In this document: positions 1-37,611 of the stretch, in pieces | Layout: every line of letters begins with the position of its first letter | How positions within the stretch are numbered: position 1 is the stretch's first letter | Assembly: GCA_947456095.1 (NCBI GenBank) | Contig: CANGPX010000007.1 | Location: forward strand, 1-37,611 | DNA length: 37,611 bases | DNA from: Acidimicrobiaceae bacterium | GTDB taxonomy: Bacteria > Actinomycetota > Acidimicrobiia > Acidimicrobiales > RAAP-2 | Direction: 5' to 3' | The notes under the pieces: generated by a model | What the model was told of the DNA's origin: nothing | Databases searched by the model: none | Seen by the model: the letters and a program-made list of their open reading frames with translations, nothing else | Program-made: the position numbers and the translations under genes

Positions 1-95
1 ACTTGTCGGTGAACACCATGTATGCCGGATTCGAGTCCATTGATGGCCACATCGACGCCCTCGCAACGGTTGCGGCTGGATTTGGGCTTAAGTGA
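1..95 (+). CDS. 3' end of an unidentified gene (truncated by window edge)
   Basis: An open frame read from base 3 runs to a TGA at 93–95 and encodes about 30 C-terminal residues ending AAGFGLK. It overlaps the GTG start of the next gene by four bases (GTGA, 92–95), the usual sign of translational coupling, so it is probably the real end of an upstream gene in the same operon. The fragment is too short to assign a family. A tail of a wax-ester-synthase/DGAT-type acyltransferase crossed my mind, but nothing here proves it. Confidence 0.5.
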   Translation, partial: LSVNTMYAGFESIDGHIDALATVAAGFGLK

Positions 96-859
96 GCGCC
101 GAGACGCCACAGAACACACCCCCTGGTTGGTATGTCGACCCAGCAGGGTCTTCTGGCTGGCGATTCTTTGATGGAGAGACTTGGACCGAGCAGGTCCAAC
201 AAGAGGTGAAGAACCTCGCTCTTCCACAGCTTCGAAACAACGTCGGCCCACTTGCCATCAGACTGCACAAGTACCTCCTTCCAGGAACCGCAGTCTTGGT
301 TGGGGTGAATTTCATTTTGAGATATCTCTCACAAGAGTTGTTCCACACCGCCCATGCAATTGTTGAGTGGATTCGGGCCGGCGATGCCAATGCCCCGGTT
401 CCCTCTCTCACCACCTCGGGGTCGGGTTTTGAAGGAGTAATCGTCAACCTTGCCGGTTTGGCCTCAATTGGTACCTTTGTAATGTTGCTGGTTTGGCAAT
501 ATCGCAGTGCAACAGAAGCCGAGGCACTTGGCTACCCCATGAAGATCTCACGGCGCCTCGGCATCTGGTCATGGTTCATTCCCGTTGCCAACTACTACCT
601 CCCCTACAAGGCCCTTTCTGATCTCCTCCCGCCTGATGATGAGCACCGCAAAATTGCGTGGGTGCTGTGTGGGGTAACAGGGGGAAAGCTCATCGCAACG
701 CTCTCGCTTGCCGCTGCCATCTTGAGCGGGTCGTCGTCGTGGTGGACCCTTTGGTTCATCGTGGGATTTTCGACCAGCGTGGCCGTGCTCTTGCTTCGCC
801 GGCAGCTGATTTTGGCCATCGAAGCCAACCACGAAGCCTTTGGAAAGACCCTCGGCTAG
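92..859 (+). CDS. DUF2510–DUF4328 membrane protein
   Basis: This 255-residue protein starts with a DUF2510 module at about residues 10–34 (PPGWYVDP, then a WRFFDGETWT-type segment), a short Trp-rich domain common at the N-terminus of actinobacterial membrane proteins. The remainder resembles DUF4328: several hydrophobic helices with the WQYRSATEAEALG, WFIPVANYYLPYKAL and RRQLILAIEANHEA segments that match the family pattern. It should sit in the cytoplasmic membrane with the DUF2510 module at one face. The GTG start at 92 overlaps the preceding stop by four bases, which fixes the start. No biochemical role is known for either domain, so the function is unknown. Confidence 0.85.
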   Translation: MSAETPQNTPPGWYVDPAGSSGWRFFDGETWTEQVQQEVKNLALPQLRNNVGPLAIRLHKYLLPGTAVLVGVNFILRYLSQELFHTAHAIVEWIRAGDANAPVPSLTTSGSGFEGVIVNLAGLASIGTFVMLLVWQYRSATEAEALGYPMKISRRLGIWSWFIPVANYYLPYKALSDLLPPDDEHRKIAWVLCGVTGGKLIATLSLAAAILSGSSSWWTLWFIVGFSTSVAVLLLRRQLILAIEANHEAFGKTLG

Positions 860-944
860 GCAAACGTCACATGCGGGCTCATTTCCGCATAATCTCAACC
901 GAGATAGCGGCCAATGGGGCCGAGTACGCACAAGGAGCACAGCA

Positions 945-1511
945 ATGGCAAAAGACGCTTGGGGACCACTGGCCGGACTCATTGGTCAATGGGAAGGCGA
1001 CAAGGGTGTCGACATCTCGTACCACAACGAAAAGGGCGCAATCGGTGAGACGCCTTACCGTGAAGTGATCACCTTCAAGCCGTTCGGCCCAGTCGAGAAC
1101 GGCCTCCAGACCTTGATGGGTCTCGACTACCGCATGGCTGCGTACAAGAACGACGAAGAGAGCCCCTTCCACACCGAAATCGGCTACTGGCTCTGGGACG
1201 CCGCAAACGAGCAAGTCATGCGCTGCTTCATGGTGCCTCGTGGATCCGTCGTGATCGCCGGTGGACACGTGAAGGCTGACGCAACCGAGTACGTCCTTGG
1301 CGCAGAACTTGGCTCCAAGACCTACGGCGTGTTGTCGAACCAGTACTTGGACACCAATGCCCAGACAATTCTGTACGACTGCACCATCACTGTTGGTGAC
1401 GGCGAGTTCTCATACGACTCAACCACGACCTACAAGCACTACCGCTCAGACGACCTCATCCTCCACACGGACCGCAACACCTTGACCCGTGTTGAAGACT
1501 TCGCCGTCTAG
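945..1511 (+). CDS. Nitrobindin/FABP-like heme-binding beta-barrel protein
   Basis: This is a cytosolic protein of 188 residues. AAGGAG at 932–937 sits seven bases before ATG 945, so I prefer this start to the upstream in-frame start at 840. The N-terminal LIGQWEG (residues 12–18) corresponds to the GxWxGxG signature of the THAP4/nitrobindin (DUF1794) barrel. Alternating beta-rich segments follow, and near the C-terminus is LHTDRNTLTRV with His174, where nitrobindins keep the proximal heme ligand. Family members bind ferric heme and react with NO or peroxynitrite; others are treated as fatty-acid-binding-like. Heme binding here is inferred. It lies 37 bases before the acyl-CoA dehydrogenase and may be cotranscribed with it. 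Confidence 0.75.
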   Translation: MAKDAWGPLAGLIGQWEGDKGVDISYHNEKGAIGETPYREVITFKPFGPVENGLQTLMGLDYRMAAYKNDEESPFHTEIGYWLWDAANEQVMRCFMVPRGSVVIAGGHVKADATEYVLGAELGSKTYGVLSNQYLDTNAQTILYDCTITVGDGEFSYDSTTTYKHYRSDDLILHTDRNTLTRVEDFAV

Positions 1512-1548
1512 TTCCAGTTTGCCCTTCTAGTTAGAGAGAGATTCCCCC

Positions 1549-2772
1549 ATGTATCAGTGGTCTGATGAACACTTGGCAATTCAAGAAGCGATGCGCAGCT
1601 TTGTCGACAACGAAGTTGTCCCGCACATCGATGCCATTGAGCATGAGGGAGTCCCTCCCTACGAAATCATCCGCAAGATGTACCGGACGTTTGGTATGGA
1701 CGAGATGGCGCGTGAGTCGTTCAAGCGCGCCCTTGACCGCAAGATTGCTGGTGAAACCGGCAAACCAGAGCGTCGTGGTGGAGACAACTCTGCTGCAATG
1801 ACCCTGATTCCCATCATTGAACTCTGCCGGCACTGCCCTGGCATTGTCACCTCCATGGGCGTGTCGACTGGCTTGGCCGGCGGCACCATCATGAAGGGTG
1901 GAACACCTGAACAAATGGAACGTTGGGGCCTTGACCTGATGACCATGGACAAGATCGGCGCCTGGGCCATCACCGAACCTGATTCTGGTTCCGATGCACT
2001 CGGTGGTATGCGCACGACCGCACGCCCTGATGGCGATGAATACATCTTAAATGGGTCAAAGACGTACATCACCAACGGCCCTTACGCCGACACGATGGTG
2101 GTCTACGCCAAGCTCGACGACGGTTCAGAAGACGACCCTCGCAAGCGTGAAGTGTTGACCTTTATCCTCGACGCTGGCATGGAAGGTCTCGTGCAGTCTG
2201 CTCCGATGCGCAAGATGGGCCTCAAGTCTTCGCCAACGGGAGAGCTGTTCTTCTCTGACCTTCGCGTCGGTGTTGACCGCCTGCTTGGTGGCAAGAAGGA
2301 CAAGAGTCAAAAGGCTGCTGGTCGTGAGTCGGCCAAGGAGAACTTCGTGACCGAGCGTGCCGGTGTCGCCGCCATGTCACTCGGCGTCATTGAAGAGTGC
2401 TTGAAGCTCTCCATTGAGTACGCAAAGTCCCGTGTTCTTTGGGGCAAGCCAATCGCCCAGCACCAGCTCATTCAGCTGAAGTTAGCCAAGATGGAAGTTG
2501 CTCGCCTCAACGTGCAGAACTTGGTGTTCCGCCACATTGAAATGAGCTCACTTGGCATGAGCCCATCGCTCGCTGAGGCTTCAGCCATGAAGCTTTACTC
2601 CGCCCAAGCAGCCTCTGAAGTTGCCATGGAAGCAGTGCAACTCTTCGGTGGCAATGGCTACATTGCTGAGTACCGGGTCGAGCAGCTTGCTCGCGACGCA
2701 AAGGTCTTCCAGATCTACGCCGGAACCGACGAGATCCAGATCACCCACATCGCTCGCGACTTGCTTGCTTAA
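1549..2772 (+). CDS. Acyl-CoA dehydrogenase family flavoprotein
   Basis: A full-length (407 aa) FAD enzyme of the acyl-CoA dehydrogenase family, which introduces a C2–C3 double bond into acyl-CoA thioesters and passes electrons to ETF. The family signature AITEPDSGSD is at residues 140–149, and the C-terminal FAD/CoA segment reads LFGGNGYIAEY…IYAGTDEIQ. At the position of the MCAD catalytic Glu376 (YEGT) this protein has Ala391 (YAGT). A Glu in the helix that supplies the base in isovaleryl- and long-chain enzymes is present at residue 269 (TERAG), so catalysis probably follows that geometry. Substrate cannot be read, though branched-chain or long-chain acyl-CoA is suggested. Residues 58–80 form a charged insertion (KRALDRK…ERRGGD) after the first helices. 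No strong ribosome-binding site precedes the ATG. Confidence 0.93.
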   Translation: MYQWSDEHLAIQEAMRSFVDNEVVPHIDAIEHEGVPPYEIIRKMYRTFGMDEMARESFKRALDRKIAGETGKPERRGGDNSAAMTLIPIIELCRHCPGIVTSMGVSTGLAGGTIMKGGTPEQMERWGLDLMTMDKIGAWAITEPDSGSDALGGMRTTARPDGDEYILNGSKTYITNGPYADTMVVYAKLDDGSEDDPRKREVLTFILDAGMEGLVQSAPMRKMGLKSSPTGELFFSDLRVGVDRLLGGKKDKSQKAAGRESAKENFVTERAGVAAMSLGVIEECLKLSIEYAKSRVLWGKPIAQHQLIQLKLAKMEVARLNVQNLVFRHIEMSSLGMSPSLAEASAMKLYSAQAASEVAMEAVQLFGGNGYIAEYRVEQLARDAKVFQIYAGTDEIQITHIARDLLA

Positions 2773-3091
2773 GTTGTTCCTGCGCTTTGGTGTTCGCCTG
2801 AGCGTTTTCGCGTTCGTGTTCTTGACTGGCTTATCTGCCAATGCCTTCATCGCTGGCGCAGCGACGACTACCACCACAACGCCCGTACAGAGCCATGCCG
2901 GAAGCCCGATTCTTGGCAATCTGATTGGCGGGACGATTGTGCTCGTGCTGCTCATCATCTTGTCGCGCCAGGTGGGCAACAGGAGGCGTTCAGGGATGAG
3001 TGGGGTCTTCTCGTTCGGGCGCCCACTCCCTCAGCCGAAAGAACAAATGCCGCCAACGACCAACGAACCGTTCCGAGATGACCGCCTCTAG
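2765..3091 (+). CDS. Small secreted or membrane protein, TTG start
   Basis: An open frame of about 108 residues between the acyl-CoA dehydrogenase and the MFS gene. It begins MLKLFLRFGVRLSVFAFVF, a basic N-terminus followed by a hydrophobic segment like a signal peptide or anchor. A threonine run (TTTTTT), a second hydrophobic helix (IVLVLLIIL) and a basic stop-transfer segment (GNRRR) come next, then a Pro-rich tail. No ATG or GTG is in frame; TTG at 2765 (overlapping the previous stop) or TTG at 2774 are the only reasonable starts. It overlaps the MFS gene by 14 bases. The membrane-protein pattern in otherwise intergenic DNA is why I call it real. Function unknown. Confidence 0.55.
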   Translation: MLKLFLRFGVRLSVFAFVFLTGLSANAFIAGAATTTTTTPVQSHAGSPILGNLIGGTIVLVLLIILSRQVGNRRRSGMSGVFSFGRPLPQPKEQMPPTTNEPFRDDRL

Positions 3092-4322
3092 GCCACCTGT
3101 TGGAGAGGCCCTTTCGGCCCTCAAAGCAAGCCCCGGGTTTCGTCGGCTGTTCTTTGCTCGCACCGTGTCCGTGTTCGGGTCACAATTCACCAACGTGGCC
3201 TTGGCGTTTGCGATTCTGGCGATTCCAGGAACCTCAACGGCGACCCTTGGCCTCGTCTTTGGCTCACTGTCTGCAGCCACCGTGATTTTCTTGCTGCTCG
3301 GCGGCGTGCTCGGTGATCGCGTTCGCCGAGACGTCCTCATCGTCGTTTCTGATCTCGTCAATGCACTCGCCATTGGCGGTACGGCGTTCTTGTTGAGCCA
3401 AGATCAGCCCTCGATAGCCGGGATCTGTGGACTCGCAGCGTTGAGCGGTGCCGCCGTTGCCGTGCGCTCCCCTGCCATGACCGCACTGCTTCCTCAAGTG
3501 GTTGAAGAAGAACATCTCCAATCGGCCAATGCGCTGCTTCGCCTCACGATCAATACCGCAACCCTCGTAGGACCTGCGGTTGCTGCAGGCGTCTTTGCCG
3601 CGACAGGTGCCGTTGTCGCCTTGTCTCTCGATGCCGCAAGCTTTGCCCTCAGTGCGCTGTTCATTGTTGGCTTGAAACTCAACAAACCCGAACGCTCGGG
3701 TCATTCAATGGTGACCGATCTTCGCCACGGGTGGTCAGCATTTATTGAACACACGTGGATCTGGGTGGTTGTCGCCGGCTTTCTCTTATTCAATGCATCG
3801 GCCAACGGTGTCTTTGACGTTCTCGTCCCCGTAGTGATGCGTCAGCATTTCAACGGCGCTTCAACCTACGCAGCCCTGCTCACCGCCATGGCAATTGGTT
3901 CCATTGCTGGAGCGGGAATTGCCATGAAGGTTCGACCCAAGCGACCAATGGTCGTTGGCGTCTTGGCCTGTGCACCTTTTGTGGTCCTCATGGCACTCCT
4001 CATACCACCGGCACCGCTCGCGGTCCTCTTGGCATTTGGCGTACTGCAAGGGATTGGCGTGGATATTTTTGGTGTCCTGTGGGACTCATCGCTGCAACTC
4101 AACATCAATGGTGCCGTTTTGGCACGCGTCTCGGCCTATGACTACTTGGGCTCGATTCTGGCAACACCCATTGGACTTGCAGCGGTTGGCTTCATTGCCC
4201 ACCGAACAAGTGTTGAGGCAACCATTGCTGGTGCCACGATCCTGTGTGGTCTCGTCGTCGTGATCTTGCCGATGCTCAAAAGCATTCGCACCATGCGAAC
4301 AACAAATCCGTTGACGCCCTAG
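3078..4322 (+). CDS. MFS transporter, EntS-like exporter family
   Basis: A 414-residue polytopic membrane protein with about 12 hydrophobic segments. After a short cytosolic lead it has FRRLFFARTVSVFGSQFTN, the opening typical of the MFS_3/EntS group, and at residues 75–84 GGVLGDRVRR matches MFS motif A between helices 2 and 3. Members of this group export siderophores, macrolides or other small molecules by proton antiport; the substrate here is not readable. I start it at ATG 3078, which gives the family-typical N-terminus. An upstream in-frame start at 3000 would add 26 unrelated residues. It overlaps the small upstream open frame by 14 bases and converges on the OsmC-like gene. Confidence 0.88.
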   Translation: MTASRPPVGEALSALKASPGFRRLFFARTVSVFGSQFTNVALAFAILAIPGTSTATLGLVFGSLSAATVIFLLLGGVLGDRVRRDVLIVVSDLVNALAIGGTAFLLSQDQPSIAGICGLAALSGAAVAVRSPAMTALLPQVVEEEHLQSANALLRLTINTATLVGPAVAAGVFAATGAVVALSLDAASFALSALFIVGLKLNKPERSGHSMVTDLRHGWSAFIEHTWIWVVVAGFLLFNASANGVFDVLVPVVMRQHFNGASTYAALLTAMAIGSIAGAGIAMKVRPKRPMVVGVLACAPFVVLMALLIPPAPLAVLLAFGVLQGIGVDIFGVLWDSSLQLNINGAVLARVSAYDYLGSILATPIGLAAVGFIAHRTSVEATIAGATILCGLVVVILPMLKSIRTMRTTNPLTP

Positions 4323-4333
4323 GCGCCTTTTTT
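4315..4333 (+). terminator. Possible weak terminator between convergent genes
   Basis: A short stem CGCC/GGCG with a three-base loop (4315–4325) is followed by CC and six T (4328–4333), right at the end of the MFS gene. The T-run is convincing but the stem is only four base pairs, so this is a weak candidate. The OsmC-like gene ends on the other strand at 4336. Confidence 0.3.
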
Positions 4334-4335
4334 GA

Positions 4336-4755
4336 TTAGGCGTTGATGGTGAGCGTGATGGGCACCGCAGCAAGCGCCTTGCTCACGGGGCAGTTTTCCT
4401 TGGCGCCATTGGCGAGTTCTGCGAACTTGTCAGCGTCGATGCCGGCAACGTCATATGAGACGGTCAAGCGAATCTCGGTGATGCCTTGGCCGGGCACAAA
4501 GTCAACCTCGGCACTGGTCTCGAGCTTTGTCGCTGGGGTGTCATTTTTGGCAAGAGCCGACGACAATGCCATTGAGAAACACGACGTGTGGGCGGCAGCC
4601 AGAAGCTCCTCAGGTGAGGTCTTGCCCGTTTGGCGCTCAGCGCGAGTGGCCCAGCTGACAGGCAAGGTGGCAACACCAGAACTGAACTCGGTCGTGCCAG
4701 ATCCTTCGATCAAGGTGCCAGTCCAAGTGGTCGTTGCGGCTGAAGTGGTTGCCAT
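4336..4755 (-). CDS. OsmC/Ohr-family peroxiredoxin
   Basis: A 139-residue cytosolic protein of the OsmC/Ohr fold, which reduces organic hydroperoxides through two cysteines. Both are present: Cys59 in AAAHTSCFSM and Cys122 in ENCPVSKAL. The conserved TSPEELLAAAH stretch with Glu50 and an upstream Arg (ATRAERQTG) is also intact. Length and NCPVS motif fit the OsmC rather than the Ohr branch. The strong ribosome-binding site (minus-strand GGAGG, plus-strand 4760–4764) is well placed for ATG 4755. A TAGGGT hexamer at 4788–4793 could be its -10 box. It lies just downstream of the TlpA-like gene in the same direction. Confidence 0.9.
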   Translation of the reverse strand: MATTSAATTTWTGTLIEGSGTTEFSSGVATLPVSWATRAERQTGKTSPEELLAAAHTSCFSMALSSALAKNDTPATKLETSAEVDFVPGQGITEIRLTVSYDVAGIDADKFAELANGAKENCPVSKALAAVPITLTINA

Positions 4756-4787
4756 GGTTCCTCCAAGAAGTTCAGTAACTTGAACGT

Positions 4788-4793
4788 ACCCTA
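4788..4793 (-). promoter_or_regulatory. Candidate -10 box of the OsmC-like gene
   Basis: TAGGGT on the minus strand would start transcription near 4781 and give a leader of roughly 26 bases holding the GGAGG site. No convincing -35 hexamer is seen at the usual distance. The same hexamer occurs before three other genes in the window. Confidence 0.35.
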
Positions 4794-4799
4794 CGGGTC

Positions 4800-5387
4800 T
4801 TATCCCTTGGAGCGTTCAACCAAGTCTTGGTAGAAGGTGGCGAAGTCTTTTACACTAAGTGGGCCAATATGGCGCTTCATCATTTCGCCATCGCTGCCAA
4901 CAAAGACCGTGTCGGGAAAGCCGGGAAGGCTGAACAGCCCAGAAACGAGGTCGTAGTTCGGGTCAACCACAACGGTGTTGGTGAAACCCGCATTTTTTGC
5001 AAAAGCAATCCCATCTCCTGGCTGGTCTTCTCGCCCATCAAGACCGAGGACAACAACATTGTCCTTTTCATGTGCTCGCACATAGGCGCTTAAAGCCGGG
5101 AGTTCCTTCTTGCAAGGCTCGCACCATGAGGCAAAAAAGATAATGACCGTTGCCTTCCCAGGCTTCTTCGGCGTTCCCCACGCACTGTCGACAGAGCCAC
5201 CAGTTGCTTTCGTGAAGGTCACTGCGGGAAGGAAGATCTTTTTCTTTGACGAGGAGGTTCCGACCACCAACGCAGCAATCACGATCAGCAGCAAGAGTGA
5301 GAGGGCCACCATCATCGATTTTCGAGCCAGCGAACGACGAGGTTGAGAACTGTTGGTCTTGTCTTCTTGTTTGCTCACCGGTGTCAC
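4800..5387 (-). CDS. TlpA/ResA-like membrane-anchored thioredoxin
   Basis: This 195-residue protein has a single N-terminal membrane anchor (residues about 26–43) and an extracytoplasmic thioredoxin-fold domain. The redox motif WCEPC is at 88–92 in the FFASWCEPCKKELPAL context typical of TlpA/ResA, with the cis-proline at 158 (GFPDT). Such proteins reduce disulfides for cytochrome c maturation or copper-site assembly, which suits the SCO-domain gene upstream on the same strand. Two starts compete. GTG 5387 lies exactly six bases after TAGGGT, as in a leaderless mRNA; GTG 5378 has GAGAGGTGA in front as a Shine-Dalgarno. They differ by three residues. Confidence 0.88.
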   Translation of the reverse strand: MTPVSKQEDKTNSSQPRRSLARKSMMVALSLLLLIVIAALVVGTSSSKKKIFLPAVTFTKATGGSVDSAWGTPKKPGKATVIIFFASWCEPCKKELPALSAYVRAHEKDNVVVLGLDGREDQPGDGIAFAKNAGFTNTVVVDPNYDLVSGLFSLPGFPDTVFVGSDGEMMKRHIGPLSVKDFATFYQDLVERSKG

Positions 5388-5393
5388 CTCTCA

Positions 5394-5399
5394 ACCCTA
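5394..5399 (-). promoter_or_regulatory. Candidate -10 box of the TlpA-like gene
   Basis: TAGGGT on the minus strand, then six bases, then GTG 5387. If this is the -10 box, the transcript would begin at or next to the first GTG and be leaderless; the overlapping GAGAGGTGA could instead serve the second GTG on a longer operon transcript from the SCO-fusion gene. Confidence 0.35.
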
Positions 5400-5428
5400 G
5401 GACCGCTAGGAGAGAAAGTCGGCCCTGC

Positions 5429-6538
5429 CTACATTGATGAGCCGTAGGGCACAGGGACGCCAAATCGGCCAGTCACGCTCCACCGCTGTCCATTCCAAGA
5501 GCGCACAGTGACAAGGGATGCTTGTTCGGTTCGCACGTGATCAATCACACTCAACACTTGCGTTTGCCCCGAAAGGCTGAGCACCACTGCTCGAGCTCTC
5601 TTCGGCGCTTTCACCACGCGAACCGAGTTGCCCTCAATGGTTGCGACAACCTCTCGGTCGCCACGAGTCCCAAGAAGAACGACACTTCCCTCATGATGAA
5701 CCGCAGTGGCACGAATATTGCCAATGGCTACGGAAACCGACGAGGTGACGGTCAACGCCTCATTGAATTGGTCAATGGTGACCCGACCAAGTGCTGGCAT
5801 CGAGGTGACCGCCACATAGCCATGGTCAGTTGCTTGAAGGCGCAAGAGCTGGCGCGGGGTGTTCGCCCCGGTGGCGAGCGATGTTTCACCTACCGCAACC
5901 AACGATCTGGTTGGAGCCTTGCAGGAAAGACCGAGAACCGGCTTGGCAGTGCCTCGCCCAGAGGCCACCGCTCTCAGTTTGCACCTTGCTTGTTTTGCCC
6001 ACTGCGGAAGTGGCGTCGCCACCTTCTTCCAGTGTTCAAGATCCGTTGAGGTGCGAAGCACACCACGTTCATCAACCAGGTCAATGCCTCGGCCAGCTTC
6101 AGCCACCGCATCTGGGTGGCGAGCAACCAAGGACTCCGTCACCCCTGGCAACCACTCGGCATGTGCCGTCGACCGGGCAAACGGGGTGAAGCGGAGCAGT
6201 TGTGAGGGCAGGAGTGCAGCCGTGCGGGTCGAACCAAGGGTGGCGACAACAATGCCGCCGTTGGTTGCCATGCCAGGTGGCGTCGCCACCAAATATTGTT
6301 TGCCTTCGCCACTCAACACATCGGCAAAGCGCAAGCGTGGCCGAGACAGATCGCCAAAGTCACTGACCACCGTGACGAGGCGATCCGAAGTTGTTGCTGC
6401 CGTCAGCGCAACGGGTAAAGCGGCTGCGCCGAGCGGTGTCAGCGACGTCGCCGAAACACCTGTCGCGGTGCCGGCCGACATGGCAGTTGCCACCGCCACG
6501 CCACTCAGCAATGCGACCATGCTCAAGAGTTTTTTCAT
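5429..6538 (-). CDS. Secreted protein of unknown function, beta-propeller-like
   Basis: A 369-residue protein with a clear signal peptide (MKKLLSMVALLSGVAVATA). The mature part is rich in beta-strand patterns and small residues, with a BNR/Asp-box-like segment STDLEHWKKV near residue 165 and a related SWNGQRWSVTGRF near the end, suggesting a sialidase- or photosynthesis-system-type propeller. I do not recognise a family. Two cysteines (in QARCKLRAV and LGLSCKAP) could form a disulfide, which fits the neighbouring TlpA-like thioredoxin. Its start overlaps the stop of the upstream SCO-fusion gene by four bases (ATGA, 6535–6538), so the two are translationally coupled and probably work together in the envelope. 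Confidence 0.75.
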   Translation of the reverse strand: MKKLLSMVALLSGVAVATAMSAGTATGVSATSLTPLGAAALPVALTAATTSDRLVTVVSDFGDLSRPRLRFADVLSGEGKQYLVATPPGMATNGGIVVATLGSTRTAALLPSQLLRFTPFARSTAHAEWLPGVTESLVARHPDAVAEAGRGIDLVDERGVLRTSTDLEHWKKVATPLPQWAKQARCKLRAVASGRGTAKPVLGLSCKAPTRSLVAVGETSLATGANTPRQLLRLQATDHGYVAVTSMPALGRVTIDQFNEALTVTSSVSVAIGNIRATAVHHEGSVVLLGTRGDREVVATIEGNSVRVVKAPKRARAVVLSLSGQTQVLSVIDHVRTEQASLVTVRSWNGQRWSVTGRFGVPVPYGSSM

Positions 6539-8331
6539 GGCAGATGCGGCCGAATGAGTCGTGCCAACAGTTCCGAGAAACTGTCATGAAGGATTCCCGT
6601 CTCACCTGGAGTTGCGTTCACAATGACGCGAACTCGCCCCTCAGGGTTGATGACATAGGTCAGGTCACTGTGGATCGCCATTGACCCACCTGGGGCGTTC
6701 GTCGTTGAGGCGGCATAGTAGGCCCACATCCGTTCGAGTTCGCTGAGTTTGCCAGTGAGGAAGTGCCAATTGGCTTGAGATTCCAAGTGCTGCTGGCGAT
6801 TGAACGCCCGCAGAACAGTTGCTGAGTTGTAGGTCCGATTCGCTGCCACAGCCACGAAATCGACCTGTGTTGATGACGCCCCAAGCAGTTCATTGGTGAC
6901 CGCGAATTCACTGGCAATTTCAAGACACTCGTTGATGCAGACCGGATCAAGAAAGGTCAGCACCATGACGTGGCCACGAAACGACGCTTGGGTGAAGGGT
7001 CGACCTTGATCATCGTGAAGATGAAAGGGAAGTGAGGCGAAGTTGACTGGCTGGGGAGGCTCATTGAGCGTCTCGGCCAAAAGCGGGTCAGTCGATCCAT
7101 TCGCCCATGCGGCGGTCATCGGAACAACGCCGAGGGCAATGATGGCAACAGCGACGACTGACGACACGAGCAGTGCGAGTCGCGGCAGTCCCCGATTTGC
7201 CACGAGCGGTTCACCATTTGCTCCCCGGTCGCTTGCATCTTCAGAAGCCACTTGCTCTTCAACCGGGGATCCTTTTGCTCCCATGGTGAGTGCAAGCAAC
7301 AACCCAAAGAGCGGAACCATGGTGTTTGGATCGGTTGACAACCCCCCAAAGAGCCCAAGGTTCTCGACAAAGACCCAAGCAATAACGGTTGCGGCTCCAC
7401 CAAGGGAGCGAGCGGTGCGGAGTCGCTTTGGAGAAGAGGAAAAGAGAAGAACCCCAGTGAGCCCGAAGGCGAAGACAAAAAAACCATTGACGAGAAGAGG
7501 TGCGTGGGTCGTCAGGTCACCAAAGCTGCGAACCGCCCAAGCCGTGGCTGCTGGCTGCTTCACCGAAGCCATCTCTGCCGCCATGAGCGCAATGGGGTTC
7601 GTGGCTTCACCTTGCCCATCTGTCCCCGTCCACATTCCCCGACCGGGAAACGCTTGGAGCGCGGACATTGCGACGAGAAATACTCCGAGCACTCGCCGGG
7701 CAACAACAAGGCAGGAATCGCGTTGCCACCACGAAAGTGGCACGGCAAGCAACACCCCTGCTCCGGCGTAGAGGATCGACGCTCCGGGCTGGCCAATCAC
7801 GAGCGATGCCCCCGCAGCCAAGATGCCGCCGAAGCCGGAAACCAACCAAATAACGAGCGCCCAAATCACCGATGCCACGCCGGCGAGTTGGCTCGCCACT
7901 CCTTTTCGGGCAACAAGCAACCACACACCGAGGCCAATTTGGATCCAAATGACCGCGACGGCCAAGACAATTGGTTGGCGGTCCCAGATCGACGCTGCGC
8001 TATCAACGAGGTTTCGCACCCAAAGAGGTGAGGATTCAGCTCCGGCTCGCAGTACTCCACCGGCAAAGCCAAGTGGCATCTGGGGCTGGTACTGCAGCAG
8101 CCCATCAACAATCCACAGAAGACCAAAGAAGTTTCGGAGGAACATCCTTGGGCGTGCTTCAAGAGTCGGGATACGAAGGGGACTTCCGCTCGAGCTCAGC
8201 AACAACCAAGCGAGCGAACCGGCCAAACACAGGGCGAGAACAACGAGGAACTGGTGGAACACCAGTCGGTGAAAGGCGTCAATGATGACCGGGTTGCCGG
8301 TCGACAGTCCTCCACCACCCATTCCTGGCAT
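6535..8331 (-). CDS. Polytopic membrane protein fused to a C-terminal SCO1/SenC domain
   Basis: A 598-residue protein in two parts. Residues 1–405 carry about ten hydrophobic segments, including FFGLLWIVDGLLQYQPQMPL, a start seen in uncharacterised actinobacterial membrane proteins. Residues about 430–598 form a thioredoxin-like SCO1/SenC domain: the copper-ligand pair is Cys465 and Cys469 in DPVCINECLEIA, with the third ligand as His554 in IHSDLTYVINPEGRVR. SCO proteins deliver copper or reduce the CuA site of cytochrome c oxidase outside the membrane. The fused helices are longer than the usual single anchor. The start ATG 8331 has GGAGGG just upstream. It is translationally coupled to the downstream secreted protein. 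A copper-assembly role is inferred. Confidence 0.85.
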   Translation of the reverse strand: MPGMGGGGLSTGNPVIIDAFHRLVFHQFLVVLALCLAGSLAWLLLSSSGSPLRIPTLEARPRMFLRNFFGLLWIVDGLLQYQPQMPLGFAGGVLRAGAESSPLWVRNLVDSAASIWDRQPIVLAVAVIWIQIGLGVWLLVARKGVASQLAGVASVIWALVIWLVSGFGGILAAGASLVIGQPGASILYAGAGVLLAVPLSWWQRDSCLVVARRVLGVFLVAMSALQAFPGRGMWTGTDGQGEATNPIALMAAEMASVKQPAATAWAVRSFGDLTTHAPLLVNGFFVFAFGLTGVLLFSSSPKRLRTARSLGGAATVIAWVFVENLGLFGGLSTDPNTMVPLFGLLLALTMGAKGSPVEEQVASEDASDRGANGEPLVANRGLPRLALLVSSVVAVAIIALGVVPMTAAWANGSTDPLLAETLNEPPQPVNFASLPFHLHDDQGRPFTQASFRGHVMVLTFLDPVCINECLEIASEFAVTNELLGASSTQVDFVAVAANRTYNSATVLRAFNRQQHLESQANWHFLTGKLSELERMWAYYAASTTNAPGGSMAIHSDLTYVINPEGRVRVIVNATPGETGILHDSFSELLARLIRPHLP

Positions 8332-8357
8332 CGAACCCTCCGCAACTCGTCAAGTGG

Positions 8358-8363
8358 ACAATA
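8358..8363 (-). promoter_or_regulatory. Candidate -10 box of the SCO-fusion operon
   Basis: TATTGT on the minus strand predicts a transcript start near 8350, leaving a leader of about 19 bases that contains the GGAGGG ribosome-binding site for ATG 8331. A five-base-pair inverted repeat AGGGT/ACCCT (8370–8384) lies just upstream and might end transcripts of the CBS gene. Both are weak calls made by eye. Confidence 0.3.
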
Positions 8364-8393
8364 CCGCAGAGGGTTCAATACCCTGTTTCAGGA

Positions 8394-8825
8394 CTATCGA
8401 GCTCCGACGTAATCAAGAAGATCACGTTGTAAGTGCTCGAGTTCATCAATTCGGGACTTGACCACGTCACCAATGGAGACCAGGCCAACGAGGGCGCCTT
8501 GGTCAATCACGGGAACATGGCGGATGCGCTCGGAGGTCATGAGGGCCATGAGGTCTGTCACTGAGGTTTCCGGGTGGCAGGTCACAACTTCTCGAGTCAT
8601 CACGCCCGAGACCTGTTTTTCTAGTGCCCCGTGACCGTCGTCGCAAAGTCTTCGCGCCACGTCCCGTTCTGAGAGGACTCCAACGAGCTCCTGCTCGGGA
8701 CTGAGCACGACGAGCGCCCCCACATCAAAGTGTTTGAGCAAGTGCACCGCCTGCGCCAGCGACGCTTGTGACGAGACGGTGTAGACCGCGTCGCCCTTCG
8801 CATCGAGTAGGTGACGAACCTTCAT
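8394..8825 (-). CDS. Two-CBS-domain protein
   Basis: A 143-residue stand-alone Bateman module: CBS 1 at about residues 7–62 (with ELVGVLSERDVAR) and CBS 2 at about 76–130 (with HVPVIDQGALVGLVSIGDVVK). The paired (S/T)xxD signatures SERD and SIGD are the ones that usually contact an adenosyl ligand (AMP, ATP, SAM or NAD). Such small proteins act as energy or redox sensors of partner enzymes. Start ATG 8825 is fixed by a near-perfect AAAGGAGGTG site five bases upstream; the longer in-frame start at 8888 is rejected. No partner gene can be named from the context. Confidence 0.9.
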   Translation of the reverse strand: MKVRHLLDAKGDAVYTVSSQASLAQAVHLLKHFDVGALVVLSPEQELVGVLSERDVARRLCDDGHGALEKQVSGVMTREVVTCHPETSVTDLMALMTSERIRHVPVIDQGALVGLVSIGDVVKSRIDELEHLQRDLLDYVGAR

Positions 8826-8970
8826 CGCACCTCCTTTACGAAACCAACCACCCTGATTGGTCCGTAGTTGGAACCTACGCCCACCCACATGAGAAGTGAA
8901 GAGGCAATTCTTCTTCCTTCTCGAATTCTCAGAATGGCCTGAACTGCAGGTCTTTCGACCTCCGGCGGCC

Positions 8971-8976
8971 TACATT
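8971..8976 (+). promoter_or_regulatory. Candidate leaderless -10 box of the SnoaL-like gene
   Basis: TACATT is followed by exactly six bases and then ATG 8983, and no Shine-Dalgarno precedes this ATG. This matches the actinobacterial leaderless layout in which transcription begins at the A of the start codon. Confidence 0.5.
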
Positions 8977-8982
8977 GGTGCC

Positions 8983-9480
8983 ATGGATGAAATGCCCGTA
9001 CTCCAACAGTTGCTCGCCTACGAGCACATCCGGCAACTGGCATATCGCTATGCACTGTGTCTGGACTCGCGTGACCTCGACAGTTTGGTTGCGCTGTTTG
9101 TCAAAGACGTCAAGGTTGGTCCAGGCCTCAGCGGCCATGAGGCGCTTCGTGGCTCCTTTGAAGACGCACTTCGCATCCTTGGCACCACGATTCTTTCCGT
9201 GTCCAACCACGTGATTGAGTTGGCCGACGATGGGCAAAGCGCCACAGGGTCGGTCTACTGCAGCGCCGAGATCGAACAAGGCGAAGACTGGCTCCGCCAG
9301 CGCATCTTGTATCGAGACCGCTACTTCTTAGAACACGGCCACTGGAAGTTCGTTGGCCGACAACACCTCCTGTGGTATTCGGCCCCGATCGGCGTTGATC
9401 CGAGAACACTCGAACTGGCCAATTGGCCGGAGTCCAACATTGGTCTTGGTTCTCTTCCAGGAGAGTTCCACCAGAACTAG
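8983..9480 (+). CDS. SnoaL-like (NTF2-fold) protein
   Basis: A 165-residue cytosolic protein of the SnoaL_4/scytalone-dehydratase-like cone fold. The N-terminal helix carries IRQLAYRYALCLDSRDLDSLVALF, the usual opening, with Asp28 and Asp31 where family enzymes keep an acid, and His76 in SVSNHVIEL matches the conserved His of the strand that follows. The family includes dehydratases, isomerases and ring-hydroxylating dioxygenase beta subunits; the reaction here is unknown. I use ATG 8983 because the family N-terminus starts there and a TACATT box lies six bases upstream. The longer frame from 8896 adds 29 unrelated residues. It is transcribed divergently from the CBS gene. Confidence 0.78.
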   Translation: MDEMPVLQQLLAYEHIRQLAYRYALCLDSRDLDSLVALFVKDVKVGPGLSGHEALRGSFEDALRILGTTILSVSNHVIELADDGQSATGSVYCSAEIEQGEDWLRQRILYRDRYFLEHGHWKFVGRQHLLWYSAPIGVDPRTLELANWPESNIGLGSLPGEFHQN

Positions 9481-9509
9481 GGGGAATGGCGAAATCTCCG
9501 TTGACAACG

Positions 9510-9515
9510 TAGGGT
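9510..9515 (+). promoter_or_regulatory. Candidate -10 box of the CocE-like hydrolase gene
   Basis: TAGGGT lies about 35 bases before ATG 9550, giving a predicted leader that contains GGAAGG (9539–9544) as ribosome-binding site. A TTGACA at 9501–9506 is only three bases away and so cannot be its -35 box. Confidence 0.3.
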
Positions 9516-9549
9516 GGAATTCAGTCACCATTCTTGATTGGAAGGCACC

Positions 9550-11832
9550 ATGTTGAACTCACCTCGTCGACGACGCTCCATTGCTACGGCGCTTGCCGGA
9601 ATTACCGCCACTGCGGTGATTGCGGTTCCTCAACTTTCCTTAGCCGGGGCTTCCATCAACGCCCAAGTGCGTGGATCCATCCAAGCGGTCTACGTCACTG
9701 CCCCAGCGGGAAGCGACGTGACCCTCACCAACACGAGTGGCAAGTTCACGCCCATCACGGCCACCACCGACTCCTCTGGCGCACTCGTGTTCCACGATGT
9801 CGCAGCCGGCAAGGGCTACAAGGTCACGATCCACAGCGGATCAGAGACCTTGACGCCAGCAAGCTTCACCGTGCTCAACCAAACCACGCCACCTCCGGCG
9901 TCGTTTTACTCCAAGGTAAAGATCAAGCCCGGTATCAACTACCTGCCCATGCGAGATGGCATCACGATTGCCGCCACGCTTCGGTTGCCTTCTGGCAAGA
10001 CTTCACTCTCTCAAGGACCCTTCCCAACCCTCATTGAATACTCGGGTTACGGCACAGCTGCTCCAGGGTCACTCCTTGACAGTTACCTCGGCAAATACAC
10101 CGGCGACCGCGCCCTGCTGCCCGACACGTCAACTGCCGTTGGCGCACTCATTGGGCCAGCAATTGGCTACGCCGTTGTCTCAGTGCAGATGCGTGGATCG
10201 GGTTGCTCAGGTGGCGCCTTTGACCTGTTTGGGCCATCGGAGCCAACTGATGGATATGACGCCATCCAAGAAGTGGCTGCTCAGTCCTTTGTGGCCAACC
10301 ACAAGGTTGGCATGGTGGGAATTTCCTACTCCGGCATCAGCCAATTTGGACCGGCTGGCCTCAACCCACCGGGCCTTGCCGCCATTGCGCCACTGAGCCC
10401 AACTGAAGACCTCTACTCGACCGGTTCTCCAGGTGGTGTCACCAACACTGGCTTTGCTGCTGGGTGGATTGCTGACCGAGTGCGTGATGCAAAGCCTTCT
10501 TCAGCGACAACTGGACAGCGCTGGGCTTGGGCCGAGATCCAAGCCGGCGACACCGTGTGTGCCGCCAACCAGCTCTTCCACAACCAAGCCCAAGATGTCC
10601 AAGGGATCTTGGCCAACTCACCTGACCGAGTCCCTGCGCTGTACAACCTGCGCTCGCCGCTGGCTTGGGCATCAAAGATCAAGGTTCCCGTCTTCCTCGT
10701 TGGCGCCCTCCAAGATGAGCAGACCGGACCACAGTGGACTGACCTGATCTCAGCACTTGGGAAGGACAAGGACGTCTACGCAACCGTGCAGAACGGTACC
10801 CACGTTGACTCACTTGCAGCAGACGTCGTCAACCGTTGGGAAGCCTTCAATGCCATCTTCGTGGCAAAGAAAGTGCCTACTACTCCGGGCCTTGTTGGTT
10901 CGCTCATGGTGAGTGGCTTCGTTGGTCAAATTGGTGGCGGTGCGCCGATTTCACCAGTCCCCTACACCACGTCAAAGACTCCAGCCAAGGCGCTTGCTGA
11001 CTTTCGCGCTGGTGAAGGACGAGTGACGGTCAACTTCGACAACGGCAACAGCTCAGCTGGACCGGGCAAGCCACTGGCCCCGTATTCAGCCAAGTTCACT
11101 GCGTTCCCCCCAACGAACGCAACGAAGACGACGCTGTATCTCGGACCTGATGGCACCTTGGTGCCGTCGCAACCAAGTGCGGCAACCACGTCGTATGTGC
11201 CGAACCCAACTGCTCGTCCAACAACGTCTGCTGGTGCACACTTTGACGCCTGGGCCGCACAGCCGAACTACAACTGGACACCAGTAACTGGTTCAGATGG
11301 TGCGGGCTTTACGACTGCCGCACTGGCCACCAACACGACCATTGTGGGTAAGGCGAGCCTGAATCTCACCTTCTCCTCGACTGCACCTGATGCTGACTTC
11401 CAGGCCACGATTTCTGAGGTGCGCCGGAACGGTAGCGAGTTGTACGTGACTAGTGGCTGGCTGCGGGCGAGTTACGCCAAGACCTTGGTGGCTGGTTCTT
11501 CAACGCCGTATCTTCCGTTCTACAGTTACGTGAGTCACCAAAACGCCGTTACGTACCCGGCCTCAGTTCGAGTCCCGCTTGATGGCATTGGCTACACCTT
11601 CAGAGCTGGCTCGAAGATCCGCATCACGTTGTCGGCTCCTGGTGGGGATCGTCCATCGTGGGCGTTCTCCAACACCTACAACAACGGTGCCACGACGACG
11701 ATCAACCTCGGATCATCGACGTTTGTGTTCCCAGTCGTTGGTGGGGTGACCCCAACCGACAGCCAGCCCGCCTGTGGTGCGAACCGTGGCCAGCCTTGCC
11801 GCACCTATGTGGCAGCCGGCAACGGAGGCTGA
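9550..11832 (+). CDS. Secreted CocE/NonD-family alpha/beta hydrolase (X-Pro dipeptidyl-peptidase S15 type)
   Basis: A 760-residue exported hydrolase. An Arg-rich signal peptide (SPRRRRSIATALAG) is followed at about 35–105 by a small beta domain like a Cna-B/carboxypeptidase-regulatory domain, then the S15 catalytic domain and a C-terminal jelly-roll (about residues 540–745) typical of CocE and X-Pro dipeptidyl peptidases. The nucleophile is Ser259 in VGISYSG, with probable Asp389 (LQDEQTGPQW) and His418 (NGTHVDSL). MRGSGCSGG is the oxyanion-side segment. Relatives cleave ester or amide bonds, for example cocaine, cephalosporin or Xaa-Pro peptides. The substrate here is unknown. GGAAGG upstream supports ATG 9550 over TTG 9538. 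Confidence 0.9.
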   Translation: MLNSPRRRRSIATALAGITATAVIAVPQLSLAGASINAQVRGSIQAVYVTAPAGSDVTLTNTSGKFTPITATTDSSGALVFHDVAAGKGYKVTIHSGSETLTPASFTVLNQTTPPPASFYSKVKIKPGINYLPMRDGITIAATLRLPSGKTSLSQGPFPTLIEYSGYGTAAPGSLLDSYLGKYTGDRALLPDTSTAVGALIGPAIGYAVVSVQMRGSGCSGGAFDLFGPSEPTDGYDAIQEVAAQSFVANHKVGMVGISYSGISQFGPAGLNPPGLAAIAPLSPTEDLYSTGSPGGVTNTGFAAGWIADRVRDAKPSSATTGQRWAWAEIQAGDTVCAANQLFHNQAQDVQGILANSPDRVPALYNLRSPLAWASKIKVPVFLVGALQDEQTGPQWTDLISALGKDKDVYATVQNGTHVDSLAADVVNRWEAFNAIFVAKKVPTTPGLVGSLMVSGFVGQIGGGAPISPVPYTTSKTPAKALADFRAGEGRVTVNFDNGNSSAGPGKPLAPYSAKFTAFPPTNATKTTLYLGPDGTLVPSQPSAATTSYVPNPTARPTTSAGAHFDAWAAQPNYNWTPVTGSDGAGFTTAALATNTTIVGKASLNLTFSSTAPDADFQATISEVRRNGSELYVTSGWLRASYAKTLVAGSSTPYLPFYSYVSHQNAVTYPASVRVPLDGIGYTFRAGSKIRITLSAPGGDRPSWAFSNTYNNGATTTINLGSSTFVFPVVGGVTPTDSQPACGANRGQPCRTYVAAGNGG

Positions 11833-11848
11833 GTTTTCTCAACCACTT

Positions 11849-11883
11849 GGTGCGAGCAGCGTTTTTACGACGCTGTTCGCACC
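11849..11883. terminator. Shared hairpin between convergent genes
   Basis: A 13-base arm GGTGCGAGCAGCG (11849–11861) pairs with CGCTGTTCGCACC (11871–11883) with a single G·T wobble and a nine-base loop that holds the stop codon of the minus-strand decarboxylase gene. It sits 16 bases past the end of the hydrolase gene. There is no T-run on either side, so efficient intrinsic termination is not certain, but the position suits a bidirectional terminator. Confidence 0.55.
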
Positions 11884-13322
11884 GCGTGCAGTTCATCGAC
11901 CACGAGGTCAACGAGGCGAATCACTGAGGCTTCGTCAACGAGTGGGTTCATGAAGGTGAACTTGAGACACGGCTCACCTTTGATTTCGGTTCGCCCGAGC
12001 ACCATTTCGCCCCTGGCCAACAACTGCTGTTGGACTCGTCGAAGTTCATCTGCGGTAGCCGTTGCCTCAGTGAACACCACCATGGCGGCACTTGGCTGAG
12101 TAATCACTTTCCAACCTGGACGGTGTGACAACTCCTTGGCGGCGAAGGTAGCCAAGTGCAGCACCTGGTCCAAGTACTGGGCGAATTGCTTGCGACCAAG
12201 ACTGCGCAGCGATGCCACTACTTTGGCCGCATCAAAGCGCCGAGAAGTGTCGAGCGATCGACCAACGAGATTGACCATGCCATCCATCTCGTCGCCACGA
12301 TCTAAATACTTTGACGCGACCCGAAGCAGGTCAAAGCATGCAACATCGCCAACCATGAGTGCACTTGCATTCATCGGCTGCCACCACAGTTTGTGGAAGT
12401 CAATCGTGACCGAATCGGCCAGTGAAATTCCATCAAGCGCTCCGGCCAAGGTGTCGGACATGATGAAGGAACCAGCCACTGCTGCATCGATGTGGAACCA
12501 TGCACCAACAGCCTTTGCTCGCATTGCAATGCCGCGGAGCGGATCAATGGCGCCAAGGTCCGTCGTCCCCGCCGTACCGATGAGGGCAATCGGCACGAGA
12601 CCCTCTTTGTGAAGGCGATCCAAGCACGCGTCGAGTGCATCAAGATCCATGGTGCCGTCACGAAGGGTTGGAACACTTTCGACCGCACGGCGACCAAGTC
12701 CAAGCTGCGCGGCGGCTCGCTGAACAGAAAAGTGGGCCTGATCTGAGGACAAGATGCGCCAGGTCTTCGCTTCAAGAGGAAGGCCATGGGCACCCACATC
12801 AACGCCAATCGCGTGGGCAGCCTTTGCTCGGGCCAAGGTCAGACCAAGCACATTGCTTGCGGTTCCCCCAGAGGTCATCACTCCCGAACCGGTGCCGCTG
12901 AACCCGAGCTGTTTTGCCAAAAAGTCACACAGGTGGAGTTCGACTTCGGTCGCAACTGGTGATTGGTCCCACGAGTCCATTGACTGGTTGGTGGCCGACA
13001 CCGCAACATCTGTGGCAACTGAAGCCAGAAGCGTTGGTGGGTGCAGGTGAGCACAACATGCTGAATCCGTTGGGATCACCCCATTGGCCCACACAACCTC
13101 GCCGAAGGTCTTGGCCACCTCATGAAATGCAACCCCGTCGTCAGGGCAGACCTCAATGGCGGTGACCAAACTGCGCAACTCAGCAGGAAGCAGTGGGGTG
13201 CGAGGTCCCTCGCCAATTCCAGCGAGCGAGGCAATCACCGCGTCAACACTGGATTTCAGTTCGCTTCGACCTGTTGCCGTTGGGTTGAAAAACGCTGACG
13301 GCACCGTTTGGGCGTCACTCAT
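11865..13322 (-). CDS. ddc: Probable L-2,4-diaminobutyrate decarboxylase (PLP group II)
   Basis: A 485-residue fold-type I PLP enzyme of the group II decarboxylases. The cofactor lysine is Lys311 in IDFHKLWWQPMNAS, the Asp that binds the pyridine nitrogen is Asp280 in WFHIDAAVAGS, and His197 in DQAHFSVQRAA should stack on the ring. CAHLHPPTLLASV near residue 90 is the N-terminal pattern of this group. The substrate assignment rests on the neighbour: the start overlaps the diaminobutyrate transaminase stop by four bases (ATGA, 13319–13322). In Acinetobacter the same pair, Dat and Ddc, makes 1,3-diaminopropane. The product would be 1,3-diaminopropane plus CO2. Tyrosine, glutamate or aspartate decarboxylation cannot be excluded from motifs alone. 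Confidence 0.85.
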   Translation of the reverse strand: MSDAQTVPSAFFNPTATGRSELKSSVDAVIASLAGIGEGPRTPLLPAELRSLVTAIEVCPDDGVAFHEVAKTFGEVVWANGVIPTDSACCAHLHPPTLLASVATDVAVSATNQSMDSWDQSPVATEVELHLCDFLAKQLGFSGTGSGVMTSGGTASNVLGLTLARAKAAHAIGVDVGAHGLPLEAKTWRILSSDQAHFSVQRAAAQLGLGRRAVESVPTLRDGTMDLDALDACLDRLHKEGLVPIALIGTAGTTDLGAIDPLRGIAMRAKAVGAWFHIDAAVAGSFIMSDTLAGALDGISLADSVTIDFHKLWWQPMNASALMVGDVACFDLLRVASKYLDRGDEMDGMVNLVGRSLDTSRRFDAAKVVASLRSLGRKQFAQYLDQVLHLATFAAKELSHRPGWKVITQPSAAMVVFTEATATADELRRVQQQLLARGEMVLGRTEIKGEPCLKFTFMNPLVDEASVIRLVDLVVDELHAVRTAS

Positions 13323-14557
13323 GAAACGGTTGAGGCCACGGCACTGCGAAGGCGAGTCAGGCCATCGGCCAACTGCTCCATCGAGGTAACAATTGGCGCC
13401 AAGACCTTGATGGTTGCCCCACCAGCACCACAGGTCTCGACAATCAGCTTGTCAGCGAACGCTGCATCACAGATCGCATCAGCCACGTCACCTGAGGTGA
13501 CCTGCAGGCCGGACAACATGCCACTTCCTCGAACCTGCCACTTCCCGCCGGAAAATTCTTCAGAGATGGCGCAAAGGTGGTTGCGCACCAAAACGCCGCG
13601 CTCTTCGGTTGCTTTTTCTTGGTCAGCTGTTGTCCAGTAGGTATCAAGCATGGTGGCCGACGTTGCGAACGCCAAGTTGTTGCCACGGAACGTGCCGGTG
13701 AATTCACCGGGCGCCCAGGTGTCAAGTGACCTGCGCACCAAGTTGAGCGCCATGGGAAGTCCAAGGCCACTAATGGACTTCGAGACACAAATGATGTCGG
13801 GATCGAGACCTGAGCCTTCAAAGGAGAAGAACGGTCCCGTGCGGCCAACACCTGCTTGGACTTCATCGGCAATGACGACAACGTCGTGGGCTGTGGCGAT
13901 CTTGCGGAGTGCTCCCAAGTACGCAGGGTCAAAGGGGCGAGCGCCACCTTCTCCTTGGGTTGGTTCAATGATGATCGCACCCACCTGTTCACCATCAATC
14001 GTGGAGCTGAGTGCTTGGTCGAGCAGGTCAAGGTCGCCTTCAGCCATGTGCTCGACAAAGGGAAGGGCAACAAAGGCTCCAAGGTGGGCAACCGTTTCAC
14101 GCCCCGCCATTGACGCCGATACTGACGCTGCTCGATATGACATGCCGTGGTAACCACCAGCAAAGCCAACAACGGCGCGCTTGCCCGTGACTCGTTGCGC
14201 CAAGGTGAGGGCTGCTTCAACCGCCGTTGCTCCAGTTGGTCCAACGGTCTGGACGACCATGTCGAGTTGGCGTGGCTCCAAGATCAGGTCGTGGATCGCC
14301 GAGAGAAAGCGTCGCTTGTCCTCGGTAAAGGTGTCGAGACTGTGGAGCAACTTGCCGTGGCGCAGGTGATCAATCGCCACTTCCACCAACACCGGGTTGT
14401 TATGTCCATACGAAAGGGCCCCAGCGCCAGCAAAAAAGTCGAGATACTCGACCCCATGCTCATCGGTAATCGTTGAACCACTCGCGGTGGCAAACACCGC
14501 TGGCCAACGACGGCAGTAGTAACGCACTCCAGACTCAAAAGACTCGAAGGGCTGCAC
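13319..14557 (-). CDS. dat: Diaminobutyrate–2-oxoglutarate transaminase (class III)
   Basis: A 412-residue class III PLP aminotransferase that converts L-aspartate semialdehyde and glutamate to L-2,4-diaminobutyrate. The N-terminus (QPFESFESGVRYYCR, then DFFAGAGALSYGHNNP) is the hallmark of the EctB/Dat group, as is VGPTGATAVEAAL near 105. PLP Lys260 is in CVSKSISG and Asp231 in IADEVQAGVGRTG. Start GTG 14557 has GAGAGGAG five bases upstream and gives the family N-terminus; TTG 14572 is less likely. No ectA or ectC lies nearby, so ectoine synthesis is not indicated, and the coupled decarboxylase points to diaminopropane. Confidence 0.9.
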   Translation of the reverse strand: MQPFESFESGVRYYCRRWPAVFATASGSTITDEHGVEYLDFFAGAGALSYGHNNPVLVEVAIDHLRHGKLLHSLDTFTEDKRRFLSAIHDLILEPRQLDMVVQTVGPTGATAVEAALTLAQRVTGKRAVVGFAGGYHGMSYRAASVSASMAGRETVAHLGAFVALPFVEHMAEGDLDLLDQALSSTIDGEQVGAIIIEPTQGEGGARPFDPAYLGALRKIATAHDVVVIADEVQAGVGRTGPFFSFEGSGLDPDIICVSKSISGLGLPMALNLVRRSLDTWAPGEFTGTFRGNNLAFATSATMLDTYWTTADQEKATEERGVLVRNHLCAISEEFSGGKWQVRGSGMLSGLQVTSGDVADAICDAAFADKLIVETCGAGGATIKVLAPIVTSMEQLADGLTRLRSAVASTVS

Positions 14558-14649
14558 GGGAACTCCTCTCAACCATGATCAACAGTGGAGGGACACGTGG
14601 TGCGTTGGTTCGGGGATCGAGGTCCTAACGCCGTATCCAAGGAAGCGAA

Positions 14650-14678
14650 ACCCTAGACCCTCAGACCCCCCACCGCAA
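14650..14678 (-). promoter_or_regulatory. Candidate promoter of dat-ddc
   Basis: On the minus strand TTGCGG (14673–14678) is followed after 17 bases by TAGGGT (14650–14655). The spacing is right although the -35 matches the consensus only at TTG. It would give a leader of about 85 bases before GTG 14557, long enough to hold a regulatory element, none of which I can identify. Confidence 0.3.
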
Positions 14679-14723
14679 GGCAGCAGAAATGAACTTCTCG
14701 CGTCGACAGATCAAGACAGGTCT

Positions 14724-15572
14724 TCACTGCCTTGGTGGACGCCAATCTTGGTGAAGTTGCTGCTGAAGTGCTGTTTTTTGCGCCATCACCGTTGAGCCAT
14801 TTTGGACACCTTCTGGGTGCGTTGCCAGCCACACGGCAACTGCTGCAGGAACAGATGGCGGGGCGCCTTGATAGCCACCAAGACCCATTTTTTTTGCGTT
14901 GATGAGCTGTCGCTCAGTGTCAACAAAACCGGGGGACAAGTTGTAAGCAACAACGCCTTGGTCGCCAAGTTCTAACGCCAAGAACGCGGCAAAGCGGTGG
15001 AACGCTGACTTCGATGCTGCGTAGGCAAGTCCCCAACCTCCTCTGCCCGCTGGCGCTGGCGGATCAATGACGCCCGCGTGACTCGTCACATTGATGATGG
15101 TGCCATGTCCACGCTGAAGCATGGAAGGCAGTGCTGCTTTGATCACGACGAACTGGCTCGTGACGTTGCCAGTCAACTTTGCTTGCAACTGCTCAACAGT
15201 GAGATCGCCAATGAGGACCATTGAACCAGGTCCGGTGTCGACCGCATTGTTGACAATGACATCCAAGGAGCCGAACTCGACCAATGCCGTCTCGACTGCT
15301 CGCTTCAAGCTCTCATGGTCAAACAAGTCCGCAGCCACGAGCAGTGCTCTTGCCCCAGCAGCTTGAATGAGAGCACCAGTTTCTTCCAAGGAACCGGGCA
15401 GCACTTGGCCGCCACCAGAGTCTGAATCATCTCGACCTTCGCCGGCACGAAGGGTTCGAGCCGTGATGGCAACGTCGTAGCCAGCTTCAGCAAAGGCAAT
15501 GGCTGTGGCTTTACCAATGCCTCGAGAAGCACCTGTGACGAGAACAGTTGGGCGAGGACTTTTGGTGGTCAT
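14724..15572 (-). CDS. Short-chain dehydrogenase/reductase
   Basis: A 282-residue SDR with a Rossmann nucleotide site TGASRGIG (13–20), an NNA motif (108–110), Ser164 (NVTSHAG) and the catalytic pair Tyr184/Lys188 (YAASK). The second strand ends in ITARTLR, with Arg rather than Asp, which favours NADP(H). A Gly/Asp-rich loop at about 43–60 is longer than in most classical SDRs. The start ATG 15572 gives the normal N-terminus; the longer frame from 15707 is rejected. It is divergent from the amidohydrolase/aldolase pair and separated by about 90 bases, so the three may share a regulatory region. The substrate is unknown. Confidence 0.9.
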   Translation of the reverse strand: MTTKSPRPTVLVTGASRGIGKATAIAFAEAGYDVAITARTLRAGEGRDDSDSGGGQVLPGSLEETGALIQAAGARALLVAADLFDHESLKRAVETALVEFGSLDVIVNNAVDTGPGSMVLIGDLTVEQLQAKLTGNVTSQFVVIKAALPSMLQRGHGTIINVTSHAGVIDPPAPAGRGGWGLAYAASKSAFHRFAAFLALELGDQGVVAYNLSPGFVDTERQLINAKKMGLGGYQGAPPSVPAAVAVWLATHPEGVQNGSTVMAQKTALQQQLHQDWRPPRQ

Positions 15573-15664
15573 AGTTTCGATTCTTCCAGTGCGCGACGTG
15601 TTCGTGCCACTGTGACTTCGACACGAAGAACACTGAAGTGATAGCAAAGGACTTGGGAGGGGTA

Positions 15665-16855
15665 ATGACAGAGCAATTGAACCATGAGCTGTTCCTTGAC
15701 GAGCCAACGAAAGAGGAGCTCTTCGCCACCGTCATCTCAGTTGATGACCACCTCGTTGAACCTCCAACGATGTTCGAAGGACGCTTGGCGGCTCGCTTCC
15801 AGCATCTCGCCCCAAAGGTCATTGAGACTGAACAGGGCCATCAGGTCTGGGAGTTTGACGGAGCGACCTACACCCAAGTGGGCATGAATGCCGTAGCTGG
15901 TCGCCGACCAGAAACGGTGAAACTCGAACCCTTTCGCTTTGATCAAATGCGTCCCGGTTGTTATGACATCGATGCTCGCATCCGCGACATGGACGTGAAC
16001 GGTGTGTGGGCCTCGCTCAACTTCCCGTCTCAGATTTCAGGATTTTGTGGGCGCATCTTCTCCGGGGCAACTGACGGAGATCTTGGCACTGCCGTCACGA
16101 GAGCGTGGAATGACTGGCTGTTCGACGAGTGGTACTCCCCCTACAAAGACCGCATCATTCCTCTTGGCATCACCATGCTCCATGACCCAATGGCAGCAGC
16201 TGACGAGATCCGCCGCAATGCCGAGCGGGGTTTTCGAGCCGTTGCTCTGCCGGAGCGCCCGCATCGCATTGGTCTGCCATCGATCTTTCTCCCCTACTGG
16301 GAGCCCATCATTCAAGCCCTCGTAGAAACAGACACCGTGGCCTGTCTTCATGTTGGTTCAACCGGCATGGCCGACCTCCCAGAAGGCTCGCCCATGTTGG
16401 CGCTTGGCGCCACCTTGTTTGGCCAACTCTCCCTCACCGCATGTACTGAATGGCTGTGGTCTGGATGGGCGGCGAAGTACCCAACGCTCAAGGTGCAGAT
16501 GGCTGAAGGCGGCATTGGTTGGGTGGCGATGTTGCTCGACCGACTCGACAACATTGTTGATCGCTCCGGCTACAGCCTCGACTGGGACTTGCGCCCAGCA
16601 GAAGTCCTCCAGCGCAACTTCTACTTCTGCACACTCGATGACCCATCGACCATTGACACCCGTCATCGCATTGGGATTGACCACATCATGGTGGAGACTG
16701 ATTACCCCCACGGAGATGGCACCTGGCCGCACACCCAGTCAACTCTTCGAGAGGTCTGGGGACACCTTCCATCAACTGAGCTGCGAAAGATCTGTTCAAC
16801 CAATGCGGCAACACTGTTTCGCCACCCACTTCCCGAGACCGTTTACCCGAGCTGA
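15665..16855 (+). CDS. Amidohydrolase-2 family metal-dependent hydrolase
   Basis: A 396-residue TIM-barrel protein of the amidohydrolase 2 family (relatives of ACMS and gamma-resorcylate decarboxylases). The opening ISVDDHLVEPPTMF holds the first metal-binding segment (His29), followed by His229 (CLHVGSTG), Glu281 (MAEGGIGW) and Asp346 (METDYPHGDG-like, read as VETDYPHGD), the expected sequence of ligands and acid. Members hydrolyse or decarboxylate aromatic and lactone substrates. ATG 15665 is preceded by GGGAGGGG; the in-frame GTG 15638 is not favoured. The aldolase-fold gene follows after 12 bases, so the two form an operon, perhaps catabolic. Substrate unknown. Confidence 0.88.
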   Translation: MTEQLNHELFLDEPTKEELFATVISVDDHLVEPPTMFEGRLAARFQHLAPKVIETEQGHQVWEFDGATYTQVGMNAVAGRRPETVKLEPFRFDQMRPGCYDIDARIRDMDVNGVWASLNFPSQISGFCGRIFSGATDGDLGTAVTRAWNDWLFDEWYSPYKDRIIPLGITMLHDPMAAADEIRRNAERGFRAVALPERPHRIGLPSIFLPYWEPIIQALVETDTVACLHVGSTGMADLPEGSPMLALGATLFGQLSLTACTEWLWSGWAAKYPTLKVQMAEGGIGWVAMLLDRLDNIVDRSGYSLDWDLRPAEVLQRNFYFCTLDDPSTIDTRHRIGIDHIMVETDYPHGDGTWPHTQSTLREVWGHLPSTELRKICSTNAATLFRHPLPETVYPS

Positions 16856-16867
16856 CCAGAGGCCACC

Positions 16868-17596
16868 ATGTTCATCCCCAGTCCGCAAGAGCTTCTCCCC
16901 GAACTCACCGCACAACAAGAACTCGTGTTGCTCGCTCGGTCGCTGTGGCGTGAAGGATTTGATGACCACATCGCAGGTCATCTCACTTACAACATGGGCG
17001 ACGGTACTTTGCTGTGCAACCCGTGGTACTTGACCTGGGAAGAACTCCACCCACGAGAGCTCTTACGCATTGACCTGCAAGGAAACGTCATTGAGGGCCG
17101 CTGGCCAGTTCCACCTGGCATTCCCCTCCACTTAGCCCTGCACGCAAGACGGCCCGAGGTGCAAGTGGCAGTCCACCACCACCCACGCTTTGGCACGATG
17201 TGGGCCGATGCGCATCGCATCCCTCCGATCTATGACCAAAGCTCTGCCCTTGGCGGCGGGAACCTGTGCCTTGTCAATGAATACGCCGGTGCCGTGAACG
17301 ACCGCTCCAATGCGGACCGTGCCATTGACGCCATGGAAGGTTCCGACGTGGCGTTGCTCGCCAACCACGGCGTGTTCATTGTCGCCAACTCCATCCGTGC
17401 TGCGCACCAACGTGCCGTCGCCCTCGAGCAGCGGAGTCGTCACGCGTGGCATGTTGAGGCCATTGGTGGAGGCACACCGTTAGAAGGTGCCCCGATTGCC
17501 ATCTTCCAAAACAGCGACGGTAACGGCTTCACCGGGTTTATGGAAGCGGCATTTCGAGCAGAGCTTCAACGAGACCCGGGGCTCCTTCTTCCCTAG
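16868..17596 (+). CDS. Class II aldolase/adducin-fold protein
   Basis: A 242-residue protein of the class II aldolase/adducin fold, whose members bind Zn and cleave or epimerise sugar phosphates or decarboxylate aromatics. His104/His105 in AVHHHPRFGT and His167 in LLANHGVF are the expected zinc ligands. The acidic residue that acts as base in fuculose aldolase (Glu73 in PSSEWRFH) is replaced: the aligned segment reads VPPGIPLH with Gly84. So the enzyme either uses another base or is not an aldolase. A GAGG site lies five bases before ATG 16868. It follows the amidohydrolase at 12 bases and converges, with a two-base gap, on the TauE-like gene. Confidence 0.85.
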   Translation: MFIPSPQELLPELTAQQELVLLARSLWREGFDDHIAGHLTYNMGDGTLLCNPWYLTWEELHPRELLRIDLQGNVIEGRWPVPPGIPLHLALHARRPEVQVAVHHHPRFGTMWADAHRIPPIYDQSSALGGGNLCLVNEYAGAVNDRSNADRAIDAMEGSDVALLANHGVFIVANSIRAAHQRAVALEQRSRHAWHVEAIGGGTPLEGAPIAIFQNSDGNGFTGFMEAAFRAELQRDPGLLLP

Positions 17597-17620
17597 GGTC
17601 ACACAAAGGCCCGAAGGAGC
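17581..17620. terminator. Inverted repeat spanning two convergent stop codons
   Basis: GCTCCTTC (17581–17588) and GAAGGAGC (17613–17620) pair perfectly over eight bases with a 24-base loop that contains both stop codons and a CCCTAGGG palindrome. There is no T-run. It could be a bidirectional terminator, but a chance repeat in coding DNA is not excluded. Confidence 0.3.
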
Positions 17621-18375
17621 ACCACCACACCACTCAACAACAGCGCCACATCCACCACTCGGTCAAAGTGATGCGGTGCGAGTCGCTTTGCTAAGGCGTT
17701 GCCGAGTGCCCAGCCAACAATATTGAACGGGCCAGACACAAGGGCTAACACCACTGCATCACGGTGAATGGCGCCACCAACGCCCAACATGATGAGGCCC
17801 ACCAGATTCGACACGGTGAACACGACCGAGATTGTTGACCGAAACGCCTCCGGGCCAAGTCCTCGGTGTCGAAGGTAGACAACGAGTGGTGGACCATTGG
17901 TCGACAGGGACGTATTGAGCACGCCCGAGATCGCACCAGTTACATAACCAAGTGCTGCGCTCGGCTGATGGCCTTCGAGCGGCGCTTCATGGCCAAAGAG
18001 CATCCACAGTGCGGCGGCAATGGTGACGAGCCCCAACATGAGCCGAAGAACCAGCGACGGCGCCGAAAGCAAGAGGACCACGCCAAGTGGCATTGCCGCG
18101 ACTGCACCAATGCTGAGGCGCCTTGCTTCGGCCACCTTGACCTCAGCACGAGCAGCTCGAAGCGTCAACACACTGGCAACTGAGGCCAATAAGAACACGC
18201 AAATGACTGCGGTCTTCGGTGGAAGAACCAACATGAGCAATGGCACGGCAATGAGGGCAAACCCAAACCCGAGTGCTGCTTGGAGCACCGCAGAAAGCAA
18301 CACAATTGCGGCAACGGCAACGACGGCCCACAAAGAGATGGTCAGGCCTAGCGACATGGACGAAGCAGTGAGCAC
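17599..18375 (-). CDS. TauE/SafE-family anion permease
   Basis: A 258-residue membrane protein with about eight hydrophobic segments in two related halves. The first half has ALGFGFALIAVPLLMLVLPPKTAV and the second SGVLNTSLSTNGPPLVVYL, the two loop motifs of TauE/SafE proteins. Family members export sulfite, sulfoacetate or other organic anions. No sulfur-metabolism gene lies nearby, so the substrate is open. The start is uncertain: GTG 18375 or ATG 18357, neither with a good ribosome-binding site. It follows the YfhO-like gene by 26 bases on the same strand and is likely cotranscribed. Confidence 0.85.
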   Translation of the reverse strand: MLTASSMSLGLTISLWAVVAVAAIVLLSAVLQAALGFGFALIAVPLLMLVLPPKTAVICVFLLASVASVLTLRAARAEVKVAEARRLSIGAVAAMPLGVVLLLSAPSLVLRLMLGLVTIAAALWMLFGHEAPLEGHQPSAALGYVTGAISGVLNTSLSTNGPPLVVYLRHRGLGPEAFRSTISVVFTVSNLVGLIMLGVGGAIHRDAVVLALVSGPFNIVGWALGNALAKRLAPHHFDRVVDVALLLSGVVVLLRAFV

Positions 18376-18401
18376 ACTTCATCATCCCCGCGAAGAGGCG
18401 A

Positions 18402-20774
18402 TTACGCCAATGAGGAGTCGCCGGAGGCCTCAGTCGATGCACTGAGCTCGTCGACCTCGTCGAGCAGGATCACTTCTCGAGGCGGCCGAGTGCGACGGCG
18501 AGCCGCACGAAGGGTCGAAATGGCACCCCAACCAAATACCGAAAGCCCACCAACCGAGACCAGCAGCGACAGGGCCACATGATTGGGAAGAAACGAATAG
18601 GAGATCTCGTGCCTACCAGCTGGCACGGAAATCTGTTGGAAGGCTTCTTCGACGGTCGCAATGGGGGTGGTGTCACCATCAACGGTTGCCGTCCAGCCGG
18701 GCATCGTCAGCACCGTGCGGGTCACGGTCCCAGGTTGGGTGCAATTGACCGTTGCTGAGTCAAGGCCATGGGCTGTGACCGTGCAGCCTGCAGATCCCGT
18801 CAGGATCGGCCGAGGGTGAGGTAGTTCAGAGATCACCACTCGAGCATCTCGATACACCGGTTGCAGACCAAGGCCAACAAAGGGTGAATCGCCAAGTGCA
18901 GGGCGACTCGACACCACATACTTCACTCCAACCTTGGCGTATTCATGCCAGCGCTCGGTGAAGGCTTGAACGGCGGTGATCCCCTCCGGGTCCGTCCGAT
19001 TGGCACCGTTGAAGATGTTGCCTCGGCCATTTGGGTCGAGGTGAGCAAACTCATAGTCAATGAAGGCCTTTGGCACGGGAAGATCGTCGGCATTGATCGA
19101 CAGCAGTTGGTAGTAGGTCGCGTAGTTCGCTTGGGGAACACCAAGGCCGTAGTAGCGAAAGCCTCCAAGGTTTGCCTTCAAGAACTCAATCGAACCAGTG
19201 ACCAGTGTGGCTTGTCGAGGGGCGGCCAACTGCGGGATAGCGAACGACGCCATGAGATCGACCATGAGCACCATGGCGACACCGGCAACGCGTAATTTGC
19301 CCCGGGTCAAGAACCACACGCCGAACATGGCAAACAGCACCACAACCGGCCAAACAATGCCGACTTTGGTGAGCAAGTTGACCGCCCCAACAGCAAACAG
19401 CTTTGCCCGCAGTGGACTTGATCCATTGATGGACCAGATGAGCGCCAAGACCGCCACGACCGAAGCGGAGGTGATTGCCACCTTTGACACCGCACGTCGA
19501 CGGAGATCATCAATGGCCATTGCGGCAAGGACGAGGCAGGCAAATTCAAAACTTGCTGGGATGTAGCGAGCCAGCACCATGACCTTCTCACCGGGGAGGA
19601 GGTTGAACAGCTGGTGGAAGAAGAACAGACCCCAAGAGGCAGATATCGCGGCAAACGCCCATCCGCCAAGCACCAGGCGAAGACCACGAAGTCGTTGGCC
19701 AAACATCGAAACAACGGCGAGGAAAAACATCGGGACGCCGAGGTAGCCGCCAATTTGTGCACTTGCTTCTGCGAGTCCCGGCACTGTTGGTGACGTTGGG
19801 TTCCACACCAGTCCATAGGCATAGGGCATCAGCAGCAGCGGTCGAGACTGTGGAGGCAGATTCGAATTGGCGAAGTTGTCGCCGTGGTGACCACCAGTTG
19901 ATCCAACTGCCACGAGCGACGTGAAGGCCACAATGATGGGAAGGCCAATAGCAAGGCCAACACCTGCGCCAACAATGAGTTTCTTGGAAATGGCCAGCCA
20001 GTGTGGCCGAGCATCACCCAGCATGCGAACCGCAGCCCACAGTGCAACGAGCAAGGTGTCATAGAAGGCAACTTCTGGGAACCCGGCAGCAACAGCCAAG
20101 GCAAAGGCGAGCGCCAAGGTCAGCCACCCAAAGCGACGCTTCTTCATCGCCGCGTCTCGGGCCAGTTCGACACCCAAAATGGCAAGTGGCAAGAACGCCA
20201 CCGGGTTCACCACGGCGTTACCGAGCCACGAGAAGGTGCCGCAGAGGCCAAAACCCACACCGGCAGCAACGGAGGCAAACGTCGTGAGGCCAAGGCGACG
20301 AAGCAGCAAGAAGGTGGAGAGTCCCGCAATGAGTTCCATTGAAAGGTGCATGAGGAACAAGCCATTGGGCAACGCTTGGAGCAGCGTCAGCGGCAACAGG
20401 GCTGCGGACTGCAATTCGCCAATGAGGGGCTGTCCAAAGCCTTCAAACGGGTTCCACCAGGCCAAGTGGAAGTGCAGCATCTGCAACGCGGCGTAGTGGC
20501 CAAGCGCATCAGAGGTGTAGGCAATGTTCGGGTCAATGGTCGGCAGGCCGTTCAAGCGGCCGGGAACCGTGACTTGGCCAAGACCCGACAACTGCAGTGC
20601 AGGGTTGGCCTTGGAGAATCCCGAAAGATAGGCCACATTGCCCGCGAGTACCGAAATGATGACGGCAACCGCGCCGAGGAAACTCTTCTTCGTCTCCGTC
20701 AACCCCGATCGCAGGGCTTCTCTGATGGCTGACGCAGGCCAGGCAAGTTCAGTTGGCTCGGCTTCAGTGGTCAC
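18402..20774 (-). CDS. YfhO-like polytopic membrane protein
   Basis: A 790-residue protein with about 12 or more membrane helices in the first 560 residues, an extracytoplasmic domain after them and a last helix near residue 750. The order of NPFEGFGQPLIGE, GTFSWLGNAVVNP and RYIPASFEFACL, with an Asn/Pro-rich loop, is like the YfhO/GT-C family, whose members act in glycosylation of lipoteichoic acids or other cell-wall polymers. The C-terminal domain has MPGWTATVDGDTTPI and AGRHEISYSFLPN, both typical of YfhO tails. I start it at GTG 20774, which is five bases after a TACGCT box and has no Shine-Dalgarno; the frame from 20909 adds 45 unlikely residues. The sugar substrate is unknown. Confidence 0.8.
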   Translation of the reverse strand: MTTEAEPTELAWPASAIREALRSGLTETKKSFLGAVAVIISVLAGNVAYLSGFSKANPALQLSGLGQVTVPGRLNGLPTIDPNIAYTSDALGHYAALQMLHFHLAWWNPFEGFGQPLIGELQSAALLPLTLLQALPNGLFLMHLSMELIAGLSTFLLLRRLGLTTFASVAAGVGFGLCGTFSWLGNAVVNPVAFLPLAILGVELARDAAMKKRRFGWLTLALAFALAVAAGFPEVAFYDTLLVALWAAVRMLGDARPHWLAISKKLIVGAGVGLAIGLPIIVAFTSLVAVGSTGGHHGDNFANSNLPPQSRPLLLMPYAYGLVWNPTSPTVPGLAEASAQIGGYLGVPMFFLAVVSMFGQRLRGLRLVLGGWAFAAISASWGLFFFHQLFNLLPGEKVMVLARYIPASFEFACLVLAAMAIDDLRRRAVSKVAITSASVVAVLALIWSINGSSPLRAKLFAVGAVNLLTKVGIVWPVVVLFAMFGVWFLTRGKLRVAGVAMVLMVDLMASFAIPQLAAPRQATLVTGSIEFLKANLGGFRYYGLGVPQANYATYYQLLSINADDLPVPKAFIDYEFAHLDPNGRGNIFNGANRTDPEGITAVQAFTERWHEYAKVGVKYVVSSRPALGDSPFVGLGLQPVYRDARVVISELPHPRPILTGSAGCTVTAHGLDSATVNCTQPGTVTRTVLTMPGWTATVDGDTTPIATVEEAFQQISVPAGRHEISYSFLPNHVALSLLVSVGGLSVFGWGAISTLRAARRRTRPPREVILLDEVDELSASTEASGDSSLA

Positions 20775-20779
20775 GCCAA

Positions 20780-20785
20780 AGCGTA
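20780..20785 (-). promoter_or_regulatory. Candidate leaderless -10 box of the YfhO-like gene
   Basis: TACGCT on the minus strand lies five bases before GTG 20774. The gene has no Shine-Dalgarno, so a leaderless transcript is suggested. The remaining sequence to 21009 holds nothing else I can recognise. Confidence 0.35.
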
Positions 20786-20997
20786 ACTGACGCACCAGAA
20801 ATCTTTCGGCTGAAAGCGTCAAGAATTCAGGGCAAACCGAAACGTGAAGGAAACGTCGGGATTGGTGGTCGCAAGAATTTCGATTCCCGAAGGTTCCCGG
20901 CAACGCCACGCCGCAGCCCTATGCCCTGTGGAAGCGGCACGTCACTCAACCAACATGGAGACCAATGGAAGCTGAACTTCGCTCACCGCAAATGTGC

Positions 20998-21023
20998 ATT
21001 GCATTTTGTTATGCTAATTGCAT
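20998..21023 (+). promoter_or_regulatory. Promoter and possible operator of the toxin-antitoxin pair
   Basis: TATGCT at 21010–21015 lies six bases before ATG 21022 with no Shine-Dalgarno, so the transcript is probably leaderless. Two direct copies of ATTGCAT, at 20998–21004 and 21017–21023, flank this -10 box at 19-base spacing, about two helical turns. Ribbon-helix-helix antitoxins often repress their own promoters by binding such repeats, so this is a plausible operator. Confidence 0.45.
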
Positions 21024-21270
21024 GGCACAACTCGTTACACGCATCGATGATGCACTACTCATTGAAGTCGATCAGTTCATCGCCGATGGAGGGGCGTCAA
21101 GCCGTTCAGACCTTGTTCGCATGGGGCTCGAACGCATCGTTGATGAACATCGACGTCGCAGAGCCGGCGAGCAACTTGCCAATGCCTACCTCCGCCAACC
21201 TGAAACAAGTGCAGACCTGCGAAGCCTCGACGGGGCAACAAGGGCCATGATTGAAGAGGAGCCCTGGTGA
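21022..21270 (+). CDS. Ribbon-helix-helix antitoxin (CopG/MazE-like)
   Basis: An 82-residue protein with a ribbon-helix-helix DNA-binding domain: strand AQLVTRID (2–9), helix LLIEVDQFI, then GGASSRSDLVRMGLERIV, the usual second-helix signature. The acidic C-terminal tail (residues 60–82, ending MIEEEPW) would bind and block the toxin. It ends in TGA overlapping the toxin GTG by four bases (21267–21270), the typical coupled order of an antitoxin followed by its toxin. Start ATG 21022 is chosen because the fold begins there; the frame from 20965 adds 19 residues that do not fit. Confidence 0.85.
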   Translation: MAQLVTRIDDALLIEVDQFIADGGASSRSDLVRMGLERIVDEHRRRRAGEQLANAYLRQPETSADLRSLDGATRAMIEEEPW

Positions 21271-21578
21271 GCCGGCAACATCAAGGAGAGATTTGGTGGG
21301 CTGAAGTGGAGAGCGCTCGACGTCCCGTACTGATTGTGACGCGAACTGAAGCCCTAGCGGTGCTCAGTGGCGTAGTGGTGGCGCCAATTACTCGGACCGT
21401 CCGCTCCATTCCAACTGAGATTCTGCTCGGAGCTCATGAAGGCATGAACACACCATGCGTTGCAAACTTCGACAATCTGCAACGAATACACCGGACTGCA
21501 CTCACGACCAAAATTGGCGAACTTGGGATTCGCTCCCCAGAAATCTGTACTGCACTGCGCATGATGAGTGATTGCTAG
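21267..21578 (+). CDS. MazF/PemK-family endoribonuclease toxin
   Basis: A 103-residue toxin of the MazF/PemK family, which cleaves single-stranded mRNA in a sequence-specific way. The N-terminal GEIWWAEVESARRPVLIVTR, then VVVAPITRTVRSIPTEILL and VANFDNLQRI follow the family order, with the Arg and Thr of the catalytic pocket (Arg19, Thr42) in place. The GTG start overlaps the antitoxin stop by four bases. Length is normal for an intact toxin. Cleavage specificity cannot be read from sequence. Confidence 0.88.
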   Translation: MSRQHQGEIWWAEVESARRPVLIVTRTEALAVLSGVVVAPITRTVRSIPTEILLGAHEGMNTPCVANFDNLQRIHRTALTTKIGELGIRSPEICTALRMMSDC

Positions 21579-21634
21579 CCCTTCGCGGTGGAGGGTTCTC
21601 GCGAGCTAAGTCGACACTACGGGCCAAGGTTCAC

Positions 21635-21640
21635 TACGTT
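21635..21640 (+). promoter_or_regulatory. Candidate leaderless -10 box of the crotonase operon
   Basis: TACGTT is followed by six bases and ATG 21647, with no Shine-Dalgarno. It fits the same leaderless layout as the genes at 8983, 21022 and 26286. Confidence 0.5.
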
Positions 21641-21646
21641 TCGGTG

Positions 21647-22435
21647 ATGGACCCCGCCGCTCGAGACGACCTGCTCATTGCCCGAGAGGACGGCGTGGCA
21701 ACGCTTACCCTCAATCGTCCAGATCGCCGCAATGCGCTCACGCCCGCTTACTGGCACGCCATTGCTCAAGCCGTCACGGTGCTCGACCTTGACGAAGCGG
21801 TGCGAGCAATCGTGTTGACCGGCGCCGGGACTGCCTTTTGCGCCGGTTTCGATCTTCGGGGCTTAAGCGATGAGTCCGACGAAGAGCGTCAAGCTCGCCT
21901 GAGCGAGGCAAGCAGTTTCGTCTCGATGTTGCCGCCACATGACACGCCCATCATCGCTGCCGTCAATGGGCCTGCGGTCACCGGTGGCTTAGAACTCTGC
22001 CTTGCTGCCGACATCATCGTGGCATCAACCGCTGCACGCTTTGCCGATACGCACATCAAGGTGGGAGCCATCCCTGGCGGTGGCGTGACGGTGTTCTTGC
22101 CCAAGCGCATTGGACCGGGTCGCGCAAGGCTCATGTCGCTGACTGGGCAATTTATCGACGCCACAACGGCTTATTCGTGGGGACTTTGTGACCTTGTGGT
22201 TGCACCAGAAGCGCTGCTCGCCACAGCGTCAGAACTCGCCGCAAGCATTGCAACCTTCTCACCCGAACACGTTGCCGCCATTCGCAGCCTCTACGCCGAA
22301 TCGACTGAGCTCGGAGAAGTCGCTGCCCTCACGAACGAGCAGCAGCGGTCAAAGCAGTGGATGGCCGACCGCTTCAGTCGAAGTGCGTTGGCTGAAAACA
22401 AAGCGCAGATCATTGCCGAGGGATCTGCGTCATGA
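21647..22435 (+). CDS. Enoyl-CoA hydratase/isomerase-family protein (crotonase)
   Basis: A 262-residue crotonase. The oxyanion-hole segments are FCAGFDLRG (residues 64–72) and GPAVTGGLELCLAAD (108–122). Of the two catalytic Glu of hydratases, the first is kept at Glu116, while the second (in the FGQPEILLG segment of rat ECH) is His136 in FADTHIKVG. A simple hydratase reaction is therefore doubtful; isomerase, hydrolase or other crotonase chemistry is possible. It starts a coupled operon: the LLM oxidoreductase ATG overlaps its stop (ATGA, 22432–22435). ATG 21647 is chosen because it lies six bases after TACGTT and starts the fold; an upstream in-frame start at 21572 is not supported. Confidence 0.88.
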   Translation: MDPAARDDLLIAREDGVATLTLNRPDRRNALTPAYWHAIAQAVTVLDLDEAVRAIVLTGAGTAFCAGFDLRGLSDESDEERQARLSEASSFVSMLPPHDTPIIAAVNGPAVTGGLELCLAADIIVASTAARFADTHIKVGAIPGGGVTVFLPKRIGPGRARLMSLTGQFIDATTAYSWGLCDLVVAPEALLATASELAASIATFSPEHVAAIRSLYAESTELGEVAALTNEQQRSKQWMADRFSRSALAENKAQIIAEGSAS

Positions 22436-23463
22436 AGGTCTACGCCGGCATGGACCCAAAACTGCCGCTGAGCGAGGTTGCTGCACATGCTCGTCGCATT
22501 GAAGGACTTGGTTATGACGGTCTTCATGTGGCAGAGACGATCCACGACCCGTTCATGGTTTCGCTGCTTGCCCTTCAAGCAACCAGCACCTTGACCGTTC
22601 GCACTGCGGTGGCACTGGCCTTTGTGCGCAGCCCCATGATCACCGCCCTGTCGAGTTGGGACTTGGCCGTCATCTCCGGGGGCCGCTTCGAACTCGGCCT
22701 CGGCACCCAGATCAAACAGAACATTGAAGATCGCTACGGCTCCATCTGGAGCGACCCTGTTCGTCGCATGGAGGACTACGTCGAAGCTGTTCGAGCATGT
22801 TTTCACTCGTTCCAAACCGGCGAAGCGCTCGAGGTCACCGGGTCGCACTACCGACTTCGCCGACTGCAGCCCTATTTCAATCCAGGGCCAAGCCCTGAAA
22901 TAGCTCCACCAGCCATCTACCTCGGTGGCGTCAATAAAAACATGACGCAGTTGGCTGGACGGGTAGCCGACGGGTTTGTCACCCACCCCACCAACTCCTC
23001 ACCAAAAGCAGTGCTCACCCACTGCCTGCCCAACCTTGAACAAGGACTCGGCGAGAATGGTCGAAAAAGAGCGGACTTCGAACTCGTCGTCGGGACGCAA
23101 GTGATCACTCAAGCCAACGATGAACTCCTCCATGAAGAACGAGAGCGCCAGCGCAAGCTCTTCGCCTTTCTCTATTCCACTCCTGCCTATGCCCGCACCT
23201 TGGAGCTCTATGGCTGGGAAGACTTAGTTGGCGAACTGCAACACCTAGTGCGCAGCGACAACTGGACCAACCTCACGAACATTGTCACGAACGAGGTCCT
23301 CGACACCTTGATTCCAACGGGGCGGATTGATGCTTTGGGGGCTCTGCTTCTTGAGCGCTTTTCTTCCTTCGCTGATGGGCTGACCTTGTCGGCCCCCACC
23401 AACGTCGACCTCGATGAAGGGCTCAAGGACTGCATTGCCGAGCTGAAAGGCGCCACGTTATGA
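22432..23463 (+). CDS. LLM-class F420-dependent oxidoreductase
   Basis: A 343-residue TIM-barrel oxidoreductase of the bacterial luciferase-like superfamily. MKVYAGMDPKLPLSEVAAHARRIE, GYDGLHVAETIHDPF and SGGRFELGLGTQIKQNIEDRYG match the F420-dependent branch common in actinobacteria (the TIGR03617-type group). The FELGLGT segment should lie at the cofactor phosphate. These enzymes use F420 or sometimes FMN for hydride transfer. The gene is coupled to both neighbours by ATGA overlaps (22432–22435 and 23460–23463), so the three enzymes form one pathway, perhaps oxidation of a CoA-linked or terpenoid substrate; this is inference. Confidence 0.9.
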   Translation: MKVYAGMDPKLPLSEVAAHARRIEGLGYDGLHVAETIHDPFMVSLLALQATSTLTVRTAVALAFVRSPMITALSSWDLAVISGGRFELGLGTQIKQNIEDRYGSIWSDPVRRMEDYVEAVRACFHSFQTGEALEVTGSHYRLRRLQPYFNPGPSPEIAPPAIYLGGVNKNMTQLAGRVADGFVTHPTNSSPKAVLTHCLPNLEQGLGENGRKRADFELVVGTQVITQANDELLHEERERQRKLFAFLYSTPAYARTLELYGWEDLVGELQHLVRSDNWTNLTNIVTNEVLDTLIPTGRIDALGALLLERFSSFADGLTLSAPTNVDLDEGLKDCIAELKGATL

Positions 23464-24263
23464 CCGATCTTTCCGGCGAGGTCTGCTTCATCACTGGCGC
23501 TGGCCGTGGCATTGGGAAAGATACGGCCAAGTACTTGGCCAGCTGCGGCGCAGAAGTGGCGGTGACGGACCGCGATGGGGCAAGTGCGAAAGCCGTGGCC
23601 GAGGAGATATGTGCCGAGGGCGGACACGCCATTGGCCTTACCTGTGACGTGTCGTCAACAACCTCGGTCGATGCAGCCGTTCAGGCCTGTGTGGCGAAGT
23701 TCGGCGCCCTCACCTTGTGCAATCACAATGCGGCGTGGACGAGCTTTAGCCATGACACCAATGCCGAGGCCATTGATCTCGCCATGTGGGACCGAGTGAT
23801 CAACACCAATGCCACCGGTGGCCTTCGGCTCACCCAAGCAGTACTTCCCCACTTTCGCCGGAGCGGGAGAGGATCGCTCGTGTTCATCACGTCTGGTTCG
23901 GCAGCTATTGGTGAGAATGCTCGAGTGGCCTATGGGGCCTCGAAGGCCGCCCTTGAGCAACTGATGCGCCATGTGGCTGCCACCTATGGACGAGAGAACA
24001 TTCGTTGCAATGCGGTGGCGCCGGGAATGATCCTGACCGACACTGCAGCGCTCGCCATCAGCGAAGCGTCACTCGCACAACTCGCAGAAGAAAATCCGCT
24101 CCGACGCCTTGGCACCGGCGAAGACATTGCCAAAGTCGTTGCCTTCTTGCTCTCAACTGATGCCGCCTACGTCAACGGCCAAGTGCTCCGCGTCGATGGT
24201 GGCCTCATGATTGCTCCAAGGCTCGGACCAAAAGCGGGCCGAGCCTCAGAAGAACCCAACTAG
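23460..24263 (+). CDS. Short-chain dehydrogenase/reductase
   Basis: A 267-residue classical SDR: TGAGRGIG at 12–19, Ser145 (FITSGSAA), Tyr158/Lys162 (YGASK) and the C-terminal YVNGQVLRVDGG segment. Strand two ends in VTDRD with Asp37, favouring NAD(H). The usual NNAG is CNHNAAW here, so the Asn at the motif core is shifted or changed. Start ATG overlaps the preceding stop by four bases. It ends tail-to-tail with the minus-strand sigma-partner gene, the two stop codons overlapping at 24260–24263. Confidence 0.9.
   Translation: MTDLSGEVCFITGAGRGIGKDTAKYLASCGAEVAVTDRDGASAKAVAEEICAEGGHAIGLTCDVSSTTSVDAAVQACVAKFGALTLCNHNAAWTSFSHDTNAEAIDLAMWDRVINTNATGGLRLTQAVLPHFRRSGRGSLVFITSGSAAIGENARVAYGASKAALEQLMRHVAATYGRENIRCNAVAPGMILTDTAALAISEASLAQLAEENPLRRLGTGEDIAKVVAFLLSTDAAYVNGQVLRVDGGLMIAPRLGPKAGRASEEPN
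24219..24246. terminator. Hairpin at a convergent gene end
   Basis: AGGCTCGG (24219–24226) pairs perfectly with CCGAGCCT (24239–24246), loop 12 bases. It lies about 14 bases beyond the stop of the minus-strand gene, within the last codons of the SDR. There is no T-run. A terminator for the minus-strand gene is possible. Confidence 0.35.
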
Positions 24264-25621
24264 TAGGTCATGACTCCGGTGTTTTGGGGAAGCTTCACGT
24301 AGTTCGAACTCACCGCAAGTTGGGTTTGTGAGAACTCTTGAGCCTTATCGGAGCCAACGTAGCCGTCGAGCTTCCAAACCGGCAGCAACCAGGTCTGACC
24401 ATTTTCCAATGTGTAGGTCTGATAGCGAAGTGTTGCAGTGGTGATGGTCACAGTCTGCGGTGGAACCGTGGTGTAGGTCGGCGCGGGATCGACCTCGGGC
24501 GGAGTCGTCGTGGCATCGCCTGACGTTGCAGAGACGCCGCTTGAAGGGTCAACGCCAACTGCTGGTGCCGGGGTGGCAACAGCTGAAGGACCTGAGCTCG
24601 TTCCACCATCACTGCTACCCGCAACATCGACCGTGCCCGAAGGTTCTCGGGGAACAACGGTCGTCTCTGTGGTGTCCGGTGCTGGGTTCCATGAAGCTTC
24701 AAGTTGGGCAACAGCATCCGTTGGCGAGATGGTTGGGTAGTTGACCCAACTGCCGAGTTCGGCCAAGACGCCATAGGCACTTGACAGACCCATTCGGTCG
24801 TAGGAGGCCGCCAACGTTTGGTCGGTTTCGATCCCGTTTACGACAAGAGGTGCTGTCACCTGAACGAACTGGTCGTAGCGACTGGCCGCAAGAGTTCCCA
24901 AGGTACCGAAATAGCCAATGGAATCAAACAGGTCCTTGGCCTTGGCTTTTGCCTCGTCATTGGCAGGAGCAGGAAGTGCGGCAACGCGCTCGGTTAAAGC
25001 AACCTCTGGTGGGGAAATTGATTGCGAAGCCGAGTAGGACCAATTCACCACACCGCCGTACTGGCTGACATACAGACTCGAGCCATCACCTCCCGTGACC
25101 GAGAAGTTGCCACCTTCGTTCACTGGGTCACCGGAAACGTTGAAGGTTTGGGCCAACTCCCGAGTGATCTTTTCAAGCGACTTCGCATTCGAAAGCTCAA
25201 AGGATCCGGCCGTGTCGCCATTGACGACCAAGTCAGGACTTACCTCAAAGTTGTAGTTCGGGTGATAGAGCACCATGCCGCTCGCCATGCCGCCAACCCT
25301 GCTTGGGATGGTTGACGTAACTCCACCAGAAATCGCATCAGCAGAGGCCGACATCTTCGCCCCACTTGCGCCACCAAGGGCGAGTATGGGCAGCTCAGGT
25401 GCAGCACTACTCAAGCCAACAATGAGGGCAAGCACTGCGGCACCCGATCCAATGGCTGCAGTTGAAGCAGTCACGGCATAGCGAGCCCTGCTCCAGATGC
25501 CCGGTTGTGGAGCAGAGGCACTGCGAATCATGCGCTCAAGAGCAAATTGATTTGCTACGACGTCGCCTGGCACGGGGTTGGCTTTGCTCAGTCGGTCAAG
25601 TGCATTGTTGTGCTGGTCCAT
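24260..25621 (-). CDS. Single-pass membrane protein downstream of an ECF sigma factor
   Basis: A 453-residue protein: about 45 cytosolic N-terminal residues, one membrane helix (about 48–71, in AVTASTAAIGSGAAVLALIVGL), a long extracytoplasmic domain (about 75–320), a Thr/Ser/Pro-rich linker (about 325–395) and a small C-terminal domain ending TGVMTY. It follows the sigma gene by 61 bases on the same strand with AAGGA before ATG 25621. The layout is that of an anti-sigma or signal-sensing partner, but the N-terminus has no zinc-binding HxxxCxxC motif and I recognise no family in the outer domain. The sensor role is inference from position and topology. Confidence 0.7.
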   Translation of the reverse strand: MDQHNNALDRLSKANPVPGDVVANQFALERMIRSASAPQPGIWSRARYAVTASTAAIGSGAAVLALIVGLSSAAPELPILALGGASGAKMSASADAISGGVTSTIPSRVGGMASGMVLYHPNYNFEVSPDLVVNGDTAGSFELSNAKSLEKITRELAQTFNVSGDPVNEGGNFSVTGGDGSSLYVSQYGGVVNWSYSASQSISPPEVALTERVAALPAPANDEAKAKAKDLFDSIGYFGTLGTLAASRYDQFVQVTAPLVVNGIETDQTLAASYDRMGLSSAYGVLAELGSWVNYPTISPTDAVAQLEASWNPAPDTTETTVVPREPSGTVDVAGSSDGGTSSGPSAVATPAPAVGVDPSSGVSATSGDATTTPPEVDPAPTYTTVPPQTVTITTATLRYQTYTLENGQTWLLPVWKLDGYVGSDKAQEFSQTQLAVSSNYVKLPQNTGVMTY

Positions 25622-25682
25622 TGCGAATCCTTGCTGTTGGTTCTCCTAGGGTGCATGTCGCGGTACTGGAGAAACTTTCTCG

Positions 25683-26165
25683 CTATTCGAGTTGGGCTTT
25701 CAACTTCGCCTTGGCTTTACTCAATCGAACAGCCGCAGCATTTTCTGAGATCTTGAGCGCGACGGCGAGTTCTGTTGGACTGAGGCCTTCCCACGCTGTT
25801 AAGAACAACACTTCTCGCTCGGCCGGCCTCAGTGCAGCGAGTGCTTCAGCCAAGGAAAGGTCAGCAATGGCTTCGTCTTCGGCGCTCGCATCGCCACTGC
25901 GGGCTCGCAGTTGCAGGGTGAAATTCCGCCGTCGCCCGGTTTTTCTTTGGTCATTGGCGAGGCACTTTCTCGCCACGCCAAACAGCCATGGCCCTTCAAG
26001 GCCGACCGGAATGTCATCAAAGCGCCGCCAAGCAACGATGAGCACATCGGCCAGCACATCATCTGGCCCCGTGCTGCCATCGCCGTGGTGGCGACGCCGG
26101 AGATAGGCAAGGACATTGCCAGCATGAGTGCGAGCCAACTCTTCGAACTGCTGTTCTTTTGTCAT
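25683..26165 (-). CDS. ECF-type RNA polymerase sigma factor
   Basis: A 160-residue sigma-70-family factor with only regions 2 and 4. Region 2 spans about residues 12–80 (DDVLADVLIVAWRRFDDI, then WLFGVARKCLANDQRK) and region 4 about 104–158 (ALRPAEREVLFLTAWEGLSPTELA, then NAAAVRLSKAKAKL), the HTH that reads the -35 box. ECF factors control envelope or stress regulons and usually are held by an anti-sigma factor encoded next door; here the downstream membrane protein is the candidate. AAGG lies upstream of ATG 26165. It is divergent from the YkgJ-like gene, 120 bases away. Confidence 0.9.
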   Translation of the reverse strand: MTKEQQFEELARTHAGNVLAYLRRRHHGDGSTGPDDVLADVLIVAWRRFDDIPVGLEGPWLFGVARKCLANDQRKTGRRRNFTLQLRARSGDASAEDEAIADLSLAEALAALRPAEREVLFLTAWEGLSPTELAVALKISENAAAVRLSKAKAKLKAQLE

Positions 26166-26273
26166 GGGTCGCCTTCGTGCTGGATCACTGCAAAGTGCTG
26201 CTTGTTAGCGTAGATGTCATGAGTTGGAGAGTTCTTTCTCAGTTCCTGCAAAAGAATGAAATCTCCGTCCCGC

Positions 26274-26279
26274 TAAGGT
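26274..26279 (+). promoter_or_regulatory. Candidate leaderless -10 box of the YkgJ-like gene
   Basis: TAAGGT, six bases, then ATG 26286, with no Shine-Dalgarno in between. The divergent sigma gene starts at 26165; the 120-base interval must hold both promoters. Confidence 0.5.
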
Positions 26280-26285
26280 GCCGAC

Positions 26286-26939
26286 ATGGATGAAGAGGCG
26301 CTTTATGACGCTGGCGACTTTGGCTCGTGGATCAGCAACCGACTCGACCCGATTGCTGCCCGAGACGTTGCTGTTGCCTGTGGCACCTGCACGACGTGCT
26401 GCACCACGTTCGAAGGCATCTCCATTGCCCATGATGAAACAGAGACGCTGGCAGCAATTTCCTCATTCCATCTTCGCGCCGACAACCGTGCTGCCAACGG
26501 GGCAAAGATCCTGATTGCCAACCCAGATAGAACCTGTCCCATGTTGGTGCGTGGCGCATGTTCGATCTATTCTGTTCGCCCACGAGCCTGCCGTGCCTTT
26601 GATTGTCGGAGTTTGGCCGCAGCTGATCTCATTGACACCGAAGGACCAGGAGCAGCTCTTGGATCTCGAGCTGACCAGTGGGTCTTCACCTATGACGAAG
26701 ACGCGAAAATGCGTCAACTCGCTGTCTTGGACGCAGTTGAATTCATCCATCGCCATGGCGTGGCCTTTCGGTCCCGAGGCTTCACCTACGAGCCAACGGT
26801 GACCGCAACCCAGGCAATCCAGATTCACGAATTGTTCCTCGGTGGCAAACCTGAGACCGAGGCAGAAGAGGCAAAACTCTTGGCCGAGGCGATCGGCATC
26901 TTGCGCCACTTTGCCAATTTGTCTTTCGCGAGGCGCTGA
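26286..26939 (+). CDS. YkgJ-family cysteine-cluster protein
   Basis: A 217-residue protein with the YkgJ/CxxCxxCC metal-binding domain: Cys32, 35, 38 and 39 in CGTCTTCC, Cys84 (RTCPML), Cys92 (GACSIY), Cys102 and Cys107 in PRACRAFDCR. The SIYSVRPRACRAFDC segment is the family signature. Such proteins are thought to bind zinc or an iron-sulfur cluster, with no settled role. The C-terminal half is helical and unfamiliar. It ends four bases from the convergent purU gene; a small GAGGC/GCCTC hairpin (26930–26944) spans both stops. Confidence 0.88.
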   Translation: MDEEALYDAGDFGSWISNRLDPIAARDVAVACGTCTTCCTTFEGISIAHDETETLAAISSFHLRADNRAANGAKILIANPDRTCPMLVRGACSIYSVRPRACRAFDCRSLAAADLIDTEGPGAALGSRADQWVFTYDEDAKMRQLAVLDAVEFIHRHGVAFRSRGFTYEPTVTATQAIQIHELFLGGKPETEAEEAKLLAEAIGILRHFANLSFARR

Positions 26940-26942
26940 GCC

Positions 26943-27797
26943 TCAGTCAAAGATGCAGGTCTTGTTGCCAAAGACCTGAATGCGGTGTTCGGTGTGAAGC
27001 CGAATGGCTCGGATGAACACTGCTCGTTCAATGTCAGCTCCACGACGAACTACATCTTCAACAGTGTCGCCATGGGTGACTCGAGTCACGTCTTGGGCAA
27101 TGATCGGGCCGGCATCGAGTTCGGCGGTCACATAGTGGGCGGTCGCTCCAACCATCTTGACCCCACGCTCAAAGGCACGACGATACGGGTTCGCCCCAAC
27201 AAAGGCTGGCAAGAAGGAGTGATGCACGTTGATCATGGCGTGTTCGTATTTGTTCGTCAGCCACGCCGGCAAAATACGCATATAGCGAGCAAGCACCACA
27301 AGATCAGGACGCATTGCTTCAACCGCTGCGGCGAAACGTTGTTCTTGGTCTTCACGGTCGTCGCCGACTGGCACATACGAAAACGGCAGTCCGTAGCGAT
27401 TGGCCAATGCTTCGCCATCGAGTTGGTCTGACACGAGACCGACAACTTCGCCTTGGAGTTCTCCAAGATCAATGCGAGCGAGCAAATCACTGGCACAGTG
27501 CAGTTGACGTGAACACGCAACAACAATGCGTTGGCGGTGAGCAGGGTCGTGCAGTGCCCAGGCAAACGAGGCCACTGCGGTCTCGCTGCTCAACTGTTCT
27601 TTGAGGCGGTCAAGATCAGCTCCTGGGGCAATCTCGATCCGTGCAGCAAAGCGAGCGGAGTCAACATCGGTGTGTTGACCAAGGTCGACAATATTGCCGT
27701 TCGCCTCGGCAATGGCCGAAGCGAGCAGTGCGACAAGTCCTGGTCGATCGCTTGCATCGACGGTGAGCACAGTTGGACGAGGGTGAGAAGTCACCAC
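26943..27797 (-). CDS. purU: Formyltetrahydrofolate deformylase
   Basis: A protein of about 284 residues that hydrolyses 10-formyl-THF to formate and THF. An N-terminal ACT domain (about 8–80, with SDRPGLVALLASAIAE) precedes a GART-like catalytic domain with Asn190, His192 (MINVHHSFLPAFVGANPY) and Asp228 (LDAGPIIAQD). The C-terminus, ending QVFGNKTCIFD, matches E. coli PurU. The start is uncertain: GTG 27797 and GTG 27794 fit the ACT domain, while ATG 27839 would overlap potC by 26 bases. It is the last gene of the pot run. PurU often frees THF during heavy one-carbon flow, for example when methyl groups are removed from amines such as glycine betaine. Confidence 0.9.
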   Translation of the reverse strand: MVTSHPRPTVLTVDASDRPGLVALLASAIAEANGNIVDLGQHTDVDSARFAARIEIAPGADLDRLKEQLSSETAVASFAWALHDPAHRQRIVVACSRQLHCASDLLARIDLGELQGEVVGLVSDQLDGEALANRYGLPFSYVPVGDDREDQEQRFAAAVEAMRPDLVVLARYMRILPAWLTNKYEHAMINVHHSFLPAFVGANPYRRAFERGVKMVGATAHYVTAELDAGPIIAQDVTRVTHGDTVEDVVRRGADIERAVFIRAIRLHTEHRIQVFGNKTCIFD

Positions 27798-27813
27798 ATC
27801 ATCTTGGTCGAAA

Positions 27814-28671
27814 TTACAAACCCGTTGACACGCGCCCATGCGTTGGCTGACGCCGAGCGAGCACCACACTGAGCACTGCACAACCCAGGCCAAAGAGGAA
27901 GATGAACGTGCCGAAGACAAAGACCTGTGGCGGAATACCAATGCGAGTTGCGCCATAGACCCACACGGGGAACGGCAACTGACTGCCACTGACGAAGTTC
28001 GACGCAACAAAGTCATCAAGCGACAAGGCAAAGGCCATGAGTGCTCCCGCCATGACGCCTGGGGTGATGAGCGGCAAGGTCACCAGCCAAAACGTCGTGA
28101 GTGGCTTCGCCCCAAGGTCGCCTGCTGCTTCTTCCAAACGGCCATCAAAACCCGTCAGTCTGGCCCGCACGGTGACGGTGACATAGGCAATGGAAAACAC
28201 CGCATGACTGAGCAGCAACGTCACGAACCCACGAGCAAAATGGAGCGACGCAAATAGGCCAAGGAGTGACGCACCCATCACAATTTCCGGGGCGGCGATA
28301 TTCATGAAGAGCGTTTGATCAATGAGGCCCTTGCCTTTGAACTGCCGAGGGGAGTACCGGACAAGCGCCAAGGCCAACAAGGTGCCAAGGACCGTGGCGA
28401 TAGCCGTGGCGGCCAAGGCCAAGCGAATCGATAACCAAAACGAATCGGTTAGGCCTGGAATCTCGCTCCACTGTTGATACCACTTCGTCGTGAAACCATT
28501 CCAGGTGAAACTCACCTGCGGAATGCCACCTTCGACTTGATTGAAGCTGTAGATCACCATGGCCGCAATCGGCACGGTGAGATAGCCAATCAGTAACCAC
28601 GAATACACGCGCAGCCAGCGAACCTTGCGCTGTCGTCTCGGTGGAGGGGGTGCGTTCAGATCGAGCGCCAT
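27814..28671 (-). CDS. potC: Spermidine/putrescine-type ABC transporter permease PotC
   Basis: A 285-residue inner-membrane permease of the PotC type with six predicted helices. The cytosolic EAA loop reads EEAAGDLGAKPLTTFWLVTLPLI, the contact to the ATPase. MALSLDD (here FALSLDDFV) and the AAPEIVMGASLLGLF segment are typical of PotC. Its ATG shares one base with the potB stop (TAATG). It acts with PotB, PotA and PotD. Confidence 0.92.
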   Translation of the reverse strand: MALDLNAPPPPRRQRKVRWLRVYSWLLIGYLTVPIAAMVIYSFNQVEGGIPQVSFTWNGFTTKWYQQWSEIPGLTDSFWLSIRLALAATAIATVLGTLLALALVRYSPRQFKGKGLIDQTLFMNIAAPEIVMGASLLGLFASLHFARGFVTLLLSHAVFSIAYVTVTVRARLTGFDGRLEEAAGDLGAKPLTTFWLVTLPLITPGVMAGALMAFALSLDDFVASNFVSGSQLPFPVWVYGATRIGIPPQVFVFGTFIFLFGLGCAVLSVVLARRQPTHGRVSTGL

Positions 28672-29552
28672 TAGAGATACTCCCCAATGGACTTGGTGCC
28701 AACGATCTTGGCGTAAGCCAAAATCCCAATCAGCGAGACACCCATGAGGATGGCGGAAAGAGCCGAACCACCTGGGTAGTTGGCATTCACCAGAAAGAGA
28801 TTCTGAATGATGGTGCCAATCATCGTGTTCGAGATTCCACCTAAAACCTGTTGATTGACGTAATCACCAAGGGCGGGAATGAAGGTCAGCAAGAACGCCG
28901 CAAAGATTCCCGGGATGCACAGTGGCAACACGACTTTGACAAAACGCATCACTTTGCCGGCATAGAGGTCTGCGCCAGCATCAAGGATGCTTGAGTCAAT
29001 GCGTTCGAGTGACACATACAGCGGCAGCGCGGTGAAGGGAAGGTAGTTATAGGCCATCCCGGCAATCACTGCGGTCGAGGTTCCAAGGATGCGGTAGTCC
29101 GCACCGACGAGGTGAAGATCGCGCAGCACGGTCAAGACAATGCCGCTGTTCGATAACAAGAATTGCCAAATGATGGTGCGAATGACGAAGGAGATAAAGA
29201 ACGGCACGAGCAGCATGAGGAGGAAGAAGTTCTTCCTCCGGCCGCTGAAAAAGGCAATGAAATAGGCAATGGGAAAGGCCAGCAAGAGGTCGATGACCGT
29301 TGCAATCCCGGCGTAGCGAAGCGACGTGAAGAACTGCTTGTGAAACATCGACCATTCGAGATGAAAGATCGACCAGTTCCAGGCCATCTCGCAACTGCCC
29401 GTAATGGGACTACAGGTCTCGAGTGACTTCACCAACATGACGACGAGTGGAATCAAAAAGAGCGCAATGAGCCACACCACCGCCGGAAGGGCGAGGAGGT
29501 AGGGCACCGCAGTTTTGCGGTGCCGGCGAAACCATGAGTTGCGTTCGGTCAC
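28671..29552 (-). CDS. potB: Spermidine/putrescine-type ABC transporter permease PotB
   Basis: A 293-residue permease of the PotB type. The first helix begins at about residue 14 (YLLALPAVVWLIALFLIPLVV) and the EAA loop is ILDAGADLYAGKVMRFVKVVLPL. The segment TFIPALGDYVNQQVLGG is characteristic of PotB. Start GTG 29552 overlaps the potD stop by four bases (GTGA), which fixes it; a longer frame from 29738 lies inside potD and is rejected. The CSPITGSCEMAW loop between helices 1 and 2 has two Cys that could pair outside the membrane. Confidence 0.92.
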   Translation of the reverse strand: MTERNSWFRRHRKTAVPYLLALPAVVWLIALFLIPLVVMLVKSLETCSPITGSCEMAWNWSIFHLEWSMFHKQFFTSLRYAGIATVIDLLLAFPIAYFIAFFSGRRKNFFLLMLLVPFFISFVIRTIIWQFLLSNSGIVLTVLRDLHLVGADYRILGTSTAVIAGMAYNYLPFTALPLYVSLERIDSSILDAGADLYAGKVMRFVKVVLPLCIPGIFAAFLLTFIPALGDYVNQQVLGGISNTMIGTIIQNLFLVNANYPGGSALSAILMGVSLIGILAYAKIVGTKSIGEYL

Positions 29553-30829
29553 GCGCCTTGCACAATGGGCAAGAAGTAACCGTTCCAGGTGTCGATTTCG
29601 CTCTGGCTCTTGAATTGGTAATACGTCTTTGATGCCTTGGTCATTGCCGCCGTTGGGAAGACCTGTGGCGAGGATGCCGTGACCGACGGCGCAAGACCCA
29701 CGTCGCTCCGCATTGCCGCCAAGGTGGCCTTGTTCCACCCAGTTGGCTTCAGCAATTCATTCTTCGCCGTTGGCACTGGGCAGGCGTAGTCGATGTAGTA
29801 CTCAAGGACTGACTGGACCTTTGGGTCATAGAAGTAGTCCATGGCAATCATCGCATCGCGAGGATTTGCCGCATAGAGAGGGATGCACATGTTGTCAGTC
29901 CAGAACATGATGCCCTGCTTCGGGGTCATGAGGACAAGGTTCTTCGACCCGCTCAAGTTGGCTTGGAAGATGTCGCCGGAGTAGCTCTGGGAGGCGACCA
30001 AGTCACCATTTTTCAAGTGGCCAACGTAATCATTGCCGTAGTAGGCAGCGACAACTCCGTCATCGCGTTGTTTGCGCAATTTTGCTGCCGCTTTCGCCCA
30101 GTCAGAAGGCTTCGACGTGGCCGGGTTGACGCCAATCGCGAGAAGGCCAATGCTGCCCAGCTCAATCGGGTCGGCCATCATGCCGATCTTGCCCTTGTAC
30201 TTCTTGTCGAACAAGATGTCGAGTCCGCCACTGACATTGGTGACGGCTTTTTTGTTATACGCAACCGTCGTCCAACCGGACTGCCAGGCCATCGTGTACT
30301 TGTTGCCCTTGTCCCACGCAGGATTCTTCACTGAGGGCGATCCATACTTTTTGAAGTTGGTCATTTTTGACTGGTCGAGAGGAATCAACCAGCCACCTTT
30401 GATGAGATAGGCCAACTCAAAGGAGTTGTTCGTCATCACGATGAGGTCATATCCGGTGTTGTCGTGCGCAGCGAGCGAGGGCAAGATGCGCTGATAGAAC
30501 GACGGGTTGTCTTCAATGACCTCGGTGTAGGTCACGTTCATTCCGGTCGTCGACTCCAAGCGATCGATCGTTGGATGGTTTCCATTCAGCGTGTCGATGT
30601 AATAGGGCCAGTTGGCAAAGTGCAACTTGTCGTGGGCTGATTGGTTCTTCCACCACGATGATGAGCCAACACCGGCGTTCGGCAGTGCCGCACCAGCGAC
30701 GCCTCCACTCGCCAAGGTCAGTCCACCAGCAAGTGCGGCGCCAACGCCGAAGACTTGGCGACGTGACACGCGCTCGCCGAGCATGCCCCGAAGTATCGAC
30801 GCATCAAGATTGTTCTGGTTCTCACTCAT
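29549..30829 (-). CDS. potD: Polyamine-type substrate-binding protein PotD
   Basis: A 426-residue periplasmic-type binding protein. A twin-arginine signal is present (SRRQVF at 22–27, then a hydrophobic stretch GVGAALAGG…), so it is exported folded, and no lipobox Cys follows. The mature part has the family motifs LHFANWPYYID (like FYNWTEYV in PotD), YDLIVMTNNSFELAYLIKGGWL, NKYTMAWQSGWTTVAYNK and SYSGDIFQA. PotD pockets hold an amine between aromatic rings and acids; Trp and Asp at comparable places (FWTDNMCIP, a segment with Trp and Asp) suggest an amine ligand, but which amine is unknown. Start ATG 30829 overlaps the potA stop (ATGA). Confidence 0.9.
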   Translation of the reverse strand: MSENQNNLDASILRGMLGERVSRRQVFGVGAALAGGLTLASGGVAGAALPNAGVGSSSWWKNQSAHDKLHFANWPYYIDTLNGNHPTIDRLESTTGMNVTYTEVIEDNPSFYQRILPSLAAHDNTGYDLIVMTNNSFELAYLIKGGWLIPLDQSKMTNFKKYGSPSVKNPAWDKGNKYTMAWQSGWTTVAYNKKAVTNVSGGLDILFDKKYKGKIGMMADPIELGSIGLLAIGVNPATSKPSDWAKAAAKLRKQRDDGVVAAYYGNDYVGHLKNGDLVASQSYSGDIFQANLSGSKNLVLMTPKQGIMFWTDNMCIPLYAANPRDAMIAMDYFYDPKVQSVLEYYIDYACPVPTAKNELLKPTGWNKATLAAMRSDVGLAPSVTASSPQVFPTAAMTKASKTYYQFKSQSEIDTWNGYFLPIVQGA

Positions 30830-32004
30830 AGGGTCGCTTCACTTTCTTCGCTTAATTTCGGGGACCGGACAACAAAGGTGTGGGCAATGGGCCAGGTGAG
30901 CTGCACTCGCTCGCCCGTTCGTGGTGCTGCTGCATCGCCAAGGTTCTGGGCATAGACCGTGAACTCGCCACCAGCATCGGTCGCGACCAAATACTGATTG
31001 CCAACCCCAGTGAAGGTGGCGACTCGAACCTGGCCAGTCAGCACATTGCTTGCTGGTGAAATCGCTGCACCTTCAGCTGAAATCGAAATCTTCTCTGGCC
31101 GAACTCCAACGGAAAGGTCACCGGCCAATACCCCAGGTGGAAGCGCACTTGCATCCACGCTCACGTGTTGGCCACCACCAAGCGAAATCGTCGCGAGGTC
31201 ACCGGAGTGCTGCAAGGCAGTGACCGCCATCAAATTTGATGCCCCAAGAAATGTGGCGACAAACGCGGTGCCGGGGTGTTCATAGATTGACCGCGGGGTG
31301 CCGAGGTCTTCAATGCGTCCTTGTTGCATCACCACAATGCGATCTGACATCGTCATGGCTTCTTCTTGGTCGTGGGTCACATATAAAAAGGTGATGCCCA
31401 CTTCTTGCTGAATACGCTTCAACTCAATTTGCATGTGCTTTCGCAACTTCGCATCGAGGGCCGACATTGGTTCGTCTAACAACAACAAGGTTGGCTGATT
31501 GACGAGGGCCCGAGCGAGCGCAACTCGCTGTTGTTGTCCACCTGACAGCGCCGCAGGTCGACGATCTGCGAGGCCAGCGAGGTCCACGAGGTCCAACATG
31601 TCGGTGACCTTGGCCCGGGCCTCGGTCTTTGACTGACCTTTGCGGCGAAGTCCAAAAGCAATATTGTCGGCCACGCTCAAATGGGGAAAGAGTGCATAGG
31701 ACTGAAACACCGTGTTGACGTCTCGCTTGTGTGGCGGGAGATCCGTGACGTCTTGGCCGCCAAAGTAAATCGTCCCTGACGTTGGCGTCTCAAATCCACC
31801 AAGCATGCGAAGCGTGGTGGTCTTTCCGCAACCAGACGGGCCGAGGAGACTTAAGAACTCGCCGGCCACGATTTCAAGTGACAGATCATCAACGGCGAGA
31901 TGGTCAGCGAACTGCTTGGTGACGCGCTGAAGCACCACGTTGCCGGTCTGCGTTTCCGCAGGACCAGACGAGCGTTGAAGCATGTTGGCCACTAAACGAA
32001 CCAT
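30826..32004 (-). CDS. potA: Spermidine/putrescine-type ABC transporter ATPase PotA
   Basis: A 392-residue ATPase. Walker A GPSGCGKTT (55–63), Q-loop Gln101, ABC signature LSGGQQQR (153–160), Walker B LLLLDEP (173–179) and switch His211 are all intact, and a TOBE regulatory domain (about residues 270–385) follows. It drives import through PotB and PotC. The start is uncertain: ATG 32004, GTG 31992 (which lies seven bases after a TATGGT box) or ATG 31983 are all possible; I report the longest plausible one. It follows the amidohydrolase gene by 57 bases. Confidence 0.9.
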   Translation of the reverse strand: MVRLVANMLQRSSGPAETQTGNVVLQRVTKQFADHLAVDDLSLEIVAGEFLSLLGPSGCGKTTTLRMLGGFETPTSGTIYFGGQDVTDLPPHKRDVNTVFQSYALFPHLSVADNIAFGLRRKGQSKTEARAKVTDMLDLVDLAGLADRRPAALSGGQQQRVALARALVNQPTLLLLDEPMSALDAKLRKHMQIELKRIQQEVGITFLYVTHDQEEAMTMSDRIVVMQQGRIEDLGTPRSIYEHPGTAFVATFLGASNLMAVTALQHSGDLATISLGGGQHVSVDASALPPGVLAGDLSVGVRPEKISISAEGAAISPASNVLTGQVRVATFTGVGNQYLVATDAGGEFTVYAQNLGDAAAPRTGERVQLTWPIAHTFVVRSPKLSEESEATL

Positions 32005-32061
32005 AGCCCCAGTTGGCAATTGGCACTCAGCAAAAATGAGAACGGAGTGTGAACTCTTGTC

Positions 32062-33324
32062 CTAGCAGCGAGCAGCAAAGACCTTGGCCGCCTCGATCAC
32101 TGCGGCAAGGTCAATCGTCGCAAGTTGGCCCCTCTCAACCACTCGCCGCCCACGCGACCACACCTCAACAACATCTGCGCGAGACGCCGCGTAGACAATC
32201 GCACTCACTGGATCATGAACTGGGTTGAGTGCAGGTGAACTTGCGTCGAGTACCACGAGATCTGCGTCAAAGCCGACTTTGAGGACACCGGTGCTGTCGC
32301 CAACACCAAGTGCGGCAGCTCCATGGCGGGTTGCCATGGCAAGCACCTCACTCGCCGGCAGCGCGGTGGCATCGCCACTGTTCACCTTCGCCATCAGCGC
32401 CGCCATGCGCATGGCTTGGTAGAGATCAAGATCATTGGACGATGCCGGACCATCAGTGCCAAGTGCGACGGTTGCCCCAGCGGCAAGCAAATCCGTCACT
32501 CGACAAAAGCCAGACGCGAGTTTCATATTGGAAAGTGGGCAGTGCGCCACAGCGGTGCGCGTTGCCCCGAGCAGTGCCACCTCGTCATTGGTCAACCACA
32601 CACCATGGGCGAGCACCGAGGTTAGACCGAGCAGCCCGGCGTCATGGAGCACGCCAATAGGACGCTTACCGGTCTTTTCGACCACGTCTTGAACTTCTGC
32701 TTCGGTTTCTGCTGCATGAATGGTGAAGCGAGCCTCATGGCGCTGACGAAGATCTGCCACAAGACCGAGTTCTTCTTCGGTCATCGTGTAGGTCCCATGG
32801 GCCACCACCCACTCCCACGGTGAGGCCTCAAAGCGCTCGAGACCAACAGCAATGGAGGCAGTATCGGGCGAGGGAAAGCCAATAAACGTCGGCCCGGTGT
32901 TCAAGGAGAATCCAAGTGACGCGGCAGTTTCCACCGCTACTTCTGGCCAGAAGTACATGTCGAGTGCACGCACCGAACCGGCGAGAAACGATTCTGCAAT
33001 TGCCAGGCTGATCCCAGTTCGAATGGCTGATTCATCAAGAAGGGCTGCTTCGAGCGGAAAGATCCGTGCCAGAAACGCTTCCAAATTTCGGTCGTCAGCA
33101 ACGCCTCTGAACAAGGTCATCGCGAGATGACTATGGGCATTGATGAGGGCCGGGTGAACAATTCCACCTCGCGCATCAACAATGTCGCAGCCGTCGGTGT
33201 TCACCGAAGCCGTTGGACCAATGGCGTCAATGGAGTTACCACTGATCACGATGGTGGCACCGAACAGCACAGTGTTGTCCTCGTCCCCGGTGACGACAGT
33301 TGCATTGATGATGGCGGTGTTCAT
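32062..33324 (-). CDS. Cytosine-deaminase-like amidohydrolase, MTA/SAH deaminase group
   Basis: A 420-residue metal-dependent hydrolase. His64 and His66 in NAHSHLAM, His203 and Glu206 in IHAAETEAE, His240 in LAHGVWL and Asp291 in LGTDGPASSND give the complete active site. CPLSNMKLASG and the small N- and C-terminal beta domain agree with the 5'-methylthioadenosine/S-adenosylhomocysteine deaminase group. MTA is a by-product of spermidine synthesis, which suits the pot genes, but other deaminases or hydrolases (such as 8-oxoguanine or s-triazine type) share these motifs. Its start overlaps the NERD gene stop by four bases (ATGA, 33321–33324). Confidence 0.85.
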   Translation of the reverse strand: MNTAIINATVVTGDEDNTVLFGATIVISGNSIDAIGPTASVNTDGCDIVDARGGIVHPALINAHSHLAMTLFRGVADDRNLEAFLARIFPLEAALLDESAIRTGISLAIAESFLAGSVRALDMYFWPEVAVETAASLGFSLNTGPTFIGFPSPDTASIAVGLERFEASPWEWVVAHGTYTMTEEELGLVADLRQRHEARFTIHAAETEAEVQDVVEKTGKRPIGVLHDAGLLGLTSVLAHGVWLTNDEVALLGATRTAVAHCPLSNMKLASGFCRVTDLLAAGATVALGTDGPASSNDLDLYQAMRMAALMAKVNSGDATALPASEVLAMATRHGAAALGVGDSTGVLKVGFDADLVVLDASSPALNPVHDPVSAIVYAASRADVVEVWSRGRRVVERGQLATIDLAAVIEAAKVFAARC

Positions 33325-34910
33325 CGCGGGCCCACGAGCCCCAAGACCTCGCCAACTTCACGGCTCGAGATGACGACGAGTTCCTCGTTGGCTCGGCTGA
33401 CCGAGGTGTAAAGCTCGGCGAGGTCCAAAGCGGTGAGGTGGTCGGCCACAAAGATCAGCCGATCCACATCGAGACCTTTCAAGCGTCGAACGGTCTCGCA
33501 CACCACTGCACCTTCGTTGCCACGTTCCTCGAATCGCACAAGGCCGAGTTCACTCGAGAGACGATCTCGGTAGCTGCCAGAAATGGTGAGGACCCACGTC
33601 GTGAGATCACTTTCGCTGCCGAGTGCTGCTCGAACGGCGGCGACCACGTCATCTTCCGTTGTTGCTTCGCTCCACGTGATGGCCGAGGAGAACGGTTCTT
33701 TGTTTGGGCTTGCTGCGCCCTGGAGGCGCCTTCTGAGCAACTGAGCAATTGCCGGGCCGTTGCGGCCATTGCTCAACAGCTCTGCTTTGGCCCAACGGTC
33801 GTCAAAGAAGGCGAGGGAAAATTCATGGTCTCGGAGATTCTGGCGAGGATCGGCCACGGCAAAGAGTCTTCCCCCTGGGACGACCAGCTGCTCGAGGAGG
33901 TCCAGCCACTCTTTGGGGAAATCTTGCGCTTCGTCGACGATCACCGTGTCGAAGGTGAGGGGACGATCACAAAGAACGCCTCGAGCAACACTTGGCAAGT
34001 TGTCCCAGTAGTGCTGAAGTTTGGTGCCGTCAGCTGGAGCCGAGGTCCCGCAGTGCTGTTCCAACAGGCGCAAGAACGGCGAGACCGTAATTTGCGAAAA
34101 GGCGCTGAGTTCTTCGCCCAAGGCCTTGGCCAGCGGGTCGTTGTACATCGTGAACAGCACACGCTCACCTCGCCGTGCCGCGCTCTTGGCCCAAGCCACG
34201 GCAAGTCGGGTCTTTCCCGTACCGGCACTGCCGCTCACCAGCACTCGCTTGTTGCGGTCAAGGGTTTCAAGAACCTTGGTTTCGGCAATGAGGCGCTGCT
34301 CCATTCTTGAGCGAACGAGTTGTCGAAGGGCTGCTCGAGAATTGATGAGGTGGGCATCAGGGCACAACACGGCCAACACCTGCTGGAAGCGTTCTTCGCC
34401 GAGTGGTTCGGCGTAGGCATCGGCCTCACACAAGTTCAAAACCGCGTTATGCACATCGGCCAAGTCCGCCGCACCGAAGAGTTGTCGCTGGTGCAACTGT
34501 GGACCAAGTGCACCAGTCACGACAATGGTCTCAGGACTGGCAATAGCAAAGCGGATGTCGTTGTAGCCGTGGGTCAACAGGCCCTCGAGGGCTTTTGCCA
34601 AATATCTGCGCTGGGCTCGCACTTGGTCAAGAGGGTCGTTGTCCAAGGCCTTGCCATCGAAGTAGAAGAACTGGCCGCCTTCGACGTAAAAGGGGAAGGA
34701 CTTCACTTCAATAATCACGAGGCCGTAGTGCGGGTGCACGACAAGAAGGTCAAGTTCACGCTCGCCGGGGAGATCGTCTAAGCGAAGCTCCATGGATGGG
34801 ATGAGTACCCAGTCGTCACCCAACTGGTCGTGCAGGGCCGAATACACCGCGTATTCAGCATTGTTCTTGAAGCGATCCCTGTTCATTTTGTCCGGGATTG
34901 GCAGTGCCAC
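33321..34910 (-). CDS. NERD nuclease-domain–superfamily 1 helicase fusion
   Basis: A 529-residue protein. Residues about 12–125 form a NERD domain with a PD-(D/E)xK-like core: Asp54 in ERELDLLVV and Glu68-Val-Lys70 in IIEVKSF. A UvrD/Rep-type SF1 helicase follows, with Walker A GSAGTGKTR (227–235), Walker B VIVDEAQD (323–330), an AVADPRQN segment (351–358, motif III-like) and a C-terminal YTSVSRANEELVVIS (motif VI). The two-part build suggests a nuclease-helicase for DNA repair or phage defence. GTG 34910 has AAGG upstream. It heads the seven-gene minus-strand run and is divergent from an AAA ATPase. Confidence 0.88.
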   Translation of the reverse strand: MALPIPDKMNRDRFKNNAEYAVYSALHDQLGDDWVLIPSMELRLDDLPGERELDLLVVHPHYGLVIIEVKSFPFYVEGGQFFYFDGKALDNDPLDQVRAQRRYLAKALEGLLTHGYNDIRFAIASPETIVVTGALGPQLHQRQLFGAADLADVHNAVLNLCEADAYAEPLGEERFQQVLAVLCPDAHLINSRAALRQLVRSRMEQRLIAETKVLETLDRNKRVLVSGSAGTGKTRLAVAWAKSAARRGERVLFTMYNDPLAKALGEELSAFSQITVSPFLRLLEQHCGTSAPADGTKLQHYWDNLPSVARGVLCDRPLTFDTVIVDEAQDFPKEWLDLLEQLVVPGGRLFAVADPRQNLRDHEFSLAFFDDRWAKAELLSNGRNGPAIAQLLRRRLQGAASPNKEPFSSAITWSEATTEDDVVAAVRAALGSESDLTTWVLTISGSYRDRLSSELGLVRFEERGNEGAVVCETVRRLKGLDVDRLIFVADHLTALDLAELYTSVSRANEELVVISSREVGEVLGLVGPR

Positions 34911-35011
34911 GATGCCTTCTTTTCTTCTCGAAACTTGCTCTGTTCACCGTATCGCTTTCGCCGAATGGTCGATAACTGGCAAGTGCGACTCGCGATGGCA
35001 CACCACACCCC

Positions 35012-35017
35012 TAGAGT
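35012..35017 (+). promoter_or_regulatory. Candidate -10 box of the AAA ATPase gene
   Basis: TAGAGT in the 148-base interval between the divergent NERD and AAA genes would give a leader of about 35 bases to ATG 35059. No clear -35 box is visible and the start codon itself is not certain, so this is tentative. Confidence 0.25.
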
Positions 35018-35058
35018 CACCAATCCACCATTTTGAGCAAGACGTCGAGCAACAGCCG

Positions 35059-36171
35059 ATGAACAAAGGGAGTGCCTTGAACATTTCACCTGAGCCAGAA
35101 GCCATGACCGCACACTCAGTGCCACTCATCCGCTCTCGTACCTTCTCCTACTTAGAAGGTGCGCTTGAGTTGGAAGTCATGGCGAGCAACCACGATGCCT
35201 CGCTCCCACATTCGGGCCGTGTTTGGCTCACCCATGCTCCCGACCTCGACGTCACCTTGGAAGTCCTGCTTGATGCTCTTCCAGCCGATGCGAAAGTCAC
35301 GCGTACGTTCTTCACCGAACACAACCTCGTGGTGCTGGTCCGTGGTGAAACCTTTGTGGCAAAGATCGACTGCCACATGTCGACGCTCGACATGGAATTC
35401 GCCGCTACCTCGCATGAAGAGGTCAAGACCATTGCCAAAGCCTTCGAAGATGCCCTCGAGTACTCGCCACCTGCCAATGAAGCCATCACGGTTGGGGTCT
35501 GGGGTGGAGGGGAAATCCTCTATCGCGACCACAAAGATCCCGTTGATTGGGCCGAGATTGCCGAGAACTACACCGAAGGCACCCGTGAGGCCTTGAGCCA
35601 GTTGATGCTCCAAGTGGCTGAAACCCCCCGCTCTGGAAAGATCATTTTGTGGCACGGTGAGCCTGGAACCGGCAAGTCGTGGGCACTGCGTTCGCTCGTC
35701 AGCTCATGGCGCGACTGGTGTCAAGCCAACCTCATCTTGGATCCAGAAGCCGCCTTTGCCGACCCGAAGTACGTCGCTCAGTTACTGAAAGCTCAAGGTA
35801 CAACCAAGCATCGGCTGCTCATCTGTGAAGACGCCGACTCGCTCGTCAGTTCCCGAGAAGGGCGCGAAGGGCGCTTGGAGCGAATCTTGAATATGGCTGA
35901 CGGTCTCGTTGGCCAGGGCTCAAACGTCATGATCTTGATCACGACCAATGCCGGACCGGACCGCCTCGACCCAGCAGTCAGTCGTCCGGGGCGCTGCTTT
36001 GCCAACATTGCCTTCAACCGTTTCACGTTGGAAGAAACCAAGGCCCGAGTGAAGGGCTCAGGGCTTCGGGTGAAAGCAGCAATGACGCTGGCGGAGACCT
36101 ACAACGTCAACCGTCGTGACCAGCAGATTCAAGACACGAAGGTCGAAGCCTCGGTCGGCCAGTACTTGTAG
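35059..36171 (+). CDS. AAA-family ATPase (DUF5925-like N-terminus)
   Basis: A protein of about 370 residues. The C-terminal AAA module has Walker A GEPGTGKS (200–207), Walker B LLICEDAD (253–260), sensor 1 TTN (295–297) and the SRPGR box (308–312, arginine finger region). The N-terminal half (about residues 20–190) resembles the DUF5925 domain paired with AAA in actinobacteria, including VTRTFFTEHNLVVLVRG and YRDHKDPVDW. Its job is unknown; AAA proteins remodel proteins or DNA. Start ATG 35059 or ATG 35104; neither has a clear Shine-Dalgarno. The upstream frame from 34792 is rejected because it runs over the divergent gene. Confidence 0.85.
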   Translation: MNKGSALNISPEPEAMTAHSVPLIRSRTFSYLEGALELEVMASNHDASLPHSGRVWLTHAPDLDVTLEVLLDALPADAKVTRTFFTEHNLVVLVRGETFVAKIDCHMSTLDMEFAATSHEEVKTIAKAFEDALEYSPPANEAITVGVWGGGEILYRDHKDPVDWAEIAENYTEGTREALSQLMLQVAETPRSGKIILWHGEPGTGKSWALRSLVSSWRDWCQANLILDPEAAFADPKYVAQLLKAQGTTKHRLLICEDADSLVSSREGREGRLERILNMADGLVGQGSNVMILITTNAGPDRLDPAVSRPGRCFANIAFNRFTLEETKARVKGSGLRVKAAMTLAETYNVNRRDQQIQDTKVEASVGQYL

Positions 36172-36175
36172 GTCG

Positions 36176-37483
36176 CTAACCCTCGAGGGAAGCGTCGTGA
36201 TGTTTTTGCTGCAGTCGAGCGGTGTAGATCGAGTAGCCATCGATGTGGCGCACCATCCACGTCGCAATGACGGTTGCAAGCAGGAGCGGCACCGAAAGCC
36301 CAAATCCCGTATGGGTGAGTTCAGCGACAAGCACCATGCCAGCGAGTGGCGCCTGCATAGAGGCGCCAATCATGGCGGCGGCGGCAATGAGGGCAAAGGC
36401 TCCAGTTGGCGCTCCGGCCCAGACATGGCTCCACCCGGTAGCAAACAGTGCGCCGAGCAGTGCTCCAGCCGCAAGCGTTGGGGTGAAGAGACCACCAGCT
36501 GCTCCACCTTCAAGCACCGAAGCCGTCATGAGTGGCTTGAGCACCAACAAGATCAGCAGCAGGCTTGGGGCCCCAAGCCCCAAGAATGCATCGTGGGCAA
36601 GGCCAATGCCGTTGCCAAAGAGCTGTGGATAGCGAAAGCCAACGACCCCAAGGACACCGCAAGCAAGCGGCAAGGCCCACAAAACATGTGCGCCCTTCGC
36701 CCGGTTGTGCGAGACCCAACTGATGAGCCGGACAAACACCACCGAGAACAGCCCAACGAGAAGTCCAACCAACAAACTCCCCGCCACAATCGAGGGGGTG
36801 ACGGTGAAGTTGGCGACATCGTCATACAGCGCATGATTTGGCAAGGTCAGCCATGACGTGAGTGTTGCCAACATGGCTGCAGCCATTGCCGGGAGCACCG
36901 TTGGAAGGGCCAATGATCCACACAGCACTTCCGCGGTGAACAGCGCTCCACCAATTGGGACGTTGTACACAGCGGCAAATCCCGCGCCCGCGCCACAGGC
37001 AACAAGCAACCGTCGTTGCGGCGAGGTCAAGTGCAACCACTTGGCGATCAAGGTACCGGACACTCCACCCATGAGTTTCGGAGCCGCTTCACGGCCAATG
37101 GAAGCGCCAAGGCCGACCACGACAATGGAGGTCACCGAGGTGAGAAAACTCCTGCGGAGCGAGAGTTCACCGTCGCCATTCCATACGGCTTCGTCAACTT
37201 CGGTTTTTTCATTTGGAAGAAGTCGTCGAATGAGATACCACGAAACGCCACCAATCACCCCGGCCAACAACAACGCGCTCAGTCTCCGAGTGTTCGAAGC
37301 TGCTGCAACGGCCGCTTGATAGGTGTCATGGCTTCCGCCAAAGGCAAGTTCTTCAACCACCTTCAAGATCCACATCAAAAGATCGCCGAAAAGTCCAGCA
37401 GCAATTGAGGTGAACACGAGCGCCACCCAAAACGTGACAGAAAGCGCTGCAGGGCCATCATCGGTGGCATTTGGTTGTTCCAT
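36176..37483 (-). CDS. ClC-family chloride channel/transporter
   Basis: A 435-residue membrane protein of the ClC fold. The gating glutamate is Glu132 in GASIGREAAPKLMG (canonical GREGP with Gly→Ala). AGFAAVYNVPIGGALFTAE (168–185), GGLFTPTLAAG (330–340) and GYSIYTARL (Tyr420, like Tyr445 of E. coli ClC) are also present. Two substitutions matter: the GSGIP selectivity motif is missing before helix E, and the position of the proton glutamate Glu203 of E. coli ClC is Val186. Both occur in channel-type members, so passive Cl− conduction is possible. ATG 37483 has GAGGTG upstream; the frame opens earlier, at 37609, near the window edge. Confidence 0.88.
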   Translation of the reverse strand: MEQPNATDDGPAALSVTFWVALVFTSIAAGLFGDLLMWILKVVEELAFGGSHDTYQAAVAAASNTRRLSALLLAGVIGGVSWYLIRRLLPNEKTEVDEAVWNGDGELSLRRSFLTSVTSIVVVGLGASIGREAAPKLMGGVSGTLIAKWLHLTSPQRRLLVACGAGAGFAAVYNVPIGGALFTAEVLCGSLALPTVLPAMAAAMLATLTSWLTLPNHALYDDVANFTVTPSIVAGSLLVGLLVGLFSVVFVRLISWVSHNRAKGAHVLWALPLACGVLGVVGFRYPQLFGNGIGLAHDAFLGLGAPSLLLILLVLKPLMTASVLEGGAAGGLFTPTLAAGALLGALFATGWSHVWAGAPTGAFALIAAAAMIGASMQAPLAGMVLVAELTHTGFGLSVPLLLATVIATWMVRHIDGYSIYTARLQQKHHDASLEG

Positions 37484-37611
37484 CGCACCTCGTCCAGACG
37501 CGATGCGCTTTTTGATGACGGGTTGTGGGAACCGCTGACGCTCAGATTTCCGCTCTTGCATCTCTTCACCGATCAGGTTGCCCGTGCGTACCGTACTGTA
37601 GGTGACCATTG

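Follow-up and report, generated by a model that had tools for sequence, protein, structure and literature searches.

The locus and its two divergent genes

The 37,611-nucleotide stretch of DNA analyzed here (the window) carries, back to back, a gene for a nuclease-helicase and a gene for an AAA ATPase, which raises the question of whether the two work together or are neighbors with separate roles. The features on which the answer depends are the following.

32062-33324, minus strand, amidohydrolase gene, a neighbor outside the ATPase proposal
33321-34910, minus strand, NERD nuclease–SF1 helicase fusion gene (529 aa, GTG start)
33351-34280, minus strand, SF1 helicase core of the NERD-helicase (about aa 211-520)
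34587-34865, minus strand, NERD nuclease domain (Pfam; aa 16-108; D54, E68, K70)
34911-35076, strandless, divergent intergenic region common to both genes (166 bases)
35077-36171, plus strand, DUF5925-AAA ATPase gene (TTG start preferred; ATG 35059 is an in-frame alternative)
35278-35607, plus strand, DUF5925 N-terminal domain (Pfam; residues 74-183 counted from ATG 35059)
35644-36015, plus strand, AAA core (residues 196-319; Walker A GEPGTGKS, Walker B LLICED, SRH RPGR)
36118-36168, plus strand, C-terminal tail ending GQYL (residues 354-370; from pLDDT under 50 and tail conservation)
36157-36171, plus strand, GQYL and stop (GGC CAG TAC TTG TAG), proposed 20S docking motif

Both genes are present as claimed in the preliminary description: the NERD-helicase scores 43 bits for the Pfam model NERD (cut-off 22.1), 33 bits for UvrD, and 35 bits for AAA_19, and the ATPase, for which a DUF5925-like N-terminus had been read, exceeds both of its cut-offs with 44 bits for AAA and 36.7 bits for DUF5925 (PF19347; gathering score 27 bits). 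The PD-(D/E)xK-like NERD core (D54, E68, and K70) held up, these residues being invariant in 17 homologs (26 to 94% identity), and so did the intact SF1 helicase, whose Walker A K233, D326/E327, and R383/N384 are invariant across the same 17 homologs. The reported coupling of the helicase to metabolic genes was also seen, with a 4-base overlap between the amidohydrolase gene and the NERD-helicase stop, and with polyamine-type transporter genes in the same metabolic operon. The NERD-helicase/ATPase pair is flanked by an amidohydrolase gene and a CLC channel gene. Concerning the start of the ATPase gene, a Shine-Dalgarno-like AAGGGAG lies upstream of TTG 35077, and the sister species (G223) has lost one base, so that its upstream ATG is no longer in frame, whereas a GTG at the TTG position remains open; TTG 35077 is therefore a better start than ATG 35059. 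From this TTG the ATPase is 364 aa long, and the shared control region, previously given as 148 bases, becomes the 166 bases listed above. The C-terminal GQYL (36157 to 36168) had been overlooked in the first reading, and a literature search found no paper on DUF5925.

One defense system or two separate genes

The two genes had been proposed as a candidate defense or repair pair, in which the ATPase would remodel or activate the NERD nuclease-helicase as part of a two-component anti-phage or repair system. Several observations speak for such a pairing: the shared divergent region is retained in the sister species, the two genes lie about 5 kb apart in one further genome (G232, locus L086), relatives of the NERD-helicase occur near defense genes, and the suggested co-occurrence check gave a positive result within the family, with both genes in 6 of 100 genomes versus about 1.9 expected (11 and 17 genomes carrying one of them singly; Fisher p = 0.003), half of these six genomes belonging to one genus. 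The same check failed outside the family, where 0 of about 191 sampled genomes carried both genes. Moreover, adjacency is limited to this genome and its sister species, which are 92 to 94% identical, the two genes already lie on different contigs in a genome of the same genus (G022), the contexts of the ATPase gene hold just isolated generic helicase or ATPase matches as regards defense, and a pairing would leave the proteasome-type tail described below unexplained. We therefore rejected the two-gene NERD-helicase/AAA defense system on linkage and co-occurrence and regard it as very improbable; the sequence evidence of the ATPase itself points to the proteasome.

What survives of the earlier proposal is the nuclease-helicase as a defense or repair factor, without the ATPase as its partner. 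The NERD-helicase is patchy (about 13 of 198 genomes of the order), and 4 of the 11 contexts read within the order are defense neighborhoods, namely, SspC-SspD-PbeA-PbeC, SspC/SspA/SIR2, ZacB/ZacC, and a DpdF-like gene with a second NERD+UvrD protein; the known systems adjoining these relatives are thus Ssp/Pbe, SspABC, Azaca, and Dpd-like. Since relatives adjoin defense genes in these contexts, solo defense or repair is plausible, and we lean slightly toward a one-gene DNA-targeting factor, Nhi-like or C3a187-like, a reading also consistent with the intact catalytic residues and with the PADLOC scores (NERD+UvrD, 56 bits; RTasNERD-Hel, 84 bits). Like Nhi, C3a187 NERD+UvrD, and RTasNERD-Hel, the window protein joins a nuclease and an SF1 helicase in a single polypeptide, but it differs from those systems by its weak match to Nhi models (23.7 bits, E 4e-6) and by having no adjoining reverse transcriptase or YprA gene. 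Plasmid homologs, which also speak for a defense role, are accompanied by DUF1998 and YprA-type helicases; this cassette occurs only with these distant homologs, and membership of an ARMADA/TALON/DISARM-like system was rejected, as the flanks of the window gene hold no YprA helicase or DUF1998 gene. Against a solo defense role stand the coupling of the window copy to amidohydrolase and transporter genes and the position of copies in other genomes beside recBCD or glycosyltransferases. Altogether, the NERD-helicase is a separate gene, whose product most likely works on its own as a nuclease-helicase against foreign or damaged DNA. Such a role is compatible with the proteasome proposal for the ATPase.

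A proteasome-type tail on the ATPase

Mpa/ARC and Bpa dock on the 20S proteasome by the motif GQYL, and recent reviews list three bacterial 20S activators (Mpa/ARC, Bpa/PafE, and Cpa), with GQYL only in Mpa and Bpa. The window ATPase ends with this same GQYL, a C-terminal GxYL with a penultimate tyrosine, as do its counterpart in the sister species and the Mpa/ARC of this genome (...VGTGQYL). The window contains a single GQYL followed by a stop, versus 0 expected from shuffled sequence, and the 1.97-Mb assembly contains four, i.e., in the ATPase gene, in the Mpa/ARC gene, and in two short frames (39 and 79 aa), so that the ATPase and Mpa/ARC are the only substantial proteins of the whole assembly ending in GQYL. 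The tail is predicted to be disordered. Among 46 non-redundant DUF5925-AAA homologs (under 60% identical), 35 have a Y-[LIV] terminus, mostly G-x-Y-L, preceded by a variable, alignment-poor linker; the Q of GQYL is freely replaceable in Mpa/Bpa (PMC6017811). Because this end is that of known activators and is also found in some phage versions of the protein, the ATPase is probably an unrecognized proteasome feeder, and we consider it likely, judging from sequence, to belong to a so far undescribed proteasome-docking ATPase family in Actinomycetota.

We propose a model in which the ATPase would form a ring, dock on the 20S proteasome by its GQYL tail, open the gate upon docking, and unfold substrates to feed them to the 20S. 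It would act alongside Mpa/ARC and independently of Pup, to which we infer no binding.

The distribution of the tail is consistent with this model. This genome encodes a complete Pup-proteasome operon (contig C30; PrcB 310 bits, PrcA 283 bits) and an Mpa/ARC scoring 755 bits against TIGR03689. A bacterial 20S beta subunit above the cut-off was found in 9/9 tested genomes with a tailed homolog versus 0/7 with a tailless one, and the 41 tree rows of known 20S status comprise 33 tailed and 20S positive, 5 tailless and negative, 3 tailless and positive, and none tailed and negative. Of the three tailless copies in 20S-positive genomes, L042 and L213 cluster with sequences from viruses, and L084 is accompanied by a tailed paralog. 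One tailed homolog (G272) comes from a genome of 81% completeness with no proteasome match, and another (L177) from a genome showing just a 29-residue 20S beta fragment. Tree-corrected statistics are weak because relatedness leaves only 2 to 3 independent pairs, for which a sign test is not significant; the tail changes three times on the cellular tree and seven times when viruses are included, and it may alternatively be read as a single inherited trait. The ATPase gene is patchy in the order (about 21 of 198 genomes) while the proteasome is present in nearly all, which would make it an accessory rather than a core activator there. No conserved partner gene was found beyond the genus level among 80 loci; in three f1/g2 genomes, and not elsewhere, the ATPase gene lies between an ahcY-like gene (upstream, by sequence) and a PIG-L-like gene. 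No linkage to the proteasome operon was found either, the two being about 100 kb apart in four Streptomyces-like contigs.

Relation to known activators and AAA rings

Mpa/ARC resembles the window ATPase as an AAA protein of proteasome-positive Actinomycetota with a C-terminal GQYL and a superposable core (Z 13.6 for 20S-bound mycobacterial Mpa). Unlike Mpa/ARC, the window ATPase has no coiled-coil/OB/beta-grasp model match, its N-domain being DUF5925, and its family lies outside the Pup operon and is missing from most proteasome genomes sampled. Membership of the Mpa/ARC family proper was rejected, since TIGR03689 gives no match at E 0.01. Bpa/PafE shares GQYL after a variable stretch and a gene apart from the proteasome operon, and it was found by its C-terminal motif and its co-occurrence with prcBA, criteria used here too (PMC4254994); but it is ATP-independent, is no ATPase, and has been reported from almost all actinobacteria that possess a proteasome, whereas the window family is a patchy AAA ATPase. 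Cpa is a hexameric, Cdc48-like AAA interactor of the 20S, Pup-independent and outside the Pup locus, without GQYL (PMC8223512). The window ATPase differs by its GQYL and single AAA domain, and Cpa membership was rejected on that domain count and on a TIGR01243 score of 20 bits, far below the cut-off (803).

The closest solved folds to the AAA core are those of Bcs1, YjoB, and TRIP13-like proteins (TRIP13-like Z 14.4, Bcs1 Z 14.2), on a par with Mpa. AAA rings of the Bcs1 kind do not necessarily unfold substrates. The ATPase could be a chaperone ring of this type, its Y-L tail binding another partner or being structural, and the proteasome link a phylogenetic coincidence. The few independent evolutionary pairs would fit such a coincidence, and homologs without 20S conserve another short motif, GF, at the C-terminus. 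Nevertheless, Bcs1/YjoB/TRIP13-like proteins have a different N-domain and no described proteasome tail, and the tail of the window ATPase is identical to that of the Mpa of this genome, tracks 20S presence, and recurs in mycobacteriophages, so that we find a chaperone ring unlikely and favor proteasome docking. Foldseek of the whole model gave low TM values (0.3 to 0.45) because of domain orientation. Secondary structure makes an aromatic in pore loop 1 plausible; sequence alignment with Mpa fixed no register.

Significance and phage-encoded copies

If correct, proteasome docking would give Streptomyces, Nocardia, and Acidimicrobiia-like bacteria a second ATP-driven, probably Pup-independent route to the proteasome and would assign a function to DUF5925. 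Bpa was discovered in 2014 by a motif search in M. tuberculosis, and the ATPase gene is absent from the nine sampled genomes of g197 (probable Mycobacterium and probable phage host genus), which would explain why the family was missed.

Three Myrna-type mycobacteriophages encode DUF5925-AAA proteins ending in AVGQYL, the one of Myrna being gp262, and phages might thus redirect the proteasome of their host; our literature search found no paper linking Myrna with the proteasome. An evenly balanced hypothesis could be that phages infecting actinobacteria with a proteasome take over the host 20S via their own GQYL-tailed DUF5925-AAA protein and that the chromosomal copies, the one in the window included, join Mpa and Bpa as a third family of GxYL activators, moving between phages and hosts. 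It builds on the Myrna-type copies, on the absence of the gene from the g197 genomes, and on the different tail of homologs in phages whose hosts have no proteasome. In phages that infect Gram-negative bacteria, seven homologs are without GQYL, six of them terminating in a GF motif.

The divergent genes and their pairing

The window, contig C7 of an actinobacterial assembly of 1.97 Mb (80% complete), carries both genes of the preliminary description as real, intact reading frames:

33321-34910, minus strand, NERD-helicase (nuclease-SF1 helicase fusion), intact, divergent from the AAA gene
35077-36171, plus strand, DUF5925-AAA ATPase gene, intact, divergent from the NERD-helicase

The AAA gene start should be placed at TTG 35077, because a one-base deletion in the sister species G223 shifts the upstream ATG into another frame; with this start, the shared divergent region measures 166 bases and not the 148 first given. 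The coupling of the helicase to metabolic genes was borne out. An operon-like run (26943-33324), with the NERD-helicase at its head, comprises genes for polyamine-type ABC transport, for a formyltetrahydrofolate deformylase-like protein, and for an amidohydrolase; it is syntenic in the sister species up to the end of that species' contig.

The two genes had been proposed as a defence or repair pair, which their distribution largely refutes. Counting clear homologs in 198 genomes of the order, we found ~13 for the NERD-helicase and ~21 for the AAA gene, both together only in the window's genome, the same-genus G022, and G074, a single family. The family sample (100 genomes) gave 11 with the NERD-helicase, 17 with the AAA gene, and 6 with both (Fisher p = 0.003, a value limited by three of these six belonging to one genus). 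Adjacency is confined to the window's genome and the sister species (L085); in G232 (L086), ~5 kb separates the genes, and G022 has them on two contigs. In AAA neighbourhoods, the matches were limited to PbeA-like helicases standing alone and other lone generic hits.

The most fitting reading of the NERD-helicase is that of an accessory nuclease-helicase, the type named NERD+UvrD by PADLOC. None of 17 homologs departs from D54, E68, K70, or the helicase motifs, and the model (pLDDT 85) structurally matches Schlafen and other SF1 helicases. As a defence gene it retains the support of some relatives' neighbourhoods, but not the AAA partnership: relatives adjoin SspC-SspD-PbeA-PbeC (G209), SspC/SspA and SIR2 (G102), Azaca ZacB/ZacC (G134), or, in G011, a second NERD+UvrD together with a DpdF-like gene. 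The neighbours of other relatives are recBCD, a transposase, glycosyltransferases, or a T5orf172 nuclease. Distant plasmid homologs occur in DUF1998/helicase cassettes resembling YprA-family systems (PMC12458937). Five such cassettes (L105, L107, L108, L109, L112) combine the homolog with a helicase and a DUF1998 gene, often with a UvrD helicase (ARMADA/DISARM-like). In two genomes of genus g139 (L086, L087), recCBD-like genes lie beside the NERD-helicase, in one of them separated from it by an AbiEii-like nucleotidyltransferase.

A proteasome-type tail on the AAA protein

We consider it likely that the AAA protein works like a GxYL proteasome activator. It ends in GQYL, the C-terminal motif used by Mpa/ARC and Bpa for docking to the 20S proteasome, a motif whose Q is freely replaceable (PMC6017811, PMC12288473, PMC8223512). 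The window's genome encodes a complete system, each component over its NCBIfam cut-off:

L217:4312-10615 (contig C30), Pup-proteasome operon (PafA, PrcA, PrcB, Pup, Dop, Mpa/ARC)

Its Mpa likewise ends in GQYL, and scanning the assembly for GQYL plus stop gave four places: the AAA gene, Mpa, and two short frames. Residues 354-370 are disordered in the AlphaFold model, as would be expected of a docking tail.

Among 80 homologs from a scan of genome contigs, nearly all from Actinomycetota, the complete actinobacterial proteins finish, nearly without exception, with G-x-Y-L (GLYL, GQYL, GMYL, GFYL, etc.) behind a variable linker, whereas homologs from Bacteroidia, Anaerolineales, and 'Proteobacteria' MAGs do not. 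Reduced to <60% identity, 35/46 homologs end in Y-[LIV]. G262 carries two copies (L072, L084), one ending KSYL and the other RFGFHQ.

In the genomes sampled, the tail tends to accompany the proteasome. The bacterial 20S beta model TIGR03690, for which no control genome exceeded the cut-off, was positive in 9/9 genomes with a tailed homolog versus 0/7 with a tailless one. In the phylum sample (396 genomes), DUF5925 occurred in 22 and PrcB in 157, with PrcB in 18 of the 22 (p = 5e-5); of the four without it, the three readable homologs are tailless (L208, L211, L212). Across 41 tree rows, 33 were tailed with 20S, none tailed without, 3 tailless with, and 5 tailless without (p = 7e-5), an association not significant once corrected for relatedness because the tree gives just two or three independent pairs. 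Of the 3 tailless copies from genomes with a proteasome, two cluster with viral sequences; the other has a paralog that carries the tail. G272 (81% complete, tailed homolog) gave no proteasome match, and the L177 genome only a PrcB fragment.

The core matches TRIP13-like proteins (Z 14.4), Bcs1 (14.2), and 20S-bound Mpa (13.6) about equally. Membership of Mpa/ARC, which shares the GQYL end, was rejected for lack of a TIGR03689 match, and that of Cpa for a score far below the CDC48 cut-off. The Walker motifs and arginine-finger RPGR are intact. Pore loop 1 would be expected after beta 2 and before the long helix that follows, and a conserved Y-[LV] stands there, although aligning the protein with Mpa gave no confirmation that this is the loop. 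The protein would form a ring, DUF5925 would take a substrate or adaptor, the GxYL tails would enter the alpha-ring pockets, and ATP would drive feeding of the proteasome; it is the sequence-level parts of this working that our analysis documents.

Phage and viral homologs

Searching phage records by tblastn matched three mycobacteriophages, whose homologs all end in AVGQYL; in the two tested (Myrna and ScoobyDoobyDoo), DUF5925 and AAA exceeded the cut-off:

ScoobyDoobyDoo, L220:2692-3882, DUF5925-AAA gene ending GQYL
Phabba, L221:2521-3744, DUF5925-AAA gene ending GQYL
Myrna (gp262), L222:2521-3741, DUF5925-AAA gene ending GQYL

A 20S proteasome is present in M. smegmatis, the host of these phages (e.g., PMC6017811). 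In g197, probably Mycobacterium, nine genomes carry PrcB and no AAA homolog. The phage genes adjoin ribose-phosphate pyrophosphokinase and nicotinamide/nicotinate phosphoribosyltransferase genes.

Homologs in Pseudomonas, Xanthomonas, Acinetobacter, and Myxococcus phages end in a GF motif instead, and that of an Erwinia phage in neither type; among 80 viral contigs, 12 have the Y-[LIV] end, 55 the GF motif, and 13 neither. A short C-terminal motif, [KR]-[IVM]-G-F, is common to homologs of proteasome-free hosts and most viral contigs (L187, L188, L191, L192, L261-L309) and may be another docking tail. Six viral contigs with Y-L-tailed homologs (L233, L236, L239, L241, L243, L256; G+C 43-63%) are candidates for further proteasome-targeting phages.
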